Of a DNA stretch of 41,036 bases, positions 1-41,036 are shown piece after piece. Made by a program: the position numbers and the translations under genes. Position 1 is the stretch's first letter. Each line of letters opens with the position of its first letter. This stretch comes from a virus: positions 1-41,036 of the IMG/VR virus record IMGVR_UViG_3300005913_001274; one strand, 5' to 3'. Below the pieces are notes generated by a model. That model saw nothing but the letters and a program-made list of their open reading frames with translations, had not been told where the DNA came from and ran no database searches.

Positions 1-567
1 GGCATTACCTTTGCCGCCAACTTTATTATCAGGCCAATTAACCTGCTTACCTATGCCAATATCGCTTTTGAATGCTGTTGAATGATCAGCAAGGTGTTGG
101 GTAAACACACCAGTTGTGCCACTACCATCTGCACGAACTGCGAGTGTAATTGAAGCATCAGGCAAACCTTGCCCTAAGTCTTTCCAGTTTGTAATCTTGC
201 CACGGAAAACATCAGCAACTTGATCCATTGACAAGTTAATTTGATTATTACTAACACCTTCTAGGTTAACAACAAGAACAACACCGCCCATAACCATTGG
301 GAACTGTACTTGACCCATCTTGTCTAGGTCTTCTTGGCTACGAGCAACATCGCTTGCACCAAAGTCTACTGTCTTTTTGTCAATCTGTTTGATACCGCCC
401 GAACTGCCAATTGACTGATAGTTGACGGTGTTACCAGTTTCTGCTCTGTATGCCTCTGCCCACTTAGCGTACACTGGATATGGAAAACTGGCACCTGCGC
501 CAGTTATTGTAAATGCGTTTGCTGTAATAGCAACAATAGATAATAATCCAACTATGATTTTTCTCAT
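1..567 (-). CDS. pstS: PstS-like phosphate-binding protein, 5' part (3' end outside window)
   Basis: Periplasmic substrate-binding protein of the Pst phosphate transporter, a common auxiliary gene of marine T4-like phages that is thought to raise host phosphate uptake during infection. The visible 189 codons begin with a signal peptide (MRKIIVGLLSIVAITANA, cleavage near residue 18) followed by the typical PstS opening GAGASFPYPVYAKW, then SIGSSGGIKQI and DFGASDVA, which line the phosphate site in this family. The start ATG is at 567, preceded by an AAGGAATT ribosome binding site. The gene runs off the left edge, so the C-terminal part is not seen. A hairpin at 595-621 separates it from the minus-strand gene upstream, so it may be transcribed on its own. 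No Pho box was recognised. Confidence 0.93.
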   Translation of the reverse strand, partial: MRKIIVGLLSIVAITANAFTITGAGASFPYPVYAKWAEAYRAETGNTVNYQSIGSSGGIKQIDKKTVDFGASDVARSQEDLDKMGQVQFPMVMGGVVLVVNLEGVSNNQINLSMDQVADVFRGKITNWKDLGQGLPDASITLAVRADGSGTTGVFTQHLADHSTAFKSDIGIGKQVNWPDNKVGGKGNA

Positions 568-594
568 CTGTAATTCCTTGTAAAAAAATTTATA

Positions 595-621
595 ATATGA
601 GGTATTTTTGGTACCTCATAT
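595..621 (-). terminator. Hairpin with T-rich tail between the EF-hand gene and pstS
   Basis: A perfect 10-bp inverted repeat (atatgaggta / tacctcatat) with a 7-nt loop. Read on the minus strand it is followed by TATAAATTTTTTTAC, so it resembles an intrinsic terminator for the minus-strand unit that ends at 690. The tail also contains TATAAATT, one base from a T4 late box, which could restart transcription for pstS. That second role is weak inference. Confidence 0.55.
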
Positions 622-689
622 ATTATTTACCTTAAAATTTCCACAGTAATATTACGAAGTTGTAACAATTGAAAATATATTTTAACTCC

Positions 690-1046
690 TTAGTTCTTAG
701 GATCTGCTTTTTTGTTACTATACGCATTAGCACCAAAGAATGCTGCAACCAATGCAGAGATGGCTACAAAGTACGTTGGTGCAATATCACCGATAATACC
801 AGCGGCTTTATCTAAACCTAATGCTGATGTAATCATAATAGTAGTTGGGTATAGTAACATACCAAACAGGGCGAACCATGTCATTTTTCGCATTGCATCA
901 CGCTGTGCATCTGCATCTTCCAGTTCCTTACGCTTGAATTCCAAGTGCATATTCAACTCTTTATTTGTGATGTGGCCATCACCATTTGAATCTGCAGAGT
1001 CTAATATTGAACCAGATTCTATTGTTAATTCTTTTTTAGTTGACAT
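690..1046 (-). CDS. Small membrane protein with an EF-hand calcium-binding loop
   Basis: 118 residues, function not recognised. Residues 19-30 form a textbook EF-hand loop (DSNGDGHITNKE: acidic or amide ligands at loop positions 1, 3 and 5, Gly at 6, Ile at 8, Glu at 12). A charged amphipathic stretch follows (35-54), then two hydrophobic segments at about 56-76 and 91-108. The ATG at 1046 has an AGGA ribosome binding site 8 nt upstream. It is the last gene before the hairpin at 595-621 in the minus-strand set behind the late promoter at 1731-1738, so late expression is likely. Two membrane spans in a late phage gene would fit a holin or a virion/envelope-interacting protein, but nothing proves either. 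Calcium binding is inferred from the loop alone. Confidence 0.8.
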   Translation of the reverse strand: MSTKKELTIESGSILDSADSNGDGHITNKELNMHLEFKRKELEDADAQRDAMRKMTWFALFGMLLYPTTIMITSALGLDKAAGIIGDIAPTYFVAISALVAAFFGANAYSNKKADPKN

Positions 1047-1056
1047 TTTAATTTTC

Positions 1057-1500
1057 CTAGTTGTATTTTACAATTGCTATTGTAATAAAAATAGCACTTG
1101 TTATCAACAAAGCTCCAACAACGGTATAGAAAGCGCCCATAAATATCTTAACGATTCTCTTTTTTCTTGCATACTTTGCTTTTCGTTCTGCCAATTCTTG
1201 CGCGTCGCGACTACGTTTCATCTCAGCTTGAAACGCTAACCAATCATCCCACATACCACCACGACCTTGATAGATCATCATCTCTTTTAATTCAGCTTCC
1301 TTTGCCGCAAGTTGTTCTGATGCCATAAATGCAGCAATGTCGCTTTTGTATCCGTGTTGATGAGCCTTCTTTGCGATTTCTGCCTTCAGACCAAAATACT
1401 GTGCCAATGCCTCACCAGCTTCATAGATCTCTTTACCATTCTGCAGCGTTTGTTTAATTACATCGAATGCGGCATTGGCCGCGGCGAGTTCTACTAGCAT
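1057..1500 (-). CDS. Conserved marine phage protein with C-terminal membrane anchor
   Basis: 147 residues, function unknown. The N-terminus MLVELAAANAAFDVIKQ resembles a protein I remember from many marine T4-like phages. An Ala/Lys-rich helical body (residues 20-115) is followed by a basic stretch KYARKKR and a single transmembrane segment at about 119-144, so it is probably anchored in the inner membrane with its bulk in the cytoplasm. I chose ATG 1500 over an ATG 18 nt upstream because AGGTG sits 7 nt before it and the family N-terminus starts there. The start overlaps the end of the secreted-protein gene by 7 nt, which suggests translational coupling. Late expression from the promoter at 1731-1738 is likely. 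Confidence 0.8.
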   Translation of the reverse strand: MLVELAAANAAFDVIKQTLQNGKEIYEAGEALAQYFGLKAEIAKKAHQHGYKSDIAAFMASEQLAAKEAELKEMMIYQGRGGMWDDWLAFQAEMKRSRDAQELAERKAKYARKKRIVKIFMGAFYTVVGALLITSAIFITIAIVKYN

Positions 1501-1703
1501 AAATCTGCACCTATGCATAGGATGTTGTTGCTTGCGCTTATGGATGGCAATATGGCCGAAGTGCGTAGAGACTTTATGGTAGTCGCATTTATACCGTTTG
1601 ATGTTACTGTGCTAGTTGAAGTCAATTCAGTAACGATTGTCTGTGCAATCGCAAATGATGTAGCCATAATAAAGCTAGCACAGACTGCTAGCTTTCTGAT
1701 CAT
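1494..1703 (-). CDS. Small secreted protein with signal peptide, possibly shortened
   Basis: 69 residues starting with a clear Sec signal peptide (MIRKLAVCASFIMATSFAIA, cleavage before Q21) and a Thr/Ser-rich mature part ending SISASNNILCIGADLC. It is the first gene behind the minus-strand late promoter, with a GGAAAATAA ribosome binding region before ATG 1703. It resembles, from memory, exported marine phage proteins that carry a Pro-Ser-Ile-Ser/Asn-rich segment with a Cys and continue further. This copy stops right at that Cys region and overlaps the next gene by 7 nt, so it may be a shortened family member. The function is unknown. Confidence 0.65.
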   Translation of the reverse strand: MIRKLAVCASFIMATSFAIAQTIVTELTSTSTVTSNGINATTIKSLRTSAILPSISASNNILCIGADLC

Positions 1704-1730
1704 TTATTTTCCGTATATAGTTATATAATC

Positions 1731-1738
1731 TATTTATA
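1731..1738 (-). promoter_or_regulatory. T4-type late promoter, minus strand
   Basis: TATAAATA on the minus strand, an exact match to the T4 late promoter box recognised by the gp55-class late sigma factor. It lies 28 nt upstream of the ATG at 1703 and faces the secreted-protein, membrane-protein and EF-hand genes. It is back to back with a plus-strand late box 16 nt away. Confidence 0.75.
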
Positions 1739-1754
1739 AGATTTTTTCTATAGA

Positions 1755-1762
1755 TATAAATA
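1755..1762 (+). promoter_or_regulatory. T4-type late promoter, plus strand
   Basis: TATAAATA on the plus strand, 47 nt before the ATG of the nitroreductase-like gene at 1810. It is the only promoter-like element seen ahead of the plus-strand accessory run 1810-4955, so that run is predicted to be late. Confidence 0.75.
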
Positions 1763-1809
1763 AAAATTATTCATAGTCATTTATTAGAAAAATTAGAGAG
1801 TATAAATTA

Positions 1810-2571
1810 ATGGACATATCTAATGGTTATCTAGAAAAAATTATAAAACAATCACAGAGGTGCCAACGCAATTGGGACTTATCTCGTTCTATCACACCCG
1901 AAGACATTGAAACAATGAAAGTTGCTGTGATGGATTGTGCATCAAAACAAAATAGAGTTTTTTATAAATGTAAATTTATCACTAATAGAGATATAATTGA
2001 GCAAATTTACGACTGTACTGAAGGTGCAGGATATTCAAGTAAATATAAAAATGATTGGTATCAATTAGAAACTTTAGGATTTAAAAGCGCGGAAGAAGCA
2101 ATTAGTAATGGATATTATAAACGGACCCGTGGTAATATTGATTATTTTAGTAAAAGGCTTATTGATAAAAATCCACAGGTATTGGCCAACTTATTAGTTG
2201 CATTCATACGTGATAGAAATCCAGCAGAAGGTGCTAGAACAAATGAAGAATATGTATATGGAAAACACACGGGTGAAAATGAACATAGATGGACTCAACG
2301 GGATGAAGCCGTTGCTCTTGGAATTGGCTCAGGCTATTTAGTATTGATTGCTAATTTATTAGGTTATTCAACTGGCTTTTGTCAGTGCTTTGACCCCTCG
2401 GCCGAGAATGTAAGACCTAATATAAGTAACATTTTAAGTGAGATAGAAGATACATTATTATTAGTAGGAATTGGCTATCCGGATCAAAATCGGTTTAGGC
2501 GTAGTCACCATATTACTGGAAGACAATTTCCGACCTACAATAAAGATATTCTCATTGATGATGTTTTATAA
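1810..2571 (+). CDS. Nitroreductase-family-like flavoprotein
   Basis: 253 residues. The overall pattern is that of FMN-dependent nitroreductases: an N-terminal Arg-containing segment (RCQRNWDLSRSI), a central Gly/Ala-rich helix with the form GIGSGYLVLIANLLGYSTGF (compare the family's 'aagnlllaAhalGlgs' helix), and a late IGYPD turn before the basic C-terminus. Members reduce nitro, quinone or other oxidised groups with NAD(P)H, and some act in natural-product pathways. No N-terminal export signal is seen, so it should be cytosolic. It is the first gene of the plus arm of the accessory island, 47 nt behind a late promoter and 20 nt before the SPASM-like gene. The substrate is unknown, and the family call is moderately certain because the FMN-binding residues are only partly recognisable. 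Confidence 0.65.
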   Translation: MDISNGYLEKIIKQSQRCQRNWDLSRSITPEDIETMKVAVMDCASKQNRVFYKCKFITNRDIIEQIYDCTEGAGYSSKYKNDWYQLETLGFKSAEEAISNGYYKRTRGNIDYFSKRLIDKNPQVLANLLVAFIRDRNPAEGARTNEEYVYGKHTGENEHRWTQRDEAVALGIGSGYLVLIANLLGYSTGFCQCFDPSAENVRPNISNILSEIEDTLLLVGIGYPDQNRFRRSHHITGRQFPTYNKDILIDDVL

Positions 2572-2590
2572 GTAAGACTGAAATAATATA

Positions 2591-2941
2591 ATGATTAAAA
2601 AAATGTACCCAAGGTGTCATCCATATTGGGTTACTGATGGTAAAAAAATAGAAAATACTGATGTGAGAGGAATTGCGTATGTTTCGACAGGGCATCTGTT
2701 ACCTTGTTGCTGGTGTGATTATGAAAGAGCTGATGTTGTTAATCAATATGCCGAATATGGATTGTTTAATGAAAATTTAAAGGTGGAAAACAACGGATCT
2801 ACATTGGATATCCTACGGTCCCCAGAATGGAAATCTTTTCATAAAATGTTGTTGGAAGAGCCAGAAAAGGCACCATTGCCTTGCAAAAAATATTGCTCAT
2901 TTATCCAAAATAAACAAGATGAAAGTAATTATTTTGACTGA
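2591..2941 (+). CDS. Stand-alone SPASM-like iron-sulfur domain protein
   Basis: 116 residues with a Cys arrangement like the SPASM auxiliary-cluster domain: C9 in YPRCHPYW, a C39-C40-x-C42 group in GHLLPCCWCDY, a segment similar to the family linker (LDILRSPEWKSFHKML), and a C-terminal C98-x3-C102. SPASM domains usually form the C-terminal half of radical SAM peptide-modifying enzymes and bind extra 4Fe-4S clusters. Here the domain is a gene of its own and lies upstream of the radical SAM core gene, overlapping it by 23 nt. The two probably work as one enzyme. The ATG at 2591 follows a stretch with little ribosome binding signal. The Cys pattern is read directly. The pairing is inferred. Confidence 0.7.
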   Translation: MIKKMYPRCHPYWVTDGKKIENTDVRGIAYVSTGHLLPCCWCDYERADVVNQYAEYGLFNENLKVENNGSTLDILRSPEWKSFHKMLLEEPEKAPLPCKKYCSFIQNKQDESNYFD

Positions 2942-3635
2942 TGATTTTGATTTACGTTATAGAGATTATATACAAGCAACGCATAGCACTAGGTGGAATA
3001 TTGAAACTGGTTTTAGATGTAGACTGCAGTGTCCATACTGTCAGAGACAACGCAAAGAGGCTAAACAAAAAATTAAAGCCGCAACTGAGATGTCAATTGA
3101 AACATTTTTAAAGCTAGGTGATTCATGTCGAGCACTTGTTTTATGTGGCCAGATAAGTGATCCGCTTTATCACCCAAAACTCATAGAAATATTAGAGTTA
3201 AAAAGTACTGAATTTTCTGATTTAAAATTAAGCATTAACACAAATGGTTCTGGAAAATCTTTAAATTGGTGGAAAAAAGCATATGCCGTATCCGATAAAA
3301 AGACTCAATGGGTTTTTGGTTTAGATGGCGCATCTCAGGAATCAGCAAATATTTATCGTATCGGTACTAATTTTGATAATGTTTTAGAAGCCATGAAATT
3401 AGGTGCTTCCCTTGGGGTTCAAATAAGTTGGCAATATATTTTATTTCAACACAATGAACATGAATTAGAAAAAGCTAGAGAAATAGCTAAGGCTCATAAA
3501 ATTGATTTTTCTTTACTATATTCTAATAGATGGCCAAAAGATCATCAAGGAATATTTAAATCCCAATTGCAAAATAAAACATTCAGCATTCACGCTGTTG
3601 ATAAGATTTACGAAACTACAAAGCATAAACGATGA
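2919..3635 (+). CDS. Radical SAM enzyme (core domain only)
   Basis: 238 residues. The signature C34-x3-C38-x2-C41 (CRLQCPYCQ) binds the 4Fe-4S cluster that cleaves S-adenosylmethionine. It is followed by a partial TIM-barrel pattern: LVLCGQISDPLYHP (the GGEP-like strand), LSINTNGSG, and WVFGLDGASQESANIYRIG, a typical radical SAM third-strand region with Asp and Gly. No C-terminal SPASM extension is present. The missing domain appears to be the gene just upstream. The reading frame overlaps that gene by 23 nt and the following glycosyltransferase by 4 nt (ATGA), so the three are probably translated together. The substrate is unknown. It could modify a peptide, a sugar or a lipid precursor. Confidence 0.85.
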   Translation: MKVIILTDDFDLRYRDYIQATHSTRWNIETGFRCRLQCPYCQRQRKEAKQKIKAATEMSIETFLKLGDSCRALVLCGQISDPLYHPKLIEILELKSTEFSDLKLSINTNGSGKSLNWWKKAYAVSDKKTQWVFGLDGASQESANIYRIGTNFDNVLEAMKLGASLGVQISWQYILFQHNEHELEKAREIAKAHKIDFSLLYSNRWPKDHQGIFKSQLQNKTFSIHAVDKIYETTKHKR

Positions 3636-4360
3636 ATATAGTATGTTTAAAATGGGGTGATAAGTTTAATCACATTCACGTGAATAGACTTTATACAATG
3701 GTAAAAAAGAATTTAAAAAAAGATTTTACCTTTTTCTGTCACACAGAAAATCCAGATCAAATACACCCAGACATAAAGATTGTTCCACTTAATTTGAGTT
3801 TTGACTTAGAGAAATGGTGGTGGAAACTTATACTATTTAAAGATAAAACAGACGATGAGAATATTTTCTTTGATTTGGATGTGGTCATTCAAAATGATAT
3901 AACACACTTTGCCGATTACTTTGAGGAAGGAAAGATAAGAACAGTAAAAGCGTATTGGAAACCTTGGGTTGAAAATGCCACACCCAAACCGCCTGGTTAC
4001 AATATGAATCTTAATTCTTCGATTATGATTTGGAAAGGCGATCTGACTGAAATATGGAATTCCTTTATAGAGGATCCAGAGCTGTATATGTTTAAGTATA
4101 ATGGAATCGATTCATTTTTATATTTTCACCATAATGAGAAAATAAATTGGTTGCCCGAAGGTGATGTCTATTCTCGGCTCTATGGTTTTGATAAGGATAA
4201 CTGGTACGAATTTAATGAAAAACTGCACTTAAATCATAAATTCTATTACAAGCCCGAGTATAACATATGTATTTTTAATGGGTTATATGCAAGTAAAAAG
4301 AATATAGTATTAATTGATGATGAAGGATACCAAGGTTTTGAACAATATTGGAGTAATTGA
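3632..4360 (+). CDS. GT-A fold glycosyltransferase-like protein
   Basis: 242 residues. The opening MNIVCLKWGDKFNHIHVNRLY and the metal-binding DLD (D81-x-D83, in IFFDLDVVIQND) match GT8-like or capsule-type glycosyltransferases seen repeatedly in marine phages. A Trp-rich segment KWWWKL precedes the DxD, and NLNSSIMIWKGD resembles the acceptor-side 'N-S-G-x-x' strand. It would transfer a sugar from a nucleotide-sugar donor. It starts inside the stop of the radical SAM gene (ATGA overlap) and ends inside the next gene. In this island it probably decorates the product made by its neighbours, which is inference. Confidence 0.75.
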   Translation: MNIVCLKWGDKFNHIHVNRLYTMVKKNLKKDFTFFCHTENPDQIHPDIKIVPLNLSFDLEKWWWKLILFKDKTDDENIFFDLDVVIQNDITHFADYFEEGKIRTVKAYWKPWVENATPKPPGYNMNLNSSIMIWKGDLTEIWNSFIEDPELYMFKYNGIDSFLYFHHNEKINWLPEGDVYSRLYGFDKDNWYEFNEKLHLNHKFYYKPEYNICIFNGLYASKKNIVLIDDEGYQGFEQYWSN

Positions 4361-4955
4361 TCCACGCTACTGGAAAGTATTGGATTTTTGTATACGAAAA
4401 GGTTATAATATATCACAAGCAGTAGAAAGTATTTCTCCAAACCAATTGGAATGTAAATCATGGCTTGTAGACGAATTACAAAATCTTCCGGCCGAATTTA
4501 AAAAGGTGCATCTATTTGGTGGGTGGAACGGTTATCCGCTTATTGACATGTTGTTACAAATTTTTGATATAGAATCTATTAGAAATATAGATATGAATGA
4601 AGAAGTTCAAGATATATGTTATAGATACAGAACATTATTTGGTCATGATAAAATAGTTAAGCCTCAACATTGTGATGTATTGACTATGGAAGGAACTTAT
4701 TTGGATATAAATCTAGTCATTAACACATCAGCTGAACATATGCCAGACTTGCCCATTTTATTAGAAAATAAACAATATCACAGTCGATGTATCTTTGCCG
4801 TACAAAGTAATAATATGTTTCATTTAGATGAGCACATTAATTGTGTCAACAGTGTTGATGAATTAGAAGAAAAATCTCAGTTTAAATATACATTCTATAA
4901 AGGAACAAAGACATTTGATGATTATGAAAGATATATGGTTATTGGAACTGTCTAG
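4317..4955 (+). CDS. Methyltransferase-like Rossmann protein
   Basis: About 212 residues. The segment VHLFGGWNGYPLIDML followed about 12 residues later by the acidic IRNIDMNEE looks like motifs I and II of class I S-adenosylmethionine methyltransferases (Gly-rich loop, then an acidic residue at the end of strand 2). CDVLTM and LVINTSAEHM then fit motifs III-IV. The preceding helix region (ISPNQLECKSWLVDEL) is shared with related phage proteins I remember. Two ATGs are possible (4317, 4320) and neither has a good ribosome binding site. The overlap with the upstream glycosyltransferase is 44 nt by the first. It is the last gene of the leading plus-strand run. The next gene is on the other strand and ends 3 nt away. 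Confidence 0.6.
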   Translation: MMKDTKVLNNIGVIDPRYWKVLDFCIRKGYNISQAVESISPNQLECKSWLVDELQNLPAEFKKVHLFGGWNGYPLIDMLLQIFDIESIRNIDMNEEVQDICYRYRTLFGHDKIVKPQHCDVLTMEGTYLDINLVINTSAEHMPDLPILLENKQYHSRCIFAVQSNNMFHLDEHINCVNSVDELEEKSQFKYTFYKGTKTFDDYERYMVIGTV

Positions 4956-4957
4956 AC

Positions 4958-5500
4958 TTACATTAATTGATTCCAATCGTATGCCCAATTACCTAAGACT
5001 TCATACGTTACATATTGCTTTACATTTTTTATTGTTACAGGGAATGGGACTTGATTAAAGTTGGAGTAAAAAAGATGCTCGGGATATCTTTCGTCTTTAC
5101 CACCACCAAGTCTAGGACTATTCCACAACTTTAATAAATTTTTATTATAGTCATTAAATGATACGCCTATGGCCTTTATGCCATTATCAATTGCCCATCG
5201 TTTATGTGCCGTTAGAATATAATTTCTTATAATTCTTTCATGTCTATAATCCGGTAACACATATGATCGAACACCTATGAATGCAAAGTCAGGATCAAAG
5301 TCACTGATATATGCACCACCACACGCAATGGGTGTGTTACCATCATACACTAGGTTAAAAATCTTAAATCTGTCGAGTGTTTTAATTAAGTTTTTAGTGT
5401 TATCGACAGTCTTATTTTTTTCGTCTATTACAGAATCTAGTATAAGATCACATAGATCACTATACATGTTATCATCGTAAACTTTTAATAAATAGCTCAT
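4958..5500 (-). CDS. GNAT-like acetyltransferase
   Basis: 180 residues. The central region has the layout of a Gcn5-related N-acetyltransferase: a strand FNLVYDGNTPIACGGAYI, then SYVLPDYRHERIIRNYILTAHKRWAIDNG, where the loop-helix is in the place of the acetyl-CoA pyrophosphate site (the usual R/Q-x-x-G-x-G/A is not kept well), and IKAIGVSFNDYNKNLLKLW as the late strand and helix. Such proteins transfer an acyl group from acyl-CoA or acyl carrier protein to an amine. This gene is the only minus-strand gene in the plus arm of the island and lies tail to tail with the methyltransferase-like gene. A second GNAT-like gene is present in the minus arm at 10829-11425. The substrate is unknown. Confidence 0.6.
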   Translation of the reverse strand: MSYLLKVYDDNMYSDLCDLILDSVIDEKNKTVDNTKNLIKTLDRFKIFNLVYDGNTPIACGGAYISDFDPDFAFIGVRSYVLPDYRHERIIRNYILTAHKRWAIDNGIKAIGVSFNDYNKNLLKLWNSPRLGGGKDERYPEHLFYSNFNQVPFPVTIKNVKQYVTYEVLGNWAYDWNQLM

Positions 5501-5548
5501 ATTATGTATATATCACATAAGAATAGTTTAAAAGATAATTAGTACAGG

Positions 5549-6460
5549 ATGCAATTACTAAAAGATAATTATTTGCGAGGCAGCGGCCATGGAAATACCT
5601 GGCATGTTGAAATAGATCCACCCAAACGTAAAGTCAAATCATATTATGAGGAAACCGTGGAAACGGCAAAATACATGTATGAGAACAAGACCGGTGAGTT
5701 ATATTTACTATATAGTGGCGGTTTGGATAGTCAATATGTGTTCAATGTTTATCATCGGCTGGGGTTTAAATTTAAGCCGGTTATCATCAGACTTCAAGGT
5801 AAATACAGCGATCAAGATTATAATATACACGAGACACGGTATGCGTTTGATCATTGTCAATCACTAGGCATCACCCCAATTGAATACTGTTTGGATACTG
5901 ATAAATTTATCGAGAATGGCGAAGCCTTTGAGTTAGCAAAATCATTTAAATGTGGTAGTTGGTGGTTGACAAGTACAATGAAAGCAGCAAGTTGGTGCGA
6001 CGGCTTTGTCACTATGGGTAATGATCCGCCCTATCTAAAGTACTTAAAGGACAAAGATGAATGGGTTCTAGAAGAACTGGAATACGCTCATTCTATACTA
6101 AAATATTTTAGTATAAATAAGTTAGAAGGGTGTCCGTTCCTATTGAGTTATACTCCTGAGATGATGTTATCATTCTTATTAGATCCTCGTATACAAGACT
6201 TGGCTAATAAGAAATATCCAGGTAAACTAGGCACTAACTCCAGTAAATCATATGTATTTAATAACGGGTCTGATTTTAATATGGAAGGATATGATTTTAC
6301 AAAGGGTCGTAAAAAGGCAGCAGGTTTTGAGTTTGTGATTAATACACCATTAGCTGAACGCGAAACATTAAAACAAAATACAGAATGGCAAAAACAATAT
6401 CGTGGCATATACTATGAAAATTACCACCAAGTTGTAAAAAGACTATCCGTAAATCAATGA
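5549..6460 (+). CDS. PP-loop ATP pyrophosphatase, asparagine synthetase-like (copy 1)
   Basis: 303 residues. A PP-loop SGGLDS at residues 56-61 (LYLLYSGGLDSQYVF) marks the N-type ATP pyrophosphatase fold, whose members adenylate a carboxyl, amide or base before attack by an amine or sulfur. No glutaminase domain precedes it, so ammonia or an amine must come from elsewhere. Later sequence (GSWWLTSTMKAASW, FLLSYTPEMMLSFL) is like the C-terminal part of stand-alone asparagine-synthetase-like phage proteins. It is followed after 18 nt by a 2OG-Fe(II) oxygenase gene and then a desaturase. A second PP-loop gene lies in the minus arm of the island. It could make an amide or activate an acyl group. 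The reaction is unproven. Confidence 0.8.
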   Translation: MQLLKDNYLRGSGHGNTWHVEIDPPKRKVKSYYEETVETAKYMYENKTGELYLLYSGGLDSQYVFNVYHRLGFKFKPVIIRLQGKYSDQDYNIHETRYAFDHCQSLGITPIEYCLDTDKFIENGEAFELAKSFKCGSWWLTSTMKAASWCDGFVTMGNDPPYLKYLKDKDEWVLEELEYAHSILKYFSINKLEGCPFLLSYTPEMMLSFLLDPRIQDLANKKYPGKLGTNSSKSYVFNNGSDFNMEGYDFTKGRKKAAGFEFVINTPLAERETLKQNTEWQKQYRGIYYENYHQVVKRLSVNQ

Positions 6461-6478
6461 ATTATAAGAAAGACGCTA

Positions 6479-7087
6479 ATGAAACTATTGTATCGTAAAT
6501 TTATCATACCAAATTTCGGCCGTATTGTAAATGAGTTGTTAAATGTAGCTGAAAAAGCAAATTATACAGCAAGTAAAGAAGTTAAGTCTTGGGTCGTTCC
6601 AATTAATGATACGTTGAACGAATGTCCTGTGTTAAAAGATTTTTTACAATTAAGATTAAAAAAGTCAATACAACAAATTAAATTTTATTATTCTCCATCC
6701 AAGCAAGGGTTAGCGCCACACGTCGATGGATCAACTCCAAAAATACCATTCGGCATGAATTTTCCATTACTTAATACTAAAGAAACTGGTCATTATTGGT
6801 ATCACTGCCCACCGGAAAATACTAAAACAATACGAGCCAAATCTTACACAAATTCTGAGTTTACAGCCTTGGTCGATGAGGTTGATATACCCATTGATCG
6901 TGGCATTATGCCTATATTAGATACGTTAGAAATGCTAACTCCGGCAATTGTTAAAACAGATATAATGCATTCCGCATTTAACCCAAATGAGACCGGCCGA
7001 TTGATAGTGGCGTTTAGATGGGGTTTGGAAAATATTGATTATAGCGAACCAGATGACGTTATAGATCTAGAAGACTTATATGTTTAA
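6479..7087 (+). CDS. 2-oxoglutarate/Fe(II)-dependent oxygenase-like protein (copy 1)
   Basis: 202 residues of the double-stranded beta-helix type. The metal site is visible as H81-x-D83 in GLAPHVDG with a distal His in DIMHSAFN (H164), followed by an Arg (R174, in NETGRLIVAFRWG) in the position that binds 2-oxoglutarate. Such enzymes hydroxylate or otherwise oxidise an unactivated carbon, releasing CO2 and succinate. The end overlaps the start of the desaturase gene by 8 nt, so the two are probably coupled. RBS-like AAGA precedes ATG 6479. Marine T4-like phages often carry 2OG oxygenases of unknown target. The location here suggests a small-molecule or lipid substrate. Confidence 0.75.
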   Translation: MKLLYRKFIIPNFGRIVNELLNVAEKANYTASKEVKSWVVPINDTLNECPVLKDFLQLRLKKSIQQIKFYYSPSKQGLAPHVDGSTPKIPFGMNFPLLNTKETGHYWYHCPPENTKTIRAKSYTNSEFTALVDEVDIPIDRGIMPILDTLEMLTPAIVKTDIMHSAFNPNETGRLIVAFRWGLENIDYSEPDDVIDLEDLYV

Positions 7088-7814
7088 ATCCAATAGTAAT
7101 AGTGTTTTTTTAGTTGTCTTATGTGCACTAGCAATATCTAGTATCGGCATATATTTCTATACATTAGGGTTAAAGGAAATAGTAACAGTTTTAATTTTTT
7201 ATTTTTTATATTTTGGCATTGGTGTAAGCATGATGTTACATCGATTTTATAGTCATAAAAGCTTTAAGTTTAAATCCGTTATTATCCAAAAACTATGTAC
7301 TATAATCACAGTCCTTGCTGGTAGAGGCAGTCCTATGGGTTGGGTGTATGTACACAGAGTACATCATGCGTATTCAGACACGGATAAGGATCCACACCCC
7401 CCAAATAGTCCAATGATGTTATTGCCACATCGGACACGGGTTGAGAAGATTAATCTGAGATTGATAAAAGATTTACTTAATAAGGAAAATATTTTTATTA
7501 ATGACTGGTACGTTTTAATTCATATAGTATTTGTACTAGTACTGACTCTTATTAACCCATGGTTAACGGTATTTGTTTGGGCAATACCCGTATGCATTAC
7601 CGGATCAATGATGGATCTAGTAACTTACTGTAATCACTTTATAGGCTACAGAAACTTTGAAACCAAAGATAATAGTAGAAATATTTTTATATTTGGATAC
7701 TTAGCACTTGGTGAAGGATGGCATAACAACCATCACGCAAATGCTAGTAATTATAGTTTCCAACACAAGTGGTGGGAATTTGATCCTATAGCACTAATTA
7801 TAAAAGTGTTATAA
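7080..7814 (+). CDS. Membrane fatty-acid (acyl) desaturase, copy 1
   Basis: 244 residues with the three histidine boxes of membrane di-iron desaturases: H54-RFYS-H59, H92-RV-HH96 and H215-NN-HH219, separated by hydrophobic membrane spans (about 8-50, 143-180). The box forms HRFYSH, HRVHHAYSD and GEGWHNNHHA place it with the delta-9 stearoyl-CoA or acyl-lipid desaturases. It would insert a double bond into an acyl chain using O2 and reduced ferredoxin or a similar donor. The start lies inside the oxygenase gene. The stop abuts the stop of a second desaturase on the other strand, so the two run tail to tail without spacer. Confidence 0.9.
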   Translation: MFKSNSNSVFLVVLCALAISSIGIYFYTLGLKEIVTVLIFYFLYFGIGVSMMLHRFYSHKSFKFKSVIIQKLCTIITVLAGRGSPMGWVYVHRVHHAYSDTDKDPHPPNSPMMLLPHRTRVEKINLRLIKDLLNKENIFINDWYVLIHIVFVLVLTLINPWLTVFVWAIPVCITGSMMDLVTYCNHFIGYRNFETKDNSRNIFIFGYLALGEGWHNNHHANASNYSFQHKWWEFDPIALIIKVL

Positions 7815-8594
7815 TTTCGCTGTTTTCATGCTATCAGTTGTGCCGGATAGTAAACAGATTAGATATATGCAGTACGCACTGATATCAATTTCCCACCATT
7901 TATATTGGAACGTATAACTTGCAGGCCGGGCATGATGGTTATTGTGCCATCCGTCACCCCAATTTAAAGCAGAAATCCACCAAGTATTTCTACTATCATC
8001 ACTTGTTTTAAAATTTGTATAACCAGTCGAGTGATTAGCCCAATTTGTCATATTACTAATCCAAGTTTGTAAGGTGACTGGGATTATAAAACCGTAAAGA
8101 CCTAGGTGCGGGTCGATTGCAAATAGAGCCAAACCCCATAGAACAAATATTAAGTAGTAATACCTATGCAGGTTAACGTGAAATTTATACCGCAACATAC
8201 TTTTTGCATCCATTGGATTAAATTTATAATTATATTTTCCAAATATAATTTTCCAACCAGCGTTGTGAGGACTATGTGGATCACCATCCTTATCGGTATA
8301 TTTATGATGCGTTCTATGGACTGATAACCACCCTAACGTAGATCCAGTGCCACCCATAGCACCAAAGAAGCTGAATAAGTATTCGCACCACTTTGGCATC
8401 TTAAAGCTCTTGTGTGTCAAGTATCTGTGAAATGTTATTGTGATACCTAAACACCCAGACATATAATACACTAATATGCTTAAGATCAACCAATACGGCT
8501 CAAATGCTAAGTACAATCCGATAGCAGTAAATATAGTAAATAATATTTGAGTTATTGCTATACCTTTTATATTGGAGTAAAAATATTCGGTCAT
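7809..8594 (-). CDS. Membrane fatty-acid (acyl) desaturase, copy 2
   Basis: 261 residues, the same family as its convergent neighbour but clearly diverged. Histidine boxes are H56-RYLT-H61, H93-RT-HH97 and H217-NN-HH221, with HKYTDKDGDPHSPH after box 2. Hydrophobic segments at about 11-50 and 145-185 give the usual membrane layout. The ATG follows the stop of the upstream gene (8596) after one base (TAAGATG), which means tight coupling in the minus-strand operon. Two different desaturases in one phage locus would suit two positions on a chain or two chain types. That is inference. Confidence 0.9.
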   Translation of the reverse strand: MTEYFYSNIKGIAITQILFTIFTAIGLYLAFEPYWLILSILVYYMSGCLGITITFHRYLTHKSFKMPKWCEYLFSFFGAMGGTGSTLGWLSVHRTHHKYTDKDGDPHSPHNAGWKIIFGKYNYKFNPMDAKSMLRYKFHVNLHRYYYLIFVLWGLALFAIDPHLGLYGFIIPVTLQTWISNMTNWANHSTGYTNFKTSDDSRNTWWISALNWGDGWHNNHHARPASYTFQYKWWEIDISAYCIYLICLLSGTTDSMKTAKL

Positions 8595-8595
8595 C

Positions 8596-9039
8596 TTATT
8601 GTGCTGCCCTTTTTGCTTCTCTTAATTCTGAAATTGGTTCTGCTCCGTAAGGGTTCTCAGCGTATATGTGTTTTCCTTCAAGAATATTAGTTTCATCATC
8701 TGAAATTTCAGCTTTTACCGATTCCAATATAAATTGGTAGCCCAATACTTTTGCAGTCTCATCGGCTATATTATTAAGTGTTAATTCATATGCATCACGA
8801 TCATCTTCAGTTTCAAACAAGTGATATGAAATTGCAGTCCAACCTTCTACAATACGAAAAGTCGTTATTCTAGGTAGTGCAAATAAATAGTTGGTTTTTT
8901 CTAAAAAATTATCTAAAGCTCCATCCATGGAACCAAAAGCAATTTTTACTATCCGACCCATGATTTTTTCAGGTTCTGTTATTAGAATGCCACCCCTATT
9001 CTGTTCCCATAATTCACTAGTAACTTTTAATAAAAACAT
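8596..9039 (-). CDS. Unknown protein in desaturase operon, possibly ferredoxin-like fold
   Basis: 147 residues, not recognised. The pattern strand-helix-strand with ITTFRIVEGWTAISYHLFETEDDRDAYELTL is reminiscent of dimeric alpha/beta-barrel (ABM-type) proteins, in which a strand is followed by an acidic 'edr' helix, but no catalytic residues can be named. The ATG at 9039 has GGAG 7 nt upstream and is preferred over a TTG 12 nt earlier. A late box (TATAAATA, minus strand) ends 27 nt upstream of the ATG. The gene sits between the PP-loop gene and desaturase 2, one base from the latter, so a role next to the desaturase is plausible. Confidence 0.7.
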   Translation of the reverse strand: MFLLKVTSELWEQNRGGILITEPEKIMGRIVKIAFGSMDGALDNFLEKTNYLFALPRITTFRIVEGWTAISYHLFETEDDRDAYELTLNNIADETAKVLGYQFILESVKAEISDDETNILEGKHIYAENPYGAEPISELREAKRAAQ

Positions 9040-9054
9040 AATGCTCTCCAAAAT

Positions 9055-10206
9055 TTATATAATATTATTTATACATCCCAATGTATAATACTTAACACAA
9101 GTTTTAAATCCATTTCTTTGCGGGTTTAAAAATTCATCCTTGATACTATTCACAAAATTTTTAGTATCACTTTCAATCATTTGGATCATTTTACTACCTT
9201 TGTGCTTATCGTATAGCCATTGGTCGTGTTGCCCTAAAAAGATATCCGTTGGCTTATCTGCTTGAAACACATCAATATATGTTGATGGATAGATGAATGG
9301 TGTTATTGCTCGTTGATAGGTTGAATTTCGCTGTCGTTTTTCGTGTGATGTCAACTCATTCTGTTGTGATGTTCTTGGAAAATATTTAGCAACATGGTGA
9401 TTTGATTTTATCACATTGTTTAAAAGAACATGAGCTTGCTTACACGGTATAGAGGGGTCATCGTACCAATAAAATGGAACATTCTCAACACCTATATACT
9501 GTTCTTCAAAAGGCGGTCTACAAACATTTAATGCTATATCAGATAAGACTATATAAGCATTTTTAGTCTTATCTGAAAGATATATTTGTGGTTTGTCTAT
9601 TCCGTACACAAAAGCAACTCTTTTATCGGCTTCTGCCAGTTTTTTAATGTGAGTGAGTCTATCAAATGTATACCTTGCGGCACTTGTTGGATGTAACCAT
9701 TCACCACAGCGCTTTAACCAAATATCAGTTTTAAAATTTGTCAGCTCATGAAAGTAATCATGTACAGTTATCTTTTGCTGAGGGAACTCTCGTTTTATCT
9801 CATTTAAAAGTGGTAACTGTGTGTATGTGGTTTCTGAAACTGTATTGACATTTCGGGTATCTTTATTGTTTAATTGCATATCGCCAAGACCTTCTAATTG
9901 GACACTGGCTACAATTTCATCAATCTTAATACCATTTCTTAAAAAAGAGTATGCAACATTTCTACTATCAGCACCACCACTTACAAGTACTACGACATAA
10001 TCAAATTCTTCTCTAATCTCTCTTGCTCTAATAGCATATAATTGATCTAGTGATAACTCTGGTTCTTTTGTCCAATCAAAGCTCTCGTATATGCTGTCAT
10101 TGTATTGCCACACAACTTCTTGCTTGGTAGCATCTGCATGAGATACAGCATCCAACTTGTCATAAAAAGGTGTATTGCCGACAGTATAATAATGCATTGG
10201 TATCAT
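9055..10206 (-). CDS. PP-loop ATP pyrophosphatase, asparagine synthetase-like (copy 2)
   Basis: 383 residues with the PP-loop SGGADS at 76-81 (YVVVLVSGGADSRNVAYSFL) and the following 'G-I-x-I-D-E-I' strand typical of asparagine synthetase C-terminal domains. The N-terminal 70 residues are not a glutaminase domain: there is no N-terminal catalytic Cys. The C-terminal half (FIYPSTYIDVFQADKPTDIFLGQHDQWLYDKHKG) resembles the distal part of stand-alone asparagine-synthetase-like phage proteins. It is about 80 residues longer than the copy at 5549-6460. ATG 10206 overlaps the stop of the cupin gene (AATGA). Likely an amide- or adenylate-forming step on an unknown acid. Confidence 0.8.
   Translation of the reverse strand: MIPMHYYTVGNTPFYDKLDAVSHADATKQEVVWQYNDSIYESFDWTKEPELSLDQLYAIRAREIREEFDYVVVLVSGGADSRNVAYSFLRNGIKIDEIVASVQLEGLGDMQLNNKDTRNVNTVSETTYTQLPLLNEIKREFPQQKITVHDYFHELTNFKTDIWLKRCGEWLHPTSAARYTFDRLTHIKKLAEADKRVAFVYGIDKPQIYLSDKTKNAYIVLSDIALNVCRPPFEEQYIGVENVPFYWYDDPSIPCKQAHVLLNNVIKSNHHVAKYFPRTSQQNELTSHEKRQRNSTYQRAITPFIYPSTYIDVFQADKPTDIFLGQHDQWLYDKHKGSKMIQMIESDTKNFVNSIKDEFLNPQRNGFKTCVKYYTLGCINNII
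9066..9073 (-). promoter_or_regulatory. T4-type late promoter, minus strand
   Basis: An exact minus-strand TATAAATA inside the last codons of the PP-loop gene (9055-10206), 27 nt before the ATG at 9039. It would give the unknown gene and desaturase 2 a late transcript of their own. Confidence 0.65.
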
Positions 10207-10829
10207 TTTATATACGTCCGTGTTTTCATTGGATTACCCTCATCCCGTGGACCATCCTCACTATCTGGGTGGAATGCTATGAGTGACATGGGAGAGTCTT
10301 CTGTGGAGAACCTATGGTTCACCATTCTATCTAAAACAAAAACATCACCAGCATTTAGTTCATACTTATCATTTTCAATCCAAGCTGTTCCGTGGCCATG
10401 TAACACAAACCCTACTCTTAAACTTGGATGTGTGTGAAATGATTGGTTAACACCTTTTGGAAAATACAGGTAATTCAGACAGGGGTCGCCATTCCTCGGT
10501 GGATTGATAACATTAGTGTTGCTACAACCATTGATGTAAGATAAATCACCGTGAATGGTAGGGTCTAAGGTTGCAATCTTTTCGGTTAGTGTTTTAAATC
10601 CCGGAGTCTCAACAACATAACCATCACCCTTAAACGTAACTGTTTCATTTAAAGCACCAACAAATAAACCAGTCTCTGTTTTTAATGTATTTGTCGATAC
10701 AGATCCAAGTAAAGCAAAGTACTTTGTCGTTTTGGTTACTGTTGTGTATTCATCACCACTCAATTTTCGGATATGCACTACATTACGGTGGTCAATATAT
10801 TCATCCGCATTTTTAATAATTTTAAACAT
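10203..10829 (-). CDS. Cupin-domain protein
   Basis: 208 residues. The C-terminal part is a cupin: motif 1 with H132-T-H134 in QSFHTHPSLRVGFVLHGHG, motif 2 with GDVFVLDRMVNHRF (H172), spaced as in the conserved beta-barrel. The usual motif 1 Glu is not obvious, so metal binding may use three His. The N-terminal 110 residues are unassigned. Cupins with this metal site include dioxygenases, isomerases and hydroxylases as well as binding proteins. The gene is translationally linked on both sides: its ATG shares one base with the stop of the acetyltransferase-like gene, and its stop overlaps the PP-loop start. Confidence 0.75.
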   Translation of the reverse strand: MFKIIKNADEYIDHRNVVHIRKLSGDEYTTVTKTTKYFALLGSVSTNTLKTETGLFVGALNETVTFKGDGYVVETPGFKTLTEKIATLDPTIHGDLSYINGCSNTNVINPPRNGDPCLNYLYFPKGVNQSFHTHPSLRVGFVLHGHGTAWIENDKYELNAGDVFVLDRMVNHRFSTEDSPMSLIAFHPDSEDGPRDEGNPMKTRTYIK

Positions 10830-11425
10830 TATAATTTTTTCCTGTATTCATCTTTTAAAGTCCATCTAATTATAACAGTATCAACAGGCGTTTTAAGTCT
10901 TTTCCAAAAAGTGTATTTAATATGCTCGGGTTCGGTATTTTTTGTAAGTACTTGTTCCCACACGCAGTCGTATCTAGGAGCCCACAAGTCGTATTTGCCA
11001 GCAAATCTTTTAAGTAGTTTTTTTGTTGCCAATTCATGTTTAATTGGCCTTCTAGCTAAAACAGAATCGTATCCGTTTGACTCAGCATAAGTTACCAGTA
11101 ATAGTGTTGTTCCATAAAAATGCTGAAAGTATTTTACGAATGATTCTAATCCATTGCTTATGGTGGATGAATACATTCTATGAATAATCCAAGTTTTTTT
11201 GTTGATTGGAAAATATCCGCTTATAGCGTAAATTAACACACCATCTTCAAACGCACCCACCATCTCATTATTGGGATCAAGTAAAAATTTAAGGGCCGAG
11301 TCCTTTAAATTTTTACATAATTCATCAGATGCCTGTGTGCCTAGATGCGATTTAGATTTATCTATTAGACTATTGAGTGCTGGTAAATCATCATAATCTA
11401 AATTTCTATATTCAATATTATTCAT
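10829..11425 (-). CDS. GNAT-like acyltransferase (copy 2)
   Basis: 198 residues with an N-terminal GNAT-type opening (IEYRNLDYDDLPALNSLI), a strand EMVGAFEDGVLIYAISGYF with the usual 'v-a-x-x-d-g-x-l-v-g' look, and a basic C-terminus. The acetyl-CoA loop is not clear, as in the copy at 4958-5500, so acyl-CoA or acyl-ACP could be the donor. It heads the tightly overlapping set acyltransferase, cupin, PP-loop. The gap of 104 nt upstream holds no gene I can support. It has a GTTTATAAAG stretch but no exact late box. Confidence 0.55.
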   Translation of the reverse strand: MNNIEYRNLDYDDLPALNSLIDKSKSHLGTQASDELCKNLKDSALKFLLDPNNEMVGAFEDGVLIYAISGYFPINKKTWIIHRMYSSTISNGLESFVKYFQHFYGTTLLLVTYAESNGYDSVLARRPIKHELATKKLLKRFAGKYDLWAPRYDCVWEQVLTKNTEPEHIKYTFWKRLKTPVDTVIIRWTLKDEYRKKL

Positions 11426-11529
11426 TATGAAATTATTTTAATAATAAAAAACGCTTTATAAACAAACGTTCAGTTGAGATTTTTTTCATAGTGTAAGGTG
11501 CCTTATGCGTATACTAATATATATCAATA

Positions 11530-12387
11530 CTATACGACTAAGCCTCTGTTGATCATATCCGTAGGATGTATTTTATTGCAATATTCGTTGGTGCTCCATC
11601 GTTCACCATCAAATTCTAGCCATGGAGACCATCCAACAACAATGCAAGTTCTATTCATCATGTTACGCTTATAATTAAAATTCCATCGGTGGACTTTGTA
11701 TGTATTCCAATGATATGCATATCCCGGCTCAAAATATAATTTAGTTCCGGTGTCTTTAAATTCAATAAAATAATCATCACTGTATGTTATAGGTATAAGC
11801 AATCTAGAAACAAATTCATTTCTTTCGTCTGTATGCCACATAAACTCCATATCACTTTTCATTATGAATCTAGGTCTAATTTCAGCCAACCTACCTTGTA
11901 TTAACTTTCGTTTAAGCTTTTCAAATACCGATGGAAATGATCTAAACCTAGTAACATTAGTTTCACTGCGTAGCCCTAAACAATCGGCGTATGTGTTAAA
12001 ATTAAGATAATTTATATTATCAGAATACTTATATGCTTCAAGATCATGTATCCATTTTTTAGGGTCCGTAATCATACTAGTTGATCGTGGATTACCAAGA
12101 GCGTGTGCGTGTTTTGGTAAGTCAAATCTATAATCTGGATTATATGTAAGTCCCAAACCACCGTATAGACTGCTTCTTTTCCAGCTATTTTGTCTACGGT
12201 GTATCATTCCGTACCAACCAAATTTATCGAAGGCTAAATTTACATCTTTCTGTAAATCGGTCCACGGTAAGTCAATTGGTATCTTTATGTACTCATCTTT
12301 GCATTCTGGTTTAATTGGGGTAATTCCAAAATAATTTGTTAACTGAGCTTCTCTGGAAGAATTAATATTAAAATCGGTATCAAGCAT
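11530..12387 (-). CDS. 2OG-Fe(II) oxygenase, aspartyl/asparaginyl hydroxylase-like (copy 2)
   Basis: 285 residues. The C-terminal half is an Asp/Asn beta-hydroxylase-type barrel: H185-x-D187 in MWHTDERN, the distal H233 in KVHRWNFNY, and an Arg (R246) in NRTCIVVGW, the usual 2-oxoglutarate contact, all with the spacing of that family. The N-terminal 150 residues are family-specific and unassigned (IHRRQNSWKRSSLYGGLG). It would hydroxylate a peptide side chain or small molecule. It opens the minus arm of the island. A CATAAATA box lies 6 nt before its ATG, and the left copy of the 27-bp inverted repeat lies just further upstream. Confidence 0.75.
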   Translation of the reverse strand: MLDTDFNINSSREAQLTNYFGITPIKPECKDEYIKIPIDLPWTDLQKDVNLAFDKFGWYGMIHRRQNSWKRSSLYGGLGLTYNPDYRFDLPKHAHALGNPRSTSMITDPKKWIHDLEAYKYSDNINYLNFNTYADCLGLRSETNVTRFRSFPSVFEKLKRKLIQGRLAEIRPRFIMKSDMEFMWHTDERNEFVSRLLIPITYSDDYFIEFKDTGTKLYFEPGYAYHWNTYKVHRWNFNYKRNMMNRTCIVVGWSPWLEFDGERWSTNEYCNKIHPTDMINRGLVV

Positions 12388-12392
12388 TTGAC

Positions 12393-12400
12393 TATTTATG
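12393..12400 (-). promoter_or_regulatory. Late-promoter-like box, minus strand
   Basis: CATAAATA on the minus strand, one base off the T4 late box, between the left inverted-repeat arm and the ATG at 12387. Only 5 nt separate it from the ATG, so it would give an almost leaderless message. Weak. Confidence 0.3.
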
Positions 12401-12406
12401 TGTGTA

Positions 12407-12433
12407 ATATTAGAACTTTCGTATTATAGCCTA
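12407..12433 (-). repeat. Left arm of 27-bp perfect inverted repeat
   Basis: Exact reverse complement of 13551-13577. Allowing one mismatch the match extends to 31 bp (12407-12437 with 13547-13577). Read outward on the minus strand it contains TATAAT and points to the oxygenase gene at 12387. The pair encloses the DUF932 gene together with its early promoter and terminator. Confidence 0.95.
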
Positions 12434-12461
12434 TAGTGCTACTAAATTTTATTTGAATCAT

Positions 12462-12525
12462 TTGCGCATTTATATCCGAAAGTATTACAAAAAACTGTTT
12501 ACTTTCCGGCCAGACTGTGTATAAT
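12462..12525 (+). promoter_or_regulatory. Early promoter of the DUF932 gene with conserved upstream element
   Basis: -35 TTTACT (12498-12503), 16-nt spacer, -10 TATAAT (12520-12525) with TGTG ahead of it (extended -10). The sequence from 12478 to 12525 matches 39342-39389 at 44 of 48 positions. Further upstream, 12462-12488 is an inverted copy of an element found at 39297-39323 and 40659-40682. The initial transcript shares CCAAC-A-AC with other early leaders. Confidence 0.85.
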
Positions 12526-12560
12526 ACATCTATGACCAACAAACTTTAGGAGAATATGTA

Positions 12561-13517
12561 ATGGCTCATATGATGGAAACAATGGCATACGCTGGTGAAA
12601 CCCCATGGCACGGTTTAGGTGAGGCAGTCTCTAATGACTTATCACCTACACAGATGATGAAAAAGGCCGGTTGCGACTGGACTGTACATGAGGTTGAAAG
12701 CTTCGTTGAGTTTGATGGCCGAAAAATCCCTACTGGACAAAAATCCCTTGTTCGTGGCACAGATGGTAAAGTCCTTACCAATGTAGGCGCGGATTGGAAA
12801 CCAGTGCAGAATGAACAGGCATTTGAGTTCTTCTCAGAGTATGTATACGCCGGCAATATGGAGATGCACACTGCCGGTTCACTTAAGGGTGGATCAATGA
12901 TTTGGGCTTTAGCTAAGGTCAAAGAATCTTTTGAATTATTTAAAGGTGATGAAGTTGAATCTTTTCTACTATTTTCTAACCCACATCAATACGGTAAGTC
13001 AATTGATGTTCGTTTTACTCCTATCCGTGTTGTATGTAATAACACTCTGACACTTGCTTTAGATCGTGATGCATCACGTGGTGTTCGCGTTGGCCATCGT
13101 GCAGAGTTTAATGGCGATATGGTGAAAGAACAACTGGGTATTGCACAAGAAAAGTTCTCTCAGTACAAAGAGATGGCTCAGTTCTTGGGTAGCAAGCGCT
13201 TCACTATGGATAAGTTGATTGAGTACTACAACACAGTATTTCCACGTACATCCTATAAGCGTATCCGTAATATGGATCTATCAGCTGAGACACTTTCACG
13301 GCCTGCAAAACAAGCCTTTGATGTGTTGGAATCACAACCTGGTGCAAATTTTGCAGAAGGCAGCTGGTGGCAAGCTTTCAACTCAGTTACTTATATGACT
13401 GACCACTTGCAAGGCCGAAGCCAAGAGAACCGGCTCTACTCAAGCTGGTACGGCTCTAACCAACTGCGCAAACGATTAGCACTCAATGCGGCGGTTGAGT
13501 TTGCCGAAATGTCATAA
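12561..13517 (+). CDS. DUF932 family protein
   Basis: 318 residues with the conserved start of the DUF932 / phage-plasmid TIGR03299 family (MAHMMETMAYAGETPWHGLG), the central GGSMIWALAKV and FSNPHQYGKSIDVRFTPIRVVCNNTL, and the length usual for the family. The function is unknown, although it is very common in large phages and plasmids. It is a one-gene unit: strong early promoter at 12498-12525, TAGGAG ribosome binding site before ATG 12561, and an intrinsic terminator right after the stop. The whole unit lies between outward-pointing copies of a 27-bp inverted repeat, so it may have arrived as a module. Confidence 0.9.
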   Translation: MAHMMETMAYAGETPWHGLGEAVSNDLSPTQMMKKAGCDWTVHEVESFVEFDGRKIPTGQKSLVRGTDGKVLTNVGADWKPVQNEQAFEFFSEYVYAGNMEMHTAGSLKGGSMIWALAKVKESFELFKGDEVESFLLFSNPHQYGKSIDVRFTPIRVVCNNTLTLALDRDASRGVRVGHRAEFNGDMVKEQLGIAQEKFSQYKEMAQFLGSKRFTMDKLIEYYNTVFPRTSYKRIRNMDLSAETLSRPAKQAFDVLESQPGANFAEGSWWQAFNSVTYMTDHLQGRSQENRLYSSWYGSNQLRKRLALNAAVEFAEMS

Positions 13518-13521
13518 CGAT

Positions 13522-13543
13522 AAGGGCTTCGGCCCTTTTTTTT
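13522..13543 (+). terminator. Intrinsic terminator after the DUF932 gene
   Basis: AAGGGC-TTCG-GCCCTT with a UUCG tetraloop and an 8-T run, starting 5 nt after the DUF932 stop. One of the clearest terminators in the window. Confidence 0.95.
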
Positions 13544-13550
13544 ATTACTT

Positions 13551-13577
13551 TAGGCTATAATACGAAAGTTCTAATAT
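13551..13577 (+). repeat. Right arm of 27-bp perfect inverted repeat
   Basis: Exact reverse complement of 12407-12433. On the plus strand it contains TATAAT (13556-13561) and lies 21 nt before the late box of the head-protein operon. A good -35 is not seen, so whether the TATAAT works as a promoter is open. Confidence 0.95.
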
Positions 13578-13598
13578 CTAGATCCTACTAAAAATTTG

Positions 13599-13606
13599 TA
13601 TAAATA
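13599..13606 (+). promoter_or_regulatory. T4-type late promoter of the head-protein operon
   Basis: TATAAATA, 32 nt before ATG 13639. A short stem (AGTAAG / CTTACT, about 13609-13634) follows in the leader. It is the only exact promoter match ahead of the run 13639-22458. Confidence 0.8.
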
Positions 13607-13638
13607 TAGTAAGTCAAAACAATATTGCTTACTAAGAA

Positions 13639-14619
13639 ATGAAAACATTTATCTATTTTTTACAGGAAAAAAACATGTATGCGCCGTTAAAGCATAACGA
13701 CCTCACAAAGCGTGGCGGATTCCGCGTACAGGCTTTTCTAGATAAAATAAAGGACGGTGAGACCTTTTTGACGACAAAGGGTTTGGTGAAAATCGATAAG
13801 TCGCAATACAGTGATATCGAAGCCCAAATGCCTCAGAACGGATATAGCGCTGAGCTAAAGGCAAAGAACGATAAAAACTCTGCAATTAAAGTCAGCTATC
13901 CTAAAGATTTTTTTAAGACACCTGAGTTTGGCGGCAAAGGCGTTGGCTTTGGTACTGCGGCCGAAGATGCGTTCCTTAGCAAATTTAGAAAAGAACTTGA
14001 AGAAACGTTGAAAAAAGAAAATCAGCCTGCAATTAAAATGAGAGTAGGCGGAAGATTAGTGATGGTATCAGGAATCGAAAGTACACCTGGCACCCCAAAA
14101 TCAGACTTCCATTTGTTAGGTCCTAAAGGGGAAGAAGTTGCGTGGCTATCACATAAAGCTGGTTCAAAGCCAACTGATTTTCAGCAATACGGTGGTCTAA
14201 GCGCTTCCGTGTTTAAAAGCAATAAAGAAGTGAAAGCTTTTATGAAGGCTACAATTGCAAAATTTCCTAAAGGCTTAGACAGGGCCCAAGCCGTTTATAG
14301 GCCAGTATTAGATAACACCGTTATCCAACAATCAGTTTGGGGAGTAGATTGGAAAATTGGTGGTAAACGTGGTCGAGATAATGTCGATGAATTTCATCAA
14401 GGTCTTATGAAGTTAGTAAAAAAGAATAATATATATGCTATAAATTCGCACCACCAAGGTAAAAATAGTGATAAGTTAGATGGCAACGGATACGAAGCTA
14501 TATACTATGCACGATTTACTACTGACCGCGGAGCTAATGTAGCTGGTGAGTTTCTACCTAGAGCCCGAGTAGGTGTATTTCCTCGAGCAAAAGCTGGTAA
14601 TACAGCCGAAAAAATTTAA
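13639..14619 (+). CDS. Head-internal/capsid cargo protein candidate with CTS-like N-terminus
   Basis: 326 residues, function unknown. The first residues MKTFIYFLQE|KN resemble the capsid-targeting peptide of T4 internal proteins (MKTYQEFIAE|A), including a final hydrophobic-x-Glu that fits the cleavage rule of the T4 prohead protease gp21. The rest is Lys/Gly-rich with a mixed alpha/beta body (VAWLSHKAGSKPTDFQQYGG, QSVWGVDWKIGG, INSHHQGKNSDKLDGNGYEAIYYA) and no domain I can name. It is the first gene of the late operon, behind TATAAATA at 13599, and its stop (TAA) abuts the ATG of the next gene. Delivery into the host with the DNA is inferred from the N-terminus only. Confidence 0.7.
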   Translation: MKTFIYFLQEKNMYAPLKHNDLTKRGGFRVQAFLDKIKDGETFLTTKGLVKIDKSQYSDIEAQMPQNGYSAELKAKNDKNSAIKVSYPKDFFKTPEFGGKGVGFGTAAEDAFLSKFRKELEETLKKENQPAIKMRVGGRLVMVSGIESTPGTPKSDFHLLGPKGEEVAWLSHKAGSKPTDFQQYGGLSASVFKSNKEVKAFMKATIAKFPKGLDRAQAVYRPVLDNTVIQQSVWGVDWKIGGKRGRDNVDEFHQGLMKLVKKNNIYAINSHHQGKNSDKLDGNGYEAIYYARFTTDRGANVAGEFLPRARVGVFPRAKAGNTAEKI

Positions 14620-15846
14620 ATGCAAAACTTTAAAATATTTTTATCAGAACAAAAGAATACCCACATGCGACACATCGAGGACAAAGTCCTTTATGGTGGT
14701 GTAAAAGGTACTCGCGAGGCAATTGTTGCGCTTCGTTCTCTGAGAGATATGCTTGCAGGTACACACGAAGGTAAAGTTTCTGTGAAATGGGATGGTGCTC
14801 CAGCTATCTTTGTTGGCACAGACCCAAGTGATGGTAAATTCTTTGTTGCCAAGAAAGGCATCTTTAATAAGAATCCTAAAGTGTATAAGACACCAGCTGA
14901 TGTTGATGCTGATACTAGTGGTGACTTGGCAGAGAAACTCAAGGCAGCGTTAAAGCATCTACCAGCGCTTGGTATTAAGGGTATTATTCAAGGTGATTTT
15001 CTTTTCTCAAAAGCAGATGTGAGTACTGAAAAGATTAAAGGCGAGTCGTATGTGACTTTCCACCCTAACACAATTGTGTACGCTGTGCCTGCAAATACTG
15101 ATGGCGCCAAGGCAGTCAAGGCGGCCGAAATCGGTATCGTTTGGCATACAACATATTCAGGCAATAGCTTTGAAACATTAAAAGCATCATACGGTGTTGA
15201 TATTACCAAGTTTAAAAAATCAACTAAAGTATGGTCACAAGATGCTATGCTAAAGGATATGACTAATTATACTATGTCAAAATCCGATACTCAAGAAGTG
15301 AATACACACTTGAGTGATGCAGGTAAAATATTTAACTCTATTGCAAGTACAACACTTAAACGACTTGAGCAAGATCAAAAATTGGCACAAATGATTGAAA
15401 CATTTAACAACACATTTGTTCGCTCTGGTACTGTGGTAATGGATACTAATAAGCACGTGAATAATCTCATTGCTTATATTCAGAATAAATATCAAAAAGA
15501 GATTGATAAAGCAAAGAGCGAAAAGGGTAAGCAATCCCAAGCTTTTAAACTGAAGGAAGTACTTCAATTTTTCTCGGTATCAAACAAGAAAAACTTAAAA
15601 TTAATGTTTGATTTACAGAAAGTTATTGTTCTTGCAAAACTAAAACTTATAAATATATTAAGCAAACTATCTTCAACGCAAACTTTTCTTAAGACCAAGA
15701 ATGGTTTTAAAGTAACCGGCCAAGAAGGTTTTGTTGCTATAGATACACTTGGTGGTGATGCAGTGAAGATTGTTGACCGTATGGAATTTTCATACGCCAA
15801 TTTCTCACAGGATATTCTAAAGGGCTGGGATAGTCCTACTAGATGA
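14620..15846 (+). CDS. Ligase-like nucleotidyltransferase domain protein (DUF6267-like), CTS-like N-terminus
   Basis: 408 residues. Starts MQNFKIFLSE|QKN, again like a capsid-targeting peptide ending hydrophobic-x-Glu. The body has K56-W-D58-G59 in VSVKWDGAPAIFVG, the form of motif I (KxDG) of ATP-dependent DNA/RNA ligases, where Lys carries AMP. A GIIQGDFLFS segment at 122-130 and a strand VTFHPNTIVYAVP follow where motifs III-IIIa are expected. The C-terminal half (from about 230) is helical and Lys-rich. Similar proteins are common in marine T4-like phages and have been grouped as DUF6267, to my memory. It could be an active RNA or DNA ligase packaged in the head, or an inactive structural relative. 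No linked repair genes are nearby. Confidence 0.7.
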   Translation: MQNFKIFLSEQKNTHMRHIEDKVLYGGVKGTREAIVALRSLRDMLAGTHEGKVSVKWDGAPAIFVGTDPSDGKFFVAKKGIFNKNPKVYKTPADVDADTSGDLAEKLKAALKHLPALGIKGIIQGDFLFSKADVSTEKIKGESYVTFHPNTIVYAVPANTDGAKAVKAAEIGIVWHTTYSGNSFETLKASYGVDITKFKKSTKVWSQDAMLKDMTNYTMSKSDTQEVNTHLSDAGKIFNSIASTTLKRLEQDQKLAQMIETFNNTFVRSGTVVMDTNKHVNNLIAYIQNKYQKEIDKAKSEKGKQSQAFKLKEVLQFFSVSNKKNLKLMFDLQKVIVLAKLKLINILSKLSSTQTFLKTKNGFKVTGQEGFVAIDTLGGDAVKIVDRMEFSYANFSQDILKGWDSPTR

Positions 15847-15880
15847 TATATTATACATGGAATAAACCAATGAGGAACCA

Positions 15881-16543
15881 ATGCTAGATTTCAAACATTT
15901 TGTTATCGCCGACTATCGTCCAGGCGAACCAGACATCATTAAGTATAGAGCCCAAAAGAGGCGTCGCATCGGCGAAGCTGTCTCCGAAGAAACTACTGTG
16001 CATGTTCCACAAAGATTTAAGCGCGGAGAAGACTCTATTTACGATGCTATCCATAAAGCACACGGCAGTCCAGCAAGGCATAATATAGGCGTTGAGTTTA
16101 ACAATACCGGTAAGCGTGAAGTTCATGTTGACGGCAAAAAACATTCTAAACTAACTATTGCTCTCAACAAACATCTTGACGGTCTTAAAGAAGAGACCGA
16201 TGTTGATGAGGCTCTTACAGTACCACAGCGCTTGCAACGTAAGCGACAGATGGTTAAATACAAAGCAAAGATTTCACTTGGTAGAGAAAGAGCCAAGCGC
16301 CGCATGGCCTCTAAAGATAAATTAGAGAAAAGGGCTACTAGGCAAGCACGCATGGCAATCTTTAAGAAGCTTACTAAAGATGTTCCAAAGGGCGATTTGA
16401 CGTATCAGCGTAGAGCTGAAATTGAGAAACGCTTAGAAAAACCTGCAATTAAGCAGCGCATTAAAATGATTGCACGGAAATTGTTTCCACAAGTCCGTAA
16501 GAATGAAGTTGAACGAAAGCGCCGAGCATCAAGTAATGATTAA
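15881..16543 (+). CDS. Very basic head-internal/DNA-binding protein
   Basis: 220 residues, extremely rich in Lys and Arg, especially residues 118-220 (QRLQRKRQMVKYKAKISLGRE, KLEKRATRQARMAIFKKL, KRIEKR-type repeats), predicted mostly helical. Similar proteins occur next to the nucleotidyltransferase genes in marine T4-like phages. The N-terminus MLDFKHFVIAD is like the CTS set but lacks the hydrophobic-x-Glu end. The charge suggests contact with packaged DNA. The ATG at 15881 has GAGG 8 nt upstream. The stop overlaps the next start by 8 nt. The specific role is unknown. Confidence 0.75.
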   Translation: MLDFKHFVIADYRPGEPDIIKYRAQKRRRIGEAVSEETTVHVPQRFKRGEDSIYDAIHKAHGSPARHNIGVEFNNTGKREVHVDGKKHSKLTIALNKHLDGLKEETDVDEALTVPQRLQRKRQMVKYKAKISLGRERAKRRMASKDKLEKRATRQARMAIFKKLTKDVPKGDLTYQRRAEIEKRLEKPAIKQRIKMIARKLFPQVRKNEVERKRRASSND

Positions 16544-17534
16544 TTCGTTTAAGACATATTTAGTTGAAGAAGAAAAAACAGTTTATTTTACCTTTGGTAG
16601 AATGAATCCACCTACCATTGGCCATGAGAAACTCCTTAATTCCCTCGCGACTCGAGCTAGCAATAATCCTTATCGTGTTTTCCTATCGCAGTCTCAAGAC
16701 AAAAATAAAAACCCTCTTTCGTATAAAGACAAAATAAAATTTGTTCGTAAGATGTTTCCTCGTCACGCAAGATCAGTGATGATGAATCCGAAAGTAAAAA
16801 CATTCCTAGACGCTGCGGGTGCCTTATATAACGAAGGCTTTAAAAACCTAGTTATGGTTGTAGGGTCTGATAGAGTTACCGAATTTGAGACATTGCTCAA
16901 CAAGTATAATGGTCAGAAAACACGTGGTGTGTTTTTTAACTTTGCTCGTATTAGTGTTATTTCTGCTGGTGATAGAGATCCAGATGGTGATGCTGTAAGT
17001 GGTGCATCTGCCACTAAACAAAGACAATTTGCCAAGTCAAACGACTTTACTGGATTTGCCCAAGGTTTACCTAAGGGTATGAACAACCAAGATGCTAAAG
17101 GTATTTTTAATGCCGTTAGATCTGGCATGGGTCTTACAGAGACAACAAACTTTAATAATCATATTAAACTCAAGAAGGTTTCTGAGACCAGAGAAAAGTA
17201 TGTTCAGGGCAATCTATACAACGTCGGTGACCAGGTAAAGATTATTGAAACAAATAAAGTTGGCACAGTTAAACATCTTGGTTCAAATTATGTTATAATA
17301 GACCAGGATGGTCAATCTAAAAGAATGTGGTTAGAAGCAGTTAAAAAGATTTTACCCACTGTGACCTTAAAGAATATGATGAACACAAAAACTGATGAAG
17401 CAACATCTGCTGCTGATTTGGCCAAAAAAAGAATTGATCAAGAAAAACATAGTGATGCAAAACGCCATGACCGTATGCTTGATAGAGCTCGTTTGAGCGA
17501 CACAAAAACAATTAATAACACAACCAAAGGCTAA
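16536..17534 (+). CDS. Cytidylyltransferase/NMNAT-fold nucleotidyltransferase with CTS-like N-terminus
   Basis: 332 residues. Starts MINSFKTYLVE|EEK, a CTS-like peptide, then a nucleotidyltransferase alpha/beta phosphodiesterase fold: GRMNPPTIGH (residues 21-30, the T/HxGH motif), VMVVGSDRV and a late SGASATKQR (155-163, equivalent to the ISSTxxR motif). This fold makes dinucleotide or CDP products (NMN or pantetheine adenylyltransferases, CTP transferases). A small beta segment VGDQVKIIETNKVGTVKHLG near 230-250 looks like a KOW/SH3 unit, and the end is charged and helical. I chose ATG 16536, inside the previous gene, over an ATG 66 nt upstream because the CTS-like peptide begins there. Confidence 0.8.
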   Translation: MINSFKTYLVEEEKTVYFTFGRMNPPTIGHEKLLNSLATRASNNPYRVFLSQSQDKNKNPLSYKDKIKFVRKMFPRHARSVMMNPKVKTFLDAAGALYNEGFKNLVMVVGSDRVTEFETLLNKYNGQKTRGVFFNFARISVISAGDRDPDGDAVSGASATKQRQFAKSNDFTGFAQGLPKGMNNQDAKGIFNAVRSGMGLTETTNFNNHIKLKKVSETREKYVQGNLYNVGDQVKIIETNKVGTVKHLGSNYVIIDQDGQSKRMWLEAVKKILPTVTLKNMMNTKTDEATSAADLAKKRIDQEKHSDAKRHDRMLDRARLSDTKTINNTTKG

Positions 17535-17543
17535 GGAAGTAAA

Positions 17544-18833
17544 ATGCCGTTAAAAGTATCAGATGGAATGAGTGCGTGGATTGATGATTTTAAGAAATCA
17601 GATGCTCCACAGTTTAAAGATAAGTCCGACAAAGAAAGACGAGATCAAGCTATTGCGGCATATATGTCTGCAAAGAAAGAAGGCTTAGAAGAAGGCAAAC
17701 CGGGCCTTTGGACTAATATCCATAATAAGCGCAAGCGTGGTGAGAAACCTAATCCAGCTGGACATCCTGATCGCCCAACAGCACAGGATTTTAAAGATGC
17801 ATCAAAGAAAGAATCAACGGATGTAGATAAACTTACGCGCATGCGTAAGATGGTCGATAAAGAAAAAACAAAAGTTCCACATAAACCTAAAGACGAATAT
17901 GACCGTAAAGTTGGTTCGTATCTAAAAAAGAAATATAATAAAGAAGAAGTTGAAGAAGGCGTGCCGGAAGGAACCGGTAGTCTTAAACCTGGTTGGATGC
18001 TCAAGAAAGATCCTGAGCTGGCCCAAAAATTAAAAAATAAACTTGATCTAGCCAAGAAGCGTCAAGCAACCTATGGTGATAAAAGCGCCGGTAAATCTGT
18101 AAAAGAAGAAGTTGAACTTGGTGAAGAAACCACATTCGAGGTTGAAGTAGAAGGTTTGCCCACGATGTATGTGAAGGCAAAGTCACCGGGTGAGGTTAAA
18201 GCCAATCTCCGCAAGATTGTAAAACAACCATCTATGATTACAGGTGTTACTCGTGTCACTGATGCTGATATGAAAAAAATCTTCCGTGATAAAGCACAAG
18301 GCCGTGAAGAAGAAGATGTGGTTGAAGCGGTATCGCCAATGATTGCTCCACCTAAAACAAAACAATTTGCAACACAAGATCAGGCCTTTGCTTATAAAAA
18401 GCAACACGGCGGAAAGGTGCTTAAGTCTACATTTATCAATCCAAGAACTGGCATTAAAGATGTGTCTTATGTTGTAAAAGAAGAAGCTGAATTTCAACCC
18501 CACATGATGTATGATCCGAAAACAGGTAAGGCATATAAAGCCGATAAGGAAGAAGATCATGTTCGTATGAAAAAACTCGGTTATACCCACGTTAAGCCAA
18601 AAGAAGTTGGAGAGGGTGTCCAACAAGCTCTTCGTAAGTATGTTCCTGGTTATGCCAAGAAACAACTTGATAAAAAGATGGATGCTCAGAAGTATGCTCC
18701 AGGCGACTCTATTAAGAAAACCGTTGATAAAGATGCTAACTTTGCTAGATACAAAAAATTTGCTAATAAATTAAAAGAAGCCGAATGTTGTAATAAGTGC
18801 GGTAAGGTGCATGAAGGCAGCTGTGGAAGATGA
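17544..18833 (+). CDS. Highly charged head-internal protein with C-terminal Cys knuckle
   Basis: 429 residues, very rich in Lys, Glu and Asp and low in hydrophobics. A folded-looking N-terminal stretch (VSDGMSAWIDDFKKSD and DKERRDQAIAAYMSAKKE) is followed by linkers with many hydrophobic-x-Glu sites (GLEEG, ELGEE), which a gp21-like prohead protease could cut. One beta-rich island occurs at about 190-240 (TFEVEVEGLPTMYVKAKSPG). It ends with CCNKCGKVHEGSC, a possible zinc knuckle. Its place in the late head cluster and its composition suggest a prohead core or internal protein. The exact role is unknown. The last bases overlap the next gene (ATGA). Confidence 0.7.
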   Translation: MPLKVSDGMSAWIDDFKKSDAPQFKDKSDKERRDQAIAAYMSAKKEGLEEGKPGLWTNIHNKRKRGEKPNPAGHPDRPTAQDFKDASKKESTDVDKLTRMRKMVDKEKTKVPHKPKDEYDRKVGSYLKKKYNKEEVEEGVPEGTGSLKPGWMLKKDPELAQKLKNKLDLAKKRQATYGDKSAGKSVKEEVELGEETTFEVEVEGLPTMYVKAKSPGEVKANLRKIVKQPSMITGVTRVTDADMKKIFRDKAQGREEEDVVEAVSPMIAPPKTKQFATQDQAFAYKKQHGGKVLKSTFINPRTGIKDVSYVVKEEAEFQPHMMYDPKTGKAYKADKEEDHVRMKKLGYTHVKPKEVGEGVQQALRKYVPGYAKKQLDKKMDAQKYAPGDSIKKTVDKDANFARYKKFANKLKEAECCNKCGKVHEGSCGR

Positions 18834-19174
18834 AATCATTTAAAGCATACACTGAAGAGATGAGCCATAAATTGAACTGGGGTTTACCTACAGCTACGGC
18901 TCATGCCAAGAAAATGACACCAGGTCAAACCGAAGCAACTTATCAAGGTAAGAAAGTTGCCTTAAATAAACCGTCAGCTGGCGACGTGGCAAAGTCTAAA
19001 GTATATGTTGATGCTGATGGCGATGGTAAAGCCCAAAAGGTAAACTTTGGCGATAAGAATATGACTATTAAAAAGCATATTCCTTCTAACCGTAAATCAT
19101 TTAGGGCCCGTCATAATTGTGACAATCCAGGGCCGAAAGACAAAGCAAGATACTGGTCTTGTAAAGCTTGGTAA
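18830..19174 (+). CDS. Small conserved head-cluster protein with CTS-like N-terminus
   Basis: 114 residues. Starts MKSFKAYTEE|MS, CTS-like. The body YQGKKVALNKPSAGD, VNFGDKNMTIKK and KSFRARHNC...ARYWSCKAW is a module that I remember from several marine T4-like phage proteins. It has two Cys (97 and 111) in the conserved tail. A DADGDG stretch at 61-66 resembles the first half of a calcium-binding loop. It starts 4 nt inside the preceding gene. The function is unknown, and head-internal is the best guess from context. Confidence 0.7.
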   Translation: MKSFKAYTEEMSHKLNWGLPTATAHAKKMTPGQTEATYQGKKVALNKPSAGDVAKSKVYVDADGDGKAQKVNFGDKNMTIKKHIPSNRKSFRARHNCDNPGPKDKARYWSCKAW

Positions 19175-19205
19175 TGTTAAAACATATATTTAATAGGAAC
19201 ATCTG

Positions 19206-19481
19206 ATGCAAATGGAAGAACTGCGACTTAGTCGCATCGAACAAAAGATAGATAAACTGTCTGACGCAGTTATTGCTATTGCTCGTACAGAAGAGAAATT
19301 GGCCAGCCTTCAAGCTGATCATAATAAGAACTATGATCGTATGAATCGGTTCTCTGAGAAATTGGATAGTATTGAAAACTGTGTACAGGATCAATCTAAG
19401 ACAGTTTCTGTTATTAATAAAGTATTTTGGATATTTCTAGTATCAGTCGCTGCCGCTTTGGCAACAATGTATATCAACTAA
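19206..19481 (+). CDS. Coiled-coil protein with C-terminal membrane anchor
   Basis: 91 residues: a long heptad-like helix (residues 3-65, RLSRIEQKIDKLSDAVIAIA and onward) followed by a single hydrophobic span (about 69-88, INKVFWIFLVSVAAALATMY). This tail-anchored layout occurs in small late proteins of marine T4-like phages and would suit a lysis accessory or membrane-bound virion protein. AGGAACATCTG precedes the ATG at 19206. No enzyme motif. Confidence 0.75.
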   Translation: MQMEELRLSRIEQKIDKLSDAVIAIARTEEKLASLQADHNKNYDRMNRFSEKLDSIENCVQDQSKTVSVINKVFWIFLVSVAAALATMYIN

Positions 19482-19491
19482 GGATAAAAAA

Positions 19492-20286
19492 ATGGAAAAA
19501 CAAACTAAAGTCCGCGAGGGTTGGGATGATATGCTCAAAGCCGTACGCGATAAAAATAAACAACAACCAAACGGTGGTGCCGGTAAAAAGCAAGGTTCTG
19601 CCTATGGCGGGAGCAAGCAAAAGGATGAAAAGCCAATGAAAGAAAAAATGGATCCAGTCGGCAAGGCCGATGCAGATATTGACAATGATGGTGATGTAGA
19701 TAAGTCAGATAAGTACTTACACAATCGCCGTAAGGCAATTAAAAAATCCATGGGTACTAAAGGCGAAACCGCTACTATGAATCCTAAGATGTCAACAAGT
19801 TCTGTCAATGAGTTGTCTCAAAATAAGCGCGCGACAGTTATGGTTGTCAAACCAGGTAAAGATGCACAAGGCAAGTCGCATCCAGTAATGCGGGTGCCTA
19901 GGGAAAAACAAAGAGAATATCTTGCTAGAGGCTATGTGCTTGCAGAATCTAAAATCAGAGAATCATTGATTTCTGTATTAGAGAAAAAAGATCAACATAC
20001 TAAAGGTGCTATTGCACAACCTATGGATGATAATCTTTCAGGCGAAGGTGCTAAAAAGATGAAGAAGGATCATGAGCCTGTAGTAAAGCTTGACGTAAAA
20101 GATGTTATCCCAGATACACAAAAGGCCGTTGATACTGTAAGTAAAGCTAAGGGTCGTAATGGTGATAATCAACAAGGCGATAAGAAGATTGTTAACCCGG
20201 TTGATGATGTTACCAAAAAGGCTGGTTATAAGACAGAAACTTTTATTGATAAGATTTCTGCTCTTTACAAGGAAATGTTAAAATAA
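19492..20286 (+). CDS. Charged head-internal protein with calcium-binding-like loop
   Basis: 264 residues, Lys/Asp/Gly-rich and poorly hydrophobic. Residues 62-73 (DIDNDGDVDKSD) have the spacing of an EF-hand or dockerin-type calcium loop (Asp at 1, 3, 5 and 9, Gly at 6, Val at 8), followed by KYLHNRRKAIKK, a combination I recall in many marine T4-like head-cluster proteins. The middle has VMVVKPGKDAQGKSHPVMRV, a beta-like stretch. The end TETFIDKISALYKEMLK is a short helix. AAGGATAAAAAA precedes ATG 19492. Structural or internal role by context. Confidence 0.7.
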   Translation: MEKQTKVREGWDDMLKAVRDKNKQQPNGGAGKKQGSAYGGSKQKDEKPMKEKMDPVGKADADIDNDGDVDKSDKYLHNRRKAIKKSMGTKGETATMNPKMSTSSVNELSQNKRATVMVVKPGKDAQGKSHPVMRVPREKQREYLARGYVLAESKIRESLISVLEKKDQHTKGAIAQPMDDNLSGEGAKKMKKDHEPVVKLDVKDVIPDTQKAVDTVSKAKGRNGDNQQGDKKIVNPVDDVTKKAGYKTETFIDKISALYKEMLK

Positions 20287-20301
20287 TAGGAATTAGATAT
20301 T

Positions 20302-20475
20302 ATGCAAATGTTAAATGAAGCACCACCCAACAACACTAGCCTTGAGCATATGAGTACTCCTCAGCTCATCGCTCTTGCTGAACAATTAGGCATAAACGTT
20401 GATACTTGTGCCCCGCATTATGAAATGTTGGCAGAGCTTCAAGAGATGTTGATTTTAACAAAGATGTATGGATGA
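20302..20475 (+). CDS. Small acidic helical protein
   Basis: 57 residues (MQMLNEAPPNNTSLEHMSTP at the start, ending LILTKMYG). It keeps the operon's spacing: 16 nt after the previous stop, with AGGAATTAG upstream of ATG 20302. The middle (STPQLIALAEQLGINVDTCA) reads like a short helix-turn-helix or SAP-like helical pair. No function recognised. It is supported by position, ribosome binding site and the absence of another frame here. Confidence 0.6.
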   Translation: MQMLNEAPPNNTSLEHMSTPQLIALAEQLGINVDTCAPHYEMLAELQEMLILTKMYG

Positions 20476-20510
20476 TATATAAGGTTATAACAACATAACT
20501 TTATATCATC
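20471..20510 (+). other. Hairpin directly before the start codon at 20512
   Basis: GATGATATA (20471-20479) pairs with TATATCATC (20502-20510), continued inside by AGGTTAT / ATAACTT, loop AACAAC, with a 2-nt bulge. The left arm contains the stop of the small gene and the right arm ends 1 nt before the next ATG, which has no ribosome binding site of its own. It may couple or limit translation. No T-run follows at once, so a terminator is less likely. Confidence 0.5.
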
Positions 20511-20511
20511 T

Positions 20512-20892
20512 ATGCTGGTTTTTTCTAAGTTAACTGAAAAAAATTTATTTTTATATGCGGCAAAGCATTATTATAATCCAAAGTTTACGGATGCGGATGA
20601 GTTTAATGACGATTTAAATAGATTCAAATATATTAAGCGACTGGTAAATAGGTATTTGCAAGATGGTCAATTACCAGACAGGTTGATAATGAATCACCTT
20701 ATAGTGGTTTCAAATGTGTTTGGTATTGAGGCAATGCTTGAGGTACTTGGATTTAAATTAGAAAAAAGGCATTGGCCTGTGATCAAGCCATTCCTTATAT
20801 TTTTAAAGTATATTACAAATGATCAGTATATTGAAATTCAAATGGACAAAGTTGTAATACAAAAATTAAGAGAAGTACATGGGAATCGTTAA
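20512..20892 (+). CDS. Conserved T4-like marine phage protein, unknown function
   Basis: 126 residues, helical, with segments typical of a protein found in this place in marine T4-like phages (MLVFSKLTEKNLFLYAAKHY, FKYIKRLVNRYLQDG, RLIMNHLIVVSNVFGIEAML, WPVIKPFLIFLKYI). No catalytic motif is visible. It overlaps the next gene by 14 nt. The start has no Shine-Dalgarno and sits right behind a hairpin, so coupling with the small gene upstream is possible. From context it belongs to the late head or structural set. Confidence 0.8.
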   Translation: MLVFSKLTEKNLFLYAAKHYYNPKFTDADEFNDDLNRFKYIKRLVNRYLQDGQLPDRLIMNHLIVVSNVFGIEAMLEVLGFKLEKRHWPVIKPFLIFLKYITNDQYIEIQMDKVVIQKLREVHGNR

Positions 20893-21466
20893 AAGAGCAG
20901 CAGATTTAGCATACACTATTAGGTTTGTCACCCTGATGTCAACTGCATTTGAAAATATGGATGCTTATAAATTAGGCATTATTGACGCTGAGGGTAAGCG
21001 CCTTAAAAGTGAAAAGCTTGATACACCCGAAAAGAAAAATGCATACACACCATTTATTCGATTGGCTGTGAATGTAAAGAGGCTTTTGTCTAATGTGCCA
21101 GGCGGTAGTAGCTCATTAGGCAGTTTTGCTGCTGCGCTGTACCTTATTAAAGAAAATTATAAGCTTGAAGATAAACAACTTGACAAAATCGTAGCCAAAT
21201 TAGGCATTGAATCCCTGGATTTTATACTTGAACGATCTGAGTGGTTTATTACTGATAATGATATGTTAGGCCATGGTGTTTATAGACTTCGAAACGAAAA
21301 GATGATTAACTCATCGTATGATGTTGTCTGTAATCAAAAGGATCCAATCCGAGTGAATGAAGATGCTTACCCCGTAGGGCAAGTGTTTGGAATAAATATA
21401 TACAAAGCTAAGCACTTGGGTACTAACCAAGATATTTTCATCACAGCAAACGAGATTTACAAATGA
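20879..21466 (+). CDS. Conserved T4-like marine phage structural-cluster protein
   Basis: 195 residues. MGIVKRAADLAYTIRFVTLM, the 'KLGIIDAEGKRLK' strand-turn and the long Gly-Ser helix region (NVPGGSSSLGSFAAALYLIK) are shared with a protein I recall in the same order in marine T4-like phages. Its function is not established. The fold appears mixed alpha/beta. The stop overlaps the following start (AATGA). Late expression by operon position. Confidence 0.8.
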   Translation: MGIVKRAADLAYTIRFVTLMSTAFENMDAYKLGIIDAEGKRLKSEKLDTPEKKNAYTPFIRLAVNVKRLLSNVPGGSSSLGSFAAALYLIKENYKLEDKQLDKIVAKLGIESLDFILERSEWFITDNDMLGHGVYRLRNEKMINSSYDVVCNQKDPIRVNEDAYPVGQVFGINIYKAKHLGTNQDIFITANEIYK

Positions 21467-21639
21467 AAATGGACGAGGAAATGACTACTACGGCCGATGC
21501 CGGTATTCCCCAAGATACCAAGAACATGGGCCCAAGAATAAAGTCAACCGTAATGCATGACCGTCGCCGTCGCAAAGATGCTCTACCTGTTTTGCTAAAA
21601 AGATTCAGAAAATATATTGAAGATAAAAATATAGGTTAA
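21463..21639 (+). CDS. Small basic-tailed protein of the head cluster
   Basis: 58 residues (MKMDEEMTTTADAGIPQDTK at the start, ending RRRRKDALP-like basic region and FRKYIEDKNIG). It starts with the ATGA overlap of the gene before and stops 2 nt before the spanin gene. The N-terminal half is acidic and disordered, the C-terminal half basic (HDRRRRK-type cluster at about 32-38). Unknown function. The overlap and operon position support that it is real. Confidence 0.6.
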   Translation: MKMDEEMTTTADAGIPQDTKNMGPRIKSTVMHDRRRRKDALPVLLKRFRKYIEDKNIG

Positions 21640-21641
21640 TT

Positions 21642-22124
21642 ATGTTTTTTGCCATTGGACCAATCATTAAAGCAGTCTCGACTCTAATCGTGGTATTAGT
21701 AGTTGCTGGCGGTTTATATTATATTTCTGATTTAAAGTCAGCGCTTGTTGTATCGCAAATGAATGAGGAAAGGCTGGAAGAAGGCATCAAGGCTCAGAAC
21801 GAATTACTAGGGTCTATGAAAAAAGATGTTGCTGACATTCAAAAAGCAAATGAAGACCTAAGAAAAGAAAATGAAAAACAAAAGCAAGATGTAGATATAC
21901 TTGCCCGCAAATTTGATAAAAGGGATTTTGGTGCATTTTCGCTTACTAACGTAGAAAAAGCCCAAGAATTAATTAACCGCGGAGTGCAAAATGCTCTTAG
22001 ATGCCTGGAACTAGCAACAGGCGCTCCATTGACAGAAGAAGAAAAGAATGCACCCACTCCTATTGAGGCCAACCGTGAATGCCCTTCGCTTATCAATCCT
22101 AATTTTAGTTCCCTTACTAATTAG
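21642..22124 (+). CDS. Inner-membrane spanin subunit (Rz-like)
   Basis: 160 residues: an N-terminal membrane anchor (about 5-28, IGPIIKAVSTLIVVLVVAGG) and a long periplasmic coiled coil (about 29-95, ERLEEGIKAQNELLGSMKKD and onward), the layout of i-spanins that join inner and outer membrane in the last step of lysis. The gene for a lipoprotein with o-spanin features lies in another frame and overlaps its end, which is the usual genetic signature of a spanin pair. It is the next-to-last gene of the late operon. Host consequence: a Gram-negative envelope. Confidence 0.8.
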   Translation: MFFAIGPIIKAVSTLIVVLVVAGGLYYISDLKSALVVSQMNEERLEEGIKAQNELLGSMKKDVADIQKANEDLRKENEKQKQDVDILARKFDKRDFGAFSLTNVEKAQELINRGVQNALRCLELATGAPLTEEEKNAPTPIEANRECPSLINPNFSSLTN

Positions 22125-22458
22125 TGGCTGTGCTTCTTGGATGTTTGGCGATGTGCCAAATGTAAAAGAGGTTCAAATACAAACAAAGGCCGTAGAGAGG
22201 GCACCGCTCAATTTAACAGAGCCAGTGCCCCTTAATGCTCGTGGATTTAAATTTATTGTTATTACACGAGACAACGTAGACGCTGTGTTTACCGCCTTAG
22301 AGCGGCAAGGCACCGATCCTGTAGTATTTGCATTGACAGATGATGGTTACACTCAACTATCATTGACGATCGCAGAGATTCGAATACTACTTGTAACTCA
22401 AAAAGCCATCATCGGCAAATATAAAGACTATTACGAACCGTCTGAAACGGCAAAATAA
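22075..22458 (+). CDS. Outer-membrane spanin lipoprotein (Rz1-like)
   Basis: 127 residues from GTG 22075. A lipoprotein signal (VNALRLSILILVPLLISGC) ends in the lipobox I-S-G-C, so the mature protein starts at Cys with lipid. The mature part is about 108 residues and partly beta-like (FKFIVITRDNVDAVFTALER). I chose the GTG because GAGG stands 6 nt upstream and gives a normal-length signal. An in-frame ATG 27 nt earlier is possible. It overlaps the i-spanin gene out of frame. It is larger than classical Rz1, so the spanin call rests on lipobox, overlap and position. Confidence 0.75.
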   Translation: MNALRLSILILVPLLISGCASWMFGDVPNVKEVQIQTKAVERAPLNLTEPVPLNARGFKFIVITRDNVDAVFTALERQGTDPVVFALTDDGYTQLSLTIAEIRILLVTQKAIIGKYKDYYEPSETAK

Positions 22459-22470
22459 TTTAGTCTAATT

Positions 22471-22513
22471 TATCAAAATAGCGGTGTACAAGATCGCTAT
22501 TTTGATATATAAT
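22471..22513 (+). promoter_or_regulatory. Early promoter of the nrd operon inside a terminator-like hairpin
   Basis: A perfect 13-bp inverted repeat (22471-22483 with 22495-22507, loop 11 nt) follows the late operon. The loop holds -35 TGTACA (22485-22490). After a 17-nt spacer comes -10 TATAAT (22508-22513), directly behind the stem. Transcripts arriving from the left can form the hairpin (its 3' arm ends TATTTTGATA, so it may terminate), while transcripts from the promoter cannot. Confidence 0.75.
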
Positions 22514-22539
22514 AACACTTCAGCATAAAACCAACACAG

Positions 22540-22556
22540 GTGCCTGCAACGGGCAC
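22540..22556 (+). other. Small stem-loop in the nrdA leader
   Basis: GTGCC-TGCAACG-GGCAC: 5-bp GC-rich stem, 7-nt loop, ending 15 nt before the nrdA ATG and just ahead of the AGAGAG ribosome binding region. It could tune initiation. No known riboswitch is recognised. Confidence 0.35.
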
Positions 22557-22571
22557 AGAGAGAGATACCGC

Positions 22572-23714
22572 ATGGCAATTCATATATCAAGAGATAGAGA
22601 CGACTTATTAACAGACTACGCTATCAGCATGTTAAAAGATTTTTACATGCGTGACTATGAAAAATCACCACAAGAAGCATATGCAAGAGCAGCAAAAGCC
22701 TGGTCCACTTATAAAGGAACCATGGATGAAGCACTTGCAGCCCGTTTGTATGAATACGTTAGCAAAAAATGGTTTATGTTTGCTAGCCCGGTTCTTTCCA
22801 ATGCGCCTGATGGTGTGAAGAAGGACAAAGGTTTACCTATCTCTTGCTTTTTGACCTATGTGCCAGATTCGCTTGAAGGTCTTATTTCGCACTCATCCGA
22901 ATTGCGTTGGCTTTCAGTATTCGGTGGCGGAGTCGGTGGCCACTGGTCAGACGTACGTACAGTGACTGATAAAGCCCCTGGACCTATGCCATTTCTGCAC
23001 ACTGTTGATGCTGATATGATCGCTTACCGCCAGGGCAAGACACGCAAGGGATCATACGCGGCTTACATGGATGTATCGCATCCCGACATCGCAGAGTTCT
23101 TGAGCATGCGTATACCCACGGGTGACGTGCAGCGTAAGGCCTTAAACTTACATAATGCTATTAACATCACTGATTCTTTCATGGATGCCGTTATGAAAAA
23201 CGAGCAGTGGGACCTAAAGGATCCGGCATCAGGCATTGTAAGTGAAACACTGTCCGCACGTAAATTGTGGGAACGTATTATTGAAGTTCGTTTCCGTACA
23301 GGTGAGCCTTACCTTAATTTTATCGATCGTGCAAACGAATTCTTGCCACAACCACTCAAAGACAAAGGTCTTAAAATCAATGGTTCAAATCTTTGCTTAG
23401 TGGGTGAAACAAAAGTTAATTGTATAATTGATGGAGATGTTAGACCTGATGTAGATCTTGAAGATGCTGTCAAGCTCTTCCAAACAGGCAGTGATGTTAA
23501 GGTTTTATCATATAACCTTGAAACAGGTGAGGCATCATATAAAAATGTAACTAATGGCGCATTAATGAATGATTCAGCTGAATTGCTTCGTATCGAGGAT
23601 GCGGAAACCGGCCAATATATTGAATGCACACCAGAACATAAGGTTTATACAAAAAATAGAGGTTATGTTATGGCTATGGATTTGAATTCAGATGATGAAT
23701 TAATTTTTTCATAG
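22572..23714 (+). CDS. nrdA: Ribonucleotide reductase large subunit, N-terminal half, fused to split intein N-part
   Basis: 380 residues. Residues 1-274 are the N-terminal part of class I NrdA, the subunit that reduces ribonucleoside diphosphates: FASPVLSNA, GLPISCFLTYVPDSLEG (with a conserved redox Cys), GGGVGGHWSDVR, ALNLHNAINITD, GEPYLNFIDRAN. The extein ends ...INGSNL, exactly before the active-site Cys of the conserved NLCxEI motif. From codon 275 a split intein N-part begins (CLVGETKV), and the frame stops at 23714. The catalytic remainder is encoded at 24531-25703, so an active enzyme requires protein trans-splicing. AGAGAG lies upstream of ATG 22572. Confidence 0.95.
   Translation: MAIHISRDRDDLLTDYAISMLKDFYMRDYEKSPQEAYARAAKAWSTYKGTMDEALAARLYEYVSKKWFMFASPVLSNAPDGVKKDKGLPISCFLTYVPDSLEGLISHSSELRWLSVFGGGVGGHWSDVRTVTDKAPGPMPFLHTVDADMIAYRQGKTRKGSYAAYMDVSHPDIAEFLSMRIPTGDVQRKALNLHNAINITDSFMDAVMKNEQWDLKDPASGIVSETLSARKLWERIIEVRFRTGEPYLNFIDRANEFLPQPLKDKGLKINGSNLCLVGETKVNCIIDGDVRPDVDLEDAVKLFQTGSDVKVLSYNLETGEASYKNVTNGALMNDSAELLRIEDAETGQYIECTPEHKVYTKNRGYVMAMDLNSDDELIFS
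23394..23711 (+). other. Split intein N-terminal part (IntN, 106 residues)
   Basis: Begins with the nucleophile Cys (CLVGETKVNCIIDGDV, block A) and has block B near its end (IECTPEHKVYTKNRGYV with the TxxH), then a short tail DLNSDDELIFS and a stop. Sequence and length closely resemble, from memory, the NrdA-2 type split intein reported in fractured genes of marine metagenomes. It is followed by a homing endonuclease gene rather than by an endonuclease domain in frame. Confidence 0.9.
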
Positions 23715-23724
23715 AAATATTGTG

Positions 23725-23777
23725 CTAAGTGTATTTCAGAGAATGTTGTTTATATAAATAATATGAAATACACTTAG
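23725..23777 (+). promoter_or_regulatory. Hairpin with internal late promoter controlling the homing endonuclease
   Basis: A perfect 13-bp inverted repeat (CTAAGTGTATTTC at 23725-23737, GAAATACACTTAG at 23765-23777) encloses a 27-nt loop holding an exact late box TATAAATA (23753-23760). The ribosome binding site AGGA (23776-23779) begins in the 3' arm, 6 nt before ATG 23786. In transcripts from the nrd promoter the site would be folded away. A late transcript starting near 23766 lacks the 5' arm and leaves it free. This is the known logic of I-TevI expression in the T4 td intron. Confidence 0.85.
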
Positions 23778-23785
23778 GATTCAAT

Positions 23786-24448
23786 ATGAAATTTATCGTA
23801 TATAAATTAACATCTCAAACTACTAATAAAATTTACATTGGGTATTCTTCGAAAACATTATCAGAAAGAATTCATAAGCATTATTTAAATGCCAAAGCGG
23901 GAGCTGAAACTCATTTGTATAGAGCAATAAGAAAATATGGCATTGATAATTTTACATTTAGTGTAATATGGTCTGGTAGTTGTCAATTGAAAGCAATTGA
24001 GATGGAAAAATATTATATCAAAAAGTATGATACATTTGCTGAAGGATATAATATGACAATGGGTGGTGATGGTGGTATTACAATAACCGAATCCAATAGA
24101 GGAACTTGGCTGGTAAATAAATCAAAGTCGGTTTCTGGTAAATCAAATCCTAGGTACATTGATGTCAATGATGAGGATATTTTAGAAAAAGCCTATGATT
24201 TTTATTTGGAAAATGGTATGTTGGCACTATCAACCTGGTTAAAATTTAGTTCTTTAAATTATGGATTTCCAAGAACATACACTAATTTTAGATTTAAAAA
24301 TTATGGTGGTTCCCGAAATGGGTTTAAAATTGCAATGAAAAAAATATATGGATTATGTGATGAGGATTTTAAATATAGTAGAACAAATGAACACAAACAA
24401 AAATTATCAGAATCTATTAGGAAAATGAATGACATTAAAAATATCTAA
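23786..24448 (+). CDS. GIY-YIG homing endonuclease inserted between the nrdA halves
   Basis: 220 residues. The N-terminal GIY-YIG nuclease domain is seen as VYKLTSQTTNKIYIGYSS (VY...YIG spacing), then R28 in LSERIHKH and E72 (IEMEKYYIKKY) in catalytic positions, as in I-TevI-like enzymes. The C-terminal part has NUMOD-like DNA-binding repeats (EHKQKLSESIRKM). Codons are very AT-rich compared with the nrdA halves. It lies between IntN and IntC as a gene of its own, overlaps the IntC start by 20 nt, and has its own hairpin-gated late promoter. It probably cleaves intein-less nrdA alleles to spread the insertion. Confidence 0.9.
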   Translation: MKFIVYKLTSQTTNKIYIGYSSKTLSERIHKHYLNAKAGAETHLYRAIRKYGIDNFTFSVIWSGSCQLKAIEMEKYYIKKYDTFAEGYNMTMGGDGGITITESNRGTWLVNKSKSVSGKSNPRYIDVNDEDILEKAYDFYLENGMLALSTWLKFSSLNYGFPRTYTNFRFKNYGGSRNGFKIAMKKIYGLCDEDFKYSRTNEHKQKLSESIRKMNDIKNI

Positions 24449-24530
24449 AGTAACCGGCACAAAATCGGTTTATGACATAACAGTTCAAGAGAATCATAAT
24501 TTTTATGCAAATAATATTCTCGTTTCGAAT
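24429..24530 (+). other. Split intein C-terminal part (IntC, 34 residues)
   Basis: Carries block F (SVYDITVQENHNFYANN) and block G (ILVSN followed by Cys), with the terminal Asn needed for cyclisation and the preceding Ser where many inteins have His. It starts with its own ATG inside the end of the homing endonuclease gene. It pairs with the N-part at 23394-23711. Confidence 0.9.
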
Positions 24531-25703
24531 TGTAATGAAATTCATTTACCGACCAGTGCAGATCGCACTGCTGTTTGTTGCCTCTCATCTCTTAACTTGG
24601 AGTACTATGAGGATTGGAAAAATACTACCATTGTTGAAGATATCATTACTATGCTCGACAATGTCCTTGAGTATTTTATTGAAAATGCACCAGATGTTAT
24701 TAGCCGAGCCAAGTATTCAGCTTCACGCGAAAGATCAATTGGTCTAGGCGCAATGGGTTTCCATTCACTATTGCAGAAGCAAGATGTGGCCTGGGAATCT
24801 GAATTGGCCCGGGAGATTAACAATGTTGTGTTTAAACACATTAATGAGAAGGCTGTGGCACACACTAAACGATTGGCCGTGGAGAGGGGTGAATACCTCG
24901 ACGGTATCGGTTCTGGCCGCCGGAATAGCCACTTACTTGCGATTGCTCCTAATGCTTCTAGTGGTGTTATCCTTGCTACAAGTCCTTCCATTGAGCCTTT
25001 AAAGGCCAACGCATATACACATCGTACTCGCGCTGGTTCATTCTTGGTTAAAAATGTTTACCTTCAAGAAGTGCTGACTCGGCATGGTATTAACAATGAA
25101 TCGACTTGGACATCTATTATTACCAATCGTGGTTCTGTGCAACACTTGCCAAACTTAACTGAGGGTGAGAAAGCTATCTTTAAGACTGCACAAGAGTTGG
25201 ATCAAACTTGGGTTGTTCAACACGCGGTTGACCGACAAAAATATATTTGCCAAGGACAATCTGTTAACTTGTTCTTCCCATCTGGTGTTGAAAAATCATA
25301 TGTGAACAAGGTACATATTAAAGCTTGGAAAGAAGGATTAAAGGGTTTATATTACCTACGTACAGAGTCAAAAGCTCGTGCAGAAAACGTATCCGAAAAA
25401 GTGGAACGTGTTGCACTACAAGATGACAAACGTTCAATTGTTTACGGCAAAAGCAATTGCCCATGGTGTGCTCGAGCAAAAGAAGAGTTAGAACTTCGCA
25501 GTATACCGTTTGATTATATTGACTTAAAAGAGTTTGGCAAAACGGCAAAAGAGGTCACCGGCCGCGATGTAAAAACAGTACCGCAAATTTATATTGAAGG
25601 CGTGTACGTTGGTGGTTATGAACAACTAATGGAACACTTAAACAACACAACGCCAGAACTTATTGCCGCCGATGGTGATGAGTGCCGCGCCTGTGAAGGT
25701 TAA
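24429..25703 (+). CDS. nrdA: Split intein C-part fused to NrdA C-terminal half with glutaredoxin domain
   Basis: 424 residues. Residues 1-34 are the intein C-part (SVYDITVQENHNFYANNILV, then SN). Cys35 is both the +1 splicing nucleophile and the NrdA active-site Cys (CNEIHLPT). The NrdA core continues with CCLSSLNLE, SIGLGAMGFHSLLQ, NASSGVILATSPSIEP and the radical-pathway tyrosines in LKGLYYLRTES. At about 335-410 follows a glutaredoxin domain (IVYGKSNCPWCARAKEEL with CPWC, later TVPQIYIEGVYVGGYEQLM), and then a NrdA-type C-terminal Cys pair (DECRAC). The glutaredoxin thus lies between the reductase core and its swinging tail and could re-reduce it directly. It overlaps the endonuclease gene by 20 nt. 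Confidence 0.93.
   Translation: MTLKISKVTGTKSVYDITVQENHNFYANNILVSNCNEIHLPTSADRTAVCCLSSLNLEYYEDWKNTTIVEDIITMLDNVLEYFIENAPDVISRAKYSASRERSIGLGAMGFHSLLQKQDVAWESELAREINNVVFKHINEKAVAHTKRLAVERGEYLDGIGSGRRNSHLLAIAPNASSGVILATSPSIEPLKANAYTHRTRAGSFLVKNVYLQEVLTRHGINNESTWTSIITNRGSVQHLPNLTEGEKAIFKTAQELDQTWVVQHAVDRQKYICQGQSVNLFFPSGVEKSYVNKVHIKAWKEGLKGLYYLRTESKARAENVSEKVERVALQDDKRSIVYGKSNCPWCARAKEELELRSIPFDYIDLKEFGKTAKEVTGRDVKTVPQIYIEGVYVGGYEQLMEHLNNTTPELIAADGDECRACEG
25431..25650 (+). other. Glutaredoxin domain within the NrdA C-half
   Basis: CPWC active site encoded at 25458-25469, the cis-Pro segment TVPQIYI, and the GG-x-x-x-L glutathione-side motif (VGGYEQLMEHL). About 70 residues, a complete glutaredoxin. 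Domain boundaries are approximate. Confidence 0.9.
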
Positions 25704-25728
25704 TCACACATACAATAAGAAAGAAACA

Positions 25729-26688
25729 ATGTCACTATTTAAACTATCAACAACATATAAACCGTTCCAATATCCTTGGGCTGTAGAATTGGCAAAGAAA
25801 CATGAAGAAATCCATTGGGTTGAAGATGAAGCAGAACTATCAGAAGACGTTCAGGACTGGCGCACTAAACTTTCTGCTGATGAAAAGGAATTTATCACTC
25901 AGGTTCTACGTCTCTTTACTCAATCCGATGTCCAGGTTGGTGAAAACTATCATGAGTTCTTAATTCCTAAATTTAAGAATAACGAAGTTCGGAATATGCT
26001 TTCGTCCTTTGCTGCACGTGAAACAGTACACCAACGTGCGTATGCCCTATTGAATGATACACTTGGTTTGCCTGATGATGAATTCTTTAAGTTCTTAGAA
26101 TACAAAGAAATGGCAGATAAAATTGAGTTTATGAAAGAAGGTAAGACAAACACTCAGTCAGATTTGGCTCTCGTCTTAGCACAATCCGTGTTCAACGAAG
26201 GCATGTCATTGTTCTCATCATTTGTGATGTTGTTAAACTTTCAACGTTTCGGTAAAATGAAAGGTATGGGTACTATCGTCGAATGGTCAATTCGTGATGA
26301 GACAATTCACGTACAAGGCAATGCAAAGTTATTCCGCACACTATGTGATGAGCATCCAAAGATTGTAAATGATGAATTAAAATCAAAAATCTATGAGATG
26401 GCAAAAACTGCCGTTACATTAGAAGATAAATTTATTAAACTAGCATTCAACGGCAGTGAGGTGCAAGGTCTAACGCGCAGCGATGTGGAATCATATGTAC
26501 GTTACATTGCAGATAGACGTTTGTTACAGCTTGGTTTAAAACCAAAATTTAAGGTAAAAGACAATCCACTGCCGTGGTTGGATTGGGTATTAAATGGCGC
26601 TTCTCATGATAACTTCTTTGAGAAGCGTGTCACTGAATACTCTGCTGCAGGTATGGAAGGCGACTGGGGCTGGGAGAAAGCTGCATGA
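25729..26688 (+). CDS. nrdB: Ribonucleotide reductase small subunit
   Basis: 319 residues, class Ia NrdB. The di-iron and radical residues are visible: ARETVHQRAY has the E-x-x-H pair and the Tyr four residues on that carries the radical, FNEGMSLFSSF gives another Glu ligand, and IRDETIHVQG gives the last E-x-x-H. The start MSLFKLSTTYKPFQYPWAV at ATG 25729 is preferred over an ATG 66 nt upstream inside nrdA. AAGAAAG is the ribosome binding site. It delivers the radical to NrdA for dNTP production. The stop overlaps the next small gene (ATGA). Confidence 0.95.
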   Translation: MSLFKLSTTYKPFQYPWAVELAKKHEEIHWVEDEAELSEDVQDWRTKLSADEKEFITQVLRLFTQSDVQVGENYHEFLIPKFKNNEVRNMLSSFAARETVHQRAYALLNDTLGLPDDEFFKFLEYKEMADKIEFMKEGKTNTQSDLALVLAQSVFNEGMSLFSSFVMLLNFQRFGKMKGMGTIVEWSIRDETIHVQGNAKLFRTLCDEHPKIVNDELKSKIYEMAKTAVTLEDKFIKLAFNGSEVQGLTRSDVESYVRYIADRRLLQLGLKPKFKVKDNPLPWLDWVLNGASHDNFFEKRVTEYSAAGMEGDWGWEKAA

Positions 26689-26834
26689 AAGAATACAGAA
26701 TAGAATGCGAAGAGTGCGATAATGTAACAACTATATTATCCGAATATTCAGTTGATGAACCAGAATTCTGTCCTATGTGCGGCCGTAGGCAGGATTCAAT
26801 AGAAATAGAAGGCGCGGAGTACGATGATAGTTGA
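26685..26834 (+). CDS. Small zinc-ribbon protein
   Basis: 49 residues with two Cys pairs, CEEC near the N-terminus and CPMC after about 22 residues, followed by GRRQD: a minimal treble-clef or zinc-ribbon pattern. It begins with the ATGA overlap of nrdB and overlaps the next gene by 11 nt, so it belongs to the nrd operon. Small zinc ribbons like this are common beside phage nrdB genes. The role is unknown. It may be a nucleic-acid or protein adaptor. Confidence 0.7.
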   Translation: MKEYRIECEECDNVTTILSEYSVDEPEFCPMCGRRQDSIEIEGAEYDDS

Positions 26835-27162
26835 TCTTCTTGTTTGGGCTTTTATAGCATACTTGCTTATCCAGGTAGGTGCTTTTATTCAACGGGTAAC
26901 ATACCGCATGGAATTGGATGAGGATGCCGAAGATGATGAAGATGAAGAAACACCACAGGAGGTTATAGCTATGATTCAATACCATGATGGCATCATGTAC
27001 GCGTATGATGATTGTGTGTTTTTAGGCCAGGGCGTAACCATGGAACATCTAGAGGAACATATGAAGTTAAGGATTAAAGAAGTCTATACAACGCCGGTGA
27101 GCGTGCAGATGATGACAGAAGATAAAGAGTTAATTGCTAAATATAATCTAACTCCAAATTAA
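26824..27162 (+). CDS. Membrane-anchored acidic protein, unknown
   Basis: 112 residues: an N-terminal transmembrane segment (about 3-22, VDLLVWAFIAYLLIQVGAFI), a strongly acidic linker (ELDEDAEDDEDEETPQE, 30-46), and a compact C-terminal domain with beta-strand pattern (VIAMIQYHDGIMYAYDDCVFL). Overlaps the zinc-ribbon gene. Similar anchored proteins follow nrdB in marine T4-like phages in my memory. Function unknown. Confidence 0.7.
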   Translation: MIVDLLVWAFIAYLLIQVGAFIQRVTYRMELDEDAEDDEDEETPQEVIAMIQYHDGIMYAYDDCVFLGQGVTMEHLEEHMKLRIKEVYTTPVSVQMMTEDKELIAKYNLTPN

Positions 27163-27181
27163 GCTTCGCATATATAGTTCT

Positions 27182-27607
27182 ATGTGGCTATATAACAATC
27201 AAGAATTAAAGGAAACACCAGAAGAATTTCAAGGCTTTGTGTATATAATTCATGAACTTAATACTGGCATGATGTACATCGGCAAGAAATTCTTTTGGAA
27301 ACCTAAAGTGCTTCCCGTTAATAAGACGAGGAAACGTAGAGTCCGAACCAGAGTCGAATCTGATTGGCGCGATTACTACGGCTCGAATAAGTTCTTAAGG
27401 CAGCTTATTGAGGCGAACGGTAAAGACAACTATAAACGAGAAATCCTCAGGATGTGCGTATCCAAGGGTGAGTGTTCGTATTACGAAGCTAAACTGCAGT
27501 TTCAATACGACGTGTTACTAAGTCCAAAATACTATAACGAATTTATTGGATGTAAGATCAACTCTTCTCATTTAAAAACCACAACCACGGATAATAATAC
27601 TTTATGA
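27182..27607 (+). CDS. GIY-YIG domain nuclease conserved in T4-like marine phages
   Basis: 141 residues. GFVYIIHELNTGMMYIGKKFFW gives the GIY-YIG core (VYI...YIGKK), followed by a basic region (NKTRKRRVRTRVESDWRDYY) and a catalytic-type Glu helix (SYYEAKLQFQYDVL). Unlike the nrdA endonuclease it has no DNA-binding repeats and sits at the end of the operon. Free-standing versions with the motif 'ESDW-x-x-YYGSN' are widespread in marine T4-like phages and probably serve DNA processing rather than homing. No ribosome binding site stands out. Confidence 0.8.
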   Translation: MWLYNNQELKETPEEFQGFVYIIHELNTGMMYIGKKFFWKPKVLPVNKTRKRRVRTRVESDWRDYYGSNKFLRQLIEANGKDNYKREILRMCVSKGECSYYEAKLQFQYDVLLSPKYYNEFIGCKINSSHLKTTTTDNNTL

Positions 27608-27622
27608 TTACAAAAATAGTTG

Positions 27623-27651
27623 TGTACATTTCGCCTCAGTCGTGATATAAT
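27623..27651 (+). promoter_or_regulatory. Early promoter ahead of the RNase H gene
   Basis: -35 TGTACA (27623-27628), 17-nt spacer, -10 TATAAT (27646-27651). It starts 15 nt after the stop of the GIY-YIG nuclease gene and lies 33 nt before ATG 27685. Confidence 0.85.
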
Positions 27652-27684
27652 TTATATACTTACTCCAAAGAAACAAGATATACT

Positions 27685-28539
27685 ATGATTATTTTTGACT
27701 ACAACGCAATTGCTCTGGCTTCTATTTTCGCCAACAAGACCGTTGTCCCAGATTTAGCTCGACACATGATTCTAAACACCATTAGAATGTATCGACAAAA
27801 ATTCCCTAAGAAAGACTATGGCGGTGTGGTTATTGCTTGCGATGCACCAGGCAACTGGCGCAAAGAGGTCTATCCACAATACAAAGCAAACCGTAAAAAG
27901 AGTCGTGATGCATCATCATTTGATTGGGCTGCAGCCTTTGATATTATGAATAGTGTTCGTGAAGAGCTTCGCGATAACTTTCCATATAAATTAATTCATG
28001 TCAATGGCTGCGAGGCAGATGATGTTATCGGAGTACTCTCATATAATACGCAGGAGTTTGGCCAATTCGAAAACGTGGTTATTATCTCTAATGACCATGA
28101 CTTTGCTCAGCTGCAGGTTATGGACAATATTAAACAGTTCGGGCCATTAAAGAAAAAGCTTATTGTAGAGAAAAGCCCTAAGCTCAAATTGCTGACGCAT
28201 ATCTTTAAAGGCGACGCTGGCGATGGTGTACCTAATGTGTTATCTGACGACAACGTATTCGTTGATGGCACGCGCCAGACGCCGCTCAGTCAAAAGAAAA
28301 TGGATACGTTTATAGCTACACTACAAGATGATAGCCAATCTCTTGAGAACGCTACTTGGTTCCGCAACTACCAACGTAACCAACGAATGGTTGATCTTAA
28401 ATTTACCCCAGAACATCTACGTAAGGAAATCCTTACTGAATTTCACAAAGAGCCTGTAGGCAAAGGGTCTTTGGTGTTACCGTATCTTATAAATAAAAAA
28501 TGTAGGATGTTAATTGAATGTGCTTCGGAGTTTATGTAA
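27685..28539 (+). CDS. rnh: RNase H / 5'-3' exonuclease, T4 Rnh type
   Basis: 284 residues of the FEN/PIN-like 5' nuclease family to which T4 RNase H belongs. Acidic metal-binding residues are visible at IIFDYN (D4), VIACDAPGNWRKEVYPQYKANR (the conserved Asp and Arg/Tyr helix), CEADDVIG and ISNDHDFAQL, followed by the helix-hairpin region KGDAGDGVPN that grips the substrate. It removes RNA primers from Okazaki fragments. It is the first gene after an early promoter. AAGAAACAAGA precedes the ATG. Confidence 0.93.
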   Translation: MIIFDYNAIALASIFANKTVVPDLARHMILNTIRMYRQKFPKKDYGGVVIACDAPGNWRKEVYPQYKANRKKSRDASSFDWAAAFDIMNSVREELRDNFPYKLIHVNGCEADDVIGVLSYNTQEFGQFENVVIISNDHDFAQLQVMDNIKQFGPLKKKLIVEKSPKLKLLTHIFKGDAGDGVPNVLSDDNVFVDGTRQTPLSQKKMDTFIATLQDDSQSLENATWFRNYQRNQRMVDLKFTPEHLRKEILTEFHKEPVGKGSLVLPYLINKKCRMLIECASEFM

Positions 28540-28540
28540 T

Positions 28541-28966
28541 ATGGGAAAAGAATTATTGATCCATGAGGTTATCGAACTAGTGGAAAAACAAAAAACAAAA
28601 GCAGATAAAGTAAAAGTGCTTAAAGAATATGAAACATGGGCTCTCAAAGATATTATTAGAGGCTCAATGGATTCTACATTAACGTGGAATCTACCTGTAG
28701 GTGCGCCGCCTTATACGGCTAGTCGGCCGGAGAGCACACCTACCACCCTTTTAAGAGAAAATGCAAAGTTTAAATACTTTGTAAAAGGCGGCCCAGGAAG
28801 TAAACTTTCTTCCGTAAAAAGAGAACAGATTTTCATCGGTGTGCTTGAAAACATACATCCGGATGATGCTAAATTAGTCATTGACATGATTAATAAAACC
28901 CCCCCAAAAGGATTAACACGACCTATAGTAAAGGAGGCGTTTCCAGGTCTACTTCGTGATGCTTAA
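28541..28966 (+). CDS. Conserved phage protein (DUF6433-like)
   Basis: 141 residues from ATG 28541. A family found after rnh in marine T4-like phages and grouped, as I recall, under DUF6433: MGKELLIHEVIELVEKQKT, KVKVLKEYETWALKDIIRGS, LPVGAPPYT and FIGVLENIHPDDAKLVIDM. It looks like an all-helical adaptor. No enzyme motif. GGAG lies 11 nt upstream. An in-frame ATG 27 nt earlier would overlap rnh. Function unknown. Confidence 0.8.
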   Translation: MGKELLIHEVIELVEKQKTKADKVKVLKEYETWALKDIIRGSMDSTLTWNLPVGAPPYTASRPESTPTTLLRENAKFKYFVKGGPGSKLSSVKREQIFIGVLENIHPDDAKLVIDMINKTPPKGLTRPIVKEAFPGLLRDA

Positions 28967-28994
28967 TTTTTAACAATTAACAGGAGACCAATAC

Positions 28995-29153
28995 ATGGTA
29001 TTGAATCAAATCGAACGTTTAAGAAAAGATTCTCAAGAACTCGGCATTTATGCTAAAAGGTTAGAAAAGAGAGGCGATACAGAAAAAATGGAACGAATAT
29101 TGCAAAAACAAGAGTTCTTAAATAAACGAATTGATGCTAGTCACATTCACTAA
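28995..29153 (+). CDS. Small coiled-coil protein
   Basis: 52 residues (MVLNQIERLRKDSQELGIYA at the start, ending NKRIDASHIH), highly charged and helical. A strong CAGGAG ribosome binding site 8 nt before the ATG and the end of the transcription unit at the hairpin 29174-29220 support it. No function recognised. Confidence 0.7.
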   Translation: MVLNQIERLRKDSQELGIYAKRLEKRGDTEKMERILQKQEFLNKRIDASHIH

Positions 29154-29168
29154 GGTCTAAAATAGGAG

Positions 29169-29220
29169 TTTACAAGCCTTGTGTTTTATGGTATAATGAC
29201 TGTACAACACAAGGCTTTTT
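29169..29220 (+). promoter_or_regulatory. Early promoter nested in a terminator hairpin
   Basis: -35 TTTACA (29169-29174), 17-nt spacer, -10 TATAAT (29192-29197). A perfect 12-bp inverted repeat (29174-29185 with 29206-29217) encloses the -10 in its 20-nt loop and is followed by a T-run (29216-29220), so readthrough from the left should end here. A transcript started at about 29204 contains only the 3' arm and escapes. AAGG in that arm is the only ribosome binding candidate for the next gene. Confidence 0.85.
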
Positions 29221-29225
29221 ATATT

Positions 29226-29792
29226 ATGAATGTTTTTATATTAGATAATGATCCAATCATTGCAGCACAGCTACAGTGTGACAAGCATGTAGTAAAAATG
29301 ATTGTAGAATCTGCACAAATGCTTTCAACAGCACATCGCATGCTAGATGGTGTCATGTCCTTTGGTCCGTCTAAATCTGGCAAACGCACCGTTGCACAAT
29401 ACTGCCTCTTAGATGCTGATATGGACAGCACATTGTATAAAGTCGTTCACGCTAGTCATCCATGCACCAAATGGACTATGCTGAGTGCTTGTAACTACGA
29501 ATGGCACTATCAACATTTCATTGCTCTTTGCGATGAGTACAAGTATAGATACAACAGACAGCATAGCACAGATGCGTTATTACGGACAAAGTTAAAGCAG
29601 CACCCTAGGAATATTCCTAAACAAGGCTTAACATTATTTCCCCTTGCTATGAAGTCAAACCCAGAGTGCATGTTCGAAGATGACCCAGTAAAGTCATATC
29701 GCATGTTTTATCAGACAAAGCAAGATCGGTTTAAAATGACTTGGTCTAAACGTAATGTTCCGGAGTGGTTTCATGCCAACATATACAATTAA
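29226..29792 (+). CDS. Conserved phage protein of unknown function
   Basis: 188 residues. MNVFILDNDPIIAAQLQCDK, then HVVKMIVESAQMLSTAHRML and HPCTKWTMLSACNYEWHYQH, is a pattern I recall in many marine T4-like phages, always unannotated. Conserved His, Cys and Trp residues suggest an enzyme or metal binder but no family is certain. The ATG at 29226 is right because the promoter starts at about 29204, downstream of the earlier in-frame ATG at 29181. The end overlaps the next gene by 20 nt. Confidence 0.8.
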   Translation: MNVFILDNDPIIAAQLQCDKHVVKMIVESAQMLSTAHRMLDGVMSFGPSKSGKRTVAQYCLLDADMDSTLYKVVHASHPCTKWTMLSACNYEWHYQHFIALCDEYKYRYNRQHSTDALLRTKLKQHPRNIPKQGLTLFPLAMKSNPECMFEDDPVKSYRMFYQTKQDRFKMTWSKRNVPEWFHANIYN

Positions 29793-30006
29793 AGATATTA
29801 AAACTAATAAAGAATGGGACGTCAGATGTTCGTATGATGACCTTCAAAAGCAATTAAATGAGGATTTAAATCTTGTGCGCGTTGTCGATGCACCAACTCT
29901 AGTTACCGGCACTAGATCGACATTACGTCAAGCTGGGGGCGAATGGCAAAATTTGCTAAGTAGTATTAAAAAAGGTTCAGGCGAAGGAAACACCGTTAAT
30001 GACTAG
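29773..30006 (+). CDS. Small FmdB-like regulatory protein candidate
   Basis: 77 residues from ATG 29773 (GGAG 8 nt upstream). MPTYTIKDIKTNKEWDVRCS resembles the start of small FmdB-type zinc-ribbon proteins found before phoH in marine T4-like phages, but the Cys pairs are lost here. The middle has a conserved look, VDAPTLVTGTRSTLRQAGGE. Overlaps both neighbours, so it is co-translated. The function is unknown. Confidence 0.7.
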   Translation: MPTYTIKDIKTNKEWDVRCSYDDLQKQLNEDLNLVRVVDAPTLVTGTRSTLRQAGGEWQNLLSSIKKGSGEGNTVND

Positions 30007-30676
30007 CGCTAAAGTAAAAGACACCGATTTGGTTCAAGTTTATCCTATCACAAAAAATCAACAAAAGGCCTTTGATGCTTGGGATGATGGTGATAACCTA
30101 GTTCTTGCAGGTTCAGCCGGAACGGGTAAAACCTTTATGGCTATGTATCTTGCTCTGGAAGAGGTATTGGATAAGTCCACTGGGTTTGATAAGATCGTAT
30201 TGCTACGTTCAGTGGTTCCCGTGCGTGACATGGGGTTCCTACCTGGTACAATAGAGGAAAAGAAAGCAGCATATGAAATTCCTTATAAAGGTATCTGCGA
30301 CGAGCTATTTAAAGAGAGTGCCTCGTACGCAAAACTAAAGAACAATCACCTAATTGATTTTGAAACAACCTCGTTTATCCGAGGTACCACATTCCACCGC
30401 ACCATCATCATCGTTGATGAGATGCAGAATTTAAACTTCCATGAATTAGATTCTGTGATGACACGCGTAGGTAACCATTGCCGGATTATTTTCTGTGGGG
30501 ACTATCTCCAGTCAGACTTTACTTACGACAACGAAAAAGACGGCGTTATGAAATTCCTTCGTATCGTTGACCAACTTAAGTATTTTACGGTCGTTACTTA
30601 TGGTTGGGATGACATCGTTAGATCGGGTTTGGTTCGTGACTATATCATGACCAAGGAAATGTTAGGTTTAAAATGA
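29999..30676 (+). CDS. phoH: PhoH-like ATPase
   Basis: 225 residues. A P-loop ATPase of the PhoH family: Walker A GSAGTGKT (38-45), Walker B IIIVDE (136-141), and a family segment VLLRSVVPVRDMGFLPGT between them. PhoH is one of the commonest genes in marine phages. It is probably an RNA or DNA helicase-like ATPase. The link to phosphate stress is disputed in phages. It starts 8 nt inside the previous gene and its stop overlaps the next (ATGA). Confidence 0.95.
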   Translation: MTSAKVKDTDLVQVYPITKNQQKAFDAWDDGDNLVLAGSAGTGKTFMAMYLALEEVLDKSTGFDKIVLLRSVVPVRDMGFLPGTIEEKKAAYEIPYKGICDELFKESASYAKLKNNHLIDFETTSFIRGTTFHRTIIIVDEMQNLNFHELDSVMTRVGNHCRIIFCGDYLQSDFTYDNEKDGVMKFLRIVDQLKYFTVVTYGWDDIVRSGLVRDYIMTKEMLGLK

Positions 30677-31008
30677 AAAAGCTTTTAGCTATATTGGTAT
30701 TTGCCATAGCATCATTAGCATATGCACAGAACATCGTCATTAGTAAAATGAGCATTGAATTGCAATGCTTTGCGCTATCTGACTTTAACCGTGTGTTGAA
30801 TATGTATGATGAGACCGCTGTCTTTTCAATGGACACTATTACGGTAAATCGATCGGGACAACGAACAGAAACCCAAACAGTTTTTACACTTAATCCCAAA
30901 AATAGGGAATGGTCAATGTATCGCCAAGTTGATGATGAGACTGTGTGTGTCCACGCCGCAGGCTTTAATTTTAATTTTATGCCACCAGCGGAAAAGCCAA
31001 AAATATAA
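30673..31008 (+). CDS. Small exported protein, unknown
   Basis: 111 residues with a signal peptide (MKKLLAILVFAIASLAYA, cleavage before Q19) and a beta-rich mature part (DTITVNRSGQRTETQTVFTL, MYRQVDDETVCVHAAGFN) with two Cys that could form a disulfide in the periplasm. Overlaps phoH by 4 nt and touches the nuclease start by 1 nt. An exported protein in an early unit could act in the envelope early in infection, for example on superinfection. That is speculative. Confidence 0.75.
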   Translation: MKKLLAILVFAIASLAYAQNIVISKMSIELQCFALSDFNRVLNMYDETAVFSMDTITVNRSGQRTETQTVFTLNPKNREWSMYRQVDDETVCVHAAGFNFNFMPPAEKPKI

Positions 31009-31679
31009 TGAAAGTATTTGAACATGTTAAAATTGATCTTGGTTATGACGACCTTGTCGCAGAAACTACTGCAACTGGGCGAAAGTACGTTGACCCTGAT
31101 GGGAATGCATATCCTTCTATTACTACCATACTTAGCATCTTAAGTGAAGAAGGTATCCAGGCCTGGCGCGCCCGTGTAGGTGAGGAAGAGGCTAACAAAG
31201 TTAGTCATAAAGCCTCTACACGTGGCACTGCAGTACACACAATTATTGAGGATTATTTAAATGGAAAAGATACTACAAAACATTTACCACATATTAGGCA
31301 AAGCCTGGCTAACGTTCGTCCTATCCTTGACAATCGTATCGGGAAAATCTTTGGCATTGAAACTCCTCTTTACTCTAAGCATCTTGGCTTGGCTGGCCGT
31401 TGCGATTGTGTAGCCGAATTTGATGGCGTGCCCTCAATCGTTGACTGGAAAACATCCAAACGCGTAAAGAAACACGAGAATATTTCTAACTACTTTGCAC
31501 AAATGTCTGCCTACGCTATTATGTGGGAAGAACGAACTGGCATGCCAATTACTAATACCGTGGTTGTTATGGACGTCGATGATAATGAACCATTAGTGTT
31601 TAAAGAGCATCGTGATAATTACACTGAAATGCTCTTTGATACTATTCAAAAGTATAAACGACGACAAATGTTTGCCTAA
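31008..31679 (+). CDS. PD-(D/E)XK nuclease, RecB/Cas4-like exonuclease
   Basis: 223 residues. RecB-family nuclease features: RGTAVH (72-77), Glu118 in GIETPLYS, Asp133 in GLAGRCDCVAEF, the D146-W-K148 of VDWKTSKR, and QMSAYAIMWEE as the Gln-Tyr helix (motif QxxxY). No Fe-S Cys set like Cas4. It probably degrades or trims DNA in replication or recombination. The last gene of the phoH unit; its stop lies 7 nt before the next promoter hairpin. Confidence 0.88.
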   Translation: MKVFEHVKIDLGYDDLVAETTATGRKYVDPDGNAYPSITTILSILSEEGIQAWRARVGEEEANKVSHKASTRGTAVHTIIEDYLNGKDTTKHLPHIRQSLANVRPILDNRIGKIFGIETPLYSKHLGLAGRCDCVAEFDGVPSIVDWKTSKRVKKHENISNYFAQMSAYAIMWEERTGMPITNTVVVMDVDDNEPLVFKEHRDNYTEMLFDTIQKYKRRQMFA

Positions 31680-31712
31680 ACAGTGTACTTTTTAGGATAA
31701 ACGTGATATAAT
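31675..31712 (+). promoter_or_regulatory. Early promoter with -35 in a hairpin loop
   Basis: -35 TGTACT (31684-31689), 17-nt spacer, -10 TATAAT (31707-31712). CCTAAA (31675-31680) pairs with TTTAGG (31691-31696) around the -35. The 5' arm includes the stop of the nuclease gene. It heads the run 31735-38480. Confidence 0.8.
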
Positions 31713-31734
31713 CCTTATATAAAGGAAATATATT

Positions 31735-32334
31735 ATGAATGTGATTTTAACGGATGTTGATGGTGTGTTGCTTAATTGGCAAGGTGCATTTGATGCTTGG
31801 ATGATGCGTGAACACCGGCTCTTTGCCACAGGGAATGAACGTTCATATAAGCAGCGGGTACGGTTTGAAATGACTGAACCAGAAATTGAGAAATATATCC
31901 GAAGCTTTAATGCTTCTGCAAATATTGGATTCTTACCACCACTCTTTGATGCAGTACGCGGTGTAAAGAAGCTGCACGACGAGTTTGGTTATAAATTCCT
32001 TGTAATCACAAGTCTATCACTCAATCCATTTGCTCAGAAGCTTCGTACTCAAAACCTAGAATCAATCTTTGGTGCACACGTCTTTGAGGAATTCGTTTAT
32101 CTTGACACAGGCGAAAATAAAAGAGACACATTAGAATGCTACGGACCTCTGTATCCCAACGCATATTGGATTGAGGATAAGGTGGCCAATGCAGTTGATG
32201 GTCGCGACATGGGCCTTAGATCTTTATTAATGAAACACATACATATTAAAGAAGAAGATGCACAAGGTATTCCAATTATGCCAAATTGGAAAGCCATTAC
32301 CGAAGAAATCACTGACCCTATTCATTACCTATGA
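31735..32334 (+). CDS. HAD-superfamily phosphatase, 5'(3')-nucleotidase-like
   Basis: 199 residues. The HAD motif I D7-V-D9 (LTDVDGVLLNW), motif II at FLVITSLS, and motif III/IV region YWIEDKVANAVDG are as in small 5' nucleotidases of phages. It would dephosphorylate a nucleoside or sugar monophosphate. AAAGGAAATAT precedes the ATG. It opens the glycan run and overlaps its first transferase by 4 nt, so a sugar-phosphate substrate is also possible. Confidence 0.75.
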   Translation: MNVILTDVDGVLLNWQGAFDAWMMREHRLFATGNERSYKQRVRFEMTEPEIEKYIRSFNASANIGFLPPLFDAVRGVKKLHDEFGYKFLVITSLSLNPFAQKLRTQNLESIFGAHVFEEFVYLDTGENKRDTLECYGPLYPNAYWIEDKVANAVDGRDMGLRSLLMKHIHIKEEDAQGIPIMPNWKAITEEITDPIHYL

Positions 32335-33122
32335 AACGTTTAATATATCAAGTTTATGTTGGAAAACCTAGCCGACTTTATGATCACTGTATTCAATCTG
32401 TTGTTGACTATTGTGGACGTCACGATATTAATCATATAGTACAGCGCACACCAATCTTAAAAATCAAGCCAGACGTATTTGCTACAAATCGTAGTAAGGA
32501 ATCATATGAAAAGCATGGTGGATTTCTGCCCATCTATGAAAAAGAGAATGCCTTTTTAAGCTTAAAAGATTATGATCAAGTAGCAATTGTTGATGCAGAT
32601 ATTTGGATCCGTGATGGTGCACCGAATATCTTTGATGAGCTTGATGAGTCTTACGACTTTGGTGGGGTAGTCGAACGTGATATGCCAATCACTGATCAGT
32701 ACCGATCAAAAATCATTAATTATTCTCGTATGCAATACGGTCATCTCCATAGCAACTCGGTAGACTTTAAACCAAACCAATCGGGGTTTGAGTTTATGAA
32801 CATGGGTCTTATGGTCATGAATAAGAAAATCGATAAGTATTTACGTGGCGATACTCCTCGTGAGTTTATTACCAGGCCTGAGTTTAAAGATTTTGTTGAC
32901 GGCAAAGGCGCTTGGAAATGGTCTACGGATCAAACGTTGCTAAACACTTGGATCCGTAAAGAAAAGATGAATATTAAACGCCTTGATTGGAAATGGAATG
33001 CTTTGTTTAAAGGTGTGCATGATGACAAGATTAAAGAAGCTTATTTTGTGCATTTTTTTCTTAAAGACAAATTACCTAACAGCGGTGAAAACGTAGAAGA
33101 ACTAATGGATTTAGTTAAATGA
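32331..33122 (+). CDS. Glycosyltransferase-like protein, GT-A fold
   Basis: 263 residues. The opening MKRLIYQVYVGKPSRLYDHC and the D-x-D of VAIVDADIWIRDGAPNIFDE are as in phage GT-A glycosyltransferases (family 8-like). FMNMGLMVMNK is the acceptor strand. Starts with ATGA overlap and ends the same way with the next gene. Shares its layout with the two transferases at 33119 and 34483, so these look like diverged relatives. Confidence 0.75.
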   Translation: MKRLIYQVYVGKPSRLYDHCIQSVVDYCGRHDINHIVQRTPILKIKPDVFATNRSKESYEKHGGFLPIYEKENAFLSLKDYDQVAIVDADIWIRDGAPNIFDELDESYDFGGVVERDMPITDQYRSKIINYSRMQYGHLHSNSVDFKPNQSGFEFMNMGLMVMNKKIDKYLRGDTPREFITRPEFKDFVDGKGAWKWSTDQTLLNTWIRKEKMNIKRLDWKWNALFKGVHDDKIKEAYFVHFFLKDKLPNSGENVEELMDLVK

Positions 33123-33919
33123 AGTACGCAATATATCAGTTCTGGGAAGGCAATATTACATCAGGCAATAAAGCCGGTGTTGAGTTGATGAAGGAATACG
33201 CTAATAGGATAGGAGCAGAACACATATTCGAGCTCAATCCAAGTTGGCCAAATGTAAAAATAAAAAGAGAGAATTTAGGAAGATACAATCCACATTATGG
33301 TGCATTTAAACCTATCTTTGATACTGCATATGATGACTACGACTATATTCTCTTTTGTGATGCTGATGTAGTTCCTCGTAACACTCGCCAAAATATATTT
33401 GATGAGTTTGCTCAAATGGCCAATATTGAATTAGGCATTTGCGAAGAATGGATGCAACCAGAGTTTAGACAAAAATATAACATCGGTGGCATCAATAGTG
33501 CGAATGATAATAAGTGGCACGACCTTATCAGAGTTATGTATGGTCATGACATGGTAAAGGATGATAAAGGAAGACACCGAGTATTTAATTCTGGCTGTGT
33601 GATGTATAGTGCAGCTGGTAGAGTCAAAGCGCAAAATGTGTTTGTTGATTTTAAAGAATATGTGTCATTGATGCAACGAGGTGGTCTGCCTGCTTTTTAT
33701 CAGGGTGATCAAAATTATTTGAATGCCATGCTTCCCTATTTTAACTGGGGTATTATGGATTATAAATGGAATAGTCAGATATTTTTTCAACCTGGAACAA
33801 CTGGCGATAATAGACCAATAGCAGATTACACTGAGAACGCAAACTTTGTCCATGTGCAGCTTCGTGGTGCTGATAGCTATGATATGAATAAATTAAAGGA
33901 AGTTATTAAATATGATTAA
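33119..33919 (+). CDS. Glycosyltransferase-like protein, GT-A fold
   Basis: 266 residues. MKYAIYQFWEGNITSGNKAG then YILFCDADVVPRNTRQNIFD (D-x-D) and VFNSGCVMYSAAGRVKA: the same order of elements as its upstream neighbour with different specificity residues. GDQNYLNAMLPYFNWG resembles the distal 'DQ-x-x-L-N' helix of this class. Co-translated on both sides (4-nt and 8-nt overlaps). Sugar and acceptor unknown. Confidence 0.75.
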   Translation: MKYAIYQFWEGNITSGNKAGVELMKEYANRIGAEHIFELNPSWPNVKIKRENLGRYNPHYGAFKPIFDTAYDDYDYILFCDADVVPRNTRQNIFDEFAQMANIELGICEEWMQPEFRQKYNIGGINSANDNKWHDLIRVMYGHDMVKDDKGRHRVFNSGCVMYSAAGRVKAQNVFVDFKEYVSLMQRGGLPAFYQGDQNYLNAMLPYFNWGIMDYKWNSQIFFQPGTTGDNRPIADYTENANFVHVQLRGADSYDMNKLKEVIKYD

Positions 33920-34490
33920 TTCAGAACTTGGACATTGCAAAGACGTAAAAGAATTTAATACGTCAATTCGTGAACAACAAGAAACAGCACATGGAGCTGA
34001 ATACTGCGGTATCCATGATGCAATTCAAAAGTACTTGCCTGAGTGCAACTCTTATATGGAACTCGGCACCCATCAAGGAGGTACTGCGTCTGCCGCGTTG
34101 TTGTGTAATCCAACAGAAATTTGTTTAATCGACATTGACACATCTAGGTACAATAAATTCCTTAAGCCTTTAGCCGAAACATATTGCAAAGAAAACAATA
34201 TCAAACTTGATGTGAGGCAGACGTCTTCTGTTGGTTTCGGTTCAGTGAATCCTACAGATATGCTTGTGATTGATTCATATCATCACCCTGACCATATGCT
34301 ACAAGAATTAAAGTTGCACGGTACTAATGTAAAGAAATATATTGTTGCCCATGATACTAGCATAGTTAATGGAAAACCAAACGAATCACTTTTTAAAGTT
34401 CTACAAAAGTTTGCGCAAGCATGTGGTTGGACCATCATTGAACGAGAAACAAGAAATGTTGGTTATACGGTATTAAAGAAAAATGCCTAA
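33912..34490 (+). CDS. Class I SAM-dependent methyltransferase, CmcI/rhamnosyl O-methyltransferase-like
   Basis: 192 residues. Motif I YMELGTHQGGTASAALL, acidic motif II CLIDIDTSRY, and DMLVIDSYHHPDHMLQEL with His residues and VAHDTSIV are the pattern of CmcI-type methyltransferases that methylate sugar hydroxyls. Among glycosyltransferases it probably O-methylates a glycan. Overlaps both neighbours by 8 nt. Confidence 0.8.
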   Translation: MINSELGHCKDVKEFNTSIREQQETAHGAEYCGIHDAIQKYLPECNSYMELGTHQGGTASAALLCNPTEICLIDIDTSRYNKFLKPLAETYCKENNIKLDVRQTSSVGFGSVNPTDMLVIDSYHHPDHMLQELKLHGTNVKKYIVAHDTSIVNGKPNESLFKVLQKFAQACGWTIIERETRNVGYTVLKKNA

Positions 34491-35178
34491 TATTATTCTA
34501 CAACATTTTAATGGTGATCTAAGACCATTGGATGAGCTCTCGATTGAAAACATAAAAGCATATGCTAACTTAGTAAATGCCGATTATCGGTTAATAACAG
34601 GCACCCCATTTTTACGAAATGTAAAAGGTGCACCACAGGATCTTACTTCGCCGTTTCACAAATGCCATATGCTAGATTCAGAATTTGATGAATATGACCA
34701 AGTCTTAATGCTTGATATAGATATGTTTGCGCCAAAGGGTATGACTGAAAATGTATTTGATCTTGAAGGTGTTGGCCTTTACGCTGCAACACAAGTATCT
34801 TTGCATAATAAAATTGCTCGCTCTTATCCTAAACAAGCATCTCTCAACGCTCCATATTGGGGTGGTGCTATTTACAAAATGGATAGGGAACTTAGGAAAA
34901 ATCTTAGGTCTCATCTCAAAGAAGATACAAAATGGATGCTGAATTATAATAGGCCATACCAATTTGAAGACGAAGGTGTAATGCATACGCTTGCATTTAA
35001 ATCAAATTTAAAGCATGAAAGAAAATGGTATTTAAATCAGAAGTGGTGTCAATGTAGTTTTCTACCAAAACCAGAAAACGCAGGATTTATTCATGTGCGC
35101 ACAAAAATAACACCGACTGGCCCTAAGAGAGAGAAGATTGAAAATTATAACTCGCTAGTCTCGCAAGGAATATTGTAA
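34483..35178 (+). CDS. Glycosyltransferase-like protein, GT-A fold
   Basis: 231 residues. LMLDIDMFAPKGMTENVFD has the D-x-D. APYWGGAIYKMDREL is the acceptor-side strand and GFIHVRTKIT ends it. Third member of the same group as 32331 and 33119. Its stop shares a base with the next start (TAATG). Confidence 0.75.
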   Translation: MPNIILQHFNGDLRPLDELSIENIKAYANLVNADYRLITGTPFLRNVKGAPQDLTSPFHKCHMLDSEFDEYDQVLMLDIDMFAPKGMTENVFDLEGVGLYAATQVSLHNKIARSYPKQASLNAPYWGGAIYKMDRELRKNLRSHLKEDTKWMLNYNRPYQFEDEGVMHTLAFKSNLKHERKWYLNQKWCQCSFLPKPENAGFIHVRTKITPTGPKREKIENYNSLVSQGIL

Positions 35179-35879
35179 TGATAAAAGTTTATTGGGGTGA
35201 TATTCCAATGAATTTTGGGGATGTTTTAAACGCAAACCTTTTAAATTATTTGCAGATACCATTTGAACATTGTAATAAACCTGAAGACGCAAATACATTT
35301 ATTATAGGATCAATTGCTCGGTTTGCATCAGCTAATAATAAGGTATTGGGGTCTGGCATTATTAAAATGGAAGAAAAAATAAATCCAAATGCCAATTTTA
35401 AATTTGTAAGAGGTCCGCTTACAAGGCAAGCTGTGTTAGACGCTGGAGGCAATTGCCCAGAGATATACGGTGATCCTGCGTTATTGTTGCCAGAATTTTG
35501 TGAAGAAAGCAACAAAGAATACAAAATAGGCATTGTCCCTCATTATAAAAATTACACAGATTTTAAAAGAAAATATCAAGATAAATTCCATGTAATTAAT
35601 GTTGTGAATAAAGACCCTTTAATGGTTGCTAAAGAAATAACTAAATGCAAAAAGATAATTTCTTCTAGTCTTCACGGAATTATATGTGCCCATGCATATG
35701 GAATACCTGCTGCACGTATCGTAGGCAAGCATAAAGTATTTGGCGATGGCATTAAATTTGAGGATTATTATAAATCTGTAAATGCTGATTATGAATTATC
35801 TACAGTTGGTAATCCTAAATTTACTGATGCTAATTTACCAAATTTAGAAATAATAAAAGAATATTTACAAGACCTATAG
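35178..35879 (+). CDS. Polysaccharide pyruvyl transferase-like protein
   Basis: 233 residues. MNFGDVLNANLLNYL, GSIARFAS, VRGPLTRQAVLDAGG, YGDPALLLPEF and SSSLHGIICAHAYGIPA are the family's conserved blocks in order. Members add a pyruvyl ketal from PEP to a sugar, giving the glycan a negative charge. Shorter than cellular relatives but with all blocks. The best indication that this run builds or caps a real surface glycan. Confidence 0.88.
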   Translation: MIKVYWGDIPMNFGDVLNANLLNYLQIPFEHCNKPEDANTFIIGSIARFASANNKVLGSGIIKMEEKINPNANFKFVRGPLTRQAVLDAGGNCPEIYGDPALLLPEFCEESNKEYKIGIVPHYKNYTDFKRKYQDKFHVINVVNKDPLMVAKEITKCKKIISSSLHGIICAHAYGIPAARIVGKHKVFGDGIKFEDYYKSVNADYELSTVGNPKFTDANLPNLEIIKEYLQDL

Positions 35880-35890
35880 GATATATTAAA

Positions 35891-36607
35891 ATGAAAGCTT
35901 ATATTATTACTTTGTTAGAAAATCAAGCATCGATGGCCGCGGCCAATCGTTGTATTGATTCACATAAAAAACTTGGTATTGATTTTCCTATTGAAATTTA
36001 CGGTGCGACCAGGCCAAATCAGGTTGAGGCTACATTTAAAGTTTTAGAGTTTAATTGGACATATCCGTGGGACACACCACGTACTGATCTTAGATCCGGA
36101 CTGAAATTAACCCCATACGCTACGGTGACTAAAGAGAATCGGATGGCGTGTTTCCTCAGCCATTATGGCCTTTGGTTAAAATGCGCTAGCACAGACGAAC
36201 CTATTATTGTTTTAGAGCATGATGCTATATGGATCAAACGTCTTTTTATTGAACACGCATTAGATTCTAAGTACGGCATTATCGGACTAAACAATCCCAT
36301 AGGTGCAACTCGCCGTGCAGATGTTTTTGATAGTCAAGTCCAAACAATGCGCGGCCTGAATTACGAAGAGGATAAAGTGCTGCCTGTTCCTAAAATTGAT
36401 GCGTTTGATATTCCACAAGGCCTTGCCGGTAACTCTGCATATATAATTAAACCTGAAGCAGCAAAGCAATTAATTGGCATTGTCAACGAAGTTGGTGCGT
36501 GGCCTAATGATGCAGTCATGTGCCGCCAGCTGCTTCCTGGTGTATTAGGCGTGACAAGTAAATATTATACGAAGGTACAAGGTACCAAATCAACCACATC
36601 ATTATGA
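35891..36607 (+). CDS. Family 25-like glycosyltransferase (LPS type), copy 1
   Basis: 238 residues. MKAYIITLLENQASMAAANRC, MACFLSHYGLWLKCAS and PIIVLEHDAIW are the conserved blocks of GT25 (LPS biosynthesis, LgtB-like) including the E-x-D metal site. QGLAGNSAYIIKPEAAKQL is the distal block. Followed by a second GT25-like gene with ATGA overlap, a tandem pair of paralogues. Confidence 0.85.
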   Translation: MKAYIITLLENQASMAAANRCIDSHKKLGIDFPIEIYGATRPNQVEATFKVLEFNWTYPWDTPRTDLRSGLKLTPYATVTKENRMACFLSHYGLWLKCASTDEPIIVLEHDAIWIKRLFIEHALDSKYGIIGLNNPIGATRRADVFDSQVQTMRGLNYEEDKVLPVPKIDAFDIPQGLAGNSAYIIKPEAAKQLIGIVNEVGAWPNDAVMCRQLLPGVLGVTSKYYTKVQGTKSTTSL

Positions 36608-37251
36608 ATTCTTTCGTCATTACAATCTACGGCAATAAACAATCTGTGGCAGCAGCATCGCGATGCATGTTATCATCTAAAAGATTTGGTGTTAAATCAT
36701 TTAACTTTTGGGCTACAGTACCCAAAGATGATCCAGTAAAACAACTTGCTGAGCTTGGCATTCCTACTACTAATTTTTATGAAAAATATTCTCGCCCTGA
36801 GAATTGCATGTCTGCATTTCTTTCTCATTATAGATTATGGGAGATTTGTTATAAGACAAGTAAGCCTATGATTATATTTGAGCATGATGCTGTAGTGGTT
36901 GACGACCTTCCAGTAAATGCTAAATTTGATAAGGTTATGAATATTGGTAAACCATCATACGGTAGATTCAACATACCAACATATCTTTCTGTAGGTCCAT
37001 TAGTATCGAAGCCTTATTTTCCAGGTGCTCATGCATATATGATTAACCCAGATGGTGCAAAGGCTGTAATGGATAAAGCTAAGGAATGTGGTGGACCGAC
37101 TGATATATTTTTAAGTTTAAAAAACTTCCCTTGGTTGCAAGAGTTTAATCCGTGGCCGGTTGAGTGCCGTGATTCTTTTACCACTATTCAGAATGAAACC
37201 GGTTGTTTAGCAAAGCACAACTATGTGAAAGAAACCTATGAAATTATCTAA
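36604..37251 (+). CDS. Family 25-like glycosyltransferase, copy 2
   Basis: 215 residues. MNSFVITIYGNKQSVAAASRC, SAFLSHYRLWEICYKTS, MIIFEHDAVVVDD and GAHAYMINPDGAKAVMD give the same four blocks as its upstream neighbour, so the two arose by duplication but differ throughout. Overlaps the neighbours by 4 and 14 nt. Confidence 0.83.
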   Translation: MNSFVITIYGNKQSVAAASRCMLSSKRFGVKSFNFWATVPKDDPVKQLAELGIPTTNFYEKYSRPENCMSAFLSHYRLWEICYKTSKPMIIFEHDAVVVDDLPVNAKFDKVMNIGKPSYGRFNIPTYLSVGPLVSKPYFPGAHAYMINPDGAKAVMDKAKECGGPTDIFLSLKNFPWLQEFNPWPVECRDSFTTIQNETGCLAKHNYVKETYEII

Positions 37252-37879
37252 ACTATTCATTACCGGGTGCGACTGTAATACAGAATGGATGCTGCCGTGG
37301 TTTGTAGAGAACTTTAAGAAGCATAATCCAGACGCTCAATTAGTGATTTATGACTTTGGTATGCTTGGTGGATTATACCCAGAATTAAGAAAGTCGCTTC
37401 GTGGTAACCAAGACCATGGTTGGTTTAAAAAACCTGCTGCTATGCTTAACGCATCATCATTAGCAGATAAAGTTTGTTGGTTGGATACTGACTGCGAAGT
37501 ACTAGGTGATCTAAGTTCTATCTGGGATCATGTTAAACCTGGAAAACTTACCATGGCAGTAGATATGCCATGGACTACAAGATCAAAAGAAAAATGGCAT
37601 AACAGCGGGGTAGTAGTTTTTGAAGGTTCGCCTAACCCACCAATTTTAAAAACATGGGCAGAAGCCGTTGCCGTTAGCCCAATTCGTGGTGATCAAGAAG
37701 TTCTACATCTGTTAATAAAAGACGAATTAATGGAGATGATATATATTAACGATCTTCCAAGAAAATATAATGTGTTGAGGATAGATCATTTGGATAATAC
37801 AGTACCCCAGAACCCAGTAGTACTACACTGGACCGGGCAAAAGGGTAAAGATCATATTAGGAGTTTGATGAATGTCTAG
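37238..37879 (+). CDS. Glycosyltransferase-like protein, GT8-like
   Basis: 213 residues. LFITGCDCNTEWMLPWFVEN, VCWLDTDCEVLGDLSSIWD (D-x-D), WHNSGVVVFEGS and a late VVLHWTGQKGKDH with the His-Trp-x-G-x-K block typical of GT8. Overlaps both neighbours. Donor and acceptor unknown. Confidence 0.83.
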   Translation: MKLSKLFITGCDCNTEWMLPWFVENFKKHNPDAQLVIYDFGMLGGLYPELRKSLRGNQDHGWFKKPAAMLNASSLADKVCWLDTDCEVLGDLSSIWDHVKPGKLTMAVDMPWTTRSKEKWHNSGVVVFEGSPNPPILKTWAEAVAVSPIRGDQEVLHLLIKDELMEMIYINDLPRKYNVLRIDHLDNTVPQNPVVLHWTGQKGKDHIRSLMNV

Positions 37880-38480
37880 GGTAGTTCATGTAATTGGTAA
37901 CGGCGATAGTGCTGATCTCTATAATAAATCCGAGCGAAGGGGTCTTAAGCTAGCGTGTAATGTGCCACCTTTTGAAGTAAATGGCATTTATGCCAGCTGT
38001 ATCGTTGATTTTAAGATGATGAAGGCTATCACGGAAGGTGTGATCGATGTTCCAGGCGAATGGGTTCTTGGCTTTAGGCCTAAGGTTTGGATGGAAAAGA
38101 ATCCAGCATTTTATATAAAACGGTCACCACAGATTAAAGAATTCTTTACAGTTAAACCAAAATATGTAGCTAATTACACTGATTTTAATTGTGGGCATAT
38201 GGCAGTTTATTATGCAATTAAAAAGTTTAATCCAACTGAAATTAATATTTACGGATTCGATTCTATATTTGATATGAATTTAAGAAGCACATCTGATTTC
38301 TTTATGGTATCAGATAGGAAAGCTAATAATAATGTTAGATTAAATACTAATTGGAGACCTATTTGGGAAACGATGTTTAATGAATTTAATTCAATTCAAT
38401 TTAAATTACATCATTTCCATGATAGCATTAAAATTAAAATTAATGATAATGTAGAGATAATTACATACGGAAAAAAGTAA
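37872..38480 (+). CDS. Rossmann-type glycan enzyme candidate (GT42 or DUF115-like)
   Basis: 202 residues. VVHVIGNGDSADLYNKSE is a nucleotide-binding strand-loop and GHMAVYYAIKKFNPTEINIYGFDSIFD resembles sialyltransferase family 42 and DUF115 proteins (strand-turn with G-x-D). Last gene of the glycan run, 8-nt overlap with the previous one. The exact family is uncertain. Confidence 0.6.
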   Translation: MSRVVHVIGNGDSADLYNKSERRGLKLACNVPPFEVNGIYASCIVDFKMMKAITEGVIDVPGEWVLGFRPKVWMEKNPAFYIKRSPQIKEFFTVKPKYVANYTDFNCGHMAVYYAIKKFNPTEINIYGFDSIFDMNLRSTSDFFMVSDRKANNNVRLNTNWRPIWETMFNEFNSIQFKLHHFHDSIKIKINDNVEIITYGKK

Positions 38481-38518
38481 TACTTTCGTACTAAACTCAA
38501 TCTTAGACGAAAGCACTA

Positions 38519-38579
38519 CAGGATACTGTGTACTTTCCTGGTGGTTATGGTATAATGGTACCATACCAACCAACCAGGA
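38519..38579 (+). promoter_or_regulatory. Early promoter with nested hairpins over -10 and ribosome binding site
   Basis: -35 TGTACT (38529-38534), 16-nt spacer, -10 TATAAT (38551-38556). CAGGA (38519-38523) can pair with TCCTG (38536-38540). Alternatively TCCTGG (38536-38541) pairs with CCAGGA (38574-38579) around an inner 7-bp stem TATGGTA / TACCATA (38546-38552 with 38559-38565). The outer 3' arm contains AGGA, the ribosome binding site for ATG 38587. A transcript from this promoter keeps only the 3' arms. The +1 region shares CATACCAACCAA with other early promoters. Confidence 0.8.
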
Positions 38580-38586
38580 TACACCT

Positions 38587-39048
38587 ATGAATGTAATCAC
38601 GATCCGCGGCGGCCGTAAGTCCCAACGTGCGCTTGTTCAGTCTGCCATAGAGTTTAGTCTAAGCAAGTTACTGCCGCGGACAACTTCGCTAGACATCGAA
38701 GTTCGTCTAAATCATCGCATAGAAGGTGCAGAGGGGTTCTGCCTAGCTGAGGACCATAAGACATTCGAATTAGAGATAGATCCACGCATATCTGACAAGG
38801 ACCTTGCACTCACAGTGTTCCATGAAATGGTCCATGTCCGTCAATTCTTCAAACGTCAGCTACGTGATGAGGCCTTTGGCAACGTAAAGACTTGGCTTGG
38901 CAAAATGTACAACGAGGACAAGGTCAAATACCTTAATTTACCTTGGGAAAAAGAGGCATTCAAGCTGCAAGAAGTTTTGTTTAAGCAATTTGCAAAACCA
39001 CAGCCAGTAGCCAAACGTAAAGTACAAAACACACTATACACTTACTGA
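38587..39048 (+). CDS. SprT-like zinc metalloprotease domain protein
   Basis: 153 residues. H79-E-M-V-H83 (TVFHEMVHVRQFF) is the HExxH zinc motif, with the strand before it (FELEIDPRISDKDLALTV) as in SprT-like proteins. The third zinc ligand is not certain. Cellular SprT/Spartan proteins cut DNA-protein crosslinks. The phage version may act on host or phage DNA-bound proteins. Early promoter and AGGA ribosome binding site precede it. Confidence 0.8.
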   Translation: MNVITIRGGRKSQRALVQSAIEFSLSKLLPRTTSLDIEVRLNHRIEGAEGFCLAEDHKTFELEIDPRISDKDLALTVFHEMVHVRQFFKRQLRDEAFGNVKTWLGKMYNEDKVKYLNLPWEKEAFKLQEVLFKQFAKPQPVAKRKVQNTLYTY

Positions 39049-39054
39049 TATATT

Positions 39055-39300
39055 ATGAAAAGGGTAACCAATGTACACTATGCTAGAAAAGTCATATCCG
39101 ATGAGCTCCGTGAAACGTTATATTTCTGTACCGGCATTGCTTCAAAAAAGACCAGAACCTCAGGATTCATCGAATTGCAATCAGGACCAATCACCGTCAA
39201 GATCGCCGGTTTTAAATCAATCACAGTCAACGAAGATCGCTGCACTTCTTCGTGGGAGGCCAAATTTGTAATAGGCCAACTAGCAGGTTTGGATATGTAA
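39055..39300 (+). CDS. Small unknown protein
   Basis: 81 residues, beta-rich (SGFIELQSGPITVKIAGFKS), 6 nt after the protease gene, same transcript. No family recognised. A different frame (39071-39271) and the minus strand are also open here, but this frame continues the operon spacing. Confidence 0.6.
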   Translation: MKRVTNVHYARKVISDELRETLYFCTGIASKKTRTSGFIELQSGPITVKIAGFKSITVNEDRCTSSWEAKFVIGQLAGLDM

Positions 39301-39389
39301 TACTTTTGGATATAAATGCGCAATACCGCTAAAAAGTAGAAGAAAGTATTACAAAAAACTGTTTACATTCTGGCCAGTGTGTGTATAAT
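39297..39389 (+). promoter_or_regulatory. Early promoter with conserved upstream inverted-repeat element
   Basis: -35 TTTACA (39362-39367), 16-nt spacer, -10 TATAAT (39384-39389). Upstream, GTAATACTTT (39297-39306) is inverted as AAAGTATTAC (39343-39352). The first arm belongs to a repeat also at 40659-40682 and, reversed, at 12462-12488. The stretch 39342-39389 matches 12478-12525 at 44 of 48 positions. Confidence 0.85.
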
Positions 39390-39421
39390 AGAACCATACC
39401 AACCAAACAGAGGTGTTTAAA

Positions 39422-39670
39422 ATGTTCAGAATCCCATCATTTTACCAAGAAGAAATTTCAATTAAAACCGCTGCTGATACCATCAAGCGTAGAGGCGGAA
39501 ATGACCTGCTAGCAGGCATGGATATCATGGATAGCATGTGGTCTGACCATTGCGAATCTATGGAAGATGACGATACCTTTTTTAGTAGGTGGGCTTACGA
39601 GACTAATTGCTATAACACAGTCTACGATGGAATGTCAATGTTGTACAATAAATTTGGAGAAATAAAATGA
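39422..39670 (+). CDS. Small acidic unknown protein
   Basis: 82 residues from ATG 39422 (AGAGGTG 7 nt upstream; a GTG 9 nt earlier is less likely). MFRIPSFYQEEISIKTAADT, then MDSMWSDHCESMEDDDTFFS. No family recognised. First gene of a three-gene early unit with ATGA overlap to the next. Confidence 0.7.
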   Translation: MFRIPSFYQEEISIKTAADTIKRRGGNDLLAGMDIMDSMWSDHCESMEDDDTFFSRWAYETNCYNTVYDGMSMLYNKFGEIK

Positions 39671-39858
39671 GTAAAGTAAAACAAGCTTACGCGTTGGCTA
39701 CAGAATTGTTAGCTGAAGTTGAGGATGGTTCCATTGACTTTGATGAGGCCTACGATAATATGTTGGCAACATATGCAATATTGTCAATTGATGATGTTGA
39801 GCAAATCTTCCATAACGTTATGGAAGTGGTCCGTGTAAGGAATTGGTTGAATTTTTAA
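39667..39858 (+). CDS. Small acidic helical protein
   Basis: 63 residues (MSKVKQAYALATELLAEVED at the start, then DEAYDNMLATYAIL). Acidic, helical, ATGA overlap with the gene before. Unknown function. Small acidic early proteins of phages often inhibit a host enzyme, but nothing here shows that. Confidence 0.65.
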   Translation: MSKVKQAYALATELLAEVEDGSIDFDEAYDNMLATYAILSIDDVEQIFHNVMEVVRVRNWLNF

Positions 39859-39869
39859 ATGGATTAGGA

Positions 39870-40055
39870 ATGATTGAGCAAGTTATCCAGTACGGTTTAT
39901 TGTTGAGCTTATTGCTTGGGCTATTAGTATTGGGTGCTCGATTAATATGGCAGTTACTGCTCCTACTCCTCAGCTTCTTTACATGTATCCTGTATGGATT
40001 ACTGGTTGCGTTCTGTATGGTTGGTCTGTTTATACTCGTAGGAGCTTTGGTATGA
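39870..40055 (+). CDS. Small hydrophobic membrane protein
   Basis: 61 residues, almost entirely hydrophobic (LLLSLLLGLLVLGARLIW and FFTCILYGLLVAFCMVGLFI), two membrane spans. ATG 39870 follows GGATTAGGA. A TTG 27 nt earlier is possible. It lies 11 nt after the preceding stop. Possibly an early membrane-acting peptide. Unknown. Confidence 0.6.
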   Translation: MIEQVIQYGLLLSLLLGLLVLGARLIWQLLLLLLSFFTCILYGLLVAFCMVGLFILVGALV

Positions 40056-40120
40056 TTGCAAACTACTCCTTGTTGGTTGGTATTGACTTGGTTGGTTTCA
40101 TTCGTATCTTAATGCACTAA
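40052..40120 (+). CDS. Very short hydrophobic peptide gene candidate
   Basis: 22 codons (MIANYSLLVGIDLVGFIRIL, then MH) starting at the ATGA overlap with the preceding membrane-protein gene and stopping just before the next promoter. The overlap is the only support. Confidence 0.3.
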   Translation: MIANYSLLVGIDLVGFIRILMH

Positions 40121-40124
40121 AGTG

Positions 40125-40153
40125 TGTACAGATCAACCAGAACGTGTTATAAT
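40125..40153 (+). promoter_or_regulatory. Early promoter ahead of the DsbA-like gene
   Basis: -35 TGTACA (40125-40130), 17-nt spacer, -10 TATAAT (40148-40153), 32 nt before ATG 40186, which has AAAGGA as ribosome binding site. Confidence 0.85.
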
Positions 40154-40185
40154 ATAAACTTGATTTTAATAAAGGACTCTATATA

Positions 40186-40446
40186 ATGTTAAGCAATCCA
40201 GCTGACCGTAAAAAACTTCTTGACTGCGTTCAGGAACTTTCAAATTCAATGCTACGCGCAGAGGCCGAAAAGAGCCTACAAAAAGAAGCTATTGGCGATA
40301 TCGCAGAGGACTTGGATATTCCTAAGAAGTATATAGCCAAGATTGCGGCAATATACCATAAACAAAACTATAGTCAGGTTCAGTCCGAACTTGATGATAT
40401 CAATGCACTATATGAAGCAATCACTGCACCAACTTACGTTAAGTAA
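40186..40446 (+). CDS. dsbA: DsbA-like double-strand DNA-binding protein
   Basis: 86 residues, similar in length and helix layout to T4 DsbA, a small protein that binds double-stranded DNA near late promoters: ELSNSMLRAEAEKSLQKEAI, then DIPKKYIAKIAAIYHKQNYS and a C-terminal ELDDINALYEAI. The aLYhKqn segment is the most family-like part. Early promoter of its own. Moderately confident because the family is small and diverged. Confidence 0.65.
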   Translation: MLSNPADRKKLLDCVQELSNSMLRAEAEKSLQKEAIGDIAEDLDIPKKYIAKIAAIYHKQNYSQVQSELDDINALYEAITAPTYVK

Positions 40447-40475
40447 ATAATGCATAAATAAATAGGTTGCGGGTT

Positions 40476-40552
40476 GCGTCCTTAGCTCAGTCGGATAGAG
40501 CAACGCCCTTCTAAGGCGTTGGTCGGGAGTTCGAATCTCTCAGGACGCACCA
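40476..40552 (+). tRNA. tRNA-Arg (anticodon TCT)
   Basis: A complete cloverleaf with encoded CCA. Acceptor GCGTCCT / AGGACGC, D stem GCTC / GAGC, anticodon stem ACGCC / GGCGT around loop CTTCTAA (anticodon TCT, reading AGA/AGG), T arm GGGAG-TTCGAAT-CTCTC. AGA fits the AT-rich codon use. It lies 29 nt after the DsbA-like gene and may share its transcript. A large hairpin follows. Confidence 0.96.
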
Positions 40553-40558
40553 TTTAAG

Positions 40559-40622
40559 TTTATTTACTCAAGATCATCAGAACCATATTGGAGAGTGTTT
40601 CTGATGATCTTGAGTAAATAAA
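40559..40622 (+). terminator. Very long perfect hairpin after tRNA-Arg
   Basis: A perfect 24-bp inverted repeat (40559-40582 with 40599-40622) with a 16-nt loop, followed by AATTTTAG. It is far longer than needed for termination. It may be an RNA processing site, a terminator or a remnant of an element. It starts 7 nt after the tRNA CCA end. Confidence 0.6.
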
Positions 40623-40628
40623 ATTTTA

Positions 40629-40665
40629 GTATTACATTTCTAGCGTAATCATGAAAATGTAATAC
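40629..40665. repeat. 11-bp inverted repeat upstream of last promoter
   Basis: GTATTACATTT (40629-40639) and AAATGTAATAC (40655-40665), loop 15 nt. The right arm overlaps the promoter-associated repeat that begins at 40659. Confidence 0.8.
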
Positions 40666-40741
40666 TTTCGGATATAAATGCGTAAATATGTGCAAATGAG
40701 TACTTTTGACATATTTACTTTTCGGCCAGCCGTGGTATAAT
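40659..40741 (+). promoter_or_regulatory. Early promoter and conserved element in front of the tRNA region
   Basis: The repeat at 40659-40682 matches 39297-39323. -35 TTTACT (40714-40719), 16-nt spacer, -10 TATAAT (40736-40741), followed by the shared leader GAACCATACCAACCAAAC. After the leader stand GGAACAAACAA and an ATG with a frame of only 5 codons (MKKSH), so no protein gene follows. It may transcribe the RNA region. Confidence 0.8.
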
Positions 40742-40780
40742 AGAACCATACCAACCAAACGGAACAAACAAATGAAAAAA

Positions 40781-40843
40781 AGTCACTAAAATCCAAGTTT
40801 TGCATTATGTAAATCGGAGTTCGATCCCTGTTAAGGGACACCA
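40781..40843 (+). other. tRNA-3'-half-like remnant
   Basis: The end GGAGTTCGATCC...AAGGGACACCA looks like the T loop, acceptor 3' strand and CCA of a tRNA, but the T stem does not pair properly and no D or anticodon arm can be formed upstream. A GTCACTA that would pair with part of the acceptor lies 60 nt before the end. I read it as a decayed or partly deleted tRNA, not a working gene. Confidence 0.4.
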
Positions 40844-40950
40844 TATTGAAACATATTAGACGCCCACCCTATGTGGTTATAGGCAGGTAGTTGCGATTCT
40901 AACCAAATCGCTTTATAGTATGTTTCTATATGGTTATAGATAGTTAATAC
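40844..40950 (+). other. Structured non-coding stretch between tRNA remnant and tRNA-Asp
   Basis: No gene seen. It holds two similar small hairpins, CTAT-GTGGTT-ATAG (40869-40882) and CTAT-ATGGTT-ATAG (40926-40939), and between them GCGATT-CTAACCA-AATCGC (40893-40911), a 6-bp stem with a 7-nt loop like an anticodon arm. It lacks the T arm and acceptor needed for a tRNA. Unassigned RNA or tRNA debris. Confidence 0.45.
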
Positions 40951-41025
40951 GGTGCGTTCATATAATGGTCATTATCCTGGATTGTCTATCCAGAGACGGG
41001 AGTTCGATTCTCCCACGCATCGCCA
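40951..41025 (+). tRNA. tRNA-Asp (anticodon GTC)
   Basis: Acceptor GGTGCGT / ACGCATC (one G-U pair), D arm ATAATGGTCATTAT, anticodon stem CTGGA / TCCAG with loop TTGTCTA (anticodon GTC), T arm GGGAG-TTCGATT-CTCCC, discriminator G and encoded CCA. G at the discriminator is the identity base of tRNA-Asp. The base after the anticodon is T rather than the usual purine, which is odd. Confidence 0.9.
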
Positions 41026-41036
41026 AATATAAACTC

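Follow-up and report, generated by a model that had tools for sequence, protein, structure and literature searches.

A probable late gate, with a homing-site look-alike, in the leader of a GIY-YIG endonuclease gene at a split-intein nrdA locus

The leader of a GIY-YIG homing endonuclease gene, located within a phage nrdA gene broken by a split intein, is probably a late gate of the I-TevI type, with autorepression a probable part of the control. The repeat, its fold, its recurrence in related leaders, compensatory change in its arms and a family-wide look-alike of the target were all computed; from these we infer an early and a late transcript, the position of the late start, a block to translation, binding and repression.

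The window (the whole stretch of DNA analysed, 41,036 nt), judged from its sequence, comes from a phage of T4 type. A split intein breaks its nrdA gene, and a GIY-YIG endonuclease gene lies between the two halves. All features are on the + strand unless stated. The N-terminal half of nrdA together with the N-terminal split-intein half (22572-23714) matches ribonucleotide reductase domains in Pfam and, weakly, HINT; the intein starts at 23394 within this ORF, interrupting NrdA at SNL|C, and the C-extein restarts at CNEIHLPTS. A candidate early (sigma-70-like) promoter, TGTACA-17-TATAAT, lies 5' of nrdA at 22485-22513 (consensus scan only, 10/12). The 61-nt leader stretch follows the nrdA-N/intein-N stop codon (23714) and precedes the ATG of the endonuclease gene (23786-24448; 220 aa; Pfam PF01541, E=2.6e-10). 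In a structure search the endonuclease model matched 1mk0, the catalytic domain of I-TevI, with a TM score of 0.83 normalised to target length, and this was the only part matched: the C-terminal part gave no match to a known fold. The C-terminal split-intein half, the C half of nrdA and a glutaredoxin domain follow at 24429-25703 (C-extein from 24531), the start at 24429 overlapping the end of the endonuclease gene, and the ribosome site of the nrdA C half (TTAGGA, 24417-24422) lies within the endonuclease ORF. The next gene is nrdB (25729-26688).

The best relatives are Phage C48C1 (Kyanoviridae; NrdB 83% identical), the closest complete one, and the Melnitz methylophages; nrdA of C48C1 is a single ORF, and C48C1 thus represents the empty site. 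L001 holds an identical copy of the locus. L002 (2881-2882) is a natural allele from which window positions 23717-24209 are missing: hairpin, promoter and endonuclease catalytic domain are gone, while both nrdA halves and the ribosome site of the C half are kept. In nearly all of the 18 distinct loci compared, intein halves flank the endonuclease and share one insertion site, NL|C...N|C; in four of the loci the script failed to locate the intein-N start. Encoding by a group I intron was not found: the endonuclease sits between split-intein halves.

The hairpin arms, CTAAGTGTATTTCA (23725-23738) and TGAAATACACTTAG (23764-23777), pair perfectly over 14 bp around a 25-nt loop. A preliminary description of this DNA had rightly called the repeat perfect, giving its length as 13 bp, and was correct in placing an exact TATAAATA inside it (23753-23760) and the beginning of the AGGA in the 3' arm: the ribosome-binding site TTAGGA (23774-23779) lies partly within that arm, the AGGA occupying 23776-23779, so that its first two bases are paired positions of the arm. 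When arms of 14 bp or more and loops of at most 40 nt are required, the 41-kb window has two inverted repeats and eight dinucleotide shuffles have none. The claim that read-through RNA hides the ribosome site agrees with the predicted folds. Read-through RNA has a predicted folding energy of -25.7 kcal/mol (z between -4.3 and -4.9; 0 of 200 shuffles equally stable), and opening the ribosome footprint on it is predicted to cost approximately 16-17 kcal/mol, versus approximately 4-7 kcal/mol on an RNA starting at 23766, which shows no special folding (z +0.2). In the standard comparison of opening cost the values are 16.6 (read-through) and 4.6 (late), with a difference of 8-16 depending on RNA length. 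A ribosome terminating at 23714 could melt the base of the stem, which is a point against the late gate.

An intrinsic terminator was ruled out as an identity for the stem because no T-run follows it. Positions 23763-23777, in the 3' arm, contain a mini-ORF, ATGAAATACACTTAG (MKYT*), whose start resembles that of the endonuclease gene in L205, ATGAAATACAC, and which is possibly a shifted former start codon. Two further repeats were seen in the window. A 12-bp perfect hairpin at 29174-29217, just before the ORF at 29226, is followed by a T-run, and its loop holds an extended -10 (TATGGTATAAT); it resembles a terminator whose loop contains an early promoter. A 24-bp perfect inverted repeat (40559-40622) lies directly 3' of tRNA-Arg (40476-40552).

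The loop motif TATAAATA reads as a T4-type late promoter with a predicted start near 23766. Within the window it shows no enrichment over a reversed control, and after this window-only comparison gave nothing its placement was assessed in C48C1, which encodes a T4 late sigma and a late-promoter co-activator. There the motif occurs 23 times, 17 of these at most 160 nt upstream of a CDS start, and its sites precede genes for sheath, tube, neck, baseplate and DNA-end protector; two anagram motifs have four copies each, with 1 and 0 in upstream position. By motif position only, a late RNA starting near 23766 would lack the 5' arm, as the preliminary description had proposed.

Transcripts from the early promoter reading through nrdA would carry the 14-bp hairpin, which would make the ribosome site and the start region inaccessible; the endonuclease would then not be made while both NrdA halves are, the nrdA C half being served by the separate ribosome site that lies within the endonuclease ORF. 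Later, a gp55-type late RNA polymerase would initiate at the loop promoter, and the resulting RNA, free of the 5' arm, would allow translation of the endonuclease. Since in this endonuclease family the leader DNA also imitates the nrdA target (codons E-I-x-L-P-T), the promoter region is probably bound by the very protein it expresses, which, by analogy with I-TevI, probably turns itself down in this way.

Endonuclease searches led to 121 distinct GIY-YIG leaders (leaders of more than 75% identity merged; start codons and control genes chosen by script), 18 of which follow an intein-N half. Exceptionally stable leader hairpins occur in 9 of these 18, in 8 of the 103 other GIY-YIG leaders and in 18 of 603 control phage genes (3%): for split-intein leaders P=5e-9 against control genes and P=6e-5 against other GIY-YIG leaders, values that overstate independence because leaders are related by descent. 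Among leaders bearing ATAAATA, a gating hairpin of at least 8 bp is present in 15 of 33 from GIY-YIG genes (2.6 expected from shuffles) and in 9 of 57 from control genes, some of these being late genes or endonucleases. The read-through/late difference for ATAAATA leaders has a median of 9.25 in the split-intein group (n=8) versus 2.75 in controls (n=50; P=0.001), with 10 of the 50 controls above 8.

Compensatory change in the arms, which the preliminary description had named as strong support, is evident in homologous loci. The stems of the window, of Klebsiella jumbo phage KP13-7 (L051) and of L205 keep 13-14 pairs despite six two-sided changes, with additionally one pair inserted or lost, and L125, L129 and L130 contribute two further two-sided changes; the stems cannot be aligned by MAFFT, and the pairs come from hand-aligned arms, that is, from a structural alignment biased towards pairing. 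In KP13-7 the endonuclease likewise lies between nrdA intein halves, its hairpin (GGTAGTGTGATTTC / GAAATCACACTACC) enclosing AATAAATA. The hairpin of L205 was missed by a leader cut of 75-80 nt and is seen with more upstream sequence. The hairpin is absent from the leaders of L055-L060, L062 and L157. The form also varies, the hairpin hiding the start codon in L061, the ribosome site lying in the loop in L066, and the leader pairing with the coding region in L068 and L069. Full sequestration is not general, because the stems of L051, L125 and L205 stop a few bases upstream of the ribosome site.

Perfect repeats around (T)ATAAATA were seen upstream of the starts of other genes (L033 589, L035 1434, L034 2951, L066 2202): an endonuclease-like ORF (17-bp repeat), two short ORFs whose function is not known and, as in T4 gene e, an endolysin-like gene. 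In KP13-7 (L051 1647-7177) nrdA is apparently interrupted both by two split inteins, of which the second carries an HNH-like ORF (5668-6639), and by an intron-like insert whose ORF (2640-3026) is likewise HNH-like.

The preliminary description missed a further property of the arms: they look like the homing site. When the window's own site is left out of the PWM, the top hit in the window is GAAATTCATTTACCGAC (24537-24553; E-I-H-L-P-T), the part of the predicted homing site that lies in the C-extein. A forward look-alike, GAAATACACTTAG (23765-23777), makes up most of the 3' arm and is identical at 10 of 13 positions to the first C-extein codons, GAAATTCATTTAC, of the window's own site at 24537; an inverted copy, GAAATACACTTAGCACA, lies at 23721-23737 on the - strand. 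The look-alike in the window is modest (P=0.01, 10/13 bp), and a single-lineage local alignment of leader and homing site is not significant for the window alone; since the window copies rank 17-23 of approximately 82,000 positions, the operator reading draws on the endonuclease family. The only input to the profile was the site at which the intein is inserted, nrdA codons E-I-x-L-P-T. Against the leaders it gives a Stouffer value of 10.6, and z 12.4 when applied leave-one-out to both strands, in which form P is at most 0.05 in 14 of 18 lineages. Neighbouring C-extein segments used as profiles give 0.8 and -1.0 in the same leaders, and the mean z across 250 control genes is approximately 0. 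Look-alikes occur in either orientation, mostly adjoin the late promoter, form both hairpin arms in several phages, and translate as E-I-T-L-P, E-I-H-L-S, E-I-L-H-P and similar; where the locus spans 5-11 kb, the copies in the leader are mostly among its top three hits (ranks 1-3). Free-standing nrdA endonucleases, which are outside the profile set, also have copies, reading E-I-L-L-P-(T), in one orientation or the other; these lie a short distance from the start, in most cases with an ATAAATA nearby, and agree at 10-13 of 17 positions with the endonucleases' own intact nrdA site. Occurrence of the look-alike across the endonuclease family thus predicts autorepression like that of I-TevI.

In L143, L138, L153, L154 and L161, nrdA is split shortly after EILLPT: the N piece has an intein-like tail (GEHKVLLKDGSRKKVREL...) and the C piece, where seen, begins MKIVKKECTRKVPS-IALC, without the HN/C end of an intein. 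These are possibly cases of a decayed intein with pieces working unspliced.

Resemblance of the arms to the target raises the question of whether the repeat is selected as DNA, two inverted binding sites flanking the late promoter for autorepression and the RNA hairpin being a by-product. Both arms are indeed like the homing site in the window, L051, L205, L125, L129 and L068; two inverted look-alikes pair imperfectly in L124 and L136; and other lineages have one copy, forward (L138, L153, L154) or inverted (L137, L143, L148, L161, L167). We nevertheless consider this account unlikely. The arms agree with each other at 13/13, 14/14 and 14/14 positions versus 10, 8 and 9 with the target, with the same deviations in both arms, and this closer match speaks for pairing having been selected in addition to target mimicry; moreover, the hairpins of L136, L061 and L066 cover the start region with no intact second look-alike as partner. 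The two layers separate in the other direction as well, L055-L060, L062 and L080 having a look-alike and no hairpin.

The hairpin might conceivably serve instead in the processing or stability of the nrdA N-half message at its 3' end, the overlap with promoter and ribosome site then being due to chance. The stem does start a few to approximately 11 nt past the N-half stop codon in the window, L051, L125 and L205; yet there is no T-run and hence no intrinsic terminator, gating geometry among ATAAATA-bearing leaders is several-fold over shuffles, and in other lineages the start codon or ribosome site is itself in the stem or loop, all of which make such a role very improbable. Least credible of all is that repeat and look-alike are now functionless relics of endonuclease entry into nrdA: the look-alike in the window is weaker than those of its relatives and L062 and L055-L060 retain it without a hairpin, but the motif persists in otherwise unalignable leaders, also inverted and outside nrdA, and pairing survives changes on both sides.

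Homing endonucleases need to avoid damage to the host gene. With the I-TevI-type late gate as the preferred reading, a wider proposal, for and against which we see about equal grounds, is that nrdA-targeting GIY-YIG endonucleases, split-intein-borne and free-standing alike, make dual use of an imitation, located at the late promoter, of their own homing half-site: it would be the operator, and inverted pairs of it would also fold in read-through RNA and hide the start region. If so, one sequence would combine target mimicry, autorepression and timing, and the leader would be a text-readable predictor of the endonuclease target. A different GIY-YIG family would then have arrived anew at the I-TevI solution (late timing plus look-alike self-repression), with both control layers packed in one inverted repeat, at split-intein and at intergenic nrdA sites. 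The leaders would also allow testing of whether timing, target mimicry or both are selected.

Dassa et al. reportedly described, in 2009, fractured genes with split inteins; the present locus is similar in that an intein splits nrdA and an endonuclease gene is enclosed by the two intein halves. A hairpin combined with a late promoter has been described for I-TevI, I-TevII, I-TevIII, segB and Aeh1 mobE (PMC2988022), which bears out the preliminary description as to the control of I-TevI. That description also holds in assigning the endonuclease to a split-intein locus and not an intron; such logic outside introns is not new, being described for T4 segB and Aeh1 mobE (PMC2988022). The window shares with I-TevI a GIY-YIG catalytic domain, a read-through hairpin and a predicted late RNA without the 5' arm; across the endonuclease family, a look-alike near the promoter of the homing site's downstream half is a further parallel. 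The I-TevI operator matches its homing site at 15 of 20 positions, and binding has been shown (PMC2988022). The present locus differs in that I-TevI is encoded in the T4 td intron and the window endonuclease has no intron, and in that the look-alike is here a hairpin arm, often present as two inverted copies, one downstream of the promoter. The zinc finger and DNA-binding domain of I-TevI are absent from the window protein by Pfam, T4 I-TevI scoring both in the same run. Because this module is lacking, the model matches the catalytic domain only and the leader mimics the family's own target, the regulation was not simply carried with the I-TevI gene: of the two origins offered in the preliminary description, convergence or carriage with the endonuclease gene, carriage from I-TevI is unlikely.

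The mobE gene of Aeromonas phage Aeh1 is similar in being a free-standing endonuclease gene between nrdA halves, with a 12-13-bp hairpin and a TAAATA late-promoter-like site directly 5' of the ATG (PMC2988022), and differs in being HNH where the window protein is GIY-YIG; the Aeh1 nrdA halves arise from mobE insertion, and the gene functions without a self-splicing intron (PMC3653736). The Aeh1 mobE and T4 I-TevI leaders were re-read as positive controls, the mobE hairpin being seen directly. In T4 genes e, soc and 49 a late promoter lies inside a hairpin that hides the ribosome site (PMC3014915), and re-reading of the gene 49 leader gave the same arrangement; these are not homing endonucleases, and a target look-alike is not expected. 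In the literature searched we found no description of late-gate control at a split-intein locus, and two-layer control by hairpin and look-alike is described there for T4 intron endonucleases. The same design being documented for I-TevI and Aeh1 mobE, the window is thus a new instance of a known control; what is new is the predicted look-alike of the intein insertion site in these endonuclease leaders.
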